DNA of 64,000 nt from Fodinibius salipaludis. Lineage in GTDB: Bacteria > Bacteroidota > Rhodothermia > Balneolales > Balneolaceae. A model generated the notes under the pieces. The model searched no databases. It was given only the letters and a program-made list of their open reading frames with translations, and was not told where the DNA came from. Location of the stretch: NCBI RefSeq assembly GCF_002287075.1, contig NZ_NSKE01000004.1:1-64000 (forward strand), read 5' to 3'. The position numbers were made by a program, and so were the translations under genes. Positions 1 through 64,000 of the stretch are shown here, piece after piece (within the stretch, counting starts at the first letter, position 1; every line of letters begins with the position of its first letter).

Positions 1-45
1 TAATACGTACTCTCTTTTTAAAATTCTAAAACTCCCTCTATTATT

Positions 46-234
46 ATGAAATCTCTCTCTCACAAACTTCTCGCTATCATTTTCAGCATTGCCTTGTTCA
101 CCGGCTGCGCCTCGGTCACCGACCCCGGCCTCGACGCCCAGGAGCAATCTGACATCGAGCAGCCTGCGCAAGTTGATAATCCTGACTTCGATTCTGAGCA
201 ACAAATGAGTCCTATTGTCGATCGGCCCGAATAA
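46..234 (+). CDS. Small putative lipoprotein
   Basis: A 62-residue protein with a short basic start, a hydrophobic core and a lipobox-like F-T-G-C with Cys at about residue 21. This predicts a lipid-anchored envelope protein after signal peptidase II cleavage. The mature part is acidic and Gln/Asp-rich with no domain I recognise. It stands about 100 bases before the CHAT gene on the same strand, so cotranscription is possible but unproven. Function unknown. Confidence 0.6.
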   Translation: MKSLSHKLLAIIFSIALFTGCASVTDPGLDAQEQSDIEQPAQVDNPDFDSEQQMSPIVDRPE

Positions 235-332
235 TTATTTTCAATTACTACAAGAATAAATTATGGATTTACGGCCAAAATATAATAGCTTCAACTATCC
301 CTAAGCACTAATATCAGCCCAATCCTGGCGAT

Positions 333-3300
333 ATGCTATTAACACTATTAATTGGCTTTCTTCAAGTTAGCGTTGTTTCTGCTGACAGTAATCTGGTCGA
401 GCAATCAAAATCACAGGCCAATTACTATATCAACAATATTAAACAGGGCCAATATGTTGGAGAAAACATTTGGGCACTCACAATATTGACCAATAGCCAT
501 CCAGAAGTTCGGGAAGCTGTTGAAAAAAAAGTTCAGAGGGGTAACTATACAAATGATTTCACAGCCCTTTTTCACAATATAGAACATCGCTATTCCGACC
601 AGCTTAAAAAGATTGTATTTAAGACAGGATCAGTTCAGTTACTAACAGAACTCCTGTTAATATCAGATGAAAATAGAGAAGTCATTTATGAACAATACTC
701 ATCAAAGTTTGAGTTAAAACATGATAGAAAAGATGTTGATATTAAAGCCTTATTCAAGGCTATCATAAATGAAGACACTATCGATGAGTCTGTAGTATCA
801 ACCGACACATTTACTCTCACTCATCTGTTATTGCTTTTCCGAGCTCATAACCAACTCAGTGAATCTTTCTTAACAAGTCTAATAGAAAACTGGTCTCAAA
901 AAAATAATTCTGATCAAAATCTTTTCTCGACATTATATAACGCCAGTTATTTACGAGCTTTATACCTAAACTATGATTACGGACAGACAACTCCGTTATA
1001 TAATCAACTCATTAAAGATAAGCTCTTTCCAAACTCCAGCCTCAAGCTTAAGTTATACCGCTATCTTGATTATTCCATGTACCGATTAGGATATTATGAC
1101 CGAAGCCTCCAAATTGCCAGGAAGTACACCTTGCCATTAGCTACCTATCTCGATAAAGAAAAAGAACAAATCAATATTAAACAGTTACAAGGCGTTTATC
1201 TTTATAGCATCGGGAAAATTAAAGCTGCTGAAAAAATTTACCAAGAAGTTTTAAAAGAAATAAATCAAAAGAACTTAAATATTCCCCGGTCATCTATATA
1301 TAATAACTTAGCTCTTACCTACCACAAATTAGGAAAATATGATCAATTTCTTGACTTACAATTTCAGGCATTAGAAACAGCAGAACAGTCAAATAATTAT
1401 TCTCATCAACTCGAAATTTTTAACAATTTATTCATTTACTACAAAAAAAATAATGACCAAAATAATGCTCTTGAATACTTAGAAAGAGCAAAAAGATTAG
1501 CCCAAGAAAAAGGTTCTAATCAAGACTTAGGAAAAGTCTATATCTCTCTTGGAACAAGTGTTAGACAATTTAATCAATCTTTTAAAAAAGCTTTTCAATA
1601 TTTTTCAAAAGCCGAAAAAGTATTAGATCCTAAAAATAATTCTGAACATTTTATCTATTTACTTATCGAGCAGGCGAATACTTTTGAAAAACAAAAGAAC
1701 TATTCTGCGGCAATTAACAAGTATGATCAAATATTGTCTCTTACTCCTGAAGAGAACAGTCCTAAACATCTTGATGCTTTAGTAAACAAAGCTTTAGTGA
1801 ATTTAAAGATGAATAAGATGAATAAGACTAAAAGTCTTATTTCTAAATATAAATCTTTTGATCTAAGCCAACTCGATTTTAATCAAATTGTTAAAGCTAA
1901 AAAAGTTGAAGCTGATTATCTCTTCCAAACCGGAAATATCTCAAAAGCTTTAGAAATTCTTGAACCCACATTAAATCAAATTGTTGTAAGAGCTCAGGGC
2001 AGTACTGATCTTAAATCCGGGTTTTGGCATATAGAGGACGAATATCTCGATGCCTTTGAACTGACAGCATCTATTTATATGGATAGGGGGCAACCCGGTA
2101 AAGCCGTGGAAAAGCTTGACCAACTGAAAACCATTAATGATGCCTCGCTTTATCAAAACCCCTTGGTTAAATCGAGCTTGCTGAACGAATCGGAATTAAC
2201 GGAATACAAGCAGATAACCGATCAGCTTGATGTCGTCCGTAAAAAACTTCTAACTGCACCCGAAGACGAGCAATTTGAAATTCGACAGCAGATCAACCAG
2301 TTGAATACCAAAAAACGAAAGTACGACCGTCGGCTAACCAAAAATATTGATCTGACCCCCACCTCTATTCGCCAAATTCAAAATAAACTGTCAGGCCGAG
2401 AGCTCTTGCTGCACATAACAGAACTCAAAGACCAATATTATATCGCCAAAATATCCCGCACTGAAATAGACCTAAAAACCATTGATCTGGATGACAATCG
2501 ACGACAGCTGTTTAGTAATGCTGCTCAACAGATAGCAACTCGTGAAACCAACCTTGATTCTCTTTATAAGATTTCCCAGATCCTGGAGTTAAATGAGATT
2601 CCCCATTACATCGATAAAATTACGCTTATTCCCGACAGCTACTTCTATCAGCTTCCATTGGATATTCTTCCCTTGGAAGCACCCTCTAATAGCTACAGCT
2701 ACGGAGAGGCAACGTATGCCATCGAGAAGTTTAACACACAATACCTAACCACGCTGGAGGATTTTAAAACCCCGAACCGTTCTTCATCACCTTCTACTTC
2801 TAAAGCCCGAATGAATTATGTGGGATACGGGGTGTCAAACTTTGAAAACTATGCGAACCAATCATTAGTACCGTTACCTTATGCTCAATCTGAAGTTGTC
2901 CAGATAGCAAAAAGCCTCACTAACCTTTCCCAAGTCGAAACCTACATCAATAAACAATCAACCAAATCCACTTTTAAGCAAACGGCCCCGCACTCTCAAA
3001 TCATCCATTTAGCAACCCACAGTGAAGTGTCGGAACGTGATCCGATGTTTTCTACGGTCTATTTTAACAAATCTACAGCCGATAGCGACAGCACTTTTGA
3101 CGATCGGTTTTTTGCCTATGAATTATTTGAAATGGACCTCAGCAATGAAATGGTAATGCTTAACTCATGTGAATCGGGGTCCGGATCATATATCCAGGGT
3201 ACCGGGGTAATGGGTATCAGTAGAGCACTGCGGTATGCCGGTGCCGAATCATTGATACTCAACTTATGGTCAGTGAACGATAAGCTTGCCTCTGAATTTG

Positions 3301-3560
3301 CTGTTCAGTTTTACTCTAATTTAAATGAGGGGAAATCAAAAGCTGAAGCACTAAGATCTGCCAAACAGCACTTTATAAACACCAAAAATGCAGATCCTCA
3401 TTTCTGGGGTCCCTATATGTTAATCGGAAATACTGATCCGATTGTTAAGCCCCAACAGAATAAAAACCTGGCAATGGCAGGTGCATTTATTTTCTACTTC
3501 CTGCTCATGGTTGGGCTGTCTTATCTTACGCAGCAAGGAATTATCTTTTCAAAACGCTGA
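333..3560 (+). CDS. Exported TPR protein with C-terminal CHAT peptidase domain
   Basis: A 1075-residue protein. An N-terminal hydrophobic segment (about residues 1-17) looks like a signal sequence or anchor. Residues about 190-560 form a run of TPR-like helical repeats. The C-terminal third is a CHAT domain, a caspase-like cysteine peptidase fold: the His of H-L-A-T-H-S is residue 896 and the Cys of L-N-S-C-E-S-G is residue 946, so the dyad is intact. A last hydrophobic helix (about 1048-1067) suggests membrane anchoring at the C terminus. An in-frame stop at 309-311 supports the ATG at 333. TPR-CHAT proteins elsewhere act as proteases, including in defence modules (family knowledge); the substrate here is unknown. 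It converges with a membrane TPR gene. Confidence 0.85.
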   Translation: MLLTLLIGFLQVSVVSADSNLVEQSKSQANYYINNIKQGQYVGENIWALTILTNSHPEVREAVEKKVQRGNYTNDFTALFHNIEHRYSDQLKKIVFKTGSVQLLTELLLISDENREVIYEQYSSKFELKHDRKDVDIKALFKAIINEDTIDESVVSTDTFTLTHLLLLFRAHNQLSESFLTSLIENWSQKNNSDQNLFSTLYNASYLRALYLNYDYGQTTPLYNQLIKDKLFPNSSLKLKLYRYLDYSMYRLGYYDRSLQIARKYTLPLATYLDKEKEQINIKQLQGVYLYSIGKIKAAEKIYQEVLKEINQKNLNIPRSSIYNNLALTYHKLGKYDQFLDLQFQALETAEQSNNYSHQLEIFNNLFIYYKKNNDQNNALEYLERAKRLAQEKGSNQDLGKVYISLGTSVRQFNQSFKKAFQYFSKAEKVLDPKNNSEHFIYLLIEQANTFEKQKNYSAAINKYDQILSLTPEENSPKHLDALVNKALVNLKMNKMNKTKSLISKYKSFDLSQLDFNQIVKAKKVEADYLFQTGNISKALEILEPTLNQIVVRAQGSTDLKSGFWHIEDEYLDAFELTASIYMDRGQPGKAVEKLDQLKTINDASLYQNPLVKSSLLNESELTEYKQITDQLDVVRKKLLTAPEDEQFEIRQQINQLNTKKRKYDRRLTKNIDLTPTSIRQIQNKLSGRELLLHITELKDQYYIAKISRTEIDLKTIDLDDNRRQLFSNAAQQIATRETNLDSLYKISQILELNEIPHYIDKITLIPDSYFYQLPLDILPLEAPSNSYSYGEATYAIEKFNTQYLTTLEDFKTPNRSSSPSTSKARMNYVGYGVSNFENYANQSLVPLPYAQSEVVQIAKSLTNLSQVETYINKQSTKSTFKQTAPHSQIIHLATHSEVSERDPMFSTVYFNKSTADSDSTFDDRFFAYELFEMDLSNEMVMLNSCESGSGSYIQGTGVMGISRALRYAGAESLILNLWSVNDKLASEFAVQFYSNLNEGKSKAEALRSAKQHFINTKNADPHFWGPYMLIGNTDPIVKPQQNKNLAMAGAFIFYFLLMVGLSYLTQQGIIFSKR

Positions 3561-3667
3561 TTGTACATATAGTAAAGAGCCGTTACCTCTCTTTCGACAA
3601 GCAAATGAGGGCAAATAGCTCTCTACTATTCCTTCGTTATTCACTATTGAACAACAAAGGTTTCAGA

Positions 3668-4405
3668 TTAATCAGACAAAGCATTCAGATAGCTTTGAGC
3701 AACCCGGCGATAAGCTCCGTTTAACTCATACGCTTTTTCAATATTCGTTTTTGCATCAACCAGCTGATCCAAATGGAAGTGGGCATTGCCAATATACCAG
3801 TAGGCCTTCTCTAACATAAGTACATCCACATTCTCATTGTCTTTATGGGATACCACTCTTTCATAATGTTCAATAGCATTATCATAATTCCCATTATTGT
3901 AATGCAGAGAACCTAAATTAAGACTCAGCTCAGCAATCCATCCCGGCTCTGAAGCATCTTCCAGCTCAGACTGCAATAACGATATCGCCTCGTTTTCACG
4001 CCCGGTATTAGCAAGCTTTATAGCATTTCGTATCACCTCCTTATCAGAAGAGGAAGAAATAGCACCATCACCAGAACGGTAATAATCCAATTCTATACTT
4101 GATACAGGTTCAACTGAAGATTGCTGCTGGGTGGAAATATTCATTACGCCAACTACTGCAATAAGCAATGCAATAACTGCAGCTGCTGCATAATACCAAT
4201 ATTCCTTTTTGTTTGTACTCTTTTCCTCTTCTCTTTTCCGCTCAATCACGGCTTTGAGATTAGCTACACTTTTGAGATAATCCAAGTGATATCCATCCTG
4301 AATTAGCTCAGCCCATAATTCATCGACTTCCTGAGCGGAAAGCTGACCATTTACATACTGGTCTATTTTTTCTTCCAGTTCTTTTTTATTAAAACTCTCG
4401 ATCAT
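3668..4405 (-). CDS. Single-span membrane protein with cytoplasmic N terminus and C-terminal TPRs
   Basis: A 245-residue protein. About 65 N-terminal residues are charged and helical, resembling the cytoplasmic start of Bacteroidota anti-sigma-like proteins (weak resemblance). One membrane helix follows at about 68-88, then a C-terminal region with TPR-like repeats (for example around residues 165-215). The predicted topology is inside N terminus and periplasmic TPRs. It lies tail to tail with the CHAT gene, 107 bases apart. A role as an envelope signalling or scaffold protein is inference. No sigma-factor gene lies beside it. Confidence 0.6.
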   Translation of the reverse strand: MIESFNKKELEEKIDQYVNGQLSAQEVDELWAELIQDGYHLDYLKSVANLKAVIERKREEEKSTNKKEYWYYAAAAVIALLIAVVGVMNISTQQQSSVEPVSSIELDYYRSGDGAISSSSDKEVIRNAIKLANTGRENEAISLLQSELEDASEPGWIAELSLNLGSLHYNNGNYDNAIEHYERVVSHKDNENVDVLMLEKAYWYIGNAHFHLDQLVDAKTNIEKAYELNGAYRRVAQSYLNALSD

Positions 4406-4761
4406 GACTTTTTTTCCTAAAAATTAACACGCAAACTCAAGGTATCTACGTGCATAATAATGTTAAATAACCTCCTTTAATTTTATTCACTTTACAAGAG
4501 TAGACTATTACCCATTTGTTACAAAATATTTATCCCGCCGGATAGTTACCTGTCTGCGTATAACTCCAAACCCGAAAATAGCCTGTTTTCGCTACAAAGT
4601 TTGAGAAAATAATGGTTTTAAAAAAATAACAATCATCTAATAATTCAATACGTTTAACCCACCTGTTCTATTTTCTTTACCTAAAGAAATAAAGTATTAT
4701 TGATAATTCTATTTTATTATCTCTTACATTCAACTATCTGCTACCAGATAAAATCATTGAT
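4406..4761. other. Intergenic region between divergent genes
   Basis: An AT-rich stretch of about 356 bases between two divergently transcribed genes. It must hold both promoters. I see no further open frame, repeat or strong hairpin in it. Confidence 0.6.
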
Positions 4762-5880
4762 ATGTCTCGTTTATTGCTAATTATTCTTTTCTCCCTACTA
4801 ATTATAAATCCTTCCTACAGTCAATCTTCATTTTCGAAGAAGAATGTATCTCTCGATGAAAAAATCGGGCAGATGCTTTTAGTGGGATTCCGGGGGACTG
4901 CACTGGCTGATACCAATCACATTGTGCGTGATATAAAAAAACATCATTTAGGCGGAGTAATACTTTTTGATTACGACGTTCCCTCAAAATCTTCGGAACG
5001 AAATATCCAATCTCCAGAACAGCTAGAAACACTTGTCAACGACCTTAAGAAATTAACTGATTCTCCACTTATTGTTTCTATTGATCAAGAAGGAGGACAA
5101 GTAGCCCGATTAAAACCAGCAATGGGATTTCCTGAGATTAAATCAGCGGAATATCTTGGGAGACTGGATAACGTTGACAGCACCAGTTTCTATGCTCGGA
5201 AAATGGGAAAATCATTAGAAGCTCTGGATATAAACATGAATTTTGCGCCCATTGTTGATCTAAATACCAATCCTGACAATCCTGTTATCGGCGGCTTGGA
5301 GCGCAGCTTTTCTGCTGATCCACAGACTGTTGTACAGCATGCTTCTATATATATTAAAACGTTAAATAAATATGGTATATCGTCGGTGTTAAAGCATTTT
5401 CCGGGTCACGGAAGCTCAAAAAATGATTCACACCTGGGCGTAGTTGATGTCACAGACACGTGGTCTAAAAAGGAGTTGACCCCCTACCGTAAACTTATTA
5501 ACAAGGGGCTGGGAGACGCCATAATGACGGCCCATATTTTTAACCGTAATATTGATCCCAACTATCCCGCGACCCTTTCCAAGCCTACCATAACCGGGTT
5601 ATTGCGAAATAAGTTAAACTTCAACGGGGTAGTAGTTTCCGACGATCTTATGATGGGAGCAATCCGCAATGAATACGGCCTCAGAACAACAATATCCAAT
5701 GCGATCAATGCCGGCGTTGATATTCTGGTGTTTGCCAACAACTCCATATATGATCCGGAAATTGTCCCTAAAGCCCATAAGATTATCAAAGAACTTATCG
5801 AAGAAGGGAAAATATCTCGGCAGCAAATTGACGAATCCTACGCCCGAATAATGAAATTGAAGAAAAAGATTGAGAGTTAG
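4762..5880 (+). CDS. Glycoside hydrolase family 3, NagZ-type beta-N-acetylhexosaminidase
   Basis: A 372-residue secreted GH3 enzyme. Residues 1-20 form a signal peptide ending near Y-S-Q. The NagZ-type K-H-F-P-G-H-G motif starts at residue 211, with the His and the following D-S-H typical of the acid/base loop. The nucleophile motif S-D-D-L lies at 293-296. This family removes N-acetylglucosamine from muropeptides or chitin-type oligomers. Length fits a single-domain NagZ. The signal peptide indicates periplasmic rather than cytoplasmic action, unlike Escherichia coli NagZ. It converges with the YihY gene, 12 bases apart. Exact substrate not determined. Confidence 0.87.
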   Translation: MSRLLLIILFSLLIINPSYSQSSFSKKNVSLDEKIGQMLLVGFRGTALADTNHIVRDIKKHHLGGVILFDYDVPSKSSERNIQSPEQLETLVNDLKKLTDSPLIVSIDQEGGQVARLKPAMGFPEIKSAEYLGRLDNVDSTSFYARKMGKSLEALDINMNFAPIVDLNTNPDNPVIGGLERSFSADPQTVVQHASIYIKTLNKYGISSVLKHFPGHGSSKNDSHLGVVDVTDTWSKKELTPYRKLINKGLGDAIMTAHIFNRNIDPNYPATLSKPTITGLLRNKLNFNGVVVSDDLMMGAIRNEYGLRTTISNAINAGVDILVFANNSIYDPEIVPKAHKIIKELIEEGKISRQQIDESYARIMKLKKKIES

Positions 5881-5892
5881 AGAGACTTCTCT

Positions 5893-6780
5893 CTACCAGT
5901 CATCATCCAACGTTGCTCCCCAGTATGGCTCTACTTCACCACCGTACCTACGGGTATAAACCCGGGTAAAAATAGCGCCAATTAGAACCACCTGCACATT
6001 ATAGTAAATCCAGATAAGAAATATCACAAACGAGCCTGCAGCCTTATACATTGGCTGTAGCGCTTCGGCATTTAGATACATATCCACAACAGCTTTGCCG
6101 GCCATTACCAAAATCGTGGTTACCACAGCACCAACAGCAATATCCCTCCACCGGACATCCAAATCAGGTAATATTCTAAACATTGTAGTGAAAAATACGA
6201 CCGCTAATAAAATATTCGTAGCTGATGTTCCCAGTTGTATCAAATACACATTGGTACTTCCTAATATAGGAATAAGCAGATCTCTTAATCCGTAAATTAT
6301 GCTTTCGGATATTAACCCTCCTATAAAAAGAAGACTCAGTGCCCCAATGAATAACAAGCCGATCAGACGATCCCATAGAAATTGCCATATTGAATTTATC
6401 TTGGGATTCCTCAATCCCCATATATTATTCAAGGTCTGTTTGATCTGTGAAATCAAGGTAGTGGCTCCAAACAGCAATGTTCCAATGGCTATTACCGATG
6501 ACCATAATCCCGAAGTATCTCTACTCGACGATTCAACAAGTTGATCAATGGCATCTGTCAACTCGGCACCTATTACCGATTCAAAAGTTTGACGGAATTC
6601 AGCCTCCCCAAGCTGGCTACCCAAGACAATACTTAAAATCCATACCGTAATAATAATTAGCGGAGCGGTAGAAAATATTGCATAGAAAGCTATAGCAGCT
6701 CCATGTAACCCAATATTTATCTTCCACATTTCATTATACGTCTCTTTAATCAGCTCCCAAATGTGCAGGTGTATCTTCAC
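5893..6780 (-). CDS. YihY/BrkB family inner-membrane protein
   Basis: A 295-residue polytopic protein with about six hydrophobic spans (first at about 23-50, last near 240-270). It carries the family's A-I-A-F-Y-A-I-F-S start of helix 1 and a conserved G-A-x-x-T-R-x-Y-T-R-R-Y-G tail. The family (UPF0761, once misnamed RNase BN) has no secure biochemical function. Monocistronic: its start faces the DinB-type gene and its end abuts the GH3 gene. Confidence 0.85.
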   Translation of the reverse strand: MKIHLHIWELIKETYNEMWKINIGLHGAAIAFYAIFSTAPLIIITVWILSIVLGSQLGEAEFRQTFESVIGAELTDAIDQLVESSSRDTSGLWSSVIAIGTLLFGATTLISQIKQTLNNIWGLRNPKINSIWQFLWDRLIGLLFIGALSLLFIGGLISESIIYGLRDLLIPILGSTNVYLIQLGTSATNILLAVVFFTTMFRILPDLDVRWRDIAVGAVVTTILVMAGKAVVDMYLNAEALQPMYKAAGSFVIFLIWIYYNVQVVLIGAIFTRVYTRRYGGEVEPYWGATLDDDW

Positions 6781-6898
6781 AATAATTTATTTTGATGAAT
6801 TCCGTACTTCAGCTTTAACATAAATTCCACGAAACAGGTTTTATAAAATGAACAATTATGTATGTTAACATAAACCTGCAATCCAAAATGTGTTTCTT

Positions 6899-7474
6899 AT
6901 GCATTCCCAATATACCTATGAATGGCTTATCACCCAATTTGAGAATACCAAAAATGTAGCCGAAGAATTTATTCTATCGGTTGATAAAGACCTATTTCTA
7001 AAAGCCCCGGCTGAAGATCAGTGGAGCATTGCGGAATGTTATAGTCACCTTATAAACTACGGGGATCTATATTTTGATAATATGGTCTCAGCAATATCAG
7101 AAAATACCAGCACAACCGATTCAGTTAACCAGTCTTTCCCTCCCCGGTGGTTTGCCCAAAAAATCATTTCATTTTTTGAGCCACCGTACAAAATGAAGTT
7201 GAAAACGGTCAAATCGATGAAACCTGTTGACACATCGGGATATAATCGCATAGAATTACTCGATGAGTACCTGAACTTGCAGAATCGCCTGATCACACAA
7301 CTTGAAAATGCTCATCAGAAAAACGTCCACTTGGGACGATCAAAAGTTACTCACCCTATTTTTTCAATAATCAAAATGACGCTCTCAGAGTGTTTTCTTC
7401 TGCTTGAAGCACATCAGCACCGACATCAATGGCAGGCTGAACAGACGCTACAAGTGTTAAAAGGAGATCAATAA
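6899..7474 (+). CDS. DinB-superfamily protein
   Basis: A four-helix-bundle DinB-like protein of 191 residues from ATG 6899 (a GTG at 6890 would add three residues). Sequence marks are the early W-S-I-A-E-C-Y-S-H segment and a late H-x-H-x-x-Q-W pair; together these His residues form the divalent-metal site of the fold. Members include metal-dependent thiol transferases and stress-induced proteins of unknown role. The neighbours do not identify a substrate. Confidence 0.75.
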   Translation: MHSQYTYEWLITQFENTKNVAEEFILSVDKDLFLKAPAEDQWSIAECYSHLINYGDLYFDNMVSAISENTSTTDSVNQSFPPRWFAQKIISFFEPPYKMKLKTVKSMKPVDTSGYNRIELLDEYLNLQNRLITQLENAHQKNVHLGRSKVTHPIFSIIKMTLSECFLLLEAHQHRHQWQAEQTLQVLKGDQ

Positions 7475-7515
7475 GTGACCTCTCTCTTAGACTTGCCTCC
7501 GTTTTATTACTCGAC

Positions 7516-7629
7516 ATGACAGTACGCCTTCACTGTCTGTTCATAATTTTTGTCCTGATAATAACAGGAACCTATATCCATATAAATAATGTTGCGTTAT
7601 TAGTGATAAAAAATGGAGGCCGTAAATGA
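7516..7629 (+). CDS. Possible 37-residue hydrophobic leader peptide
   Basis: An open frame of 37 codons with a hydrophobic middle (C-L-F-I-I-F-V-L-I-I-T). Its TGA stop overlaps the ATG of the UmuD-like gene in an A-T-G-A arrangement, which suggests translational coupling. There is no homology I can recall and no good ribosome binding site, so it may be chance. Confidence 0.25.
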   Translation: MTVRLHCLFIIFVLIITGTYIHINNVALLVIKNGGRK

Positions 7630-8063
7630 AAGATTTTCGCATTACCGATATTTACTCGGGAAATATAGATCGCGAACCAAAACAAGATGCCAACCGGTTT
7701 CGAAAAGAGACGGGATTTCCATCTCCGGCACGCGATCACTTTGAAAAACCGCTCTCGCTCGATGACTATATCATAAAACGACCGGCCGCCACGTTCTTTA
7801 TGCGTGTAAAAGGTGACGGTTTAAACAAAATTGGAATTTTTTCGGATGATATTCTCGTTATAGACCGGTCAATCACCCCACGGACAAATCATCTTATTGT
7901 CGCAATACTCGAAGGCGAGATGACTGTTCGAAAACTAATTAAAGAGGGGAGCACTGCCTATATAATAAAGAGTGATAACTCAGCTGATAAACAGAAAATT
8001 ACAAACGAAACTGATTTTGAAATCTGGGGCGTAGTGACACATGCCATCCACAAATATATTTAA
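7626..8063 (+). CDS. UmuD-like S24-family protein lacking the Ser/Lys dyad
   Basis: A 145-residue protein that follows E. coli UmuD almost end to end: G-F-P-S-P-A near residue 30, then a P-A/S-A-T-F/Y-F core and a G-V-V-T-H-A-I-H tail. The catalytic Ser of G-D-S-M is replaced by Gly (G-D-G-L, Gly65) and the catalytic Lys of T-V-K-K is replaced by Arg (T-V-R-K, Arg102). The cleavage-site Cys-Gly becomes Thr29-Gly30. Autocleavage is therefore not expected. No umuC-like polymerase is adjacent. A good Shine-Dalgarno (GGAGG, 7615-7619) precedes the ATG. It heads a three-gene operon, 2 bases before the TetR-type gene. Possible role: a LexA/UmuD-fold binding protein rather than a protease (inference). 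Confidence 0.8.
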   Translation: MKDFRITDIYSGNIDREPKQDANRFRKETGFPSPARDHFEKPLSLDDYIIKRPAATFFMRVKGDGLNKIGIFSDDILVIDRSITPRTNHLIVAILEGEMTVRKLIKEGSTAYIIKSDNSADKQKITNETDFEIWGVVTHAIHKYI

Positions 8064-8065
8064 TC

Positions 8066-8764
8066 ATGGATACCTTTGATCCCGAAACATTTGAGATAAA
8101 ATTTATTATAGCAGATATCGCTACTGATCTATATATACAAGGTGATGGGCAGTTTTATATCAAGGATATAGCCAAAGAAATTGATATTACTCCGGCGGAG
8201 GTCTTTAACTACTTTCCCAACAAAAAATCGATTCTCGAATTTTATTACGCTTCGCTGGTCATCCGTTATGAGATGATGATTGACGAGATCGATGATTTTG
8301 AATCATACACTCTCAGCGAAAAACTCTCAAACTTTGCGTTCACCAATTTTGATATGCTTCGAGAAAAAGAGGCTTTTGTAGAGGCAACGCTCTCTGATTA
8401 TATCCTCAACAGCTTCACCAAAACAGATTTCGAAAAAGAGCTGGAACGACTTATCAAGCAGTTTCTCGAAAATGATGACCATATTTCAGTCTCTTCTACC
8501 TTGGTATTAAATTCTTATTCGTACACTTTTCTGCGGAGACAATATCTCGAACTGCTCCGATTCTGGATAAATGATACCAGCGAGGATAAGGAACTTAGTA
8601 TGGAGCTCACTGATAAAGCTACGGCCGTACTTCAAGAGCTAATGTATAATCCTGTACTCGATAAAAGCTTTGATCTGGTCAAGTTTATGAATGCCAATAG
8701 AAAAGCTTTTATCAACAATATCCCCATTGTAAAACAACTCTGTTCTAAAATTGAAATACGATAA
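8066..8764 (+). CDS. TetR/AcrR-family transcriptional regulator
   Basis: A 232-residue protein. Residues about 10-60 form a TetR-type helix-turn-helix, with I-K-D-I-A-K-E-I-D-I-T-P-A-E-V-F-N-Y-F-P-N-K as the diagnostic stretch (given here residue by residue). The C-terminal two thirds are helical with no recognisable ligand motif. It starts 2 bases after the UmuD-like stop and ends 3 bases before the ABC1 kinase start, so all three should be on one transcript. It probably controls its own operon (inference). Confidence 0.8.
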   Translation: MDTFDPETFEIKFIIADIATDLYIQGDGQFYIKDIAKEIDITPAEVFNYFPNKKSILEFYYASLVIRYEMMIDEIDDFESYTLSEKLSNFAFTNFDMLREKEAFVEATLSDYILNSFTKTDFEKELERLIKQFLENDDHISVSSTLVLNSYSYTFLRRQYLELLRFWINDTSEDKELSMELTDKATAVLQELMYNPVLDKSFDLVKFMNANRKAFINNIPIVKQLCSKIEIR

Positions 8765-8767
8765 TTT

Positions 8768-10093
8768 ATGAGTAATGATTTTCCATCCTCCAAACTTGAG
8801 CGCGGTAAAATATTTGCAAAAACCGGACTCAAAGTTGGAACAAACTATGCCAAGCGCTACCTCAAAAAATCAGTAGGAAAAAAGGAATCCGAGGAAGAGG
8901 GTAAGGAGTTCCACACCCAGAATGCCCGACAGGTATTCAATGAATTTACCAAGCTCCGCGGTACGGCTCTGAAAATTGCACAATCGCTCAGCATGGACGA
9001 AGGAATGCTGCCCGAAGAATTTGCCGAAGTGATGAGCGAATCGCAATACAGCGTTCCTCCCATCAATAAAGCACTGGCACGATCAATCATCAAAAAGGAG
9101 CTTGGGGATTACCCCGAAAACCTTTTTGCTCAATTTGATACCGAAGCTATTGCCGCTGCATCTATTGGACAGGTACACGAAGCGCGGCTTAAAAACGGGC
9201 AGAAAGTGGCTGTCAAGATTCAGTATCCCAATGTAAAAAATACGATACACTCGGATATGTCGATGGCAAAAACGCTGATGAAAAGAATCGTCAGCGGCAA
9301 CGGTAATTTTGATGAGTATTTTGAGGAAATTGAAGAAACACTAATGGAGGAGACGGATTACCATCAGGAGGCGGAATATCTCAAATATTTTAATAAGCGC
9401 TTTTCCGAAGGTGAAGTTATTACTCCTAAGTATATTGAAGAATTATCTACTGACAAGGTGCTCACAATGACTTTTATTGAGGGGCAACACCTCAAAGAGT
9501 TTTTAGCTACAAATCCCAGTCAGGATGAACGCAATCACTTTGGACAACTGCTATGGAATTTCTTTCATGACCAAGTTGAACAACGTGATTTTATCCATGC
9601 CGATACTCATCCGGGCAACTTTTTCTTTCGGGATGACGGAAAGCTGGGCGTAATTGATTTTGGCTGCGTGAAAAAATTCTCCGAGGAATTTACCCATAAC
9701 TACATGCAGCTGTTGCCCAAACACTTAAAGCAAAACGAGGAGGAAATTCGGGATCTCTATTTGAAGCTGGATATCATCAAAGAGAATCCCAAGAATCCGG
9801 AAACGGAAGAAGAATTCTTTCAATTTTGCAAGGCCTATGGGGATACTTTTGCGAAGCCTTATATGGGCGATGAGTTTGATTTCGGTGGTCCCGAATTCAA
9901 ACAAAAAATTACCCGTTTTGCCCGGGAGCTCCCTATCAAAAACGAACCTCGCGGCGACAAGAACTTTATTTACAGTACCAAGGTTCACATGGGGCTCTAT
10001 AATATGCTGATGAAGCTAAAAGCCCAAATTGATACCGAACGCAGTAAAGAGCTTACCCACAATATGATCGACACGATGGCCCAAGAAAAGTGA
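8768..10093 (+). CDS. ABC1/UbiB (AarF-COQ8) family atypical kinase
   Basis: A 441-residue protein with the family's marks in order: a K-x-x-Q motif (K-I-A-Q, near residue 75; the usual KxGQ Gly is Ala), an Ala-rich nucleotide loop A-A-A-S-I-G-Q-V-H (about 129-137), the V-A-V-K Lys, an H-A-D-T-H-P-G-N catalytic loop (about 276-283) and D-F-G (about 297). UbiB/COQ8 proteins are ATPases that help isoprenoid-quinone lipid handling. Here the gene sits with a regulator and a UmuD-like protein, not with ubiquinone or menaquinone genes. No transmembrane tail is evident. A strong hairpin follows at 10120-10145. Confidence 0.9.
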   Translation: MSNDFPSSKLERGKIFAKTGLKVGTNYAKRYLKKSVGKKESEEEGKEFHTQNARQVFNEFTKLRGTALKIAQSLSMDEGMLPEEFAEVMSESQYSVPPINKALARSIIKKELGDYPENLFAQFDTEAIAAASIGQVHEARLKNGQKVAVKIQYPNVKNTIHSDMSMAKTLMKRIVSGNGNFDEYFEEIEETLMEETDYHQEAEYLKYFNKRFSEGEVITPKYIEELSTDKVLTMTFIEGQHLKEFLATNPSQDERNHFGQLLWNFFHDQVEQRDFIHADTHPGNFFFRDDGKLGVIDFGCVKKFSEEFTHNYMQLLPKHLKQNEEEIRDLYLKLDIIKENPKNPETEEEFFQFCKAYGDTFAKPYMGDEFDFGGPEFKQKITRFARELPIKNEPRGDKNFIYSTKVHMGLYNMLMKLKAQIDTERSKELTHNMIDTMAQEK

Positions 10094-10119
10094 CTTAAAT
10101 TACTTTTTAAAAATAAAAA

Positions 10120-10145
10120 AGCCTGCGGATTTTAAACCGCAGGCT
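10120..10145. terminator. Bidirectional terminator between the ABC1 gene and hflC
   Basis: A perfect 9-bp stem (AGCCTGCGG with CCGCAGGCT) around an 8-base loop. An A-rich run on the left gives a good T tract for the leftward hflKC transcript, and a T/A-rich tail serves the rightward operon. Confidence 0.85.
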
Positions 10146-10174
10146 AATTATTTCTCAGATATAATGTTCTCTTT

Positions 10175-11122
10175 TTATTCTTGAATATCATTCAAGAACC
10201 TAAAGAAGTCGCTATTCGTTGAAAGAATGAGCGATGTTTTATCATCAAGTGCTTTGCCATACGATTCCATCGTCCGGGTAAAGTTATAAAGCTCCTGCGC
10301 CGCATTCGTTTGATTATATGCATCTGCATAAATTGACGTTGCACGAGCATCCGCCTCTCCACGGATCTCTTCGGCCTCCCGAAATGCCTCTGATTCTATC
10401 GTCTGCAATTCGCGCTCTTTTTCACCGTTGATGCGGGCCGCTTCTCCCTCACCTTCCGACCGGAATTTATCGGCAATTCGATTCCGCTCACTAATCATAC
10501 GATCGTAAACCGTCTGGCGTACATCTTCAACATAGTTGATGCGTTTGAAGCGGAAGTCAAGAACCTTGAGCCCCAGATCAGACGCACGTTCGTTGGCCAG
10601 CTGCTGAATCGTCGTTTGGATAGAATCACGACCGACCGAAATATCAGCCAGGGTATCTTCCACAATTTCTGTAATAGTAGCATCCGACTTTGGATCACGA
10701 TTAGATGTCCGCACTACTTCTACCAGATCATGAGAGGCTATCGCATTCCGGGTTTCCCCATCCAAGATATCATCGAGACGTGATTGTGCTCCCTGCTCAT
10801 CGCGCAGCCGCTTAAAAAATTGCAACGGATCAGTAATTTGCCAGCGGGCATAGGTATCCACAAAAATGAACTTTTTGTCCTTTGTTGGAACCTGATTACG
10901 GTCGCCGTCCCATTCCAGATACCGTTCATCAAAGTAGTGAGCTCTCTGTATAAACGGAATCTTAAACTTCATACCCGGCTCCGTGACGGTATCGCCCACA
11001 GGATCACCAAATTGTGTGATAACAACCTGTTCGGTTTCGTCCACAATGTAAAACCCATCAAATGCTATGAGAAATAAGGCTCCTAAAACAGCAAGTAACG
11101 AAATGCTTTTCCAATTCTTCAT
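10175..11122 (-). CDS. hflC: HflC, SPFH-domain membrane protease modulator
   Basis: A 315-residue protein with an N-terminal membrane anchor (about residues 7-25), an SPFH/band-7 domain starting V-I-T-Q-F-G-D-P, and a long C-terminal helical region rich in Glu, Arg and Ala. HflC pairs with HflK to form a large cage around FtsH in the inner membrane and modulates membrane-protein proteolysis. It lies directly after hflK with a 2-base gap, so they are cotranscribed. Length matches the family. Confidence 0.93.
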   Translation of the reverse strand: MKNWKSISLLAVLGALFLIAFDGFYIVDETEQVVITQFGDPVGDTVTEPGMKFKIPFIQRAHYFDERYLEWDGDRNQVPTKDKKFIFVDTYARWQITDPLQFFKRLRDEQGAQSRLDDILDGETRNAIASHDLVEVVRTSNRDPKSDATITEIVEDTLADISVGRDSIQTTIQQLANERASDLGLKVLDFRFKRINYVEDVRQTVYDRMISERNRIADKFRSEGEGEAARINGEKERELQTIESEAFREAEEIRGEADARATSIYADAYNQTNAAQELYNFTRTMESYGKALDDKTSLILSTNSDFFRFLNDIQE

Positions 11123-11124
11123 AT

Positions 11125-12144
11125 CTAATTACCCTGATTTTTTGAGTTAGCATTTGACTTATTCACGTTCACGCCATCCATCTGCATCTGCAGTAACGGC
11201 AGTACACTGTTCCCGTTTTGATCGGTTACTATTTTGTTCCCTAATTTCGGAAGGATCTCCTCCAGCGTTTCAAGATATAAACGCCGCTTTGTCACTTCGG
11301 GTGCCTTAACATATTCCTGATACAGCTGATTGAAACGAGAAGCTTCACCCTGGGCACGATTTACCCGATTAACGGCATAACCCTCTGCTCGCTGTATCGT
11401 CTCCTGAGCCCGTCCCTTGGCACGAGGTATCACTTTATTATACTCAGATTTTGCCTCGTTGATAAGCGTCTCCTTCTGCTGCTGAGCTTCATTAACCGCA
11501 TTAAAAGAGGGTTTTACAGGATCGGGTGGATTGATATCCTGCAATACAATTTGCTCAATCCGTATACCCGATTCGTATTCATTACAGATTTTCTGGATCA
11601 AGTCCTGGGCTTTCATAGCCACTTCGGCACGCCCCACGGTAAGCACCTCATTTACCGTACGATCTCCTACAATTTGGCGCATCGCAGATTCCGAGATGTC
11701 ACGCAGAGTTTGTTCGGGATTCCGAATCTTAAACAGAAAATCATACGGGTCGTCAACTCTGTACTGCACAACCCATTCCACATCAGCCAGGTTCAAATCA
11801 CCGGTAAGCATTAACGATTCATCTTTATATCCTTCTTTTTGATAACTCGAACGCACTCCGGAACTGGTTGTACGATAACCAAATTCGTGTTTTAGCTGTC
11901 GTTCGATTGGTACATATCGTACTTCCTCTACAAAAGGTGCTTTAAAATTCAGGCCCGGATAAGCCGTCCGAGTAAACTCACCAAAGCGAGTTACAATCCC
12001 CACTTCTTCGGGATTAACCGTAAAAAAAGAGGAAAAAGCTATCACCACAACTAACGCTCCCAAAATGATGTATCGGATATTACTGCCTAACTTCTTGAGT
12101 TGTGGCGGTATATCCATGCCAGAAAAATTATTGTCTTGTGCCAT
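11125..12144 (-). CDS. hflK: HflK, SPFH-domain membrane protease modulator
   Basis: A 339-residue protein with one membrane span (about 25-45), then an SPFH domain (V-N-P-E-E-V-G-I-V-T-R-F-G) and a coiled C-terminal half (about 190-290). It is the upstream partner of hflC. It lacks the long Gly-rich cytoplasmic N terminus of E. coli HflK. Upstream, 53 bases away, lies the RsbU-type phosphatase gene on the same strand, so longer transcripts are possible. Confidence 0.93.
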   Translation of the reverse strand: MAQDNNFSGMDIPPQLKKLGSNIRYIILGALVVVIAFSSFFTVNPEEVGIVTRFGEFTRTAYPGLNFKAPFVEEVRYVPIERQLKHEFGYRTTSSGVRSSYQKEGYKDESLMLTGDLNLADVEWVVQYRVDDPYDFLFKIRNPEQTLRDISESAMRQIVGDRTVNEVLTVGRAEVAMKAQDLIQKICNEYESGIRIEQIVLQDINPPDPVKPSFNAVNEAQQQKETLINEAKSEYNKVIPRAKGRAQETIQRAEGYAVNRVNRAQGEASRFNQLYQEYVKAPEVTKRRLYLETLEEILPKLGNKIVTDQNGNSVLPLLQMQMDGVNVNKSNANSKNQGN

Positions 12145-12197
12145 ATAAAATTGATTTTCTTGTTAGAAAAGATTCAAATTTTTTAATTCTCACGTCC

Positions 12198-14732
12198 TTA
12201 TATCTTGAGGCATATGATAGTGGTATCATCAGCCAATTGATAGTCGCTAAATTTCTGAACTTTCCGTTTGATCTCCATCGAAACCTCGTTGCTGGGAAGA
12301 TTGTCAGTGTTCAGTGATTCAACAAGTGATATCAAGCTATCAAAACCAAAGCGTTCGCCCTCGGGGTTTACGGCTTCGGGCAGTCCATCAGAATAAAACA
12401 GAAGAAAATCGCCCTTCTGTAGCTGCACATTATACGCCTGATAATCAACAATTGCCTGTAAGCCCAACGGATATCTGGGTTCCGGAGTACGAATAAATTC
12501 TGCCTCACCGTCTCGTTTCAAAATAGGCAGGCAATGTCCTGCATTCGCCAATTTTAATATCCTACTTTCAAGATGATATTGTGCAATGATACACGTAATA
12601 AATGTTTGCCGATCGGTACGGGCATGCAGTGTAGGGGCAATTTCTCGCAAAATAGAATCCGGAGCATCTTTATGCAGACGCGAAAGTAATAACCCACTGG
12701 TAAAGACAGCGTGCATGGCAGCCTTCATCGCCTTTCCGGATACATCGGCAATCGTCATATTCAAAACCTGACTATCAGCCGTGCCATTACTACTGACAAT
12801 ATAGTCAAAGTAATCGCCGCCCACTTCGAATGAAGGCATGAAAAATCCATACACGTCAATTCCATCTGCCGAAGGGGGACGCAGAGGCATTAATTTAAAC
12901 TGACTTTCGCGAGCAATTTCTATCTCCTTTTCTACACGGAGGTGATTCGCCATTCGCTCTTGATATTCGGGAATATAGCCGCCCATCTCGGAAACAGAAT
13001 TACCATACTTATAAGCAATTAATCCATAAACCAGCGGTAGCCCAAGAATAAAGAATTGCGTCCACGCGATATAGGCAACATTCATACTTGGAGACCCCCA
13101 ATACGGCATCACCAGCAATACCGACATAAACACCCACCATCCTGTTGCAAATGACAGAAGCCCGGAACCTTGCATTGCAAAAAGTGCCACGACACCGATC
13201 AACGAGAAAATTATCAGGTCGTACCATTCTGTTCCTATGATTTCAAAGAGAACACCTGATCCAGAGAAGAGAATCCCAAGCAGTAACATTCCGCCCCCAT
13301 ATAAAAGCCAGCGATTTTTAATCTTTGACTGCAAAAATCCAGCCGTCACCCCTACATGTCCCAGCGAAACAAGCCAGACATTAACCCATATCGCCATATT
13401 AATCGTCAACAGCTTGGGCTGCATACTTGCTTCAGTAAAACCGTTTGAGCTGTCGGCCTGATAGTATTGAGTACCCAACAGATATAGAATAACTCCCAAG
13501 ACCCCTAACAAGACTCCACCCAATGCATATCCCCTAAGAAGTCCTTCACCGGTTTCTCGAAAGAAAAATCGTTTTCGCCAAAATGCATCCAACAGGTGCA
13601 ACTGCTCCTCATCCTTAGAACGTGCCATAGCCTCCCATGCGATATAGGCCAAAGCTCCATATAGACCTAAGATGGCGGCGAAAACTACATTATTAAGGAT
13701 AAAAAGGGCCTCACTTGTTTGATTCCAAAACCCATTCATGGTATTTATGAGGTAAAATACACGCCATCCAAGTATACCCAGCGTTATGCTGATCAATATA
13801 AATAATGCGCGGCGCCACTCTACCTGTCCCTTGTTTATATACTTTATTCCCAAGAAAACGATAAGGATGGCCAGAATTGCCATCGAGCCAAACCGGGTAG
13901 CAAGATCGGCATTACTAATGCTTTGCGGAGGATCCATTTGCTCAGGCTCAAATTTATCCAAGGCCTTAAAACTTTCTATAGAAACCCCATACTGAATGTT
14001 CGCCATATTCGGCGTATTACTTTCCCGGATGATTGGCTGTACCTCAAGTGACAGTTCTTGAGGGCCCCGGGTATTCACACTCTTCTTGTTCCATTGGAAA
14101 ACCATGTTGTTACCAACGCGAGAATCAGACAACTCCATTGCATGCTGCCCCAATCCGGGTTCCGTTGTTAACAGCGTATCCCTTATATCAATATAGTCAA
14201 GCTGATAATTCTGAAGGTTATACCCTAAGATATCCTGTACAATCCGATTGGCAATTGAAAACAAAGAATCGCCCGGGACAAATGTTGGATTGGGATTATC
14301 AGCATATTTCGACATCCGGCGAACGTTGCCCTCTTGATCGTACCGGATATCAAACCGTCCCAACTCACTCATAAAATCGCCTGTTTCGTATGAGAACCTG
14401 TCATCATCATCCTGAGCAGTACCTATACTCACCTTCCAACCCGTAAGATGTACGCCATTTTCATTGAGCTCTTTCGGGTATAGGAGTTCTTCCCGAGCAG
14501 AATCCTTCAACGTTTTATAATAGTTTATATGCTGGGTTCGATTAGTCATAATTTGCAGACTATCTAACGAAAAACCGAGACGTTGAGAAAGCTCAGCGGT
14601 TTTATGCTCAATCGTAGATTTGCTCTGCTCTATAGATGCCCCGGCATTAAAGGAAATAAAGGAATACAGCACAAAAAATACTGCACATCCAATAATCCCC
14701 AGAAACATCCAATATGTTAACCGCTGCCCCAT
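12198..14732 (-). CDS. Multi-span membrane protein with RsbU/SpoIIE-type PP2C phosphatase domain
   Basis: An 844-residue signalling protein. A first membrane helix (about 8-28) is followed by an extracytoplasmic sensor-like region to about 270, then about eight membrane spans (about 275-590), and a cytosolic PP2C domain (about 610-844). Metal-site motifs are present: G-G-D-Y-F-D, I-A-D-V-S-G-K, Y-S-D-G-L and the closing A-D-D-T-T. RsbU-type phosphatases dephosphorylate STAS antagonists in partner-switching control of sigma factors. A stand-alone STAS protein is encoded at 59388-59744, but no RsbW-type kinase is in the window, so the pairing is inference. Confidence 0.85.
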   Translation of the reverse strand: MGQRLTYWMFLGIIGCAVFFVLYSFISFNAGASIEQSKSTIEHKTAELSQRLGFSLDSLQIMTNRTQHINYYKTLKDSAREELLYPKELNENGVHLTGWKVSIGTAQDDDDRFSYETGDFMSELGRFDIRYDQEGNVRRMSKYADNPNPTFVPGDSLFSIANRIVQDILGYNLQNYQLDYIDIRDTLLTTEPGLGQHAMELSDSRVGNNMVFQWNKKSVNTRGPQELSLEVQPIIRESNTPNMANIQYGVSIESFKALDKFEPEQMDPPQSISNADLATRFGSMAILAILIVFLGIKYINKGQVEWRRALFILISITLGILGWRVFYLINTMNGFWNQTSEALFILNNVVFAAILGLYGALAYIAWEAMARSKDEEQLHLLDAFWRKRFFFRETGEGLLRGYALGGVLLGVLGVILYLLGTQYYQADSSNGFTEASMQPKLLTINMAIWVNVWLVSLGHVGVTAGFLQSKIKNRWLLYGGGMLLLGILFSGSGVLFEIIGTEWYDLIIFSLIGVVALFAMQGSGLLSFATGWWVFMSVLLVMPYWGSPSMNVAYIAWTQFFILGLPLVYGLIAYKYGNSVSEMGGYIPEYQERMANHLRVEKEIEIARESQFKLMPLRPPSADGIDVYGFFMPSFEVGGDYFDYIVSSNGTADSQVLNMTIADVSGKAMKAAMHAVFTSGLLLSRLHKDAPDSILREIAPTLHARTDRQTFITCIIAQYHLESRILKLANAGHCLPILKRDGEAEFIRTPEPRYPLGLQAIVDYQAYNVQLQKGDFLLFYSDGLPEAVNPEGERFGFDSLISLVESLNTDNLPSNEVSMEIKRKVQKFSDYQLADDTTIICLKI

Positions 14733-14920
14733 ATAAAAGTGACCTTTATTTTACAATCCCTCTGATACTGCTATTTCAATATTTGCGATCATGGATAAAT
14801 TAGGTAGCATCCAATATACAATCATCAACGAAAATACCCTACGAAATTCCGTCTCTATTGTTTCCGTTTTTATATTCTAATCTGATAGGAGGGCCAATGC
14901 CAGCTTCAGCAAAATAAAAA

Positions 14921-14948
14921 AAGCCGATGAAAATAATTCCATCGGCTT
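14921..14948 (-). terminator. Terminator after the bacilliredoxin gene
   Basis: A perfect 9-bp stem (AAGCCGATG with CATCGGCTT) and 10-base loop, preceded on the plus strand by an A run that gives the T tract for leftward transcription. Confidence 0.8.
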
Positions 14949-14974
14949 AAAAAATGATAAGATAACTCTCAGAT

Positions 14975-15436
14975 TTATTTTTCTGCTTCTTCGGCTTCCT
15001 CTTCACCGTCAAAAGCTTTAAATACCATCTTCAGATCATCGGCAATTTCCACTTTGGTACGCCCTTCAATACGATGGCGCGGAATCATAGCCTTAATTTC
15101 ACCCTCTTTGAAATAAGCAAAAGCCGGCGAAGAAGGCGGATACTCACTAAAATACTCCCGGGCCCGTTCTGTGGCCTCTTTATCCTGGCCGGCAAAAACG
15201 GTCACCATGTGATCGGGCTGAATATCTGATTCCTTAAGGGCAATCTTGACGCCGGGACGTGCATTACCTGCAGCACATCCACAAACAGAATTGATCACCA
15301 TTAACATCGTGCCGTCATCATATTCATCCATCGCGCGATCAACATCTTCGACGGTCTCTAATTCCTCAATACCCAGATCGGTTAATTCTTCACGCATCCA
15401 CGAAACGTCGGGGCCTGCTCCAAGTCCAAATTGCAT
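14975..15436 (-). CDS. BrxA/BrxB family bacilliredoxin
   Basis: A 153-residue thioredoxin-fold protein of the YphP/YqiW family. The diagnostic C-G-C motif is at residues 52-54 (S-V-C-G-C-A). Bacilliredoxins remove bacillithiol from S-bacillithiolated proteins in Firmicutes; many Bacteroidota and Balneolota also carry this family, where the thiol partner is bacillithiol or unknown (family knowledge). A Glu-rich C-terminal tail is present. Its own terminator follows, and the superoxide dismutase gene lies just upstream, giving an oxidative-stress neighbourhood. Confidence 0.88.
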   Translation of the reverse strand: MQFGLGAGPDVSWMREELTDLGIEELETVEDVDRAMDEYDDGTMLMVINSVCGCAAGNARPGVKIALKESDIQPDHMVTVFAGQDKEATERAREYFSEYPPSSPAFAYFKEGEIKAMIPRHRIEGRTKVEIADDLKMVFKAFDGEEEAEEAEK

Positions 15437-15508
15437 AACTAAATTTATTTATTTCGGCTTTGTGTTAAACATCAAATATAAGGCTCAAATATGAAGTATG
15501 TAAGAAGA

Positions 15509-15537
15509 AAAGCACTCCGCTATAAACGGAGTGCTTT
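15509..15537 (-). terminator. Terminator after the superoxide dismutase gene
   Basis: An 11-bp perfect stem (AAAGCACTCCG with CGGAGTGCTTT) closing a 7-base loop, 25 bases after the sodA stop on the minus strand. Confidence 0.8.
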
Positions 15538-15562
15538 CAATCTCTTATCAACTAATAAGTCA

Positions 15563-16171
15563 TTATTGAGCGTCGTTGTAATATTCATTCACTTGATCCC
15601 AGTTGACCAAGTTCCAGAAATTGCTGACATATTTACCACGCTCGTTCTGATAATGCAGATAATAAGCATGCTCCCAAACATCAACACCCAGAATTGGTGT
15701 CAATCCGTTCATGTAAGGGCTGTTTTGATTAGCTGTTGAAAGCACTTCAAGGCTTCCATCTTTATTTACGCACAACCATCCCCAGCCAGAACCAAATTGT
15801 CCGGTTGCAGCATTGTTGAACTCTTCTTTGAAATCGTCAAAGCTGCCAAATTCCTCTTTGATAGCAGCACCGATATCACCAGTTGGTTCTCCACCGCCAT
15901 TAGGAGAAAGAACAGTCCAGAACAATTTGTGGTTTGCATATCCACCACCATTGTTAATCACTGCTTGTCGAATATCTTCAGGCACTTCTGTAATGCGCTG
16001 CAGAACTTCTTCAATGGGCAGGTCGGCAAATTCAGAACCTTCCAATGCGGCATTCACTTTGTTCGTATATCCTTGATGATGTTTGCCGTGATGAATTTTC
16101 ATCGTGCGCTCATCAATATGTGGTTCCAGCGCATCGTAATCATATGGTAGATCAGGTAGTTCGTAAGCCAT
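15563..16171 (-). CDS. sodA: Superoxide dismutase, Mn-type of the Fe/Mn family
   Basis: A 202-residue cytoplasmic enzyme converting superoxide to peroxide and oxygen. Ligand His27 (I-H-H-G-K-H-H) and His81 (A-N-H-K-L-F-W) are visible, with Asp and His in [10 protein letters not shown]. Gly before A-N-H and Gln in S-T-A-N-Q-N-S-P are the pattern of the Mn-dependent rather than Fe-dependent form, though cambialistic use cannot be excluded. No signal peptide. It has its own terminator and a roughly 240-base upstream region shared with divergent sthA. Confidence 0.94.
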
Positions 16172-16410
16172 AATATTAGGTTTTTGGTTTTAAATAGTTG
16201 TTAATAATATAAATTAAAATAATGTTATCTCGTTTCGGTGCAATACCTTAAATTTAGCACCTTTGATGCACAGTACCAATCAAAAATAGATTGTAAATCG
16301 TTCCATTTCATGTTATTTAATCAGACATAAAAAATGGAGATTTGCTCATCATTTTATTCTATTTTTTGAGATACAAATTCAATTTCACTTTTTAGTTTTC
16401 AGATTCCATT

Positions 16411-17871
16411 ATGAGTCGAGATTACGATATTATTATTATCGGAACGGGGCCGGCGGGTTTTTCAAGTGCCATGCAAAGTTCCAAATTTGGCAAAGAGGTT
16501 TTAGTTGTTGAATCCCATAAAAAATACTTGGGCGGTACATGGATCAACACGGGAACAGTACCCAGTAAAGCACTCCGCGAGGCCGCTAAAAATATCCTCG
16601 ATTTTAACGAACAGTTTGGCGATCACGAACACAAAAAGCCTTACGAACGCTTTCAGATGGATGATCTGCTGCAATACAAGCAGGAAATTCTGGAGAAAGA
16701 GAATCAAAAAGTCAAAAATGACCTGATTAAAAACAAGGTGGATGTCGCTCGTGGCTTTGGTCGCCTAAAGGGTAAACACACGGTAGAGGTAGAAACACAC
16801 ATTGGATCTACGGAAACCTATACCGCAGATTATATTCTGGTTAGTACGGGAAGTAGCCCTATTCCACCAACGAATTTTGAGGTGGATAACGACAAAGTAC
16901 TGGACTATAAGTCTATTCTGGAAATTACGCATATCCCCCGCCGGTTAGTCGTTATTGGATCCGGGGTTAATGCGATAGAGTATGCCACTATTTTCGCGGC
17001 TCTTGGAACACGGGTTACACTCTTAAGTGATAAAAAAGACTATCTTACCTTTTTAGATCATGAGATTAAAGAGCATCTGCAGAACTCTTTACGAAAGAAG
17101 GGAATTACGATAAAAAAGAATGTCCGGGTTGAGGATGTATCTTTCAGTGCCCTGCGAAATTTTACCGAGGTCAAATTCAGGTCTAAATCTGAAGATAAAC
17201 GACTGCAAGTGGTTGAAACAGAACACGTGCTCTTTTTGGGAGGGCGCAAGCCAAATATCGATGGCCTCAATTTGGATACTGTGGGCATTAAAACTGACGA
17301 CAGGAATTTTATTGAAACTGATGACTCATTTAAAACAAATGTTGACAACATTTATGCCGCGGGTGATGTAATCGGATTTCCGCGTTTAGCCTCGGCCTCA
17401 TTTTCACAGGGTCGATTAGCAGCCTGTAACATGTTTGGTATTCCGGCTCTGGAAGTCCCCGATCAGATTCCATACGGTATTTATGCGATCCCCGAGATTT
17501 CAAATATCGGTATTACTGAACAAGATGCCGAAGAGATGGGACTGGATGTCACTGTTGGACGAGCCTACTTTAAAAATATTGCCAAAGGGAATATGAGCAA
17601 TAATTCTGAAGGGTTGCTTAAGCTCGTCTTTAGCACAAACTCCTTAAAACTTCTTGGGGTACACATATTAGGAGCTGATGCTGCAAACCTCATTCACCTG
17701 GGACAATCGGTAATGTCATACGGCGGTGATGTTCGATATTTTATTAACCATGTGATGAACTACCCAACCATGAGTGAGGCCTATCGTATTGCCGCCTTTA
17801 ACGGGGTGAACCGTGTGCATAAAGCCGGGGTGAAGTACAAAAATATCCTTGAGGATAAAAGCGAAGAATAA
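16411..17871 (+). CDS. sthA: Soluble pyridine nucleotide transhydrogenase (SthA-type flavoprotein)
   Basis: A 486-residue FAD protein of the disulfide-reductase family. The G-T-G-P-A-G Rossmann motif is at 11-16, a second nucleotide motif (I-G-S-G-V-N-A) near 190, and the Y-A-A-G-D-V-I-G FAD motif near 315. The redox-active segment reads G-G-T-W-I-N-T-G-T-V-P-S-K: both positions of the usual Cys pair are non-Cys, as expected for transhydrogenases rather than disulfide reductases. The C-terminal half follows E. coli SthA closely. It interconverts NADH and NADPH in the cytosol. Divergent from sodA. Confidence 0.88.
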   Translation: MSRDYDIIIIGTGPAGFSSAMQSSKFGKEVLVVESHKKYLGGTWINTGTVPSKALREAAKNILDFNEQFGDHEHKKPYERFQMDDLLQYKQEILEKENQKVKNDLIKNKVDVARGFGRLKGKHTVEVETHIGSTETYTADYILVSTGSSPIPPTNFEVDNDKVLDYKSILEITHIPRRLVVIGSGVNAIEYATIFAALGTRVTLLSDKKDYLTFLDHEIKEHLQNSLRKKGITIKKNVRVEDVSFSALRNFTEVKFRSKSEDKRLQVVETEHVLFLGGRKPNIDGLNLDTVGIKTDDRNFIETDDSFKTNVDNIYAAGDVIGFPRLASASFSQGRLAACNMFGIPALEVPDQIPYGIYAIPEISNIGITEQDAEEMGLDVTVGRAYFKNIAKGNMSNNSEGLLKLVFSTNSLKLLGVHILGADAANLIHLGQSVMSYGGDVRYFINHVMNYPTMSEAYRIAAFNGVNRVHKAGVKYKNILEDKSEE

Positions 17872-17907
17872 TTTATCGGATGATCTTCCGCCGTTATACC
17901 CAGGAGA

Positions 17908-18618
17908 TTATACGTAATGAATAGCCATCGGCAAACCGGTGGAATCTTTGGGAGGATCTTCAGGCAGCGTCTTCATCTCTTTCTCGGTTGATTGAAGAGC
18001 AAACCAAGCCAGGGCCATTGCATCCACAATATCATCCTCATCCACCTGGTTACGCCGGTACTCCTCTTTGATATCACGGAAAAAATCATCGGCATACTTG
18101 CTGCGATCTTTCAACAACTTAAGCCGGTGACGTAATCCTTTTTTAGTCGCCTTCTTTTGAAGGATTGAGTTATTGCCATTCAAGATGCGGAATAAAAGCT
18201 CGGGATGGCTCTCAAAAACTTTATCCCGCAATTCTTCATCATCCTGCAAAAACTGATCTACCGTTTTAATATTCGGCGTAATATTCCACGCCTGGGTAGA
18301 TATCTTTTTGCCCGTTATTTCATAACTCGTCATCGATGCCTCAGCGTATGTCGGGGAATACAAAGCCGGTCGCATGGGCGGATTAAATACGCTGGACTGA
18401 TAATCGGGACCCAAGATATCACGAAGCTCTTCATCACATTCCCGAACATATTTCTCTTCTGTTAAGCCAATCGGTACATCTATAAAAATGCGATCAAACT
18501 CCTCTAAATATTCCTTTAACTCCTGGTCGGATTCCAATAGCCAATAACCGGCTCCTTCATCATCCAGGCTAATAGCAATCCATCCCGATCGACAACCGTC
18601 AATTCCTAATGTTTTCAA
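17908..18618 (-). CDS. DUF429-domain protein
   Basis: A 236-residue protein with the DUF429 opening G-I-D-G-C-R-x-G-W (an RNase H-like fold start) and a second acidic motif I-F-I-D-V-P-I-G-L. A late D-E-D-D-I-V-D-A stretch supplies more acidic residues. DUF429 is widespread; its biochemical role is unsettled, and the acidic pattern hints at a nuclease-like metal site (inference). It lies 14 bases after aspS on the same strand, so it is probably cotranscribed. Confidence 0.83.
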   Translation of the reverse strand: MKTLGIDGCRSGWIAISLDDEGAGYWLLESDQELKEYLEEFDRIFIDVPIGLTEEKYVRECDEELRDILGPDYQSSVFNPPMRPALYSPTYAEASMTSYEITGKKISTQAWNITPNIKTVDQFLQDDEELRDKVFESHPELLFRILNGNNSILQKKATKKGLRHRLKLLKDRSKYADDFFRDIKEEYRRNQVDEDDIVDAMALAWFALQSTEKEMKTLPEDPPKDSTGLPMAIHYV

Positions 18619-18632
18619 TGCACGCGTATTTT

Positions 18633-20435
18633 TTATTGAGATTCCTGTTCCTGTTGCTCTTTTTGAGCATATTTCTTTAGCTCAATATGCAGGTCATCAA
18701 GCTGATCCTCATCCACAAAATCAGGACTGTTATCCATCATGCTCTGCGCCTTCTGGTTTTTAGGAAACGCAATAACATCACGCAGGCTCGTTCCTCCGGA
18801 TAGAATCATAACAATTCGATCTACCCCGAGGGCAATTCCTCCATGCGGTGGCGCCCCATATTTAAACGCATCCAACAAAAACCCAAAACGCTTCTGAGCT
18901 TCGTCCTCATCAATACCTAACAACTCAAACATCCGGGTTTGCAGTTCCCGGTCATGAATACGAATAGACCCTCCGCCAATCTCGTAGCCATTAAGAACCA
19001 AGTCATAGGCCCGAGAACGAACCTCTTCAGGATTCTCTTCGAGCTTATCCAAATCCTCGGGCTTCGGTGCCGTAAAGGGATGGTGCAAGGAATGGTAGCG
19101 ATGATCTTCTTTGCTGTACTCCACCAGTGGAAAATCAGTAACCCATAAAAAGTTGTACGCATCTTCATCAATCAGGTTATGCTCTTTCCCCATCATCAGG
19201 CGAAGCTGCCCCATCTGTTTATATACCTCCGTAGATGGCCCGGCAAGAACGAGTACCAAGTCCCCCATTTCTGCATCGGCCCTGTCCACCATCGCATCAA
19301 CCGTCTCATCCGTCAGAAACTTACCCACGCTGCATTTTACACCGTCATCATCATTCAATTTGATATAGATAAGTCCCGCAGCACCGGTTTCTTGTTTCAC
19401 GCGCTCGGTTAAACGGTCAATGGCACCGCGTCCCATATCTCCCTGGCCGGGGACAGTAATACCCAGTACCGCGCCGCCTTCATCAACAGTATTGGAAAAT
19501 ATCTTGAATTCAGAATCTACGACGAGATCTGAAAAATCAGCAAACTCAAGACCAAAGCGGGTGTCCGGCTTGTCAGTACCGTAGGTTTTTATGGCGTGAT
19601 CGTAAGTCATTCTCTCGAATGAGGTCTCAATCTCTTCGCCAACTGCATCACTCATAATTTTCTTCATCAGCCCTTCGGTGGTTTCCATCACATCTTCCTC
19701 ATCCACAAAAGACATTTCCACATCAATCTGGGTAAACTCCGGCTGGCGATCGGCACGAAGATCCTCATCCCTGAAACACTTCACAATTTGGAAATAGCGA
19801 TCAAATCCGGAAACCATCAGCAACTGCTTGTAAGTCTGCGGACTTTGGGGAAGCGCAAAAAACCGACCCGGATTTACGCGGCTGGGCACCAGATAGTCGC
19901 GGGCGCCTTCGGGCGTACTTTTCATCAGCACGGGTGTTTCGATTTCCAAGAAGTCGTTATCATAAAAGAACGAACGCGTAGACTGATAGAAATCAGAACG
20001 CATCATTATATTCTCCTGAATCTCGGGCCGTCGGAGGTCCAAATAGCGATACTCAAGGCGCAGCTCTTCGCTTGTTTTTATGCCGTCCTTAATTTCAAAG
20101 GGGGTTGTTTCGGCCTTGGAATAAATCTCAAGATCGGTAACACGGATTTCAATCTCCCCGGTAGTCAGCTCCGGATTAATATTTTCTTCACCCCGTTTTT
20201 CAACTACGCCTTTTATCCCAATCACATATTCTGTTCGCAGCTCCTCGGCTTTTTCATGAAGGTCATCATTGGTTTCATAAAACACGATCTGCGTTATACC
20301 GTAACGGTCGCGCAGGTCGATAAATATTACCCCGCCCAAATCACGTCGCGTTGCCACCCAGCCGTTAAGGACAACTTCTTCGCCGGTATTTTCTAATGTT
20401 AATTCGGAGCAGTGATGGGTTCGTTTCCAGGTCAT
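18633..20435 (-). CDS. aspS: Aspartyl-tRNA synthetase
   Basis: A 600-residue class II synthetase of the long bacterial type. The N-terminal OB-fold (about 1-110) is followed by the catalytic core with motif 2 F-R-D-E-D-L-R-A-D-R, the bacterial GAD insertion (about 285-410) and motif 3 G-I-A-L-G-V-D-R. It charges tRNA-Asp; whether it also charges tRNA-Asn cannot be told by eye. A Gln/Glu-rich tail ends the protein. First gene of a two-gene unit with DUF429. Confidence 0.96.
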   Translation of the reverse strand: MTWKRTHHCSELTLENTGEEVVLNGWVATRRDLGGVIFIDLRDRYGITQIVFYETNDDLHEKAEELRTEYVIGIKGVVEKRGEENINPELTTGEIEIRVTDLEIYSKAETTPFEIKDGIKTSEELRLEYRYLDLRRPEIQENIMMRSDFYQSTRSFFYDNDFLEIETPVLMKSTPEGARDYLVPSRVNPGRFFALPQSPQTYKQLLMVSGFDRYFQIVKCFRDEDLRADRQPEFTQIDVEMSFVDEEDVMETTEGLMKKIMSDAVGEEIETSFERMTYDHAIKTYGTDKPDTRFGLEFADFSDLVVDSEFKIFSNTVDEGGAVLGITVPGQGDMGRGAIDRLTERVKQETGAAGLIYIKLNDDDGVKCSVGKFLTDETVDAMVDRADAEMGDLVLVLAGPSTEVYKQMGQLRLMMGKEHNLIDEDAYNFLWVTDFPLVEYSKEDHRYHSLHHPFTAPKPEDLDKLEENPEEVRSRAYDLVLNGYEIGGGSIRIHDRELQTRMFELLGIDEDEAQKRFGFLLDAFKYGAPPHGGIALGVDRIVMILSGGTSLRDVIAFPKNQKAQSMMDNSPDFVDEDQLDDLHIELKKYAQKEQQEQESQ

Positions 20436-20635
20436 AAATGTTACTACTTTCTAATAATTTAAAATCGTTTTTCAGAAGTTTTGAAAATAAGTAATATGAC
20501 AACCAATCGCTTATTGTTATTTCTAATTTACCAGACGTTTCTGAATTTCAACTGCTTTAATTACTTTGTATCAACTAATAGGTCTATAAAGCAAAAACTG
20601 TCATTGACTTGAGATCGTAAAACCGAGGCTAACCC

Positions 20636-21289
20636 ATGGCTAAAATCTCTGTTCTCATAGCAGATGATCACGAGATCGTACGATTCGGTATCAGTACGTT
20701 CTTGTCCTCAGCAGACGATGTCGAAGTTGTGGGCGAAGCCTCTACGGGCAAAGAATGCATAACATTATTTCAGGAAACCCATCCCGATATCTGTATCCTC
20801 GATATTGACATGCCCGACCAAAGCGGTATTGAAACAGCAAAAGAGATCCGGGAATTTAAAGAAGAAACCAAAATTCTCATCCTCTCTATGCATATCAACG
20901 AAAATATTTTACGGGAAGCGCTTGAGGCCAACATCAACGGCTACCTTTTAAAGAACTCCGAAAAGGCGGATATTCTTCACGGCATCAAAGCCATTATCAA
21001 GGGGCAACAAGTTTTTAGCGATCCGATTTCTGATATAATGAAGGAGTCATTTTTAAACAAAGGCAACCAATCCGGCAGCCATGCAAAACATAATATAACC
21101 AGTCGTGAACAGGAAATTTTACAGCTTATTATTGATGGACTGACCAGCAAACAAATTGCCGACAAGCTGTACATAAGCCCTCGTACCGTCGATACGCACC
21201 GAGCCAACCTAATGGAAAAATTGGAGATCAATAACATTGCAGAATTAGTACGATATGCTATACAGCATAACCTCGTTACCGTTGACTAA
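20636..21289 (+). CDS. NarL/FixJ-family response regulator
   Basis: A 217-residue two-domain regulator. The receiver has the acidic pair Asp10-Asp11, the phospho-acceptor Asp56 (C-I-L-D-I-D-M-P) and the late Lys in Y-L-L-K-N. The LuxR-type helix-turn-helix is at about 150-210 (S-R-E-Q-E-I-L-Q ... V-D-T-H-R-A-N-L). No histidine kinase gene is adjacent. A strong terminator follows 117 bases downstream. It is a paralogue of the damaged regulator at 48.6-49.1 kb. Confidence 0.92.
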   Translation: MAKISVLIADDHEIVRFGISTFLSSADDVEVVGEASTGKECITLFQETHPDICILDIDMPDQSGIETAKEIREFKEETKILILSMHINENILREALEANINGYLLKNSEKADILHGIKAIIKGQQVFSDPISDIMKESFLNKGNQSGSHAKHNITSREQEILQLIIDGLTSKQIADKLYISPRTVDTHRANLMEKLEINNIAELVRYAIQHNLVTVD

Positions 21290-21295
21290 TTTATA

Positions 21296-21315
21296 CCTAC
21301 GTACTTTTACGTAGG
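21296..21315 (+). other. Short perfect hairpin after the response regulator
   Basis: An 8-bp stem (CCTACGTA with TACGTAGG) with a 4-base loop directly after the stop codon. No T tract follows, so it is more likely an mRNA-stabilising hairpin than a terminator. Confidence 0.45.
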
Positions 21316-21405
21316 CAAAATACCAACTTATAGCTATTGACGCTGAAGTCCACGTCAATTACATTAGTTATACAAATGGGGTAATAGCCGTCTGTAGATG
21401 ATATT

Positions 21406-21443
21406 TAGCAGTTATCTGTGACAGGATAACTGCTAATTTTTTT
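21406..21443 (+). terminator. Rho-independent terminator of the response regulator
   Basis: An 11-bp perfect stem (TAGCAGTTATC with GATAACTGCTA) around an 8-base loop, followed by a run of seven T. A textbook terminator for the rightward gene ending at 21289. Confidence 0.88.
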
Positions 21444-21575
21444 GGTGCCTGTCTATAGCTCCATTTCCTCCCAGATATAATATCGCCTTGGCACAAAGGA
21501 ATTGCCCTTATAAGGACAGTGTCATTCCCCTTACTTGGAATTGCTACAAAAAAATGGACAGTGAGTTAAGCCAGA

Positions 21576-21691
21576 TCATGCAGCCAGTTCTTGGTTTTCT
21601 GTTAAGTGGTTCTCCATTTCTGCCGGTGTTCGGTAGTCCAGCGTAGAATGTAGCCGCTGGCGGTTATACCAGATCTCGATAAATTGGAAAA
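21576..21691 (-). pseudogene. 3' remnant of IS3-family orfB
   Basis: In the frame shifted relative to orfA, the sequence reads [17 protein letters not shown] followed by R-T-P-A-E-M, then stops at 21576. This is the standard C-terminal end of an IS3 transposase; the catalytic domain is missing. Confidence 0.85.
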
Positions 21692-21988
21692 TTACCCGTT
21701 TTTCTTGGTGAAGATGCCCATGGCCTTTTTTAGGATATCGCGCTCCATCCGCACGTCAGCCAGTTCTTTCTTTAATTCAGCCAGCTCCTTCTCTTCGGGG
21801 CTTTGGCTGGGAATGCCTTTGCCCGGAAAGGGTTGCTGGGATTGGGTTTTATATTTCGATCGCCAAGCATAGATAAGCCCTGGGTCAATCCCTAACTCAT
21901 CAGCCAACTCGCGAATATTGTCCCGTCGGTAACTTTGCTGGATCACGTCCAGTTTAAACTGTTTGCTGTATGTTTGTCTTTTACTCAT
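21692..21988 (-). CDS. IS3-family OrfA (helix-turn-helix subunit)
   Basis: A 98-residue OrfA: N-terminal [10 protein letters not shown] helix-turn-helix of the transposase_8 type, [11 protein letters not shown], and a C-terminal leucine-zipper-like stretch ([10 protein letters not shown]) ending K-K-A-M-G-I-F. OrfA binds the terminal repeats. Complete with an ATG start, but its partner catalytic frame is deleted, so OrfA alone would act as a repressor or do nothing. Confidence 0.85.
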
Positions 21989-22089
21989 AATAGTTATTAG
22001 CCATAAATTGCGGCAGCAATCTATGGCTTAACTGGGTGTCCACCAAAATTGGAATTGCAACAAAAAAGTAGACAGGTAGTTAAGGTAGA

Positions 22090-22949
22090 TCATGCGGCTT
22101 TGTTATGTGTTAGTTGTCGGGCGGCTTGGATCGGTGTCTGATAATTCAGGGCCGAATGGAGCCGTTTTCTGTTGTACCAAAGGTCAATAAATGTGAAGAT
22201 AGTTGTTCGTGCTTCGCCATAGCTGCTAAAGGGGCGATCCATCTGCAACTCAGCTTTGAGTGTTTTAAAGAAACTTTCGGCCGGAGCATTATCCCAGCAG
22301 TTGCCTTTTCGGCTCATGCTTTGGGTGATCTTTCTTGCTGCCAGCAGGCTGGTGAATTCGGTGCACGCATACTGGATGCCCCGATCAGAGTGGAATAGCA
22401 GCGAGGCGGTTGGGGTGCGCTTTGCCACCGCTTGGATGAAGGCCGCAACTGAGGTCTGGGATGCATTCATTGTTTGGCTGAGATTCCAGCCCAGAATTTG
22501 GCGGTCAGCCAGGTCCATGACCGTTGTCAGATACAACCAGCCCTGGTTGCTCGGCAGGTAGGTAACCTCGCTTACCCACACTTTGCCAAGTCTGGCCGGG
22601 GCAAAGTTGCGATCCAGCAGGTTCGCAGCTACAGGCAAGGCATGCCGGGAATCGGTCGTGCCCCCCACTTGCGTCGAATCTGGCTGGCAATGCCCATCGC
22701 AGCCATCAGCCGTGCGATTCGCGGCCGCGAAGCTATCCAGCCTTCCCCAATCAGTTGCCGATGAATACGGGGCGACCCATAGATCCGGCCCGAGGCCTCC
22801 CATGCCCGGAGGATCGCTTTCCGCAGGTGTTGGTTCGTGGTGGCCCGCCGAGACGGTCCTCGGCCTAACCACCGGTGATAACCGCTTCGGGAAACCCCGA
22901 ATAGCTTAGACATCTTCACTATGGGAAATCGGTGTTTGTGATCTGCCAT
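22090..22949 (-). pseudogene. IS3-family orfB (DDE transposase) split by a frameshift
   Basis: The N-terminal part reads in one frame (M-A-D-H-K-H-R-F-P-I ... R-K-W-G-A-R-P) and stops at 22629. The catalytic part continues in another frame (S-R-H-A-L-P-V-A-A-N-L-L ... to 22090). The shift lies near 22650. The second Asp (F-H-S-D-R-G-I-Q-Y) and the Glu (D-N-A-P-A-E-S-F-F) are present, but the usual first Asp of W-V-x-D-I-T-Y is Glu. Both lesions point to a dead copy. Confidence 0.85.
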
Positions 22950-22960
22950 AAATTGGTAGA

Positions 22961-23269
22961 TTACCCACGGCGGCTGCTGAAGATGCCAATGGCCTTTTTT
23001 AGGATATCGCGTTCCATACGCAGGTCGGCATTTTCGCGCTCCAACTCCTTGAGCTTAGCCTGCTCAAGGGTTAGTTTTTCGATGCCTTTCCCAGGAAATG
23101 CCTTGGGTCCATCGGCCCCATAAGCCCCTCGCCATTTGTAAATAAGAGCTGGGGCCAGGCCCAATTCGGTAGCTAACTCGCGGATATTATCCCGCTGGTA
23201 ACTTTGCTGGATCACATCCAGCTTGAACTCCTTACTGTAACTCTTTCGTATTTGCTTTTTTATTCATTT
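22961..23269 (-). pseudogene. IS3-family orfA with a frame break near its start
   Basis: The open frame 22961-23215 encodes 84 residues of OrfA, but homology with the neighbour's OrfA continues upstream (Q-I-R-K-S-Y-S-K-E-F-K-L-D-V). The natural ATG at 23269 (M-N-K-K) is out of frame by one base at a run of six A followed by G. With five A the frame would be whole. Either a homopolymer mutation, transcriptional slippage, or initiation at an internal GTG. Normal OrfA function is doubtful. Confidence 0.75.
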
Positions 23270-23348
23270 TCCAATTGTTATTTAAACACCGCAATATACC
23301 TTAACTGGGTGTCTACTCAAATATAGCAGGTCCACCTTCATAATTACT

Positions 23349-23438
23349 ATAACGTCCGATTCTCTACTTATGACTGGGTGAATTATGGGGAGGGGCTCAA
23401 GTAGTGAATTTTCTCTACTTTCAAACGGTCAACTTTCA
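23349..23438 (+). mobile_element. 90-bp end fragment of an IS407-type IS3-family element
   Basis: This stretch matches, in opposite orientation, the 3' end of the element at 49089-49180 with only a few differences. It contains the last orfB codons (S-L-L-M-T-G-stop) and the terminal sequence ending T-T-T-C-A. The rest of that element is absent here; its place on the left is taken by the end of the other IS at 23316. Confidence 0.88.
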
Positions 23439-23737
23439 GGGAAGCTTACATAATCACTTTAGGAAAAATGCGTTGAAAAAATAGACAAATCACTTAATGC
23501 CCTTTTTAAAAACTCTTATTTATTTATATCTAATCTTTAACTTCCCCTTCAAGATGATCTCATAAAAAACATCTTCTATCATTTTTCATGATACAATTAA
23601 AATATCTTTCATGAGAGTTTTAAAATAACATGTTCTCAATTTTTAATTGGATATTTAGCAATATAAAATTTACAAATGGCATATTTTATGACTAATTTAT
23701 GCAATAATAATGCAAATAATAGCATTTAAATTACTTA
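23439..23737. other. AT-rich intergenic region upstream of the AAA-RloB-HNH module
   Basis: About 300 bases, markedly AT-rich and full of A/T runs. No open frame, tRNA or hairpin of note. It presumably carries the promoter of the rightward module. Confidence 0.5.
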
Positions 23738-25060
23738 ATGATGGTATTAGAATTTAGTTTTTCAAATTTTGGTCCGGTAAAGGAAAAGGTCACCTTATCA
23801 TTTGAAGCAACGAATGATGACACATTGCACAATTACTACGTTTCCAAATTACGGGACGGAACAAAAATATTAAAATTGGGAATGGTATATGGTCCAAATG
23901 CCAGTGGTAAAACAACCATATTAAATGCTCTCCAGCTACTAAGAGATTTGGTAATGAAGCCATTGGACCAAAAAACTGATCAAATTAAATACAAAAAACA
24001 TTTACTAGGAAAAGCTCCAAAAAAAAATACTGAGTTTAACCTGATATTCTATTTAAATGATATAAAATATGACTACAAGATATCTTTCAATAATTCCCAC
24101 ATTAGCAAAGAGATTCTTAATTACTATCCTAATGATGTTCAAGCTTTATTTTATAAAAGAGAATACGATGGAAAGGTAAGCAATATAAAATTCGGTGGTA
24201 CTGTTGAGGAAGTCAATTCAAAAGATGAAAAGAGACTTGAAGCTAATACTATAAAAAATGTTACTGTTCTAGGCGCATATTTAAAAACAAACGTTTCTGT
24301 AACCGCAATTGATTCTATAATCCAGTGGTTTGATAGGGGCCTACTGCCTTTAATATCTCCAAATGATAAAGCAAACTTATTTGACTGGACCAATCGATCA
24401 ATTGAAAACGGTAGAATAAAAAAAGAGAATGTTATTCAGCTGTTGAAGTCTGCGGATTTAAATATTTCTGACCTTAAGTTTATCGAGGACGAGATAGATT
24501 TGAGTGATGAAATGTTACAGCAAATAGATAAAATGGATATCCCTGATAATGCAAAAGATGAAATAAAAAAAGAAAGAAAAATTAGGTCTCTAGATGTTCA
24601 ATTTTTGCATGAATTCAAAGAATTGAAATCCGGCAGAACTTCATTCCCCTTAGAAAAAGAAGATGAATCAAATGGAACTATACGGTATTACCAACTTCTA
24701 GGTCCATTATTATTGGCAATAAAAGAAAATGGGTTTTTGTTCATAGATGAAATTGATAGCTCATTACATCCAGACCTATTTGAACAGTTGATAGTAAACT
24801 TTCTTGAAAACTCTGATAATGCCCAATTACTATTTACAACTCATAATATTTCTTTGTTAAAAGAAAGAGATATTCTAAGAAATGATACTATTTGGTTTAC
24901 TGAAAAAAGCAAATTGGGAGCAACAGATTTATTTTCATTAGCTGAATTCAAATCTGATAAAATCCGAAAAGATAGTTCGATCTTTAATGCATACGATATG
25001 GGAAAGCTAGGAGCAAAACCTAAAACTTCAAGCGTAAAACTTGATAGAGATAATGGGTAG
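23738..25060 (+). CDS. AAA-family (ABC/SMC-like) ATPase of a RloAB-type defence pair
   Basis: A 440-residue ATPase. It opens with the L-x-F-S-F-S-N-F-G-P-V-K core of this family, has Walker A G-P-N-A-S-G-K-T-T at 52-60 and Walker B L-F-I-D-E-I-D with S-S-L-H-P-D at about 333-346, followed by the T-T-H-N switch motif. Such AAA_15/AAA_21 ATPases pair with an effector gene in several antiphage systems (RloA-RloB, PARIS and relatives; family knowledge). Its stop overlaps the RloB-like start by 8 bases. AT-rich codon use unlike the core genes suggests transfer. Target unknown. Confidence 0.85.
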   Translation: MMVLEFSFSNFGPVKEKVTLSFEATNDDTLHNYYVSKLRDGTKILKLGMVYGPNASGKTTILNALQLLRDLVMKPLDQKTDQIKYKKHLLGKAPKKNTEFNLIFYLNDIKYDYKISFNNSHISKEILNYYPNDVQALFYKREYDGKVSNIKFGGTVEEVNSKDEKRLEANTIKNVTVLGAYLKTNVSVTAIDSIIQWFDRGLLPLISPNDKANLFDWTNRSIENGRIKKENVIQLLKSADLNISDLKFIEDEIDLSDEMLQQIDKMDIPDNAKDEIKKERKIRSLDVQFLHEFKELKSGRTSFPLEKEDESNGTIRYYQLLGPLLLAIKENGFLFIDEIDSSLHPDLFEQLIVNFLENSDNAQLLFTTHNISLLKERDILRNDTIWFTEKSKLGATDLFSLAEFKSDKIRKDSSIFNAYDMGKLGAKPKTSSVKLDRDNG

Positions 25061-25682
25061 AAAAACTGGAACTAGGGATCTTAGGAATACAATTGCAATA
25101 GTTGGCGATGGGTATGTTGAGAAATACTACTTTGAGGACATGAGAGATCATGAAGATACGACGGGAGATTGGTACCAGATTTTACCGAGGCTTCCAGAAA
25201 AATCAGGAAACTTTGATAAAGCAATCAATAAAGCCATATCTCTTTTAAATAGAGAGATCGATAAAGTTTTTGCCATTGTAGATATGGATAAAGTTTTATC
25301 CGATGGGAAGGAAAATGAATTCTTAGAAAAACAGAAAGAAATTGCTCAGCTCAATAAAAAGAAAGATGGTAAAATATGCTTATGCTATTGCAATCCCTGT
25401 TTTGAATATTGGTTACTACTACATTTTAAATTTATCAAAAATCATTTTAAAAAATGTCAGAAAATTGAAAATAAGTTGGTTAAACAAATAAATAACTACA
25501 AAAAATCTCAGAAATATCATTCAAAAGTAAATTTATATAAAAAACTTTATCCGAAGTTGAAGACTGCTATTACAAATTCTGAAAAATCGGAGGAATCTTA
25601 TATTAAACAGTCTAATGATTATCACCCTATATCAACCATACACAAAATTTTCTATGATCTTAGAATTGGGACAAATTATTAA
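25053..25682 (+). CDS. RloB-family protein
   Basis: About 209 residues from the ATG at 25053, chosen over a TTG at 25041 because it overlaps the upstream stop in a translational-coupling pattern. RloB marks are I-A-I-V-G-D-G-Y-V-E-K-Y-Y-F-E near the start, V-F-A-I-V-D-M-D-K (acidic cluster), and C-N-P-C-F-E-Y-W-L-L-L-H-F. The layout of Glu and D-x-D motifs resembles TOPRIM-like nucleases (inference). RloB is typically the partner of an AAA ATPase. It ends 3 bases before the HNH gene, so all three are one operon. Confidence 0.82.
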   Translation: MGRKTGTRDLRNTIAIVGDGYVEKYYFEDMRDHEDTTGDWYQILPRLPEKSGNFDKAINKAISLLNREIDKVFAIVDMDKVLSDGKENEFLEKQKEIAQLNKKKDGKICLCYCNPCFEYWLLLHFKFIKNHFKKCQKIENKLVKQINNYKKSQKYHSKVNLYKKLYPKLKTAITNSEKSEESYIKQSNDYHPISTIHKIFYDLRIGTNY

Positions 25683-25685
25683 ATT

Positions 25686-26476
25686 ATGTCAGACTACTTA
25701 GTACTAGTTGAAAACGATGAATCAGAATGGAATGACCAAACAGGAATAGCGTACCATTTTCCAAACAATTACATAAATAAAGTAACCCCCCCAGGTCTAA
25801 GTTTATCTACTATAAAGGTCAACTAAAGGATAAGAAATATGAGAATGACAGGTTAGATGATAGGCCTCATTATTTTGGAAAAGGAGAAGTTGGTGAGATT
25901 ATTAAAGATAGTAGTAGCAACAGAAAATATTTTGCTGAAATAAAGAATTATGAAAAATTCAAATCTTCAGTTCACTTTAAAAATGAAGATGGGAGTTACA
26001 TAGAAAATATTCCAGAGAGTAAGCAGAAAAATTATTTTTGGGATGGTGTTAGAGAAATTGCTGAGAGTACCTATAAACAAATTTTATCCAAGGCCGAAAT
26101 TAACTCTAACGAATCCTATAAACAGTTTAGTTCTAGCAAAGGATATGACAAAGATTTTGAATCACATGAGGAGGGTAATAAAAAAGAGAGATACACAACT
26201 GACTATGAGCGAAACCCAATCAATAGACAAAAGGCTATAGATTATCACGGATTAGACTGTGAGGTCTGTGGGGTTAATTTTCAAGAAAGGTATGGTGAAT
26301 TGGGTAAGGGATTTATTCATGTACATCATATTAAACCTATTTCGGAATATAATAAAAGCTTTAGGCCAGATATTAAAAATGATTTCGCTGTTTTGTGCCC
26401 TAACTGTCATGCAATAATTCATAGACCGAAAAAAAAGACTCTATCAATTGAAGAGTTACGCAAATTGATAAACTAA
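25686..26476 (+). pseudogene. HNH endonuclease gene with a frame break at a C7 tract
   Basis: The first frame encodes M-S-D-Y-L-V-L-V-E-N-D to the tract at 25786-25792, then stops at 25828. Homologous-looking sequence continues in another frame (F-I-Y-Y-K-G-Q-L-K-D ... P-H-Y-F-G-K-G-E-V-G) down to 26476. The C-terminal domain is a clear HNH: C-E-V-C-G, H-V-H-H-I-K-P-I-S-E-Y, N-D-F-A-V-L-C-P-N-C-H-A-I-I-H. The N-terminal part resembles PUA/EVE-like base-reading domains (inference). One extra C, or two fewer, would restore a protein of about 260 residues. Could be a mutation, an assembly error, or a phase-variable tract. Confidence 0.8.
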
Positions 26477-26551
26477 ATATCGTCAAAAGAAGATGTATGG
26501 CATTAATGAAGAAACTATTTATAACTAAGATTTACTGAATTTTATTAATTA

Positions 26552-27166
26552 TTAATCCTCCTCTCCATTTTTTTCGATGCCTCTTTTAACTCTGTTTGGC
26601 AATCCATAAAGATACTCAGCTAAGGCATCGGCGAAATTTAGTACTCTTTTGGCATCTTCTTCCTGAGCCATCGAAGCATCATAATCTGCATGACGCTCAT
26701 CATTAGCATCAAGACGTATTTCATGTGCCCAAGTTTTCATGTCCTCTGTTAAGATACCATCTTCAGCGGCCTTATTGATTCTTGAATATAAACTACCTTT
26801 AACATAATCTCTTTGTTTGAGCATATCGTCAACAGCACTTGCACAAAGAATTACACAACCGGATGGTGCATGCAAACTGTTTTTAGCTTGTTTTAAATAT
26901 TTTTTCGCTTTTTTGGGTAATGAGTCATCTACAGATTTAAAATCTGGAAAAAAATCTTCCAATTTTCCATGCTGAGTTGAACCGCTATGAGCACTCACAA
27001 CGCCACCACATCTCTTACATATATATATTTTCCAATACCTCTTATTTGCTCCTTTGTGATTGCTTGTTCGAAACTGGGCTTTGCTAAAAAGGTTTGGAGT
27101 ATCAATTTTACAATGAGGACATTTTGATAACTCTAAATTGTTACCAAGTGTTATTTTTTCTGCCAT
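26552..27166 (-). CDS. DUF4145-domain protein with N-terminal zinc ribbon
   Basis: A 204-residue protein. Two Cys pairs, C-P-H-C near residue 16 and C-K-R-C near residue 50, make a zinc ribbon. The C-terminal DUF4145 region contains the S-G-C-V-I-L-C-A-S-A-V-D helix and the late H-E-I-R-L-D-A-N-D-E-R-H-A motif. DUF4145 is found alone or fused to restriction-type enzymes and is common in defence neighbourhoods (family knowledge); its role is not settled. Convergent with the HNH gene, 75 bases apart. Confidence 0.82.
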   Translation of the reverse strand: MAEKITLGNNLELSKCPHCKIDTPNLFSKAQFRTSNHKGANKRYWKIYICKRCGGVVSAHSGSTQHGKLEDFFPDFKSVDDSLPKKAKKYLKQAKNSLHAPSGCVILCASAVDDMLKQRDYVKGSLYSRINKAAEDGILTEDMKTWAHEIRLDANDERHADYDASMAQEEDAKRVLNFADALAEYLYGLPNRVKRGIEKNGEED

Positions 27167-27322
27167 TATCTCTTAATTTATTTTTACTTACTGGCATTAA
27201 CATAATGTTATTAGATCTTCCAACTACCAAGAAACCAACTTACTAAGAGTGTTTCAAAGTAATTAATCTCCCTAGATTCACACAAAAAGTGTACTACTGT
27301 TGTACCATTCTAAAACAAAAAA

Positions 27323-27354
27323 TCCCTGAGCAGTTATATTCAACCACTCAGGGA
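27323..27354 (-). terminator. Terminator after tRNA-Met
   Basis: An 8-bp stem (TCCCTGAG with CTCAGGGA) just downstream of the tRNA on the minus strand, followed there by a T-rich run (complement of the A run at 27312-27322). Confidence 0.7.
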
Positions 27355-27364
27355 TATTACCGAG

Positions 27365-27438
27365 TACCGTGGGGCGGATTCGAACCGCCGACCTCCGGGT
27401 TATGAATCCGACGCTCTCACCAACTGAGCTACCACGGC
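27365..27438 (-). tRNA. tRNA-Met (anticodon CAT)
   Basis: A 74-base cloverleaf with acceptor GCCGTGG, a D arm containing TAGCTCAGTTGG, anticodon loop with CAT, and T arm GGTTCGAATCC. Position 1:72 is a G-U pair, not the C-A mismatch of initiator tRNA, so it is elongator Met. A tRNA-Ile2 reading CAT (with lysidine) cannot be fully excluded by eye. CCA is not encoded. Confidence 0.9.
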
Positions 27439-27728
27439 TAAAAAAGTCAATAAATGAATCTTGGTTTGATCCGAACCGTTCCCCAGTAGGGTTCGGGATA
27501 TGATGTTGACGCAATCCTTAACTTCCGCTAAAACACCCCGCCATTTCTGATCAAATCAAGAGTTGCCAAATATAAACTAATTCTGATAAAATATTAAGTC
27601 CTCTCTCCAACTTTTTTATATCAATCTAATGTAAAACCGACATCTTTTTTTGAGGCTCATCGAAATCGCCTTATTTTCCAGCTTACAAATTCAAAATACA
27701 TTCTAAGCACTGAATTCCGTTACTTCTC

Positions 27729-29195
27729 ATGGCAAAGAAAATCACAGAAAGAAACGAAGATTTTTCGCAATGGTATCAAGATGTAATTCGTGAAGGCAAG
27801 CTGGCCGACCACTCTCCTGTGCGTGGCTGCATGGTCATCCGTCCCAACGGCTATGCCCTTTGGGAAAACATGCAGGATGCGCTTGATCAGATGTTTAAAG
27901 ATACCGGCCATGAGAATGCGTACTTCCCGCTTTTTATTCCCAAATCGTTTTTATCAAAAGAAGCCCAGCACGTTGAGGGCTTTGCCAAGGAGTGCGCAGT
28001 GGTTACGCACAGCCGGCTACAGAGTTCGGATGACGGTGTAGAAGTGGATCCCGATTCAAAGTTGGAAGAGGAACTCATTGTTCGTCCCACTTCTGAAACG
28101 ATCATCTGGGATTCCTACCGAAACTGGATTCAGTCGTACCGCGATCTGCCTATCCTCATTAACCAGTGGGCCAATGTTGTTCGCTGGGAGATGCGCACGC
28201 GCCTGTTCCTGCGCACCATGGAGTTTCTGTGGCAAGAAGGTCATACCGCACACGCCACCAAAGAAGAGGCCGTGGAAGAAACAGAGCAGATGCTGGAAGT
28301 TTATCGCACTTTTGCCGAAGAATATATGGCAATGCCGGTACAAACGGGGGTAAAGTCAGAATCCGAGCGATTTGCCGGAGCTGTTGACACCTATTGTATA
28401 GAAACACTGCTGCAGGATAACAAAGCCCTGCAGGCCGGTACCTCTCACTTTCTGGGACAAAATTTTGCAAAAGCGTTTGATGTAAAATTCCAAAGCTCGG
28501 AAGGAGAACACGAGTACGTATGGGCCACCAGCTGGGGCGTATCCACACGATTAATTGGCGGATTGATTATGACGCACTCCGACGATCAGGGCCTTGTACT
28601 TCCCCCAAAACTGGCGCCAAACCAAGTGGTGATTGTACCTATCTGGAAAAGTGATGAACAAAAAGAGGAAGTACTCGATTACTGCCAGGAAATTATTGAC
28701 GAACTCAAAGCCCTGGACATCCGCATTAAGCTGGACGACCGCGAAAACATGAGTCCGGGCTGGAAGTTTAACGAGCACGAAGCGGCCGGCATCCCCTTGC
28801 GTTTGACCATTGGTCCTCGTGATCTCGAAAACAACAATGTAGAACTTGCTCGTCGCGATACGCTGGACAAAAACATTGTCAGTCGTGAAGGTATTGCCCA
28901 AAAAGTTGATGAGCTGCTGGATACCATCCAGGATACTCTTTATGAGTCGGCTCAAAACCGCATCCAAGAAAACACGCACTCCGTCGATTCTTATGATGAG
29001 TTTAAGGAGGTCATCGAAAACGAAGGCGGGTTTGTCTACGCACACTGGGATGGAACGGCCGAAACCGAAGAAAAGATCAAGGACGAAACAAAGGCGACCA
29101 TCCGCTGTATCCCGCTCGAAGATGGCGAAGAGGGAGAGTGCATGGTCACGGGAAAACCGTCGAAACAGAAAGTTCTTTTTGCTCGTGCCTACTAA
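27729..29195 (+). CDS. proS: Prolyl-tRNA synthetase, archaeal/eukaryotic type
   Basis: A 488-residue class II synthetase of the short, archaeal-type (ProS type 3) architecture: no bacterial editing insertion, a catalytic core starting [20 protein letters not shown] motif 2 region and W-Q-E-G-H-T, an anticodon domain (about 285-385) and the C-terminal extension ending in R-A-Y (terminal Tyr, as the family has). It charges tRNA-Pro; tRNA-Pro(GGG) is encoded at 50317-50390. The following gene starts 9 bases later. Confidence 0.95.
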
Positions 29196-29204
29196 ACAGT
29201 ACCT

Positions 29205-29882
29205 ATGGAGCAGTCGCCTGTAGACAGTACGCTCAGTATTTTTGATCGATTTGCCGAGGAAGGTCCGGCACGTCTTATTTCCGACCTCGGCAATCCTTTA
29301 TTAATGCCACCTGCCGTAATTGTAGGGGCCTGTATTCTTTTAGGTCAGTCCCTAATAACGACATTTCAAGTTACCGGTACTGCGGTAATTTGCTACAGCG
29401 TTTTGCCCTTTCTGCTCACACTTTTCCTATTCAGACGCGGGATCATCCATTCTCTGGATTTACCGCTACGAAAAACGCGTACCGTGCTATATGCCTTTTC
29501 TATTGTCAGCGCAGCCATCGCTTCCCTGGTCATATATCAACTTATACCGGCTCTTCACTTTTTCATTTTCGTACTTTCGCTGATTTTCCTGGCTAATTTA
29601 ACCATCTCCTTTCTTCTAAATCTGCGATGGAAAGTGAGCGTACATTCGGCTTCTGTTGCCGTGGCGGGCACTGTTTATTATATCATGTCTCTATGGGGCG
29701 TAACAGAGTATCATTTCATCACATTAATTTTATCCTTAATCCACCTTTTACTACTTTTACCTGTAATGATGTGGGCACGCTATCATCTTAGTGTACACTC
29801 ATTAACAGAATTATTTGGCGGTGCTACTGCCGGCATTCTGCTTACAATCATTGAGCTAATCATATTTACAAACATATGGTAA
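29205..29882 (+). CDS. PAP2-like multi-span membrane protein
   Basis: A 225-residue protein with about six membrane spans. It keeps traces of PAP2 phosphatase motifs: K-V-S-V-H-S-A-S and A-R-Y-H-L-S-V-H-S-L-T-E-L-F-G-G near the C terminus (the R...H...E/D pattern). The N-terminal K-x6-R-P motif is not obvious, so activity on lipid phosphates is uncertain. It is translationally coupled to nnrD: stop at 29880-29882 overlaps the next ATG at 29876. Confidence 0.65.
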   Translation: MEQSPVDSTLSIFDRFAEEGPARLISDLGNPLLMPPAVIVGACILLGQSLITTFQVTGTAVICYSVLPFLLTLFLFRRGIIHSLDLPLRKTRTVLYAFSIVSAAIASLVIYQLIPALHFFIFVLSLIFLANLTISFLLNLRWKVSVHSASVAVAGTVYYIMSLWGVTEYHFITLILSLIHLLLLLPVMMWARYHLSVHSLTELFGGATAGILLTIIELIIFTNIW

Positions 29883-31393
29883 AAGAGACTCTTGACGCGC
29901 CCTACTCACATTATCTGTTTGATGCTGAGCTGAGCCAAAAAATTGACCGGCGTACCATCCAAGAAATGGAAATCGACGGTTTCACGCTGATGGAAATTGC
30001 CGGATCTTCAGCTGCCAAAGCACTCCTTGAGGACGAAGAGTTAACACACGGAGTTTATCTATGCGGCAAGGGGAACAACGCCGGTGATGCTCTTGTGGTA
30101 GGCCGTTACCTGCTTCAACACCATGTGGATGCAACCATTGTATTTTTAAGTGGATCGGATGATCTTTCTGCCGATACCCAAAAAAATCTGGAGCTGCTTA
30201 AGAAATTCGATTCTGATGATAAGTTGACAATTTTTGAGGAGTGGGGACCGTTCAATCCTCCCGAGGAATTTGATTTTATCATTGACGGCATGCTCGGCAC
30301 CGGGTTAACCAGCGATGTCCGAGGTGATTACACCAAGGCCGTGGAATGGGCGAACCGGCAACCACAGCCCGTTTTTGCTATGGATATCCCTACTGGTTTA
30401 CATGCAGATTCGGGCGAAATTATGGAATGCGCCATTGAAGCCAATACCACCTTCACCTTTGGCGGACGGAAGTTAGGGCTTTATCTCAAAGATGGACCGG
30501 AGAAGACGGGCACAATTCACTACTGCGAACTTCCTTTTCCAAACCGGTTTAAAGAAGATTGTAATACCTACCTGCTTGATGAAAGCTGGATACAGATGAC
30601 ATCTCCTACTCCCGGACAGCACAAATACAACTCAGGCGTACTTTATATTATAGCCGGATCAGAGGGATTGACCGGTGCAGCTATTATGGCAGCCAAAAGT
30701 GCCTGGGCCGAAGGATTGGGAGCCGTGATTCTAATTTGCCCGAGAGGCGTACTTTCTATTTATGAACAAACACTGCCATCAATTATAAAGAAACCCGTGG
30801 GCAGTCGTAATGACTTTCATTTCAAGGATGAACATTCAGGCAAAGTTTTAGAAATATTATCCGAAAAAGAGGGCGCCCTGTTGCTTGGTCCGGGGTTGGG
30901 ACGAGAACAATCAACCGTTCAATTTGTTAAAGGCACCTTATCACAAAACAACAAGCCTACTGTTATTGATGCGGACGGGTTATGGTGCCTGGCACAACTC
31001 GAACACTTACCCAAGGTTAATGAATCAGAATGGATTTTAACGCCCCACCCAGGAGAGTTAAATCGGTTGGTACCAAATAGTGAGTTACAAAAAGATTCCC
31101 GTTTACAAACCGTTCGGGAATATGCACAAACCACTGGCGTTACTGTACTTGCAAAAGGCTTGCCCGGAATTATCGGAACACCAGCGGGTAAATGCTATCT
31201 AACAAACTACAATACCAAGTACTTTTCCAGGGCCGGCAGCGGGGATGTGTTAGCCGGCAAGGTCGGAGCCTATTTAGCTTTTGGACAGCGGCCCGATACA
31301 AGCTGTGCCTATGGATTGTTGAAGGGCAAACAGAAACTCGAATATTATTTACAGCATCATCAGGACCTGCCTGAGCCAAGCGATTTTATATGA
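29876..31393 (+). CDS. nnrD: Bifunctional NAD(P)H-hydrate epimerase / ADP-dependent dehydratase
   Basis: A 505-residue fusion. The N-terminal YjeF_N epimerase half (about 1-215) has C-G-K-G-N-N-A-G-D-A and D-G-M-L-G-T-G-L. The C-terminal ribokinase-like dehydratase half (about 225-505) has L-G-P-G-L-G-R-E, D-A-D-G-L, T-P-H-P-G-E-L and A-G-S-G-D-V-L-A-G. Together they repair damaged NADHX and NADPHX in the cytosol. It overlaps both neighbours, making a compact three-gene operon. Confidence 0.93.
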   Translation: MVKETLDAPYSHYLFDAELSQKIDRRTIQEMEIDGFTLMEIAGSSAAKALLEDEELTHGVYLCGKGNNAGDALVVGRYLLQHHVDATIVFLSGSDDLSADTQKNLELLKKFDSDDKLTIFEEWGPFNPPEEFDFIIDGMLGTGLTSDVRGDYTKAVEWANRQPQPVFAMDIPTGLHADSGEIMECAIEANTTFTFGGRKLGLYLKDGPEKTGTIHYCELPFPNRFKEDCNTYLLDESWIQMTSPTPGQHKYNSGVLYIIAGSEGLTGAAIMAAKSAWAEGLGAVILICPRGVLSIYEQTLPSIIKKPVGSRNDFHFKDEHSGKVLEILSEKEGALLLGPGLGREQSTVQFVKGTLSQNNKPTVIDADGLWCLAQLEHLPKVNESEWILTPHPGELNRLVPNSELQKDSRLQTVREYAQTTGVTVLAKGLPGIIGTPAGKCYLTNYNTKYFSRAGSGDVLAGKVGAYLAFGQRPDTSCAYGLLKGKQKLEYYLQHHQDLPEPSDFI

Positions 31394-31794
31394 ATATATC
31401 TGCCTCTATTTACTCTTTTTTATCGGATCACAGCTATTTGTTACCCATTGGCATAATCACTCTAACAGCTGGGATGTTGTTATTAACATTATTGCCCGCT
31501 GGTGCCATGGGCGAAAATAAACTTTGGAGCTACGACAAACTGGGGCATGCTGTGCTTTTTGGGAGCTGGACACTTTCACTGGGACTCTACTATCAAATAC
31601 ATAAATCAAAAGTAGTAAAACTTTGGGTTATATTTGCCAGCGGTACCGCTTTTGGATTACTTATCGAAGTTTTGCAGTATGCCCTTCCTGTCAATCGACA
31701 GGGAGACCCTGTTGACTTTTTGTTCGATTTGCTTGGGTGCCTGATTGCTATTGGACTCTTAAAAACAATATTGCCCGAAGAAATAAAAAAATAA
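31390..31794 (+). CDS. VanZ-family membrane protein
   Basis: A 134-residue protein with four membrane spans and VanZ-type marks: D-K-L-G-H-A-V-L-F-G, L-I-E-V-L-Q and R-Q-G-D-P-V-D-F-L-F-D. VanZ-like proteins are named from teicoplanin resistance, but most members have no known role. Its ATG overlaps the nnrD stop by 4 bases. Confidence 0.82.
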   Translation: MNISASIYSFLSDHSYLLPIGIITLTAGMLLLTLLPAGAMGENKLWSYDKLGHAVLFGSWTLSLGLYYQIHKSKVVKLWVIFASGTAFGLLIEVLQYALPVNRQGDPVDFLFDLLGCLIAIGLLKTILPEEIKK

Positions 31795-31967
31795 TACCCT
31801 GCTCATAAACAGTTAAAGGTATTTTTTTGTAAAAAATCACAATCTGAGAAAATAATGGAATAATTTACCTACTTTTCCTGTTATTTAAGTGGAGATTAAG
31901 TAGAATAATTTGTTTACTTACAATTCCTAATAAATTTATTTCAATCTAACGCGGAGATTATAGCATT

Positions 31968-32618
31968 ATGGGTTCTGACAGAAAAAAGCCACAGGCTGAT
32001 CTTAGAAATTACTACACTATCTTTTTGCAGCTGGGTATGGTTGTCGTCCTGTTGATTTTCATTACCGCAATGAAAATGCAGTTTGTCTCACAAAAGCAGG
32101 ATGTAGATCTTACTCAGGAGCAGGAAGTCATTGAAATGGAGGAAGTAACACAAACGAAACAAGAAGAAAAACCACCTCCCCCTCCACGTCCACAGGTACC
32201 TGTTGAAGTACCAAATGATGAAATTATCGAGGATCAGGAAATTAATATTGATGCCGAGATAAATATGGATGAACCGCTTCCCGAGCCGGAAGAACCGCAA
32301 CAGGAAGAGGAAGAAGACTTCTTTGTTGCCGTAGAAAACATGCCTGAATTGAAAGGTGGTTTAGGCGCTCTGCAGCAAAAAATAAATTATCCTGATATGG
32401 CCCGTAAAGCGGGTATTGAAGGACGCGTTATTATTCAGTTCATTGTAAATGAAAAGGGACAAGTTGAAGATCCCAAAGTAATTCGAGGAATTGGCGGTGG
32501 CTGTGATAAAGAAGCATTGCGAGTGGTAAAGCAGGCTGAATTCGAGCCGGGTCGTCAGCGAGGAAACCCCGTTCGAGTACAGTATAGCTTGCCTATTACC
32601 TTTAGACTACAAAATTAA
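31968..32618 (+). CDS. TonB-family energy-transducing protein
   Basis: A 216-residue inner-membrane-anchored protein. It has one N-terminal span (about 22-41), a Glu/Pro-rich periplasmic linker with P-P-P-P-P-R-P-Q-V-P, and a C-terminal TonB domain (about 125-215) including Y-P-D-M-A-R-K-A-G-I-E-G-R-V and F-E-P-G-R. TonB passes proton-motive-force energy to outer-membrane transporters. No exbB/exbD adjacent. A purine-rich GGAG lies 12 bases before the ATG. A strong terminator follows. Confidence 0.9.
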   Translation: MGSDRKKPQADLRNYYTIFLQLGMVVVLLIFITAMKMQFVSQKQDVDLTQEQEVIEMEEVTQTKQEEKPPPPPRPQVPVEVPNDEIIEDQEINIDAEINMDEPLPEPEEPQQEEEEDFFVAVENMPELKGGLGALQQKINYPDMARKAGIEGRVIIQFIVNEKGQVEDPKVIRGIGGGCDKEALRVVKQAEFEPGRQRGNPVRVQYSLPITFRLQN

Positions 32619-32651
32619 GACTTTTTCTTAGCTTAGTATCAAACTAACTAA

Positions 32652-32681
32652 AAAGGCCTGCTTTTCAGCAGGCCTTTTTTT
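32652..32681. terminator. Terminator after the tonB-type gene
   Basis: A perfect 11-bp stem (AAAGGCCTGCT with AGCAGGCCTTT) with a TTTC loop and a T run on the right (an A run on the left). It can serve both convergent genes. Confidence 0.9.
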
Positions 32682-32721
32682 ATTGAATGACTAATTCTAC
32701 TAATGGCAGTTGGCTTTTCCT

Positions 32722-33168
32722 CTAAGTAGTATGCTGTCGGTATTTTTGTTCAAACCCTTTTAGAACCTTAGACAGGTTTTCAAATCCCACCAGTGTTTGA
32801 GCTTTTTTCAAAGATATCCAGCTTACTTTTTCTATCCCCTCTTCGGTTTGTGGAGTAAAGGTGAGTTCTACATCATCAGGAAATTGCATCCCGAACCAAT
32901 GCGTGGATTTGCCAAAATGGATACCTCCCTGTTCATATTCGTGATAGGTTTCCGGGAGTGGAAAAATAATTTCAGGCAAGGCTGAGACACCAACTTCTTC
33001 GGCTACTTCACGAACCGCACATTCTTTAATGGTTTCGCCTTCCTCCAGTTTTCCTTTTGGAAGATCCCATACCCCGCGACGGAATATTGATAATACAGAT
33101 GGATCACTATTATCCTTGCTTTTAAAAACAACCCCTCCTGCCGCAGTAACAGGTTCAATAATAGCCAT
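32722..33168 (-). CDS. NUDIX hydrolase
   Basis: A 148-residue single-domain protein. The complete Nudix box spans residues 39-61 (G-K-L-E-E-G-E-T ... R-E-V-A-E-E-V-G-V), with the metal-binding R-E-x-x-E-E pattern. It would hydrolyse a nucleoside diphosphate linked to another group; the substrate is not predictable. Its start overlaps the DUF1844 stop by one base, so the two are coupled. Confidence 0.88.
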   Translation of the reverse strand: MAIIEPVTAAGGVVFKSKDNSDPSVLSIFRRGVWDLPKGKLEEGETIKECAVREVAEEVGVSALPEIIFPLPETYHEYEQGGIHFGKSTHWFGMQFPDDVELTFTPQTEEGIEKVSWISLKKAQTLVGFENLSKVLKGFEQKYRQHTT

Positions 33169-33491
33169 TACTCCTCTTGGCCTCCTGGTTCTTCACTATC
33201 TTTTTCTTTCTCGTCAGCATAATTCATACGCAGGTTATTCAACGTCTCTGTTAAATAACTTTTTAACTGATCAGGAAGATTACCTTCTGTAAACTCTTCG
33301 AGCATAAGCAGGGTATCAATCGCAAATTTAGCCGACTTCAGATCCCTTTCCGTACTTCCGGTTTGGGGATTTTCTAATTTGCCCATACCCATCATAGCAA
33401 TCTGCTGATGCTGTTGTACTAACATCATGAAAAGCAATTGCTGCTGTTCGTCTTCGGATAAATTGTCTCCGTTGTAATTTGTCTTATCCAT
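33168..33491 (-). CDS. DUF1844-family protein
   Basis: A 107-residue helical, acidic protein with the DUF1844 pattern: F-M-M-L-V-Q-Q-H-Q-Q-I-A-M-M-G-M-G and D-L-K-S-A-K-F-A-I-D-T-L-L-M-L. No enzymatic motif. Upstream member of a pair with the NUDIX gene. Function unknown. Confidence 0.78.
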   Translation of the reverse strand: MDKTNYNGDNLSEDEQQQLLFMMLVQQHQQIAMMGMGKLENPQTGSTERDLKSAKFAIDTLLMLEEFTEGNLPDQLKSYLTETLNNLRMNYADEKEKDSEEPGGQEE

Positions 33492-33663
33492 ATCTATATC
33501 TAATAATTTTTATTTTAAATTGACCTTAAAATAAGCTCTTTATCGTAAAGAATTAATTTTTAAGTACAATCCATTTTATCAAAATAACTCTTTATATATT
33601 GTCGACAACCAAGTACTTTAGAGAGCTTCAATCCAAACAAATCAATGAATAAAGATCCATTAC

Positions 33664-34872
33664 ATGGCTATTCTGAAACCATTTAAAGCTTGGCACCCCG
33701 ATCCAAAAAACGTAGAACAAATAGCTTGTGTTCCCTACGATGTTGTAAGTGTAAAAGAAGCACGCGAACTTGCCCGAGGGAATTCCAAAAGTTTCCTTCA
33801 TGTAGTTCGACCCGAAATTGACTTGCCGGAGGGAACCGACCCGCACGATGATGAAGTCTATGATAAGGGAGCCGAAAACCTTGATGAGTTTCTGCAAAAC
33901 GGCACGCTTCAACAAGAGAAACAGCCACAGCTTTATATTTATCAATTAATAAGAAACGGGCGACCTCAAACCGGAATATTTGCTTGTGTGTCGGTACAAG
34001 ATTATGACAATGAAGTGATACTCAAGCACGAACTCACGCGCCCGGTCAAAGAGGATGACCGCACGCGACATATTCTCACGCAAGAAGCTCATGCCGAGCC
34101 GGTGATGTTGACGTATAAAGATGATGAGAAAACCAGAACCCTCATCCAAGAAACTACAGAGGCAGAACCTCTTTTTGAATTTGAAGCTTCTGACGGAGTC
34201 ATTCATAAACTGTGGAAAGCCCCAAAAAAAGAAGCACTTGTCGACGCATTTAAATCAATTTCTCATCTGTATATCGCTGATGGTCATCACCGCTGTAAGA
34301 GTGCTTCTCGGGCTGCTGAGCAGAGACGAAAGAACAATCCGGACCATACAGGTATGGAGGAGTATAACTTCTTTCCGGCCGTTATTTTTCCCATGTCTAA
34401 CATGAATATTCTGCCCTACAACCGCGTGATCCATTCCATCCCGGATAATTTTTTAAATACCCTGCAAGATGAGTTTTCACTCACCCCTGATGCTGATCCC
34501 CAGCCATCCGAAAAGGGAACTATCAGCATTTATATTGATGGAAGCTGGTATGGAATGGACCTGCCGTTAGATACAAACCCTAACAGCGTTCAAGAACTTG
34601 ATGTACATCGACTCCAAGAGTTTGTACTTTCTCCCTTACTGGATATTTCTGATCCCCGCCGCGACGATAATATTTCGTTTGTCGGAGGAATCCGAGGTAC
34701 CAAAGAATTGGAACAACGTGTAGATAACGGAACGGTCGATCTTGCTATCAGCATGTACGCTACAAGCATTGAAGAACTGGTAGAAGTATCTGATGAAGGC
34801 CGACTGATGCCACCTAAATCAACATGGTTTGAACCGAAGCTACGCTCGGGATTACTTGTTCACACTTTTTAA
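33664..34872 (+). CDS. DUF1015-family protein
   Basis: A 402-residue cytosolic protein of the DUF1015 (HTH-adjacent, serine-pathway-linked) family: start A-I-L-K-P-F-K-A-W-H-P, C-V-P-Y-D-V-V, and Y-I-A-D-G-H-H-R near residue 215. The gene is commonly next to serA/serC in Bacteroidota and spirochaetes, and a link to serine or phosphoserine has been proposed (family knowledge). Here it lies 25 bases before serC on the same strand. Confidence 0.85.
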   Translation: MAILKPFKAWHPDPKNVEQIACVPYDVVSVKEARELARGNSKSFLHVVRPEIDLPEGTDPHDDEVYDKGAENLDEFLQNGTLQQEKQPQLYIYQLIRNGRPQTGIFACVSVQDYDNEVILKHELTRPVKEDDRTRHILTQEAHAEPVMLTYKDDEKTRTLIQETTEAEPLFEFEASDGVIHKLWKAPKKEALVDAFKSISHLYIADGHHRCKSASRAAEQRRKNNPDHTGMEEYNFFPAVIFPMSNMNILPYNRVIHSIPDNFLNTLQDEFSLTPDADPQPSEKGTISIYIDGSWYGMDLPLDTNPNSVQELDVHRLQEFVLSPLLDISDPRRDDNISFVGGIRGTKELEQRVDNGTVDLAISMYATSIEELVEVSDEGRLMPPKSTWFEPKLRSGLLVHTF

Positions 34873-34897
34873 TCGCTAACATTCTATCCATTTACTT

Positions 34898-35977
34898 ATG
34901 AAACGCGTTCACAACTTTAGCGCAGGACCTGCAACCCTTCCACTCGAAGTACTTAAAAAAGCAAAGTCGGAGCTTACTAACTTCCAAAATATGGGACGAT
35001 CGGTGATGGAGATCAGCCACCGTAGCGCCCAGTACACTGAGATTGACCGGCAAGCAAAGACCCATCTTCGTGACTTGCTAAACCTTGGTGACGATTTTGA
35101 AATCATGTTTCTCCAGGGCGGTGCCAGCTCTCAATTTATGATGGTGCCGTTTAACTTTTTGGATGAAAACGAAACAGCTGATTACATTGATACGGGCCGA
35201 TGGTCAAATAAGGCCATCAAAGAAGCCAAGGTTTTTGGGAATGTTCATCGACCTTACAGCAGTAGCGAGAGCGGTTATGATCGTGTACCAACCGACGATG
35301 AGCTAACGTTTAGTGACAACCCTGCCTACGTCCATTTTACATCTAACAACACCGTTGCGGGCACTCAATTTCCCAAAGAACCCGAAACCGATGGGATACC
35401 ACTGGTTTGCGATGCTTCATCGGACTTTCTGTCCAAACCTATAGATGTATCTCGTTATGGAATCATTTATGCAGGTGCTCAGAAAAATATAGGTCCTGCC
35501 GGAGTAACGGTTGTCATTATCCGTAAAGATTTCCTCCGGAAAGCGGATACAGAGGGCGTTCCAACTATTTTGCAATATCAAACACATGCGGAAAAGATCT
35601 TTAATACGCCCCCTACTTTTAATGTATATATGGTAAACCTGGTACTGGAATGGATTCAGGACAAGGGTGGTCTGGAATACTTTAAATCCTTTAATGAAAA
35701 GAAAGCCGCACTGCTTTATGACGAAATTGACCGGGATGACTTTTATCGCGGTGCCGTTGAAAAAGATTCTCGTTCTCTGATGAACGCTACCTTTCGACTT
35801 CCATCCGAAGAACTCGAAGCCAAATTCTTATCAGAAGCAGAAGAACGCGACCTGTATACTTTAAAAGGACATCGCAGTGTGGGTGGAATCCGGGCCAGCA
35901 TGTATAATGCGTGTCCGATGGAAAGCGTACAAACGCTGGTCGATTTTATGAAAACATTTAGAAAGGAAAACAGTTAA
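34898..35977 (+). CDS. serC: Phosphoserine aminotransferase
   Basis: A 359-residue PLP enzyme converting 3-phosphohydroxypyruvate to 3-phosphoserine. Marks are H-N-F-S-A-G-P-A at the start, F-L-Q-G-G-A-S-S-Q-F and the PLP Lys in A-G-A-Q-K-N-I-G-P-A-G. Length is typical. It works with serA (50959-52554) in serine synthesis, and pairs with the DUF1015 gene. Converges with the rhomboid gene. Confidence 0.95.
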   Translation: MKRVHNFSAGPATLPLEVLKKAKSELTNFQNMGRSVMEISHRSAQYTEIDRQAKTHLRDLLNLGDDFEIMFLQGGASSQFMMVPFNFLDENETADYIDTGRWSNKAIKEAKVFGNVHRPYSSSESGYDRVPTDDELTFSDNPAYVHFTSNNTVAGTQFPKEPETDGIPLVCDASSDFLSKPIDVSRYGIIYAGAQKNIGPAGVTVVIIRKDFLRKADTEGVPTILQYQTHAEKIFNTPPTFNVYMVNLVLEWIQDKGGLEYFKSFNEKKAALLYDEIDRDDFYRGAVEKDSRSLMNATFRLPSEELEAKFLSEAEERDLYTLKGHRSVGGIRASMYNACPMESVQTLVDFMKTFRKENS

Positions 35978-35991
35978 ATAATTTCTGCGAA

Positions 35992-36609
35992 TTACACCAA
36001 GCCAAATACAGTTAGAAAATGATCAATCGTATTTGGCACAAAAATCACCAGGTAAACTATACCCCATAGGGCACCTGCGATATGGGCTTCGTGATTTATT
36101 TTACCACGCTCCTGTTTACTGGCATACATGCTGTATATCAAATAGAAAATAGCAAAAACAAATGCCGGAATGGGAATGGGGATCAACATTAAGTAAATTT
36201 TCTCCATCGGAAACAGAAAAATAAAGGCAAAAAGAACCGATCCCACGGCTCCCGAGGCCCCCAGCGTGGCATAATTAGGATCATCTTTAAATTTTATGAC
36301 TGACGGGATTCCCGCCACAATAAGTCCCGTCAGATACAACCCCGAAAAGTAACCGCTGCCCAAGACCCGTTCCATTACGGGGCCAAAGAAATACAGCGTA
36401 AACATATTCACAAACAGATGGCCCAAATTAGCGTGCAAAAACCCCGATGTAATAAGCTCATACCACGTATTTTCCCTAACAGTACGATAAGGTTTTAAAT
36501 ATCCTGCCTCGATAAGTTTCGGATATAGATACAAAGCACCCAGCGATACAATCACGTTGGCAATTACGATATAAAATGTAGCGGGATAATTTGCTATATA
36601 ATCTTCCAT
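35992..36609 (-). CDS. Rhomboid-family intramembrane serine protease
   Basis: A 205-residue protein with six membrane spans. The catalytic Ser lies in L-G-A-S-G-A-V-G and the partner His in H-E-A-H-I-A-G-A-L-W-G, both within hydrophobic helices; an H-x-N-x-x-H-L segment (H-A-N-L-G-H-L-F-V-N) precedes them. It cleaves single-span membrane proteins inside the bilayer. Substrate unknown. Confidence 0.9.
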   Translation of the reverse strand: MEDYIANYPATFYIVIANVIVSLGALYLYPKLIEAGYLKPYRTVRENTWYELITSGFLHANLGHLFVNMFTLYFFGPVMERVLGSGYFSGLYLTGLIVAGIPSVIKFKDDPNYATLGASGAVGSVLFAFIFLFPMEKIYLMLIPIPIPAFVFAIFYLIYSMYASKQERGKINHEAHIAGALWGIVYLVIFVPNTIDHFLTVFGLV

Positions 36610-36727
36610 ATACTCTTATTTTTTGATCATCGAAGATAGACAAGAGTACGTTCGATCTCCAATTTTATTTCTCATAGGCTTGCTATCAAAGTAGCATAGT
36701 AGTTATATTTGACCACTTCTTATTAAA

Positions 36728-36799
36728 GCCGATGTAGCTCAGGGGTAGAGCGATTCTCTCGTAAAGAATAGGTCGCTGGTTCGAATCCAGTCATCGGCT
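36728..36799 (+). tRNA. tRNA-Thr (anticodon CGT)
   Basis: A 72-base cloverleaf: acceptor GCCGATG paired with CATCGGC, anticodon loop T-CGT-AA with CGT, T arm GGTTCGAATCC. CCA is not encoded. A T run starts two bases after the discriminator (TTTTTT at 36801-36806). Confidence 0.93.
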
Positions 36800-37009
36800 C
36801 TTTTTTATCGGGATAACAAGAGGTCGTTCTCATGTATCGGATCATTGGTTTAATATCTCCCTTCTTTTCAAATATAACCTCATCAATACGAAACAAAATG
36901 ACCTGTATTTAGTTGTAAAAGCTTGATTTGGTTTTACCATAAGTACTATGGATTTTTATATCCTGCAAAAATATATTACTACATCCTTTAAACTCCAGAC
37001 GTAATTGCC

Positions 37010-37672
37010 TTGCGATCTCTTCCTATATTTATCTTAGCAATCAGTTTATTTATTAGCTCATGCGGTACCAGCTCGCGCTTTGGGAAAACGGATGATGCTC
37101 CCAAACCTCAAAAGACAGGCGAAAAAATTGAGGATGGGAAAGCAAGTTGGTACGGCCCTAATTTTGACGGCAAGCTAACGGCCAACGGTGAAATCTACGA
37201 CATGTATGATCTTACGGCTGCCCACCGTACACTTCCCTTTAATAGTGTTGTCAAAGTCAAGAATCTGGATAACGGAAAATCCGTCACAGTTCGCATAAAC
37301 GATCGTGGTCCCTATGCTAAGAACCGTATTATCGACCTGTCTAAAAAAGCCGCTGATGAAATCGACATGCTGGGTTCTGGAACAGCACCGGTTGAACTTA
37401 TTTTAATGGAAGGAGATTTAAAAAACTCAAGAGTAACTGATTTAAAAGTACCCACCTATACCGTACAACTTGCCTCCTATAACCATGAGCATCAAGCTCG
37501 ATCTCACGCCCAAAAAATACGCGGTGCCCGTGTTGAAAAGATAAACATGGGTGACAAAATAGTTTATCGCGTGTATCACGGTATTTATACAGATAAAAAT
37601 AATGCCCGCAAAAAGCAGCGACAACTCAAAAGGCAGGGCTTCGGTGGTTACGTAAAACAGATAGAAAATTAA
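37010..37672 (+). CDS. rlpA: RlpA-like lipoprotein with SPOR domain
   Basis: A 220-residue lipoprotein from a TTG start that gives a proper signal (lipobox I-S-S-C, Cys18). A double-psi beta-barrel follows (about 45-130) with K-A-S-W-Y-G-P and the catalytic-type N-D-R-G-P-Y. A C-terminal SPOR domain (about 150-220; Y-T-V-Q-L-A-S-Y) binds stripped septal glycan. RlpA proteins are lytic transglycosylases or septal-ring lipoproteins. No ATG fits better upstream. Transcribed towards crtI. Confidence 0.88.
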
Positions 37673-37758
37673 TTTTTAAAATTTTTTCTATCTGTTGGAA
37701 TGTATTATCTCCATTTTGTGGTTGTAGCATCAGCGTTAATCCTATATACCACATACAG

Positions 37759-39240
37759 ATGAAGAAAAAAATTATTGTCATTGGCAGCGGCTTTGGCGGG
37801 CTTGCAACAGCATCTCGACTATTATCACAAGGATATGAAGTGGAAATTTTTGAAAAGCGCGACAAGCCGGGCGGACGCGCCTACGTCTATGAAATGGATG
37901 GATTCAAATTTGACGGTGGTCCTACGGTTATAACAGCTCCCTTTCTATTTGATGAAATTTTTGAGGCCGCCGGAAAGAAACGGGAGGACTATTTTGAGCT
38001 CGTACCCTGTGATCCCTTTTACCGGATATTTAACGCCGAAGGGGAAAAATTTGATTATAACGGAGACCACAACTTTGTCTTAAATGAGATTGAACAATGG
38101 AATCCCGCCGATAAAGAAGGCTACAGCAAATTTATCAAAACTACCGAAGCCATTTTTAACAAAGGATTTGTTGAACTAGCTGACCAACCATTTTTAAGCC
38201 TGTGGGATATGATCAAAGTAGTACCTGATCTTCTCCGGTTGCAATCCCATAAAACAGTCTATAAGTATATTGCTCAATTTATCGAAAATGATTTCCTTCG
38301 GAAGGTCTTCTCTTTTCATCCCCTGCTGGTGGGCGGCAACCCCTTTGATACCACCTCCATCTATGCAATGATACACTATTTGGAACGCGAATGGGGCGTA
38401 CATTATGCCATGGGTGGAACGGGTTCAATTGTAAATGCTTTGGTTCAATTGATTGAAGAACAAGGCGGTAAAATACACTACAATGCCGAGGTAGATGAAA
38501 TAACAATCAGCAGTGGAAAAGCCGATGGGATCCGGCTCAATGACGGCAGCGAACATTCGGCTGATCAAATAGTTTCAAATGCAGATGTAGCGTTCACTTA
38601 TCGAAATATGATTCCCGAAAGCGAACGGACTACGTGGACAAACCGTAAAATTGAGCGAACTAAATATAGCATGTCACTTTTTGTCCTCTATTTTGGGACC
38701 AAAAAGCGATACCTGGATTCTGAACTCGAACATCACAATATTATTTTGGGTGAGCGATACGAGGAATTACTTTCTGACATCTTTCACGATAAAAAGCTGG
38801 CTGATGATTTCTCGCTATATCTGCATATGCCAACAAAGACCGATCCCTCTCTTGCACCCGAAGGCTGCGAAGGATTCTACGTACTATCACCCGTGCCTCA
38901 TTTAGATGGGGAGACTGACTGGAATGAAAAAGCCAAACCCTACCGCGATGCTATTATCTCATTCCTGGAAGAAAACTACCTGCCCGATCTCGAAGAAAAT
39001 ATCGTTGTTGAGCATCATATTGACCCCCTGCATTTCAAAAATACTCTTAACAGCTATAAAGGATCAGCTTTCTCGGTAGAACCCATACTTACGCAGTCGG
39101 CCTGGTTTCGGCCGCATAATAAATCGGAAGATATTGATGACCTATTTTTTGTAGGAGCGGGCACGCATCCCGGGGCCGGACTTCCCGGAGTGTTATCCTC
39201 TGCTAAGATAGCTGAAGACTTAATTTGTAAGCAAGATTAG
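37759..39240 (+). CDS. Phytoene desaturase family FAD oxidoreductase (CrtI-type)
   Basis: A 493-residue amine-oxidase-fold flavoprotein. The N-terminal FAD motif is V-I-G-S-G-F-G-G-L with [11 protein letters not shown]; the C-terminal CrtI signature is [16 protein letters not shown]. It would introduce double bases of unsaturation into a carotenoid precursor such as phytoene, or act as a carotene desaturase paralogue. No crtB or cyclase lies beside it. A strong hairpin follows. Confidence 0.9.
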
Positions 39241-39249
39241 TAAAAATAC

Positions 39250-39282
39250 AAATGCCCGGTACTTTAAAAGTGCCGGGCATTT
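39250..39282. terminator. Bidirectional terminator between crtI-type and carboxylase genes
   Basis: A 14-bp stem with one G-U wobble (arms around 39250-39263 and 39269-39282) and a 5-base loop, flanked by A and T runs. It separates two convergent genes. Confidence 0.88.
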
Positions 39283-39301
39283 ATTTAAACAATAGTAGAT
39301 T

Positions 39302-40852
39302 TTACAGGGGCAGATTATCGTGCTTTTTCTGTGGCACTTGGTCTACCTTATTTTCTGAAACCTCCAGTGCGCGAATCAATTTCTCGCGTGTTTCGCTGGG
39401 CAGGATTACATTATCAATAAATCCGCGTTCAGCAGCCTTATAGGGATGCGCAAATTCTTCTTTATAATAATCGATTAACTCCTGTTCTTTGGCTTCGGGA
39501 TCATCGGCAGCTTCAATCTCTTTTCGGAAGATAATCTCAACGGCTCCCTTCGGCCCCATCACCGCAATTTCGGCCGTTGGCCACGCCACATTGTAATCTG
39601 CGCGGATATGCTTGGAGTTCATCACGTCATACGCGCCGCCATACGCCTTACGGGTAATAACCGTCATCTTGGGCACAGTCGCCTCGCAAAAAGCATACAG
39701 CAACTTGGCTCCGTGCTTAATTATTCCGCCCCACTCCTGATCAGTACCGGGCAAAAACCCGGGAACATCCTCAAAAGTAATCAGCGGAATATTAAACGCA
39801 TCACAGAAACGAACAAAGCGAGCACCTTTGAGCGATGCATCGATATCGAGCACTCCGGCCAATGATAACGGCTGATTCGCCACAACACCTACACTGCGTC
39901 CATCAATGCGAGCAAAACCGACCACAATATTTGTGGCATAATGCTCATGAACTTCCATAAACGAATCCTTATCCACAATACCCTCAATAACTTCTTTTAT
40001 ATCATAAGGCTTGTTGGGATTATCGGGGACAATATCATCCAGCTTTTTCGCCTTGGCAGAATCCGGTGCTTTTGATTCTTCTCGCGGAGGTTTCTCTTCA
40101 CAATTCTGTGGCACGTATGTTAATAACTTACGAAGCTCCTGCAGGCAGATAGCATCATTTTCTTCCGTAAAATGCGCTACTCCTGATTTTGATCCGTGAG
40201 CACTGGCTCCACCCAATTCTTCGGAGGTCACTTCCTCGTGTGTTACGGTCTTCACCACATTCGGACCGGTAACAAACATATAGCTGGTATTTTTGACCAT
40301 AAACACAAAGTCGGTTAGTGCCGGACTATAAACTGCTCCACCGGCACAAGGTCCCATTACTGCCGAAAATTGAGGCACTACGCCGGATGCCATACTGTTA
40401 CGGTAAAAGACCTCGGCATAGCCGCCCAGCGAGGATACCCCTTCCTGAATCCGCGCGCCGCCCGAGTCATTTAGTCCAATAATGGGTATGCCATTTTTCA
40501 TGGCCATGTCCATAACTTTGCAGATCTTTTCGGCATGCGTCTCAGACAACGATCCTCCAAAGACGGTAAAATCCTGACTAAATACGTAGATCGGTCGGCC
40601 GTGAATCTTTCCAAACCCGGTAACCACCCCATCGCCGTCAATCCTTTTATTTTCGAGTCCAAATTTATGGCTGCGATGTTTTACAAAGGGATCAATTTCC
40701 TCAAACGATCCCTTGTCCAACAAAATATCAATTCGTTCGCGCGCCGTCAGCTTTCCCTTGTCATGTTGTTTTTGAATTCGTTCTTCGCCGCCGCCCTTTT
40801 GCGCATCTTTACGTTTTTGTTTTAGTCGCTCTACCTTTTTATCCGAAGCCAT
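39302..40852 (-). CDS. Acyl-CoA carboxylase, carboxyltransferase (beta) subunit, PccB type
   Basis: A 516-residue biotin-dependent carboxyltransferase. Marks are [11 protein letters not shown] near the start, the crotonase-type oxyanion segments G-G-A-R-I-Q-E-G-V and [10 protein letters not shown]. PccB/MmdA-type proteins carboxylate propionyl-CoA or decarboxylate methylmalonyl-CoA. A methylmalonyl-CoA epimerase gene lies at 50481-50882, consistent with propionate or odd-chain metabolism. The biotin-carrier subunit is not in the window. It starts immediately after the acidic protein's stop. Confidence 0.92.
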
Positions 40853-42424
40853 CTAATTTTCTTGTTTATTGCGATTTTGTTTCTCCAAAAAATAACTCTG
40901 CAGCCGATCAGTAAAGTCCACTGCCGCCTCACAGTACATATCAACTAAGTTGCGTTTAAAAATATCCTTTTCAATGTACTTACTAACTTCGCGCCAACTA
41001 TCATATCCGGCAATATCCTCTATTGCCTGATCAAAAGCACGATCCGAACCGCGAAAGATTTCCTCCACAAACATTTTCTCCTCATCCGATAGCATGTTAC
41101 GGAGATTCTTTATTTCCTCATCCGAAGCATCTTCCTTTGTCAGATCAATAATAGGTTCATCAATAAATCCATCCTCATCAACTTCTTCGTCCTCTCCATC
41201 TCCATGCTCCTTTTCATACTCTTCCACTTCTTCATCGCTCATATAGCGCATCCAAATGGGGGTTTCTTCCTCAGACTCGGATGTAATATCTGCATCTGCT
41301 TCTGAGTCCTCCTGTTCTTCTAAAGAGGCTGTCTTTTTTTCCGGTGAAGAATCCTCTTCTTCTACCTCTTGGCTAATATCTTGGTTTCCGGATTCCTCAT
41401 CTTCAGATTCTATTTTCTCTTCTTCAGTTTCTGATGTTACTTCCTCCTCCTCTTCTTCCTTAGATTCTTCCCTGAAAACACCATTTAACGAATCATCCTC
41501 TTCATCTTCTATCTCTTCTGTCTCATCAGATTTTAACTGTTCATCTTCAGATTCTGACTCCTGCAATTCTTCCTCCTCATCGATTTCATCCTCTTCTCCA
41601 TTATTCAATATAGGAGCTGAAGAATCACTGTCACTATCTTCTTTTTTTGCAGTCGGCTGATCTTCAAAAAGTGAGGATTGATCATCTTCGTACCCATCGA
41701 AATCCAGCAGTTCCGGCGAAGAGAGTACTTCGATAAATTCGACTCGACTAAGAACGGTATTCATCAGGTCGAACTTTCGGGCAATCCGGGCCATCTTTTT
41801 ATCCTCAAAAAATAATCGTAGCAAATTAGTATCGATACCATCATCCTGCAATTGGAAAAGGGGTTCTAATATCTGAGCCCAATTCAAAGGGGAATATCCC
41901 GATGTTAATTTTTCATCAGCTTTGGCAATAATCGTTGAACAGTGCTCTTTACTCAGTGTTTCCAGATCCTTTTTCTGCACATATCGGGAAAGTACAACAG
42001 CAAAATGTCGATATACGACAACCGCCTCTAATCGCTGATGCAACTGCTCTATCGAAAGTTCATCCTTAGCCCCAAAAATAACTTCCGGCACATTCTTCCG
42101 CGGCTGCACCAGTATTTCCATAACATCTGAAACCGCTGTTTCAATAACTGCTTGTGCATAACTGGCTGGCAGACGGGCTTCATCCTCGATAGCATCAATA
42201 AATTGTTGCCAGGCATCAAGTACAGCATCAGTGCTGGTATTTGCCCAATCCGTTTTGGGGATGATCATCGAATCTGAAAGATTACGCTTTAGCTCCACAC
42301 TGATGCGACGAACAATGAAAGACGGAAACTCCCAAGAACGAAGTTCCTCAATCGTATAATACTGATCGTTTTCGGGTAAACGATCGATTAATTTTTGCGT
42401 TATTTTCTGAATGGTTTGTCTCAT
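40853..42424 (-). CDS. Acidic protein with Glu/Ser/Asp-rich centre, function unknown
   Basis: About 523 residues from the ATG at 42424 (a TTG at 42463 would add 13). The N-terminal 240 residues and C-terminal 110 residues look folded and helical; residues about 250-400 are low-complexity Glu, Asp and Ser. No domain is recognisable. Its stop abuts the carboxylase start with no gap, so the two are translated from one message and it may be an assembly or regulatory partner of the carboxylase (inference from context only). Confidence 0.75.
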   Translation of the reverse strand: MRQTIQKITQKLIDRLPENDQYYTIEELRSWEFPSFIVRRISVELKRNLSDSMIIPKTDWANTSTDAVLDAWQQFIDAIEDEARLPASYAQAVIETAVSDVMEILVQPRKNVPEVIFGAKDELSIEQLHQRLEAVVVYRHFAVVLSRYVQKKDLETLSKEHCSTIIAKADEKLTSGYSPLNWAQILEPLFQLQDDGIDTNLLRLFFEDKKMARIARKFDLMNTVLSRVEFIEVLSSPELLDFDGYEDDQSSLFEDQPTAKKEDSDSDSSAPILNNGEEDEIDEEEELQESESEDEQLKSDETEEIEDEEDDSLNGVFREESKEEEEEEVTSETEEEKIESEDEESGNQDISQEVEEEDSSPEKKTASLEEQEDSEADADITSESEEETPIWMRYMSDEEVEEYEKEHGDGEDEEVDEDGFIDEPIIDLTKEDASDEEIKNLRNMLSDEEKMFVEEIFRGSDRAFDQAIEDIAGYDSWREVSKYIEKDIFKRNLVDMYCEAAVDFTDRLQSYFLEKQNRNKQEN

Positions 42425-42571
42425 AATTTTGGGAAATATATTGTCTAACGAAAGGCAATACAACCGAAGAACGGCTCAATATGTTAAATCCTGAGAATCT
42501 TTTGAAATATGCTTTCCATTAAGGGGTAACAAATTAAAAAATATATTACTGCTAAAGTTTTCATTTAGGAT

Positions 42572-43231
42572 TTGATGATCCCTTATTACCTTTGGCCTAT
42601 GATTACGCTATCTGTTAAACAGCTAAAAAAGTCATTTGGTCCGAATATTATTTTTTCGGGTGTCTCCTTTGATCACCAAGCAAGTGCTCTTGGCATTGCG
42701 GGATCCAATGGCTCAGGAAAGTCAACGTTCCTCAAATGTCTCGGGGAACTTTTACCTCCCAGCTCGGGGAATATTGCATGGGAAGATAACGGAATTGCAC
42801 TCAATAAAACAGCTTTTAAACAAAAGTTGGGATATGCTGCTCCGTACGTCAATCTCTATAATGAACTGAGCTGTCGAGAAAATCTGACATTCATTTCAAA
42901 GATGCGGCACCAGTCAGATTCTATTAAAACTATTGATTTATGGATCTCCAAGGTTGGGCTTAAACATGCTATCAATCAACCGTTTGGAAAGTTGTCAACG
43001 GGTCAGCAGCAACGTCTGCGACTGGCCTCAGCCCTCTTTTATGATCCTGATATTCTGCTTTTGGATGAGCCGGGATCCAACCTTGATGAAGATGGACGAA
43101 ATCTTATCACAGAAATTGTTACCGCCTTTGATACTCCCGAAAAACTGATCATTATTGCCTCCAACAATCCCGATGAGCTCGACCTTTGCGAGCGAATATT
43201 TTCTATCGAAGAGGAATCTTTTGTCGAATAG
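42572..43231 (+). CDS. ABC transporter ATP-binding protein
   Basis: A 219-residue ABC ATPase with Walker A G-S-N-G-S-G-K-S-T (about 44-52), signature L-S-T-G-Q-Q-Q (about 143) and Walker B I-L-L-L-D-E-P. The ATG at 42599 (M-I-T-L-S-V) is an equally likely start and fits the family better. Size and sequence resemble CcmA-type heme-exporter ATPases, but no permease genes follow, so the partner is unknown. Confidence 0.85.
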   Translation: MMIPYYLWPMITLSVKQLKKSFGPNIIFSGVSFDHQASALGIAGSNGSGKSTFLKCLGELLPPSSGNIAWEDNGIALNKTAFKQKLGYAAPYVNLYNELSCRENLTFISKMRHQSDSIKTIDLWISKVGLKHAINQPFGKLSTGQQQRLRLASALFYDPDILLLDEPGSNLDEDGRNLITEIVTAFDTPEKLIIIASNNPDELDLCERIFSIEEESFVE

Positions 43232-43233
43232 GA

Positions 43234-43404
43234 TTAATCCACCCAGCAAGTTTCTCCCTGACAACACTCCTGCACATTAATCCCACAGCTTGCACATTGA
43301 CCGTGTCCGTGCACCCAAACCAACGGAGCTTTCGCTCCACAATAGGTACAGCGGCGTTTTTCTTGAGAGCCATTTTCTGCCGTTGATATATTCCGATCAG
43401 CCAT
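43234..43404 (-). CDS. 56-residue zinc-ribbon protein
   Basis: A small protein with Cys pairs C-T-Y-C near residue 19 and C-A-S-C near 37, plus C-C and C near the end: enough ligands for a zinc ribbon. Its ATG is 2 bases after the metallo-hydrolase stop, so it is coupled to that gene. It ends 2 bases from the convergent ABC gene. No family name known to me. Confidence 0.7.
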   Translation of the reverse strand: MADRNISTAENGSQEKRRCTYCGAKAPLVWVHGHGQCASCGINVQECCQGETCWVD

Positions 43405-43406
43405 AA

Positions 43407-44303
43407 TTATGATTGTGTTAATTCCTCATATGCCACGCCAAGATTATCTGAAAGAGTCCAAAAGTCAGCATATAAAAAATGATCAAACTCTTCGAGAGAT
43501 TTCTTGTCTGTAATTTCGTCCTTGCTCAATCCCTCGTCAATACCCTTTTGGGCATGATCCAATACCGCAGTAAGATAATCTTTCATTACGCCCAGATCTT
43601 CTTTCTCACCAGTGACCCCATATTCAGGCTTGGCATGACCAAAGATATAAATAGCATCTGCAGGATACTCTTCCGCAACAGTTGATAAAATTTTAACCCA
43701 ATTCTGTATTGAAGCGCCCGACGGTCGATCGGTATAGGGATTCATCCGGTTAAACACCAAATCTCCCATATGAACCACATTAGCTTTCTCAAAATAGACC
43801 ACCGAATCGCCGCCCGTATGCCCGGGACCGTAGTATTTAGCATGTATGGTTTCATCACCCAAATCCATTTTCCAACTCTCGGAATAAGTGGTTTCGGGAT
43901 AAGCAGTATTCCCTTCCCCGTCACTTTCTTCGTTTGCCTTCTTCATCAACTTCGGGACGTTTTCGTGAGCCACGATTTTCTTAGCGACTCCTTTGAACGT
44001 TGGATTTCCGCCAGTATGGTCACCATGATGATGAGTATTTATAAGCAGATTTAATGGCTGATCCGTTTTATCACGCAGCCCGTTCAGGCAATTTTTAGCC
44101 GTCTCGGGATATTGAGAATCGACAACCACCATCGCATTCGATGATGCCAACCAACCGATGGTACCACCGCGCTCGGTAAAATATCCTACGTTGCGCCGAA
44201 GTGTAGTAAAGTTCTCTCGGCTATTTGCTAACAATGATTTAAACGGAAGGGCTGCCCCTGCTGCCAGCAATGACGAACGGAGTAAAAATTGACGACGATC
44301 CAT
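43407..44303 (-). CDS. Tat-exported metallo-beta-lactamase-fold hydrolase
   Basis: A 298-residue protein. The N terminus is a twin-arginine signal (D-R-R-Q-F-L-L-R, then a hydrophobic stretch ending A-L-A... near 27). The metal motif T-H-H-H-G-D-H-T-G-G is at about 92-101, with a later G-H-T-G-G-D-S and a G-D-L-V-F. A folded, metal-loaded periplasmic hydrolase is expected. The substrate is unknown; the fold alone does not imply beta-lactamase activity. It heads a two-gene unit with the zinc-ribbon protein. Confidence 0.87.
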   Translation of the reverse strand: MDRRQFLLRSSLLAAGAALPFKSLLANSRENFTTLRRNVGYFTERGGTIGWLASSNAMVVVDSQYPETAKNCLNGLRDKTDQPLNLLINTHHHGDHTGGNPTFKGVAKKIVAHENVPKLMKKANEESDGEGNTAYPETTYSESWKMDLGDETIHAKYYGPGHTGGDSVVYFEKANVVHMGDLVFNRMNPYTDRPSGASIQNWVKILSTVAEEYPADAIYIFGHAKPEYGVTGEKEDLGVMKDYLTAVLDHAQKGIDEGLSKDEITDKKSLEEFDHFLYADFWTLSDNLGVAYEELTQS

Positions 44304-44464
44304 AAGTAGTTGGGTTAATTAAATATAAAAGGATGCAATAATGATAAACCTAATCATCACTAAACCATTCCCACCTAACGGAAATTCAAGATAATAAAAC
44401 TCTTTTTATGGGTTTATCATCAAGACACAATATTTGTTTTAATTACCTTTCCCTCAAACTCTGC

Positions 44465-44836
44465 TTAAATAGCCATATCATCCCTGATCAATAGCAGGAT
44501 AGCAGCATGCGGACATATCAGGTACTTTTCGTCTTCAAACTCTATCTCGTGCGTTTGATCCTTTAAAAAGATAGCCAGGTCACCTTCCTGAGCCTGCATG
44601 CCAATATATTTTGTTTCGCTGGTCTCCTTCCATGCCTCATCCACTTCATTGGATGGAATAGGATATCCGGGGCCCGTTTTTACCACATACCCACTGTGGA
44701 TATCTTCTTTTTCTTTTACCGTAGCAGGCAAAACCAGCCCACTCTTAGTTCGGGTTTCCATATCGCGGGGTTTAATAAGCACCCGATCACCAACGACTAT
44801 AAATTTTTCGACCGAATTCAGATATTCTTGAATCAT
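44465..44836 (-). CDS. GroES-fold co-chaperonin-like protein, orphan
   Basis: A 123-residue protein with the Cpn10 frame: V-G-D-R-V-L-I-K-P, the mobile-loop region T-K-S-G-L-V-L-P, and the closing Y-L-I-C-P-H-A-A-I-L-L-L. It is longer than GroES (about 95), with an insert around the mid-loop. No groEL gene is adjacent, so it is either a second GroES paralogue or has a separate role. Confidence 0.8.
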   Translation of the reverse strand: MIQEYLNSVEKFIVVGDRVLIKPRDMETRTKSGLVLPATVKEKEDIHSGYVVKTGPGYPIPSNEVDEAWKETSETKYIGMQAQEGDLAIFLKDQTHEIEFEDEKYLICPHAAILLLIRDDMAI

Positions 44837-44936
44837 CGCAGAAATTTAATTTGCAAAACTATTGTTGAATAAGCCCCTAAAGGTAACGTCTTTGTATAAC
44901 AATCTGAATTAAAGATTTCTTGATAATCCTGACTTT

Positions 44937-45788
44937 ATGGACCTCACAAACAAGTTGTGCATCGTAACAGGAGCTAATTCGGGTATCGGCAAAGAAACTG
45001 CCCGTAGCTTTGCCGCCGATGGAGCCTATGTGGTTATGATCTGCCGGAATGAAAAACGTGCTCAAGCTGCGCGTCAAGATATTATTGAAGATACGGGAAA
45101 TACCGGCATCAAAATTATTCTCGCTGATCTGGGCATACAGCAGGATGTAAGATCTGCAGCCGATCAGGTCAACCGGGAATTTTATCAAATCGATGTGCTT
45201 GTTAATAATGCCGGTCTTATTGCCAATGAACATGAAGAGACAATCGACGGCATTGAAAAAACGCTGGCCGTAAATCACCTGGCCCCTTTTCTGCTAACCA
45301 ATTTACTTTGGGATGGACTTCAACAATCAAACGATGCTCGAATCATCAATGTATCATCCGAAATTCACAAAATGGGCGCCAAAGTATTTGACTTAGATAA
45401 TCTTCAGCTTACTGAAAATTATTCTTCCATGAAGGCTTACGGCGTTTCCAAGCTCTGTAACATTATGTTTACTCATGAGCTAGCTAAACGAACAGAGAAT
45501 AGTCCCATCACTACTTACAGCCTGCACCCGGGAGTAGTAGGAACACAATTAGCTGAAGAAGCCAGTTGGGCAATGAAACTTTTCTACTGGCTTGGAAAAC
45601 CATTTATGCGGTCGCCTAAATCAGGAGCTGCAACAACTATTTACCTGGCAACAGCTAACGATGTAAAATCCATGAACGGCCAATATTTTAAAGACCAAAA
45701 GGTGACCGAACCGGCTGGCATTGCCTACAATGATAAGCTCACCTCAAAATTATGGAAAAAAAGTGAAGAATTAACGGGATTATCCTAA
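44937..45788 (+). CDS. Short-chain dehydrogenase/reductase
   Basis: A 283-residue SDR of the retinol-dehydrogenase-like group: T-G-A-N-S-G-I-G cofactor motif (about 10-17), N-N-A-G (about 87), catalytic Ser in N-V-S-S and Y-x-x-x-K as Y-G-V-S-K. It oxidises or reduces an alcohol/ketone with NAD(P); substrate unknown. Its 3' end overlaps the convergent gene by 9 bases. Confidence 0.88.
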   Translation: MDLTNKLCIVTGANSGIGKETARSFAADGAYVVMICRNEKRAQAARQDIIEDTGNTGIKIILADLGIQQDVRSAADQVNREFYQIDVLVNNAGLIANEHEETIDGIEKTLAVNHLAPFLLTNLLWDGLQQSNDARIINVSSEIHKMGAKVFDLDNLQLTENYSSMKAYGVSKLCNIMFTHELAKRTENSPITTYSLHPGVVGTQLAEEASWAMKLFYWLGKPFMRSPKSGAATTIYLATANDVKSMNGQYFKDQKVTEPAGIAYNDKLTSKLWKKSEELTGLS

Positions 45789-46286
45789 TACAAAAAAGCG
45801 CTTCATTCGTATTTTCCGCGATCTCCAAATTAAGTCACCGACTTTATCTTCAGTTATCTTACTTTCCCGAGTATCATCTTCTGGAACTTCAGCAGGCATC
45901 TTTTCCTTGGCCTCATCCAGATGTAGATTATCCAGAAAAAGTTTCAACTGGTGCCGATCAAAATGTGAATAGCGATTTTCCAACGCTTGAATAACATCGG
46001 GCCATATTTCGGGTCGGGCCGACCACTCTATACCTAAACCAATAGCATTTTCAGGGGCATCCTCTCCTAAACAAATATTTAACCGCTCATTAATATTAGT
46101 GGGGACGGGCTCGTGGCGCAGTAGTTTGGGTCCCAACTCATCCTCATTGGCAAGGGGAAAAAAGCTTTTCCACATTTGATTTGTAAAGGGATGATGGTAA
46201 TAAACTTCATATTTTTTACTGTCCTTTCGCAATTGCTTCATCTCGTTTATGAGAGAAACCTGCTTATCGTGATCAATGATATACAT
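45780..46286 (-). CDS. Protein of unknown function
   Basis: A 168-residue soluble protein with no membrane segment and no motif I recognise. It is mildly acidic in the centre, basic at the C terminus. Convergent with the SDR gene with a 9-base overlap. Confidence 0.65.
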   Translation of the reverse strand: MYIIDHDKQVSLINEMKQLRKDSKKYEVYYHHPFTNQMWKSFFPLANEDELGPKLLRHEPVPTNINERLNICLGEDAPENAIGLGIEWSARPEIWPDVIQALENRYSHFDRHQLKLFLDNLHLDEAKEKMPAEVPEDDTRESKITEDKVGDLIWRSRKIRMKRFFVLG

Positions 46287-46398
46287 AACAACCTCTTTTA
46301 AATTAGGGTTTTATCCCCATAGCTAACGTAAAGACTCTTTGTGAATAGCTTCAAATTATACATACAACTTTCCTCCGTATTTGTTCCAATTGTTAATA

Positions 46399-46563
46399 TT
46401 ATACTTTGGATCGACGACCAAATATTAGTGATAGAACAAATAGAACGATGAAAATATAAAATAGAATTTCAGCAATACCTGCGGCTGTTCCGGCAATTCC
46501 GCCAAATCCTAAAACCGCTGCAATAATAGCAATAACTAAAAATGTAATACTCCACCGTAACAT
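46399..46563 (-). CDS. DUF1328 (YtjA-type) small membrane protein
   Basis: A 54-residue protein with two hydrophobic helices: [10 protein letters not shown] at the start, then [17 protein letters not shown] and a closing G-R-R. This is the DUF1328 pattern of small inner-membrane proteins of unknown role, often stress-linked. Confidence 0.88.
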
Positions 46564-46778
46564 AATTCCCTCCCACAGTCTGTTATAATTAATCTGCTCT
46601 CTAAAATCATCCTACAAAAAGATCTAATTACTTATTCCTTTTTAGTACTATATGGGATCTTTTGTTCCTTGCACTAACTTTTAACACTGTAACTGCATTT
46701 TACTGATTGCGATCAATCCAAAAATACCTGATAATACATATTGCCATTTAGCCAAACCGCACTATCAGAACACTACTT

Positions 46779-47594
46779 ATGAGAAGATTCTATTATTTAC
46801 ACTCAACCTTTTGGCAAATTACTCTTCTCTCAATCTTGGGGATATTCCCTTTACTTTTTGCCTCTACAATACAGGCGCAAGATCTTTTTGAACGCGGTAA
46901 AAAACTTTATGAAGAACGCGCGGCCGAGGCTGACTCTTTCAAAGCAGATCCTGCCAATATTAACCGAGCTATTGATCTTTTCGAAGCCGCATTAGATCAG
47001 AATATCCATCAGGAAAAGGCGGCCTCGTACCTTTTGCGATCCTATTATTTCAAGGCCATGTTTACCGGTCTTAGCGAAGATCAAAAAAAGGAGGTGTATG
47101 AAAACGGTCGCAATTTGGGAGAGAAGATGATTGAACGCTATCCCAATTCAGTCCCCATTAAATTCTGGTATGCTGCGAATATCGGGCGCTGGGCCGATGT
47201 GCACGGCTTTTTTAAAGCAGCAACTAATGGTATCTCTAAAAAACTGAGAAGAGTATGCGAAGACATCATTAAAGAGAACCCTCAATACCAAGATGGAGGA
47301 GGTTATCGCATTTTAGCACAGGTACACTTTTATTCCCCTAATATTCCAATTGTAATGGGGTGGCCCTCAAAAGACAAGGCATTCGAACTTGTTCAGAAAG
47401 CTTTGGCGATCGCTCCAAACAATCCCACAAACAAAATGTTTTACGCTAATATATTACTCGAGTTTGATCGGCATCAGGAAGCAAAAGAACAACTCTATGA
47501 AATCAAACGAATGAAACCCCGAGCCTCTCACACCGTTGAAGATCGGTACGTTCAATATCGCAGCCAAAAACTATTCGAGGAACATTTCAATTAA
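46779..47594 (+). CDS. Exported TPR-like protein, resembling TRAP T-component family
   Basis: A 271-residue protein with a cleavable signal (hydrophobic 13-33, then I-Q-A-Q). The mature part is made of TPR-like repeats; a P-x-x-P-I-V-M-G-W-P-S-K-D-K-A-F-E-L region then A-L-A-I-A-P-N-N-P-T-N-K-M-F-Y-A resembles the TatT/TRAP-transporter T-component family (moderate resemblance, inference). No TRAP permease genes are nearby. Its end overlaps the next, convergent gene by 4 bases. Confidence 0.65.
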   Translation: MRRFYYLHSTFWQITLLSILGIFPLLFASTIQAQDLFERGKKLYEERAAEADSFKADPANINRAIDLFEAALDQNIHQEKAASYLLRSYYFKAMFTGLSEDQKKEVYENGRNLGEKMIERYPNSVPIKFWYAANIGRWADVHGFFKAATNGISKKLRRVCEDIIKENPQYQDGGGYRILAQVHFYSPNIPIVMGWPSKDKAFELVQKALAIAPNNPTNKMFYANILLEFDRHQEAKEQLYEIKRMKPRASHTVEDRYVQYRSQKLFEEHFN

Positions 47595-47938
47595 CGCAAC
47601 AGGTTTAAAACAAACCCAATAAGCTCCCTGCTAAGCTGATCTTCCTTAATCCGTCCATTAATCTGATTATCAGCAAAAGTCGTATCGCCTACAAATGAAA
47701 AAGCGATCTCTTTGCCCGAATCATTTGGATCAGTAAGAATAAAACTTAGCTGCTCCTCATTCTCTATATCTTCTTCTATTTGATCCAGTGAAATCGAAAA
47801 ATCCAGCATCGGATCTTTAAATCCACCGCCAGTATCAATCGCCGAAAACTCCAGATCAATTTTCTGGTTTTGACTAAGGTCAACAACTTGTCCATCACAT
47901 TTTAATAACGTTACTTCAGCAGAAGTCTGAATTTTCAT
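47591..47938 (-). CDS. Protein of unknown function
   Basis: A 115-residue acidic protein, mainly beta-strand by composition, with no signal peptide and no motif I recognise. Convergent with the exported TPR gene. Confidence 0.6.
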   Translation of the reverse strand: MKIQTSAEVTLLKCDGQVVDLSQNQKIDLEFSAIDTGGGFKDPMLDFSISLDQIEEDIENEEQLSFILTDPNDSGKEIAFSFVGDTTFADNQINGRIKEDQLSRELIGFVLNLLR

Positions 47939-48007
47939 TTTAGTACTATCTTGTATTACTTAATTTGCATTTAATAATAGGCAAGCTGATGATCTTTTAG
48001 AAATTCT

Positions 48008-48166
48008 ATGGATAAAAAAGAATGCCCCGGTTGCGCAGTAGAGGTTGATACCGATGCAGAGGTGTGCCCCATTTGTGGATATGAATTCCCGAGCCAGCCA
48101 CTCAGTTTCAAAATCGCCGCCTGGATGATGATCATTTTACTGCTGCTATACTGGGTAGTATTTTAA
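48008..48166 (+). CDS. 52-residue zinc-ribbon protein with C-terminal membrane helix
   Basis: The N-terminal half holds C-P-G-C and C-P-I-C pairs, a minimal zinc ribbon; the C-terminal half is one membrane helix (about 33-52, W-M-M-I-I-L-L-L-L-Y-W). Such zinc-ribbon/tail-anchor proteins are common, usually of unknown role. Confidence 0.75.
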   Translation: MDKKECPGCAVEVDTDAEVCPICGYEFPSQPLSFKIAAWMMIILLLLYWVVF

Positions 48167-48282
48167 GTTTGGTAAATACTATACGAGTATTTGTCTTACT
48201 ACACCATCCCCATTAGGGATCATCCGATTGATATTGGCTTGAAGAAAGTCGTGATCATGAGTTTCATTCTATTATAGTCATT

Positions 48283-48471
48283 TTATAGGTAGCTGTTTTC
48301 GTTACCCCAATCGAAAAATTCGCTGTTGAAGTCATCCACCGCTACGCGACATTCGGCGCTGGCAAACAAAAGTCTTTCAAGTCCATAAGAATCTCCTGAG
48401 TTGATTACGAATGCGTTGAAAGGCCGCCGTATACGGCCCGCATTATTCTTATACCAAGAAATACAAAATTC
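48283..48471 (-). pseudogene. Unidentified coding remnant
   Basis: An uninterrupted minus-strand frame of 62 codons without a start codon at its head. It reads I-S-W-Y-K-N-N-A-G-R-I-R-R-P-F-N-A-F-V-I, then G-L-E-R-L-L-F-A-S-A, ending F-F-D-W-G-N-E-N-S-Y-L and a stop. The sequence looks protein-like but I do not recognise a family. The surrounding 48167-48573 stretch has no complete gene. It may be the tail of a gene lost during the rearrangement that damaged the next gene. Confidence 0.4.
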
Positions 48472-48573
48472 TTAGAAAAGGTGGGCTAACAGGCAGTTAG
48501 CACAACTTATTTAAAACATTTCGTCTAAAAAGCTGCGCCAAACATCAAATGTCACCTACTATGTAGAACAACA

Positions 48574-49088
48574 TTATTCAATTAAATTGTTTTCAATGGC
48601 GTAGCGGGTCATCTCTACATTTGAGCTTATATTTATCTTCTCTTTTATTCGGGCCCGGTAGGTATGGATGGTCTGCGGACTCAGCGAAAGTTCCTCAGCA
48701 ATGTCATTTACCTCTTTGCCTGTCGCAATCATGCACAATACTTCAAATTCCCGATCCGACAACTGCTCATGAAGAGCACCCTCTTTATCCATGTCTACTT
48801 GGGAAGCCAACTGTTCGGCCACTTCCGGCGTGATATATTTCCGATTTTCGGTCACAATCTTGCGAATCGCTTTTATTAATTCATCCGAAATACTTGCTTT
48901 GTTCAAATAGCCATAGGCACCGGCTTTTAAGGCACGAATGGCAAATCGCTCTTCAGAATGAACACTTAACAGAAGAACAGGCAGATCGGGATAAAAGTTA
49001 TGGATCTGTTTGAAAAGCTCAAGTCCACTATTGCCCGGCATCGTAATATCCAACACTAAAATATCCGGTGTGGTTTTGTAGGCTTCCC
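48574..49088 (-). pseudogene. NarL-family response regulator, 5' end removed at an IS boundary
   Basis: Reading upstream from the stop at 48574: a complete LuxR-type DNA-binding domain (S-D-R-E-F-E-V-L-C ... T-Y-R-A-R-I-K-E), then a receiver that runs back through the phospho-acceptor V-L-D-I-T-M-P and E-A-Y-K-T-T-P-D, and stops at the IS end at 49089. About 40 receiver residues, including the acidic metal-site pair, are missing. A GTG at 49056 could still start a shortened protein that keeps the DNA-binding domain. The missing 5' part is not found beyond the IS. Confidence 0.85.
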
Positions 49089-49147
49089 TGAAAGTTGACC
49101 GTTTGAAAGTAGATAAAATTCACTACTTTTGAGCCCCTCCCCGTAAT

Positions 49148-50002
49148 TCACCCAGTCATAAGTAGAGAATCGGACGTTATGCGGTGTTGTTCAATGTATT
49201 CATTCGGGGTCAAATCTCCTAGTGAACTGTGAGGCCGGAAGCCGTTATATTCAGTTCTCCAGACCTCGATTTTCTGGCGGGCATCTTCCAACGATAAGAA
49301 CCAATGCAGATTTAAACACTCATCGCGGAAGCTCCCGTTGAAGGATTCAATATAAGGATTGTCAGTGGGTTTTCCGGGACGGGAGAAGTCCAGTGTTACA
49401 CCATTGTCGTAGGCCCACTGGTCGAGGGCTTTGGAGATAAACTCACTGCCATTGTCCACCTGGATCCGTTCTGGCACCTGACCAACTCGACGGGAAATCC
49501 GTTCCATAATTCCGGTTACATCAGTTCCTTTGATCGACTGATCCGCATGGATGGACAGGCAACTGCGACTAAAATTATCGACTACAGTTAAGGCCCGGAA
49601 TCGGCGCCCGTCGAAGAGCTGGTCCGCCACAAAATCCATACTCCATAGTTGGTGGGGCCCGCTTAGCTGCGGTCGATCCAGGCGATGCGCTCCAGCCCGG
49701 CTTCTTCTGGGGCGTTTGGCCCGCAGATTCAGCCCTTCAAGCTTGTAGAGCCGATATACGCGCTTGTGATTGACCATCCAGCCTTCTCGACGAAGCAACA
49801 CGTAGATGCGCCAGAACCCGTATCGCACCCGGGTCATGGCGATTTCACGAATACGAGCGCGAAGGGGGTCGTCATCACGCTCGACGGGTTGGTAACGAAA
49901 GGTGGACCGTGCCAGTAATGTCACTCGCGCTACACGACGCTCCGATACCCGGTACTGGTCGATCAGCCACCGGGCCAGCTGGCCGTAGTAATACCTATGA
50001 AC
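49148..50002 (-). CDS. IS407-type OrfB DDE transposase
   Basis: The open frame starts after the TAA at 50006-50008; the first usual start in frame is GTG 49924, giving 258 residues. Homology begins earlier (Y-R-V-S-E-R-R-V-A-R-V-T), so the natural product would start through a frameshifted orfA. DDE residues are whole: W-S-M-D-F-V-A-D, V-D-N-G-S-E-F and Y-I-E-S-F-N-G. It could be active if expressed. Confidence 0.85.
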   Translation of the reverse strand, partial: VHRYYYGQLARWLIDQYRVSERRVARVTLLARSTFRYQPVERDDDPLRARIREIAMTRVRYGFWRIYVLLRREGWMVNHKRVYRLYKLEGLNLRAKRPRRSRAGAHRLDRPQLSGPHQLWSMDFVADQLFDGRRFRALTVVDNFSRSCLSIHADQSIKGTDVTGIMERISRRVGQVPERIQVDNGSEFISKALDQWAYDNGVTLDFSRPGKPTDNPYIESFNGSFRDECLNLHWFLSLEDARQKIEVWRTEYNGFRPHSSLGDLTPNEYIEQHRITSDSLLMTG

Positions 50003-50005
50003 TGT

Positions 50006-50164
50006 TTACCGGACCTGATCCACGCTGGCTGGCAGCTGTAGCTCGGCCTCTGTAATTTGCTCCAAAAAGTATTCGTAGGCGACGTCCACTTTCCGGAAGT
50101 GCCGGTCCTCATAGACCGAATCCTGCACCATTCGTTGCTTAAAATTCTTGCCCAAAGTTGTCAT
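50006..50164 (-). CDS. 52-residue open frame upstream of the transposase, unknown
   Basis: It starts M-T-T-L-G-K-N-F-K-Q and ends S-V-D-Q-V-R, with a codon use like the transposase's. It does not look like an IS407 OrfA (no helix-turn-helix). It is in the same frame as the transposase, separated by one TAA. It may be a remnant of whatever the element inserted into. Confidence 0.35.
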   Translation of the reverse strand: MTTLGKNFKQRMVQDSVYEDRHFRKVDVAYEYFLEQITEAELQLPASVDQVR

Positions 50165-50273
50165 AATTGCTCTCCATTTTAGGTTGAAGAGCATGGTCGA
50201 TAGCAATGTGATAACAATTGGTGCACGTAGCGTTATCTAAACAACAAAAAAGGACTTTTCAGAAATTAAAAAA

Positions 50274-50311
50274 GGGCTTTTTAATAGCCTTACTAAGCTA
50301 CTAAAAAGCCC
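50274..50311 (-). terminator. Terminator after tRNA-Pro
   Basis: A 10-bp stem (GGGCTTTTTA with TAAAAAGCCC) with a loop of about 18 bases, just downstream of the tRNA on the minus strand and followed there by T-rich DNA. Confidence 0.7.
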
Positions 50312-50316
50312 AAAAG

Positions 50317-50390
50317 TCGGGACGACTGGATTTGAACCAGCGACCCCACGACCCCCAGTCGTGTGCTCTACCTGACTGAGCCACGTCCCG
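50317..50390 (-). tRNA. tRNA-Pro (anticodon GGG)
   Basis: A 74-base cloverleaf: acceptor CGGGACG with CGTCCCG, anticodon stem CACGA/TCGTG enclosing a loop CT-GGG-GG, T arm GGTTCAAATCC. Discriminator A; CCA not encoded. Confidence 0.92.
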
Positions 50391-50480
50391 ATTATTACAA
50401 CAATAATATCAAAAAAGAACTAATTCACTTCCCGTTTATTGGGATTGCTAAAGATAGGGCTGTCAACCACAAAACTCAAC

Positions 50481-50882
50481 CTATTCTTCAACACTTTGGC
50501 ACAGCTCCACCAACACCCCATGGTTATCTTTGGGGTGTACAAAAGCCACCAATTTATTATCTGCTCCGTGGCTGGGCTCATCATTTAACACGGTAAATCC
50601 CTCATTTCGCAGGCGATCAAGCTCGGCATGAATGTCATCCACTTCAAAAGCAAGATGATGCATCCCTTCACCTTTTTTAGCAACATATTTGGCAATAACC
50701 GAATCCGGATCGGTAGCACCCAGCAACTCAACCTTGGACTGACCTGCCTCAAAAAAAGCTGTTTCTACTTTTTGATCTTCTACAACTTCGCGCTTATAGC
50801 ACTTGCCATTCAGAAGTTTCTCATAGGTTTCTACAGCTTCCTCTAAATCATCAACCGCAATGCCAATATGATCGATAAACAT
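50481..50882 (-). CDS. mce: Methylmalonyl-CoA epimerase
   Basis: A 133-residue VOC-fold protein (two beta-alpha-beta-beta-beta modules). Marks are I-D-H-I-G-I-A-V-D-D-L near the start (metal His), G-M-H-H-L-A-F-E-V and the final L-V-E-L. It interconverts the epimers of methylmalonyl-CoA, acting between propionyl-CoA carboxylase and methylmalonyl-CoA mutase. It lies 76 bases after serA on the same strand. Confidence 0.9.
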   Translation of the reverse strand: MFIDHIGIAVDDLEEAVETYEKLLNGKCYKREVVEDQKVETAFFEAGQSKVELLGATDPDSVIAKYVAKKGEGMHHLAFEVDDIHAELDRLRNEGFTVLNDEPSHGADNKLVAFVHPKDNHGVLVELCQSVEE

Positions 50883-50958
50883 AATAGATAGAATTCAAAA
50901 TTTAGAAATCAGTATTCAGAAGTTCTCCCACTCAATACTCATTGCTTGTTATTTACTA

Positions 50959-52554
50959 CTAATTAACCGGTAAACTGACATACTGCAGTGCACGCACCCC
51001 ATCAAGATTGAGGATGGGTTTCAACTCTTCGTCCGTCATGTTTTTATCTACCGAAACAGCCGTAATTGCATTCTCACCTTTGTTCGTTCGTCCCAGACTC
51101 AAATTGGCAATATTGATATCCTGATTTGCCAGTGCACTACTGACAGATGCCAACATCCCGGGCTTATCTACATTTTGATACATGATGATATCACCCTCAA
51201 GACGCAGCTCAATGCCAAAGCCATCGATTTCAACAATACGGTAATCGTCCTCACCAAATACCGTGGCAGAAATCTTCTTATAGTCTGCCCCTTCATCCAA
51301 CTTTATCGTTATTAAGTCATTAAATGTTTTCGTCTGACTGGCCGTCGTTTCACGGATATTCAGCCCACGTTCCTTGGCATAGTGACGGGCATTAATCAGG
51401 TTAACCGACTCGCTTACGTGATGCGAAAGAATTCCTTTCAGAATAGAATCGGTCAATACATCCGCAAATTTGGTGCAAGAACCGCTATATTCAAACGAAA
51501 ATTCGTTGGCATGCTCGGATGCCAGCTGGATAGCTACACTTCCCAATTTTTCGGCCAGCTTCAAATACGGCTGTACCTCTTTATTAGTGATCAGCGAGAT
51601 GGATTTCCCATTCAGGCTTCCTTTAAAACTTTTCTGCTCCAAGGCATCCGCCATCTGATGAGCGATCTGCTCCGCCACCTTCTCTTGCGCCTCCTCGGTA
51701 GAAGCACCAAGATGTGGCGTTGTAATTATTTGAGGATGCTTCAACAGCTCATAAAGTTCTTCGGTTGGAGGCTCACTCGAATAAACATCCAATGCGATAC
51801 CTTCAACATATCCCTCTTGAATAAGCGCATTCAGGTCCTCTTCTCTATAAATTCCTCCCCGGGCGCAGTTCACCAGATACATTCCTTTTTTGAGCTGATC
51901 TGCATTTTCCATCGAAATCATATTCTTGGTCTTTTCAGTCAGCGGAGTATGAACCGTCAAAAAATCAGCCACACCAAGCAGTTCATCTAACTCAAGCAAT
52001 TCCACACCCAAACTTTCGGCCTTTTCCACTGATGCGAATGGGTCATACGCTTTTATCGTCATTCCAAACTCTTTCATACGCTTGGCCACTTCACTGCCGA
52101 TTTTACCCAGTCCGACAATACCGAGCGTTTTATTATGCACCTCGGTACCCATATACTTTTTACGATCCCAGCCACCGCTTTTAACTTTATTTACGGACTG
52201 AGGAATATTTCGAGCCAGAGCTAAAATCATCCCACAGGTATGTTCTGCTGTAGAAATTGTATTCCCGTCGGGCGTGTTCATTACCAAGACCCCTCGCGCT
52301 GTAGCTGCCTCAATATCAATATTATCAACCCCTACTCCGGCTCGGCCTACTACTTTTAAATTCTCTGCCGCTTTTAATACCTCCGGAGTTACATCCGTAG
52401 AACTTCGCACCACAATACCGTCATACGATCTTATTTCATCAAACAACTCCTGTCCGCTTAAATTGTGATTTCGAACGACCTCTATTCCTCGCTCTTCAAA
52501 AACCTTTTCGCAGAGTTCATCAACATTATCTAACACTAAAACTTTAAATGACAT
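50959..52554 (-). CDS. serA: D-3-phosphoglycerate dehydrogenase, long ACT-containing form
   Basis: A 531-residue enzyme for the first step of serine synthesis. The substrate/nucleotide-binding core (about 1-315) has G-R-A-G-V-G-V-D-N-I-D, G-L-G-K-I-G-S-E-V and the catalytic His in P-H-L-G-A-S-T-E. An intervening domain (about 320-450) and a C-terminal ACT domain (about 455-531; M-Y-Q-N-V-D-K-P-G-M-L) would allow serine feedback. Third gene of purF-engB-serA. Confidence 0.95.
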   Translation of the reverse strand: MSFKVLVLDNVDELCEKVFEERGIEVVRNHNLSGQELFDEIRSYDGIVVRSSTDVTPEVLKAAENLKVVGRAGVGVDNIDIEAATARGVLVMNTPDGNTISTAEHTCGMILALARNIPQSVNKVKSGGWDRKKYMGTEVHNKTLGIVGLGKIGSEVAKRMKEFGMTIKAYDPFASVEKAESLGVELLELDELLGVADFLTVHTPLTEKTKNMISMENADQLKKGMYLVNCARGGIYREEDLNALIQEGYVEGIALDVYSSEPPTEELYELLKHPQIITTPHLGASTEEAQEKVAEQIAHQMADALEQKSFKGSLNGKSISLITNKEVQPYLKLAEKLGSVAIQLASEHANEFSFEYSGSCTKFADVLTDSILKGILSHHVSESVNLINARHYAKERGLNIRETTASQTKTFNDLITIKLDEGADYKKISATVFGEDDYRIVEIDGFGIELRLEGDIIMYQNVDKPGMLASVSSALANQDINIANLSLGRTNKGENAITAVSVDKNMTDEELKPILNLDGVRALQYVSLPVN

Positions 52555-52578
52555 GACTATTGTGGAGTTTTAATTAGT

Positions 52579-53169
52579 TTAAAATTCAGCAAATTCGGTT
52601 ATTAATTGCTTGACTTCCCCTATTCCTTTTTTGTCTTTAGTGGAACTGACAACAATCGGTACTTCAATATTCATTTCATCCAAAATACGCTTAAGCCGCA
52701 TCTCAGACTGTTTCTGTTTGTTATAAGAAAGTTTATCAGCTTTGGACAAAACGACTGCAAATGGCAATCTATTCGTCCCCAGCCAGTAAAAAAATTCTTC
52801 ATCAAGATCACTGGGCTCATGGCGGATATCCACCAAATGCAGGACTAAGCGAAGCGTTGACCTTTCCAGCAGGTAATCGCGAATATCACGTCCCCAGCGT
52901 TCCCGCTCTTCTTTGGAAACCTGGGCATAGCCAAATCCGGGCAGATCAACCAAAAACAACTTGTCATTTACCTGATAATAATTCATCTGCTGAGTTTTAC
53001 CCGGTACGTTACTCGTACGGGCCAATCCCTTGTGATCTACTAATGCGTTGATCAGTGATGACTTGCCCACGTTGGAGCGACCTGCAAAACAGATCTCAGG
53101 GAAATACGGATCCGGACAAACATCCAGTGAAGGAGCACTCGTGACGAAGTCAGCTTTTTTGAAAGGCAT
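52579..53169 (-). CDS. engB: Ribosome-biogenesis GTPase EngB/YsxC
   Basis: A 196-residue TrmE-Era-EngA-EngB-type GTPase. G1 G-R-S-N-V-G-K-S-S (about 32-40), G3 D-L-P-G-F-G and G4 S-K-A-D are visible. It assists maturation of the large ribosomal subunit. Its ATG overlaps the purF stop by one base (TAATG), so it is translationally coupled. Confidence 0.94.
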   Translation of the reverse strand: MPFKKADFVTSAPSLDVCPDPYFPEICFAGRSNVGKSSLINALVDHKGLARTSNVPGKTQQMNYYQVNDKLFLVDLPGFGYAQVSKEERERWGRDIRDYLLERSTLRLVLHLVDIRHEPSDLDEEFFYWLGTNRLPFAVVLSKADKLSYNKQKQSEMRLKRILDEMNIEVPIVVSSTKDKKGIGEVKQLITEFAEF

Positions 53170-54671
53170 TATATAATTTCGTTTTCCTCTTTTTCGATGC
53201 CAAAGTTAACAGGTACGGGATACTCTTCGGTAAAACAAGCGGTACAATATCCTTTGGGAGACACGTTGGCCTCTTTCACCGCATTGACCAGTCCGTCGGG
53301 CGACAAATACCGTAAGCTGTCCACCCCAATCTCTTCAGCCATTGCCTCAATATCCCGATCAAAACGATTGGCCATTAATTCTTTAGGGGTAGGAAAATCC
53401 ATCCCATAATAACATGGACTAATGATAGGCGGTGAACTCACCAAAAAGTGAACTTCGGCCGGATTATCCTGCTTGATCATATTGACCAAATAACGCGAAG
53501 TTGTGCCGCGTACAATCGAATCATCCACAATAATAACCGAACGTCCTTCGATAACGCCCTGCACCGTATTGAACTTAGTACGCACTTTTTGGTTTCGGGA
53601 TTCCTGTCCCGGTGATATAAAGGTACGCCCCACATAGTGATTACGGATTAACCCAATTTCAAATTTACACTCGCGCCCTAATTTCTGATTTTCATGTACA
53701 TATCCCAGTGCGGCCGTATTGCTCGAGTCGGGCACCGAAATTACAATTGGTTTTTTATCTCCGGGAGCATTCCTTATGACTTCATCAATCGGATGCTCTT
53801 TGGCCAAATATTTACCAAGATTCCGGCGGACTTTATCTACATTTTCGCCGAATATCTTACTGTCGGGACGTGAGAAATATACATACTCAAAAATGCACTG
53901 ACTTGTATCGGTACCATATTCTGCATCCAGATGATAAGATTCCGGCTCAGAGTCGACTGTTGCATCCTGATCCATTACCAGTACTTCACCCGGTTCAATA
54001 TCGCGAATAAACTCTGCATCAATAATATCGAATGCACAGGTTTCGCTGGCTACACAATAAGAATCGTCAACTTTTCCCAGTGCTAACGGACGGAACCCAT
54101 TGGGATCACGAACCGCAATCAACTTATCATCGGTAAGCATCACCAAGCTGTAAGCCCCCTCAACTTGCCCCAGCGCATCTAAAACCTGCTCAAGTTGTGT
54201 TTCTTTTTTACTGTGAGATATCAAATGCAAAATAAGCTCGGTGTCGGACGTACTCTGAAAAAGCACTCCCTCCTCCCTAAAACGCTCGCGAAGCTGTTTA
54301 GCATTCGCCAAGTTACCATTGTGTCCTATCGCAATATTCCCGCTGCGATAATGAACACGAAATGGCTGTATATTAGCAGGATTTCTGGCGGCACCCGTTG
54401 TGGAATATCGGTTATGGCCAATAGCTGCGGTGCCTTTAAGCTCATTCTCAAAAATATTTTGATCATCAAAGACATTTAACACCAGCCCAAAATCACGGTG
54501 CGCGGGCATAACCCAACGGTTTTGATCTTCATCAAAATGAGAGGTGACAATTCCCGCGGATTCCTGTCCCCGGTGTTGCAGGGCATGTAATCCGTAATAG
54601 GTGAGAAAGGCTGCATCAGGATGGTTTTGCATCCCAAAAATTCCGCAATAATCGCGTGGCTTGTCGATCAT
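53169..54671 (-). CDS. purF: Amidophosphoribosyltransferase
   Basis: A 500-residue glutamine-dependent enzyme that makes 5-phosphoribosylamine, the first committed step of purine synthesis. An eight-residue propeptide precedes Cys9 (Y-C-G-I-F-G), the glutaminase nucleophile exposed on processing. The C-terminal phosphoribosyltransferase half has the V-I-I-V-D-D-S-I-V-R-G-T-T PRPP loop. The propeptide and the Cys in C-Y-Y-G suggest the Fe-S containing Bacillus-type form. Confidence 0.95.
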   Translation of the reverse strand: MIDKPRDYCGIFGMQNHPDAAFLTYYGLHALQHRGQESAGIVTSHFDEDQNRWVMPAHRDFGLVLNVFDDQNIFENELKGTAAIGHNRYSTTGAARNPANIQPFRVHYRSGNIAIGHNGNLANAKQLRERFREEGVLFQSTSDTELILHLISHSKKETQLEQVLDALGQVEGAYSLVMLTDDKLIAVRDPNGFRPLALGKVDDSYCVASETCAFDIIDAEFIRDIEPGEVLVMDQDATVDSEPESYHLDAEYGTDTSQCIFEYVYFSRPDSKIFGENVDKVRRNLGKYLAKEHPIDEVIRNAPGDKKPIVISVPDSSNTAALGYVHENQKLGRECKFEIGLIRNHYVGRTFISPGQESRNQKVRTKFNTVQGVIEGRSVIIVDDSIVRGTTSRYLVNMIKQDNPAEVHFLVSSPPIISPCYYGMDFPTPKELMANRFDRDIEAMAEEIGVDSLRYLSPDGLVNAVKEANVSPKGYCTACFTEEYPVPVNFGIEKEENEII

Positions 54672-54752
54672 TAAGCTAATTGATAAGAATTGGTTTCCAG
54701 TGACTGGAAAGTTAATAAAAATAGCACAGTATATGGTAACTAATTGAATATT

Positions 54753-55631
54753 TTATTTGGAGGTTTTGGAAGCCTCATCCAGTCTGACATTAACTTCGTT
54801 CATATCAATAGCAGTAGAAACCTCGGAGCTAAATGTGAAATCATTTTGCACTAAGGCCGTACGGGCCTGATCCATCAACTCCGATTTTATATCGGCCAGA
54901 AAAACTTCCTGCTTTGAAGTATCCACTCTAATCCAAAAGTAACTGGTTAATTCTACAAAGTTCGGAGTAAAACCGGTGGTCTGTACCATCGGTTCGGGAT
55001 TATCAACGACGTTTTCGTTTTCTTTCACAGTCTCTAATAAAATACCACATGCTTTTTGGGCCTCATCGCGGTAGTCAATTCCAATCGTAAAAGAGCCTCG
55101 GCGCAATCCATCTCTTGTATAATTATACAGCGGCTTGGAAAGTAACTGCGAACTTGGCACAAAAACATCGCAGCCATTTGCCATCCTAATATGGGTATGG
55201 CGTAACTCAATATTTCTGACGCGACCTACGACTCCTTCAGTCTCAATCAGATCACCATTTGTAAAGGGACGACTAAAAGCCATAAAAAAACCGGCAAGAA
55301 AATTTTCGCCAATATCTTTAAACGCAAATCCCAAAATAACGGCCGTAATACCACCGCTGGCTAAAATACTGGTTGCAATACCGGATAATCCCAGAATGTT
55401 AAGCGCTATGAGAATGCCAACGAGAAAAACCAGAGCATAAATTAACTTCCCGAAGAAAGTTACATTCGCCGAGGATAAAGGGGTTCTATCTAATACATTT
55501 TTATAAATTTTTCGGATACCTCTTGCCAAAAAGTGAAACAGGATAAGAACTATTAAAGCAAAAACGATTTCAGGAATATATTCCACCAATCGGTTTACAT
55601 AATCCTCGAAACCATTCAGTACGGTATCCAT
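54753..55631 (-). CDS. MscS-family mechanosensitive channel
   Basis: A 292-residue small-conductance channel with three membrane helices (about 18-36, 60-80, 92-112); the pore helix is followed by G-F-A-F-K-D-I-G-E-N-F-L-A-G, the MscS hallmark, then the beta domain (F-T-N-G-D-L-I-E-T) and the cytosolic cage. It releases solutes on osmotic downshift. Monocistronic. Confidence 0.92.
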   Translation of the reverse strand: MDTVLNGFEDYVNRLVEYIPEIVFALIVLILFHFLARGIRKIYKNVLDRTPLSSANVTFFGKLIYALVFLVGILIALNILGLSGIATSILASGGITAVILGFAFKDIGENFLAGFFMAFSRPFTNGDLIETEGVVGRVRNIELRHTHIRMANGCDVFVPSSQLLSKPLYNYTRDGLRRGSFTIGIDYRDEAQKACGILLETVKENENVVDNPEPMVQTTGFTPNFVELTSYFWIRVDTSKQEVFLADIKSELMDQARTALVQNDFTFSSEVSTAIDMNEVNVRLDEASKTSK

Positions 55632-55737
55632 AGTAATCTGTTAAATTAAATGCACCAAGTTAAAATACGTAAGGACGCAATTAATCACGCCCTTACTTTG
55701 CCGATCTCAGTGTTATGATATTTCAATAATAGAATTT

Positions 55738-56829
55738 TCATTCCTCAAGGGGCATCTTCTTAACCCGAAGGTCTTCCCACGGTCCACCATCCTCAAATTT
55801 TTCCGGCTTCAGCGTTCGGGCCCGGGGATCTTCTGCTTGTGCCTGCTGTAAAACCATCCACCGGGGATAAGGAATGCCAGTGTCTGATACTTCATCCAGC
55901 TGCTTAATATCCTCGTCACTCAACTCAAGATCTACTGCTTTAATATTGTCCTCGAGATGCTCGAGTTTACGAGCAGCAATAAGCACGCTGCTGATATTAT
56001 CACGAGACAGTGTCCATGCCAAAGCAACACGAGCCGGACTCACTCCATGACGTTTACCAATACTTTTTAACGCGTTCACAATTTCAAAGCCCTTATCAAT
56101 ATCAAAAGGCACAAATTGTCCGGCTTCAGCAAAACGACTCCCTTCAGGAGGAGGATTATCACGGTCGTATTTACCAGTCAGAAAACCGCCGGCCAGAGGG
56201 CTCCAAACGATTATACCTATATTATGATAGTTGGCAAACGACATAAAATCATCTTCAAGGTCGCGACCAACCAAGCTGTAATACATTTGTGCCGTTATAT
56301 ATTTTTCAAGCCCTTGCCGCTCCTGTAAACCCAAAGCTGTTGCAGCTTGCCAAGCCATGTAATTACTTAATCCAATATATCGTACTTTGCCTTGGCGAAC
56401 TAAATCGTCTAATGCCCGAAGGGTTTCCTCCAAGGGCGTATAGGGATCCCAGCTGTGCATCTGGTACAAATCGATATAATCCGTTTGCAGGCGTTTGAGA
56501 CTGGCTTCCACTTCCCGCATAATATTCACACGGGTTGCTCCACTGTGGTTAATATTATCGTCCATCGGCAACCGACACTTTGTCGAAAGCACAATATCTT
56601 CGCGTTTTCCTTTTAGTGCATTACCCAACAGCTCTTCACTTTCGCCCAAACTGTAAACATCGGCGGTATCGATATAATTGATTCCATGATCCAGTGCAAA
56701 ATCAACCATCTCGTTGGTCTCCTTCTGCCCGAGTCCGCCCATCTGCATAGCTTCTCCGAACTGCATGGTTCCCAATCCTACTTCGCTAACAATCAGGCCA
56801 CTGTTTCCTAATTTTCTGTATTTCATCAA
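55738..56829 (-). CDS. Aldo/keto reductase
   Basis: A 363-residue (beta/alpha)8 enzyme. The catalytic tetrad is visible: Asp in Y-I-D-T-A-D, Tyr in V-Y-S-L-G-E-S-E, Lys in L-S-T-K-C and His in Y-Q-M-H-S-W. It reduces aldehydes or ketones with NADPH; substrate not predictable. The C-terminal extension (P-R-W-M-V-L-Q-Q) is typical of the YdjG/Tas-like group. Monocistronic. Confidence 0.9.
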   Translation of the reverse strand: MMKYRKLGNSGLIVSEVGLGTMQFGEAMQMGGLGQKETNEMVDFALDHGINYIDTADVYSLGESEELLGNALKGKREDIVLSTKCRLPMDDNINHSGATRVNIMREVEASLKRLQTDYIDLYQMHSWDPYTPLEETLRALDDLVRQGKVRYIGLSNYMAWQAATALGLQERQGLEKYITAQMYYSLVGRDLEDDFMSFANYHNIGIIVWSPLAGGFLTGKYDRDNPPPEGSRFAEAGQFVPFDIDKGFEIVNALKSIGKRHGVSPARVALAWTLSRDNISSVLIAARKLEHLEDNIKAVDLELSDEDIKQLDEVSDTGIPYPRWMVLQQAQAEDPRARTLKPEKFEDGGPWEDLRVKKMPLEE

Positions 56830-57229
56830 TTACTCCTTTTCACTTTAAATTTATAATCTATTGGCTCCTCCGTGAATCTAAAAAAAATGGACATCAAGAT
56901 TTCTCTATAAAACTATATAACCATTTTTAGAGTGAATACAGATAAGGAAACTATTCTACAAGAATAAAAACTTTTAGATCAAAATATTGAAAGAATATAA
57001 ATGTCGTAATCTAAAACATCTCCTCCAATTTTCTATTGGTACTATTACTAAACAGTAATAATTTTAGCCAAATACTATGATCCGCCAGCTTTTGGCCCCA
57101 CTCAATGTTTTCCACACTCTATCACTGGTCAGAACAACCGGCATTAGCAATATAGAGCCCCCAAAATTTCGAAGGACTAATCATAAAGAGGAAAAATCCT
57201 GACAAGCCTGATAGAATACTATATAGCTC
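56830..57229. other. AT-rich intergenic region
   Basis: About 400 bases with no plausible gene, tRNA or strong hairpin. Its right edge runs into the decayed GIY-YIG copy. Its emptiness, next to a duplicated unit, suggests decayed older material, but I cannot identify any. Confidence 0.5.
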
Positions 57230-57314
57230 GACGACTTCCATTCATTTTCTTTTGATGCGATTAACTTCCCAATAAAGATGCTACTTTCTGCCGTTTATCA
57301 TAGGTATAAAACAT
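57230..57314 (-). pseudogene. Decayed second copy of the GIY-YIG gene
   Basis: It starts with the same M-F-Y-T-Y and the same upstream DNA as the intact gene, loses the middle, then resembles the intact 3' end (K-L-I-A-S-K-E-N-E-W against K-L-I-N-S-E-E-N-E-C). Frame closes early at 57261. It is the internal-deletion relic of a tandem copy. Confidence 0.65.
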
Positions 57315-57446
57315 ATCTAAAATAAAAAAGCCCTTGCAGGAAACAGCAAGGACTAACGAATTTTAGAGTCTGCTCAACGAAGCTCTTTTGAGCATAGTTG
57401 AGCGGGAGATCCCGATTATTCGGGACGACCTTCTCGTTGGCAACGA
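57301..57446. repeat. Left copy of the tRNA-Gly-3'-half direct repeat
   Basis: Matches 57721-57864 at a constant offset of about 420 bases, with scattered mismatches and small gaps. Contents: first codons of a GIY-YIG gene, terminator hairpin, nested hairpin and the tRNA-Gly 3' half. It is the more diverged copy: its terminator stem and T arm carry mutations. Confidence 0.92.
57401..57446 (-). pseudogene. tRNA-Gly 3' half
   Basis: From the anticodon stem (TCGTTGCCAACGAG) through a mutated T arm to the acceptor CTCCCGC. The 5' half of the tRNA is absent; the junction lies in the anticodon stem. Not a functional tRNA. Confidence 0.88.
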
Positions 57447-57458
57447 TACCTTAAGGCT

Positions 57459-57734
57459 TTATTGTTGAGCTATATCGCATTCATTTTCTTCAGAATTAAT
57501 AAGCTTTTCTATAAACTGCCTGCTTTTCTGATCCTTTATAAAGTTTTCCCACTTAATAGCCTCAGTCTTGGATCTTAAACTTTTACAATAGACCACCTGC
57601 CAAGGAATTCCCGACTTCGTTGATCTATTCCCACCCTTGTTGTGCTTTGCCACACGACTTTCAACACCTACTGAAGTATAACCTGTGTAGTAGCTATCAG
57701 TTGATTCGCTATATATTATGTAGGTATAAAACAT
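57459..57734 (-). CDS. GIY-YIG nuclease-domain protein
   Basis: A 91-residue single-domain protein. The GIY-YIG module reads Y-T-Y-I-I-Y-S ... D-S-Y-Y-T-G-Y-T-S (the I of Y-I-G is Thr), then the conserved Arg in E-S-R-V-A-K-H-N and the Glu in T-E-A-I-K-W-E. These single-domain members (UPF0213-like) have no fixed function; many Bacteroidota carry several near tRNA genes (recollection). Here it sits between two repeats that each hold the tRNA-Gly 3' half, directly after the tRNA terminator. Confidence 0.87.
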   Translation of the reverse strand: MFYTYIIYSESTDSYYTGYTSVGVESRVAKHNKGGNRSTKSGIPWQVVYCKSLRSKTEAIKWENFIKDQKSRQFIEKLINSEENECDIAQQ

Positions 57735-57864
57735 ATCTAAATAAAAAAGCCCTTGCAGAAAACCGCAAGGGCTAACGAATTTTAGAGTCTGCTCAACGAA
57801 GCTCTTTTGAGCGTAGTTGAGCGGGAGACCGGAGTCGAACCGGCGACCTTCTCGTTGGCAACGA
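57721..57864. repeat. Right copy of the tRNA-Gly-3'-half direct repeat
   Basis: The better preserved copy, overlapping the start of the intact GIY-YIG gene on one side and the functional tRNA-Gly on the other. See the left copy at 57301-57446. Confidence 0.92.
57743..57773 (-). terminator. Terminator of tRNA-Gly
   Basis: A 9-bp stem (AGCCCTTGC with GCAAGGGCT) and 8-base loop, followed on the minus strand by a T run. It separates the tRNA from the GIY-YIG gene, whose ATG lies only 9 bases beyond. Confidence 0.85.
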
Positions 57865-57891
57865 GATGCTCTACCGCTGAGCTACTCCCGC
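57820..57891 (-). tRNA. tRNA-Gly (anticodon GCC)
   Basis: A 72-base cloverleaf: acceptor GCGGGAG with CTCCCGC, D arm TAGCTCAGCGGTAGAGC, anticodon loop TT-GCC-AA, T arm GGTTCGACTCC. Discriminator T; CCA not encoded. Intact, unlike the partial copy at 57401-57446. Confidence 0.95.
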
Positions 57892-58046
57892 TAATATGTC
57901 AAATCCTTAAAAAGTTTTTAAACTGTCCTCTGTATCTTTTATGTGAGAGGATCCCGCTTTTCAAAGAGTCCCAAATATAAGGCATTCCCCCTATATATAT
58001 CAAGAGCAATTAACTATTTTTTGTAAAACTTTTGGAAACCATAACC

Positions 58047-59366
<1,320 letters not shown>

Positions 59367-59387
59367 CTAAATTAAATTTAAAATATA

Positions 59388-59744
59388 TTACTCTTCCTCT
59401 TTGGAATTGCCGTATGATTTCACCGCTTCTTCAAGCGACTTAAAGTGCTTAAAAACAGTGATCAACTTGGTAACAACCAACAGACTTTCAATTTTATCAG
59501 TTGCATTTGCGATACGCAAATCACCGTCTGCTTTACGCATCGTTGTGAGTCCACCAATAAGCATTCCCAAGCCCGAAGAGTTCATAAATTTAACTTTGCC
59601 CAAATCGGCAACAACATTCGTTTGATCCTCTTCGATCAGCTCGTGAAGCTTCTCATTGAGTTTAACAGCATCAGGGCCACCCATCACATTGCCCTTAAAT
59701 TCAATTACAACACAATTATATCGTTCCGTTACATTAAAATTCAT
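59388..59744 (-). CDS. STAS-domain anti-sigma factor antagonist
   Basis: A 118-residue single STAS domain of the RsbV/SpoIIAA type. The conserved segment V-K-F-M-N-S-S-G-L-G holds the Ser that is phosphorylated in partner-switching systems. A natural partner of an RsbU-type phosphatase such as that at 12198-14732 and an RsbW-type kinase, none adjacent. The pairing is inference. Confidence 0.88.
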   Translation of the reverse strand: MNFNVTERYNCVVIEFKGNVMGGPDAVKLNEKLHELIEEDQTNVVADLGKVKFMNSSGLGMLIGGLTTMRKADGDLRIANATDKIESLLVVTKLITVFKHFKSLEEAVKSYGNSKEEE

Positions 59745-59782
59745 TTGGTTGCTCCAAAGTGATTAATATTAGGAGTTAAAAT

Positions 59783-60694
59783 TTAAGCTTTTTCTTTATA
59801 GCGTTGAATTTCAATAACTGCTGAACTTGCTACAAATAACGAACTGTATGTACCAATTATAACGCCCAGCATCAATGCAAAGGAAAAGCCTTTAAGAACT
59901 TCACCGCCAAATATAAATAGAATGGTTACCACAAAAAAGGTAGTCACTGAGGTAATTACGGTACGACTCAACGTATCGTTCAAGCTCTTATTAACCATCT
60001 CATCGTGATCCATCGTTTTATACAGCAAGCTGTTTTCCCTAATACGGTCGAACACTACTACCGTATCGTTAAGTGAATAACCCACAATTGTTAAGAAGGC
60101 GGCAATAATCGACTGATCCATTTGCAAACTAAACGGTACAATATCCGACAGGAATGTAAATATCCCCACAACAATTAATACATCGTGAAACAATGCTGCC
60201 ACGGCACCGGCTGAATAGGTCCAGTTTTTAAACCGGATAAGTATATAGATAAAGATCACGATCAGGGCAAAAATGATAGCATTTAATGCCCCCCGTCTAA
60301 GATCATCAGCAAAGCGAGCCCCTACAATATCCGTTTTAATAACGGTATTTGGATTGTCCGGATACACCTCCGACATCTTATCGGTAATGAGTGTTTGTAC
60401 CTCCGAAATATCCTTCGGATTATCCGTTCGGATCAACACTTCTTCTGGTGATCCATAAAGCTTTACTACCGGGGTGCCATCTAACGGCTCGGTAAGTTCT
60501 GAACGGATATCGATTACATCAACCGGCTGCTCAAACTTAAGGACGAACTCTTTACCGCCCTTGAAATCAATACCATACTGTAGCCCTTTGGTTAAGATTC
60601 CAAAAATGGAAGCCACAAGTAAAATGCCAGAAACGTAATAACCAATCTTGTGAGCTTTTAGAAAGTCAAAATCAGGATTTTCAAACCATCTCAT
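59783..60694 (-). CDS. secF: Protein translocase subunit SecF
   Basis: A 303-residue inner-membrane protein of the RND-like SecDF family: about six spans, with G-I-D-F-K-G-G at the start of the periplasmic domain, G-Y-S-L-N-D-T-V-V-V-F-D-R-I-R-E-N near 195-215 and a Leu/Ile-rich terminal span. SecDF uses the proton gradient to pull exported proteins after SecA. It follows secD with 37 bases between. Confidence 0.95.
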   Translation of the reverse strand: MRWFENPDFDFLKAHKIGYYVSGILLVASIFGILTKGLQYGIDFKGGKEFVLKFEQPVDVIDIRSELTEPLDGTPVVKLYGSPEEVLIRTDNPKDISEVQTLITDKMSEVYPDNPNTVIKTDIVGARFADDLRRGALNAIIFALIVIFIYILIRFKNWTYSAGAVAALFHDVLIVVGIFTFLSDIVPFSLQMDQSIIAAFLTIVGYSLNDTVVVFDRIRENSLLYKTMDHDEMVNKSLNDTLSRTVITSVTTFFVVTILFIFGGEVLKGFSFALMLGVIIGTYSSLFVASSAVIEIQRYKEKA

Positions 60695-60731
60695 AATTAA
60701 AGTCCCTTTTTATAAATATTAAATTTCTTTT

Positions 60732-62549
60732 TTAACCGAAGCTGATTTCTGCGGATTTGTCGCGCGTCAGGTAATCTACAATAACGCGGGTAATCACAAT
60801 CGCGCTAAATAATGATGCCACAATACCGGCCATCAGCGTAACCGCAAACCCTTTAATAGGTCCAACTCCAAAGCTATAGAGAATGATACCTACGAAAAAT
60901 GTCGTGATATTTGCATCCATAATCGCACTCATGGCATTGGAATAACCGCCCTCAACAGCGGCACGAATCGTCTTACCGGCCCGTTGCTCTTCTCTGATCC
61001 TGTCAAATATCAGCACGTTGGCATCCACGGCCATACCAATGGTAAGTACAATACCCGCAATACCGGGTAATGTGAGTGTTGCCTTAAAGGCCGCCAAGAT
61101 ACCCAGTATAAAGATGATATTGAGCATTAACGCAAGGTCAGCGATAGCACCACCGGTTCTGTAATAAACCATCATAAAGAGGGCTACAATAATCAATCCA
61201 ATAACCGTTGAGTAAAATCCTGCCTGAATTGATTCTTCACCAAGGGTAGCACCAACCGTGCGCTCCTCGACAATATCAAGCGGAGCAGGGAGAGCACCCG
61301 AAAGTAATATGTTAACAAGGTCTTCGGCTTCGGTGACACTTCCCAATCCCGAAATGGAAGAACGTCCGTTAGAAATTTTTGTCTCTACATTGGGATAGGA
61401 ATACACGTATCCATCAAGAACAATTGCAATAGGCTTACCAATATTTGCCCCGGTAATGCGTGCCCAGCGTCGGGCACCTTCGGCGTTCATGTTCATCGAT
61501 ACTCGGGGCTGATTGGTAGCCTGATCAAAATTAACACTGGCTTCAGAAATGACATCTCCGGTCAGCTCTACTTCTGATCGAACACCGATCAGCTCAAATA
61601 ATTCCTGTCCCTGTTCGGTTTCCGTAAAGGGTGTAGCTCCCCACATTAGCTCAACATTTCGGGGCATCAGCTCCTGCACTTCAGGACGCTGTAATAATTC
61701 ATTCACCCGAGCAGTATCTCTACCGGTAGTATATCCAAAGGTATAAGGATTCTGACCCCGTGGGTTTAACACTTCAAGCAATGGATTCTGAGTTGCCCTC
61801 TGTTCAACGGTATCTGTAGTATCTGATGAAACCTGGTCGTAATAGCTTACCACACGATCTTTTGCGTTGCTGATTTGGTCCGGCTCTCCTACTAATCTAA
61901 ATTCAAGACGTGCCGTACCCTTCAACAAATCACGAATACGCTGTTTATTAGATACCCCCGGAAGTTCAACCACAACGCGGTTATTTCCTTGTTTAAAAAT
62001 TGCGGGTTCAGTTACTCCATAACGGTCAACACGCGATCGAATAATTTCCATCGCCCTGTCTACCGCTGATTCCCGCTGTTGAACTAAATACTGCCGTATT
62101 TCCTCATTTGTTGATCTCCGCGTGATATTTTCGGTATCAGAGCGATAGTAACGACTTAATCGACCATCCGGATTACGCTCTTCAAACAGCTGAACCATCT
62201 CCTCAATAAAATCGGTATCATTTTCGAGCGCACGCTGCTTAGCATCATCAATTACATTAATGAGTGTTGTATCAGCATTTTCGCCCGCTAACTCTTTTAG
62301 AAATTGTGCCGTACCAACTTCCAGTGTAACGTGCATACCGCCCTGCAGATCAAGCCCCAGCGACAATGAGTTCTGACGCAACTCTTGCAAACGTTGTGCA
62401 TTTTCTTCTACATATTCAGCGCGCTCGGCTTCCGGCAAATCTTCAATATAATTTTGCTCCAACGTATTAACCACTGTCGGCCACAAATAATAGATAGTAA
62501 GCGCCAGAAAGGCGACAATAAATCCTATTTTAGTTCCATTACCTTTCAT
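60732..62549 (-). CDS. secD: Protein translocase subunit SecD
   Basis: A 605-residue protein with six spans and a large periplasmic domain between spans 1 and 2 (about 40-430). Marks are L-G-L-D-L-Q-G-G-M near residue 65, R-V-V-V-E-L-P-G and M-A-V-D-A-N-V-L-I-F-D-R-I-R-E-E near 530. Partner of SecF. Gene order secD-secF on the minus strand is normal. Confidence 0.96.
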   Translation of the reverse strand: MKGNGTKIGFIVAFLALTIYYLWPTVVNTLEQNYIEDLPEAERAEYVEENAQRLQELRQNSLSLGLDLQGGMHVTLEVGTAQFLKELAGENADTTLINVIDDAKQRALENDTDFIEEMVQLFEERNPDGRLSRYYRSDTENITRRSTNEEIRQYLVQQRESAVDRAMEIIRSRVDRYGVTEPAIFKQGNNRVVVELPGVSNKQRIRDLLKGTARLEFRLVGEPDQISNAKDRVVSYYDQVSSDTTDTVEQRATQNPLLEVLNPRGQNPYTFGYTTGRDTARVNELLQRPEVQELMPRNVELMWGATPFTETEQGQELFELIGVRSEVELTGDVISEASVNFDQATNQPRVSMNMNAEGARRWARITGANIGKPIAIVLDGYVYSYPNVETKISNGRSSISGLGSVTEAEDLVNILLSGALPAPLDIVEERTVGATLGEESIQAGFYSTVIGLIIVALFMMVYYRTGGAIADLALMLNIIFILGILAAFKATLTLPGIAGIVLTIGMAVDANVLIFDRIREEQRAGKTIRAAVEGGYSNAMSAIMDANITTFFVGIILYSFGVGPIKGFAVTLMAGIVASLFSAIVITRVIVDYLTRDKSAEISFG

Positions 62550-62646
62550 AATAAATCATTTTAAAAAATTAAGAATAGAATTTCGTTAAACTGTGAGATA
62601 CTCGCTCATGCGAGAGATCACTAAAGAACAGAATATCCATGCTCAA

Positions 62647-63195
62647 TTATGGAGCACCGATAGCAATCCCCTCGGTCATCTGTTGCATTGCCATCGTAAA
62701 AAACGCTCCAACATCGGCTGTCAAAACACCGATATCCCACAAGTATTCAGGGGTAAGTGATACGGTAGCCGCTGACCCTATCGCTCCCTTTTGATCAAGA
62801 ACAACAGAAATTAAAGCTTTCGTAACTGACGGAATAGGAATCCCAGCCATAGCGTTACCGGTTTGAAATTGACTCCACTCAATTAGCAACAGCTGATAGA
62901 AGTGCATAGAAGCTGTTGATTCCGCAAAAGAAAAATCAAAGTTCTCATTGTTACTTTTTACAAACTGAGAAGCTTCTTTTATAAACTCATTCAAATCACC
63001 GGCTGACTTCCGAAGATCATCCAGTTCTTTTTGCAACCCAATACCATCAGAAGCTTTTACTTTGGTATCCAACCAACTCGCAAAGGCCTGCGACGAACGA
63101 TTTACCTGAACCTGTTGCACCATATACAAGCCAATGCCTGTACATATCACAGCAATTACAGAAATACGAATGATATATGTGCGGAGTCGATTCAT
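62647..63195 (-). CDS. Single-span envelope protein of unknown function
   Basis: A 182-residue protein with an N-terminal membrane helix (about 6-25) and a periplasmic domain with a helical Asp/Lys/Glu-rich middle and a hydrophobic C-terminal third. No family recognised. Followed by a weak hairpin with no T tract. Confidence 0.6.
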   Translation of the reverse strand: MNRLRTYIIRISVIAVICTGIGLYMVQQVQVNRSSQAFASWLDTKVKASDGIGLQKELDDLRKSAGDLNEFIKEASQFVKSNNENFDFSFAESTASMHFYQLLLIEWSQFQTGNAMAGIPIPSVTKALISVVLDQKGAIGSAATVSLTPEYLWDIGVLTADVGAFFTMAMQQMTEGIAIGAP

Positions 63196-63296
63196 CAGTG
63201 GCAGAAAATAGGGAGAATGTAAGAACGGGACAAACCTTTTTCTGCTTTCCTAAAATCTCTTCAAAAAAAGCTCTATCGAGTAAAGAACCTACTAAA

Positions 63297-63500
63297 TTAT
63301 TGCTCCAGCCCCGGCTGATGCTTCCGAAAAAACATATCGTCAAGCCAGCCATAAAATATGGTAAGTATTATCGCGGCAAAGGTAGCAAACAAAATATTGC
63401 TCGAAAGAGGCATCTGCGAATAAAGCACACTTTCAAACAGCACTGTTATCAATATGCTCAGAACAACACAAATTGACAGACACTTTGCGAAAAAACTCAT
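63297..63500 (-). CDS. Small two-span membrane protein of unknown function
   Basis: A 67-residue protein with two hydrophobic helices (about 5-25 and 36-54) and a basic tail. No family recognised. Confidence 0.55.
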   Translation of the reverse strand: MSFFAKCLSICVVLSILITVLFESVLYSQMPLSSNILFATFAAIILTIFYGWLDDMFFRKHQPGLEQ

Positions 63501-63598
63501 ATAAACCTCCGATTTTTGTTAGAAGGATGTACGATATTATGTCGAAAGTAATTCAAGCTGCCAAATTTTTCGCGGATAACCTTATCTTCGATATACTT

Positions 63599-64000
63599 TT
63601 ACGTTGCCGTCACTCTCTCTTGCTCCTCACGATCAAACTCTTCTTTTAGATACTGGCCCGTAAAACTGTCTTCCATCCGGGCAACCTCTTCAGGCGTTCC
63701 CTCGGCAATAATTTCTCCGCCACCGACACCGCCTTCAGGTCCCAGATCGATAATCCAGTCTGCCGCTTTGATGAGATCGAGATTATGCTCGATAACAATT
63801 ACAGTATTTCCTTTGTCCACCAACTGCTGTACCACATCCACAAGCATACGCACATCCTGGAAATGTAATCCAGTTGTGGGCTCATCCAAAATATAAAGTG
63901 TATCGCCCGTGCCCACTTTGGCAAGTTCCCGAGCAAGTTTAATACGTTGCGCTTCACCGCCACTAAGCGTAGTACTGGGCTGACCCAATCGCAGATAGCC
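63599..64000 (-). CDS. uvrA: UvrA excinuclease subunit, 3' end only
   Basis: The last ~133 codons of uvrA; the gene continues past the right edge of the window. The ABC signature T-L-S-G-G-E-A-Q-R, Walker [13 protein letters not shown] and V-I-E-H-N-L-D are the C-terminal ATPase motifs. UvrA recognises helix-distorting DNA damage with UvrB. Confidence 0.96.

Follow-up and report, generated by a model that had tools for sequence, protein, structure and literature searches.

The GIY-YIG homing endonuclease SegB is encoded by a free-standing gene in the tRNA cluster of phages T4 and T6, where it lies beside tRNA genes. It belongs to neither an intron nor an intein, and by recombination between short homologies it promotes the amplification of segments (PMC13096335). 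A second precedent is provided by fungal mitochondria, in which mobile ORFs with duplicated gene ends have been described in atp6 of Allomyces and in atp6, atp9, cox2 and nad3 of Glomus. These have a layout of restored gene, nuclease and displaced end, the inserted end being foreign (PMC3630166).

Here we analyse a small unit in Fodinibius salipaludis that consists of a GIY-YIG gene between two copies of a tRNA-Gly, together with the family to which it belongs. This family resembles both of the systems above, and fully matches neither. In common with SegB, the units have a GIY-YIG gene beside tRNA genes and putative amplification via short homologies, and are free of introns and inteins. SegB, compared here by description, differs in being phage-borne and in not forming a unit of one gene bound to one particular tRNA, and no hairpin-tagged second tRNA copy of the kind found in the present units has been described for it (PMC13096335). 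In common with the fungal mobile ORFs, a nuclease ORF is accompanied by a second copy of the end of its target, the target remains functional, and the displaced end lies beyond the ORF. The fungal elements differ in that they occupy organellar protein genes and bring in a foreign end, and hairpins are unreported for them (PMC3630166). In the present units there is no division into a foreign functional end and a native displaced end, both copies being of the host's own tRNA type.

Two further systems deserve comparison. The tyrT repeats of E. coli are, like the present units, arranged in tandem behind a tRNA and each carry a tRNA 3' end; to our knowledge they have neither a nuclease gene nor hairpin-disrupted arms. 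Rickettsia palindromic elements are short palindromes inserted in genes, including RNA genes, and are similar to the present units in this respect; comparing them by description, we know of no association with nuclease genes or duplicated tRNAs. We found no description of the present units in the open-access full-text literature (that is, excluding subscription papers and preprints), and this large GIY-YIG/tRNA family is apparently undescribed. The units can be regarded as a variant of homing-type nuclease genes, with a real chance that they form a new class.

Organisation of the locus

The window analysed is a stretch of 64,000 nucleotides of F. salipaludis, a member of the Balneolales (contig NZ_NSKE01000004.1, positions 1 to 64,000). 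Read along the minus strand, the locus starts with a tRNA-Gly(GCC) gene, followed by a spacer that contains a palindrome, a terminator-like hairpin, an ORF of 91 aa and a second tRNA-Gly-like sequence. Beyond this there is a second terminator and then the remnant of a second ORF. The features are as follows.

57819-57891, minus strand: functional tRNA-Gly(GCC), the presumed target or address of the unit (ARAGORN; Rfam tRNA, 72 bits)
57743-57772, minus strand: terminator-like hairpin GCCCTTGC..GCAAGGGC with a T run, between the tRNA and the ORF (from the sequence)
57459-57734, minus strand: GIY-YIG nuclease ORF, 91 aa, active-site residues retained (Pfam PF01541, E 3e-13)
57400-57478, minus strand: second tRNA-Gly copy, degenerate, full-length, 79 nt (alignment to the functional tRNA, and fold)
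57410-57425, minus strand: hairpin TCCCGAATAATCGGGA in place of the T arm of the second tRNA copy
57323-57353, minus strand: second copy of the terminator-like hairpin (repeat family D1)
57230-57314, minus strand: decayed second GIY-YIG copy, its middle lost (from the sequence)

A preliminary description of this DNA had reported direct repeats at 57301-57446 and 57721-57864, and these are real, with 90 nt matching at 96% and a spacing of 419 bp, and further matching blocks of 28 nt at 93% and 21 nt at 100%. It had also recognised a complete tRNA on the right, a GIY-YIG gene between the repeats, and a decayed GIY-YIG copy that keeps its start and end. All of these are borne out: ARAGORN finds one intact tRNA-Gly(GCC) in the repeat region, the Pfam match to the ORF is clear, and the start and end of the decayed copy are visible at 57301-57314 and at about 57230-57268, respectively. 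The left tRNA, on the other hand, had been taken for a 3' half only, which is incorrect. The second copy aligns across the whole tRNA (79 versus 73 nt) with its cloverleaf fold lost, and the place of its T arm is taken by a hairpin; hairpins within this copy had been overlooked. The last ~20 nt of the GIY-YIG ORF form the 5' end of the second tRNA copy, the two features overlapping.

An Rfam scan of the region detected no intron families, and the tRNA is uninterrupted, which sets the locus apart from group I introns and other intervening elements. Rfam matches of the PyrR type in the region were taken as chance, with scores below the gathering threshold and a coverage that corresponds to the tRNA and terminator hairpins.

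In its own genome the unit is present once, and the window protein has one close copy. No copies were found adjoining the remaining tRNAs of the window, and the other eight GIY-YIG matches in the genome have no tRNA within about 1.5 kb. Elsewhere in the same genome, 3'-end fragments of a tRNA-Pro (L171, C2:85102) and a tRNA-Ala (L173, C11:3665) carry a TCCCGA-N4-TCGGGA hairpin in the T arm. These fragments, which have no GIY-YIG gene nearby, are possibly relics of lost units.

Recurrence beside tRNA genes

Close relatives of the window protein (51-70% identical) are found in G001, G006, G007, G009, G020 and G030, in every case directly behind tRNA-Gly(GCC), and in the first four of these genomes a second tRNA copy is arranged as in the window. 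G001 contains a third fragment and two identical tandem units, while G007 has a broken unit and one further unit at this position. Among 12 species of the genus, this tRNA is followed by an intact unit in five, by decayed remnants in two (G002 and G005, called by sequence inspection) and by neither in five.

A family profile was built from 18 proteins, and is partly biased because 14 of these are tRNA-linked. It has matches in 85 of 129 genomes of the order, and in 124 of 198 good genomes sampled across the phylum. The more distant relatives are located behind tRNAs other than tRNA-Gly. An intact tRNA on the same strand lies within 300 bp at 140 of 174 loci (143 of 209 hits), where chance would give about 0.8 hits if 44 tRNAs per 3.6 Mb are assumed. 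Eighteen anticodons are represented at the tRNA-adjacent loci.

An independent pattern scan was made with the window protein alone across ~85,000 species genomes. It returned 20 loci, and all 20 lie beside a tRNA gene or a tRNA copy. Three are the known tRNA-Gly units. Fifteen of the remaining 17 have an intact upstream tRNA (Ala, Asp, Val, Pro or Lys), and the last two have, respectively, only a tRNA 3' end at a contig edge (L278) and a hairpin-bearing tRNA-Asp copy (L280). The records are from Fodinibius, Flavobacterium, Chitinophagaceae, Cloacimonadota, Ignavibacteria, Armatimonadetes and a Roizmanbacteria MAG, where the MAG assignments may be contaminated. The units are widespread in Bacteroidota, and also occur in records of other phyla.

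The preliminary description had proposed looking for the unit at other tRNA loci and in relatives, and had allowed that a repeat confined to this site would be a one-off. The search gave a strongly positive outcome: though the unit is single in its own genome, relatives repeatedly show this architecture, and it is therefore far beyond chance.

Further tandem repeats are present at two loci. At L250:1130-2834(+) there is a tandem array of five near-identical GIY-YIG/tRNA-Met units, with a period of about 365 bp. At L012, two tandem 54-bp repeats are found immediately 3' of a tRNA-Gly (1907-1980, minus strand) and before the GIY-YIG gene; each consists of the 3' end of a tRNA-Gly whose T arm carries a hairpin.

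The second tRNA copy and its hairpins

The second tRNA copy could be aligned at 110 loci. In the downstream type it lies beyond the GIY-YIG gene, and comprises the whole tRNA or its 3' part. There is also a mirrored, upstream type, in which the second copy comes before the gene and the functional tRNA after it, and here the copy comprises the 5' part. The clean attachment-like junction in the anticodon stem that had been anticipated is not supported, since whole and partial copies both occur, together with the mirrored type.

In most of the copies, loops and arms have either gained hairpins or been replaced by them, and indels affect particular arms. In downstream-type copies they are found in 54 of the 61 anticodon arms covered and in 61 of 83 T arms, with the D arm intact in 18 of 27; in the upstream type they affect 14 of 20 D arms and 10 of 12 anticodon arms. 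Among insertions of at least 6 nt in the aligned copies, 76 of 131 fold alone into a hairpin of at least 4 bp. The true number is at least this high, since hairpins are often split by the aligner, as in G001 and G006. A double hairpin of 22 nt is recurrent (for example CCCCAAAGGGATCCCTTCGGGA), and has paired changes such as TGCC..GGCA and TTCC..GGAA. It is sited in D, anticodon and T loops, in copies of different tRNAs. At L224 (97/97 nt), L222, L111, L147 and L025 the copy matches the functional tRNA at 100% apart from the hairpin, from which it follows that the hairpin is not a product of slow decay.

The stop codon of the ORF starts at nt 8 of the tRNA in 14 of the 20 downstream copies that are full-length. 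Protection from RNase P was considered as the sole reason for the hairpins. It fits the full-length downstream copies, with their stop at nt 8, but fails for the half copies of the upstream type. The palindrome was also considered as a feature exclusive to the tRNA units. This was rejected, because it is present in RNase P RNA, 23S rRNA and REP-like repeats as well (gene names read from the sequence), and it is therefore a dispersed palindrome and not unit-specific. In the window's genome, members of the palindrome family are also found at L173, L174, L175 and L178 (RNase P RNA, 23S rRNA and REP-like intergenic repeats).

The GIY-YIG protein and its targets

The product of the ORF is a GIY-YIG domain with little beyond it. 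Residues Y16, G18, R27 and E63 are invariant in the alignment of 18 proteins, and the R and E are catalytic, so that the protein has the domain and the catalytic residues of a homing endonuclease of this type. The nearest solved structures by profile are the UPF0213 proteins 1zg2 and 1ywl, followed by SLX1. These UPF0213/YhbQ-type small proteins, and SLX1, which is a structure-selective repair nuclease, have the fold and size class of the window protein in common, and we know of no tie of either to tRNA genes. NCBIfam has no named family for the window protein, and there were no matches to it in phage, plasmid and viral contigs. The ratio dN/dS of the ORF has a median of 0.15 and a range of 0.05-0.32 (53 non-independent pairs with dS of 0.1-2). 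The ORF is thus under purifying selection, which indicates that the GIY-YIG protein is in use.

A tree of 132 proteins, which is based on few columns and has many weak forks, includes twelve tRNA targets and requires 14 changes between them (minimum 11; shuffled mean 69.8, with 0 of 200 shuffles as low). The GIY-YIG lineages hold to one tRNA type. A gene located beside its target, with fidelity of each lineage to that target, is what is expected for a homing endonuclease, the tRNA being the putative cleavage target. Within a target clade, the tree is compatible with much vertical descent and does not require recent horizontal transfer. An argument for horizontal transfer based on the genus label (43 changes) was dropped, because several ancient, vertically inherited target lineages predict the same. 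The idea that a foreign tRNA is transferred together with the element is also unsupported: G001 has a different type of tRNA-Gly, and this is found in the unit-free G011 too. In general the second copies match the host's own tRNA type, with no sign of a foreign tRNA.

Related lineages outside tRNA genes

One GIY-YIG clade is placed in genes other than tRNA genes (gene names are again read from the sequences). In L120, L122, L139 and L141, the GIY-YIG gene is at about 1080-1380 (coding strand) within a putative RNase P RNA gene, where a long inverted repeat, CCCCGCACATAACATTTAA..TTAAATGTTATGTGCGGGG, encloses it in its loop. In L019, L028, L086 and L096 it lies within integron-integrase-like genes or at their 3' end, and is bracketed by inverted repeats CCCCGTTAGAAATTT..AAATTTCTAACGGGG. 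Inverted repeats also enclose it in L119 (around 1094-1334, coding strand), here within a RAYT-like (REP-associated) transposase gene. In L002 (1501-1737, minus strand; C39:86186-86422 of the window's own genome), L015 and L016 it is found at the start of an rfbB-like (dTDP-glucose-dehydratase-like) gene, with an extra copy of the first ~35 bp of this gene upstream of the GIY-YIG gene and the intact gene downstream. These sequences suggest that hairpins and restored gene ends are general to the GIY-YIG group.

Origin and possible function of the units

Taking these results together, we propose that the unit is probably a minimal homing-like selfish element, which would be addressed to one tRNA gene and would keep its target functional. 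In such a model, a tRNA gene that lacks the unit, or a cruciform formed by this gene, would be nicked or cut by the GIY-YIG protein. The damage would then be repaired with an occupied copy as the template, importing the unit along with tRNA sequence. In this way one tRNA would remain intact, and the essential function would never be lost. The displaced tRNA copy would be left as a scar. The hairpins would most likely serve to block renewed recognition of this scar, either its re-cutting as DNA or its processing as tRNA, because they are present even in copies that otherwise match the functional gene at 100%. Tandem arrays could then arise when the two tRNA copies recombine. The earlier suggestion of a self-spreading or duplicating unit agrees with this as regards the tRNA address, the retention of a functional tRNA, the tandem growth and the adjacent decay, but not as regards an integrase-like mechanism, there being no integrase.

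The proposal is supported by the adjacency to tRNAs, the fidelity to one target, the hairpin-tagged copies, the position of the ORF's stop codon in them, the tandem units, the selection on the ORF, the invariance of its catalytic R and E, and the SegB and mitochondrial precedents. One genus contains species with an intact unit, with decayed remnants and with none, which also speaks for the proposal and is compatible with spread by gene conversion. There are also observations that argue against it. The arms of the functional tRNA, and much of its flank, are unchanged, yet this tRNA would have to escape cutting. The protein is a single domain of ~90 aa, without an obvious separate DNA-binding part for reading the tRNA type. 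The trees do not force recent horizontal transfer within a target clade, and the second copies are the host's own tRNA, with no foreign tRNA brought in.

More tentatively, the units may exemplify a class of bacterial selfish element in which the whole mobile unit is a GIY-YIG protein of roughly 80-100 aa plus a hairpin-tagged duplicate of an essential RNA gene. The nuclease would act on tRNA genes, perhaps as cruciforms, with one copy preserved and the other blocked by hairpins; each lineage would be faithful to one tRNA type across phyla, and related lineages would reside inside RNase P RNA hairpins and protein-gene motifs.

If a homing-like origin is correct, the units rank with the smallest target-specific selfish units known, having one gene in about 0.4 kb, and parasitise an essential RNA gene without introns, one copy working and the other disarmed by hairpins. 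This would suggest what many small GIY-YIG proteins do, would account for tandem pseudo-tRNAs behind tRNA genes, and would provide a testable model for homing endonucleases that exploit uninterrupted essential genes. The matching of a ~90-aa nuclease, lineage by lineage, to one tRNA type poses a question of specificity that is directly testable.

The purifying selection, the long-lived pairing of protein lineage with tRNA type, and the within-clade tree, which fits much vertical descent, would also suit a domesticated host system. Here the GIY-YIG protein would serve the adjacent tRNA, for example by controlling the copy number of tRNA loci, or by repairing or recombining them, and the hairpin copy would be a regulatory site and not a scar. 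We regard this as unlikely, given the patchy presence of the units, with decayed remnants and with absence in close relatives, their multiplication in tandem, and the occurrence of related lineages in unrelated genes, some of them inside protein genes.

Another possibility is a toxin or defence system that cuts tRNA or tRNA genes, the hairpin-bearing tRNA copy acting as a decoy or antitoxin RNA. The strict pairing of one lineage with one tRNA type, next to a mutated copy of that tRNA, is what such a system might look like. It is nevertheless distinctly improbable: no tRNA copy accompanies the relatives located in RNase P RNA, integrase-like and rfbB-like genes, the upstream-type copies are half tRNAs only, and no family was named by NCBIfam.

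A remnant or satellite of a tyrosine-recombinase element, with the tRNA 3' end as attachment site, would explain repeats that are tRNA 3' ends and the retention of an intact tRNA. For units of ~0.4 kb without an integrase this is very improbable. There is no recombinase between the tRNA copies, the single ORF of each unit is invariably GIY-YIG, and many of the second copies comprise a whole tRNA or its 5' part, so that the locus lacks the integrase by which elements with tRNA attachment sites are recognised. Finally, a one-off local tandem duplication beside a tRNA gene, with no element behind it, would fit the single unit in its own genome, but is refuted by the occurrence of the same plan at more than 100 tRNA loci in the order, the phylum and beyond.
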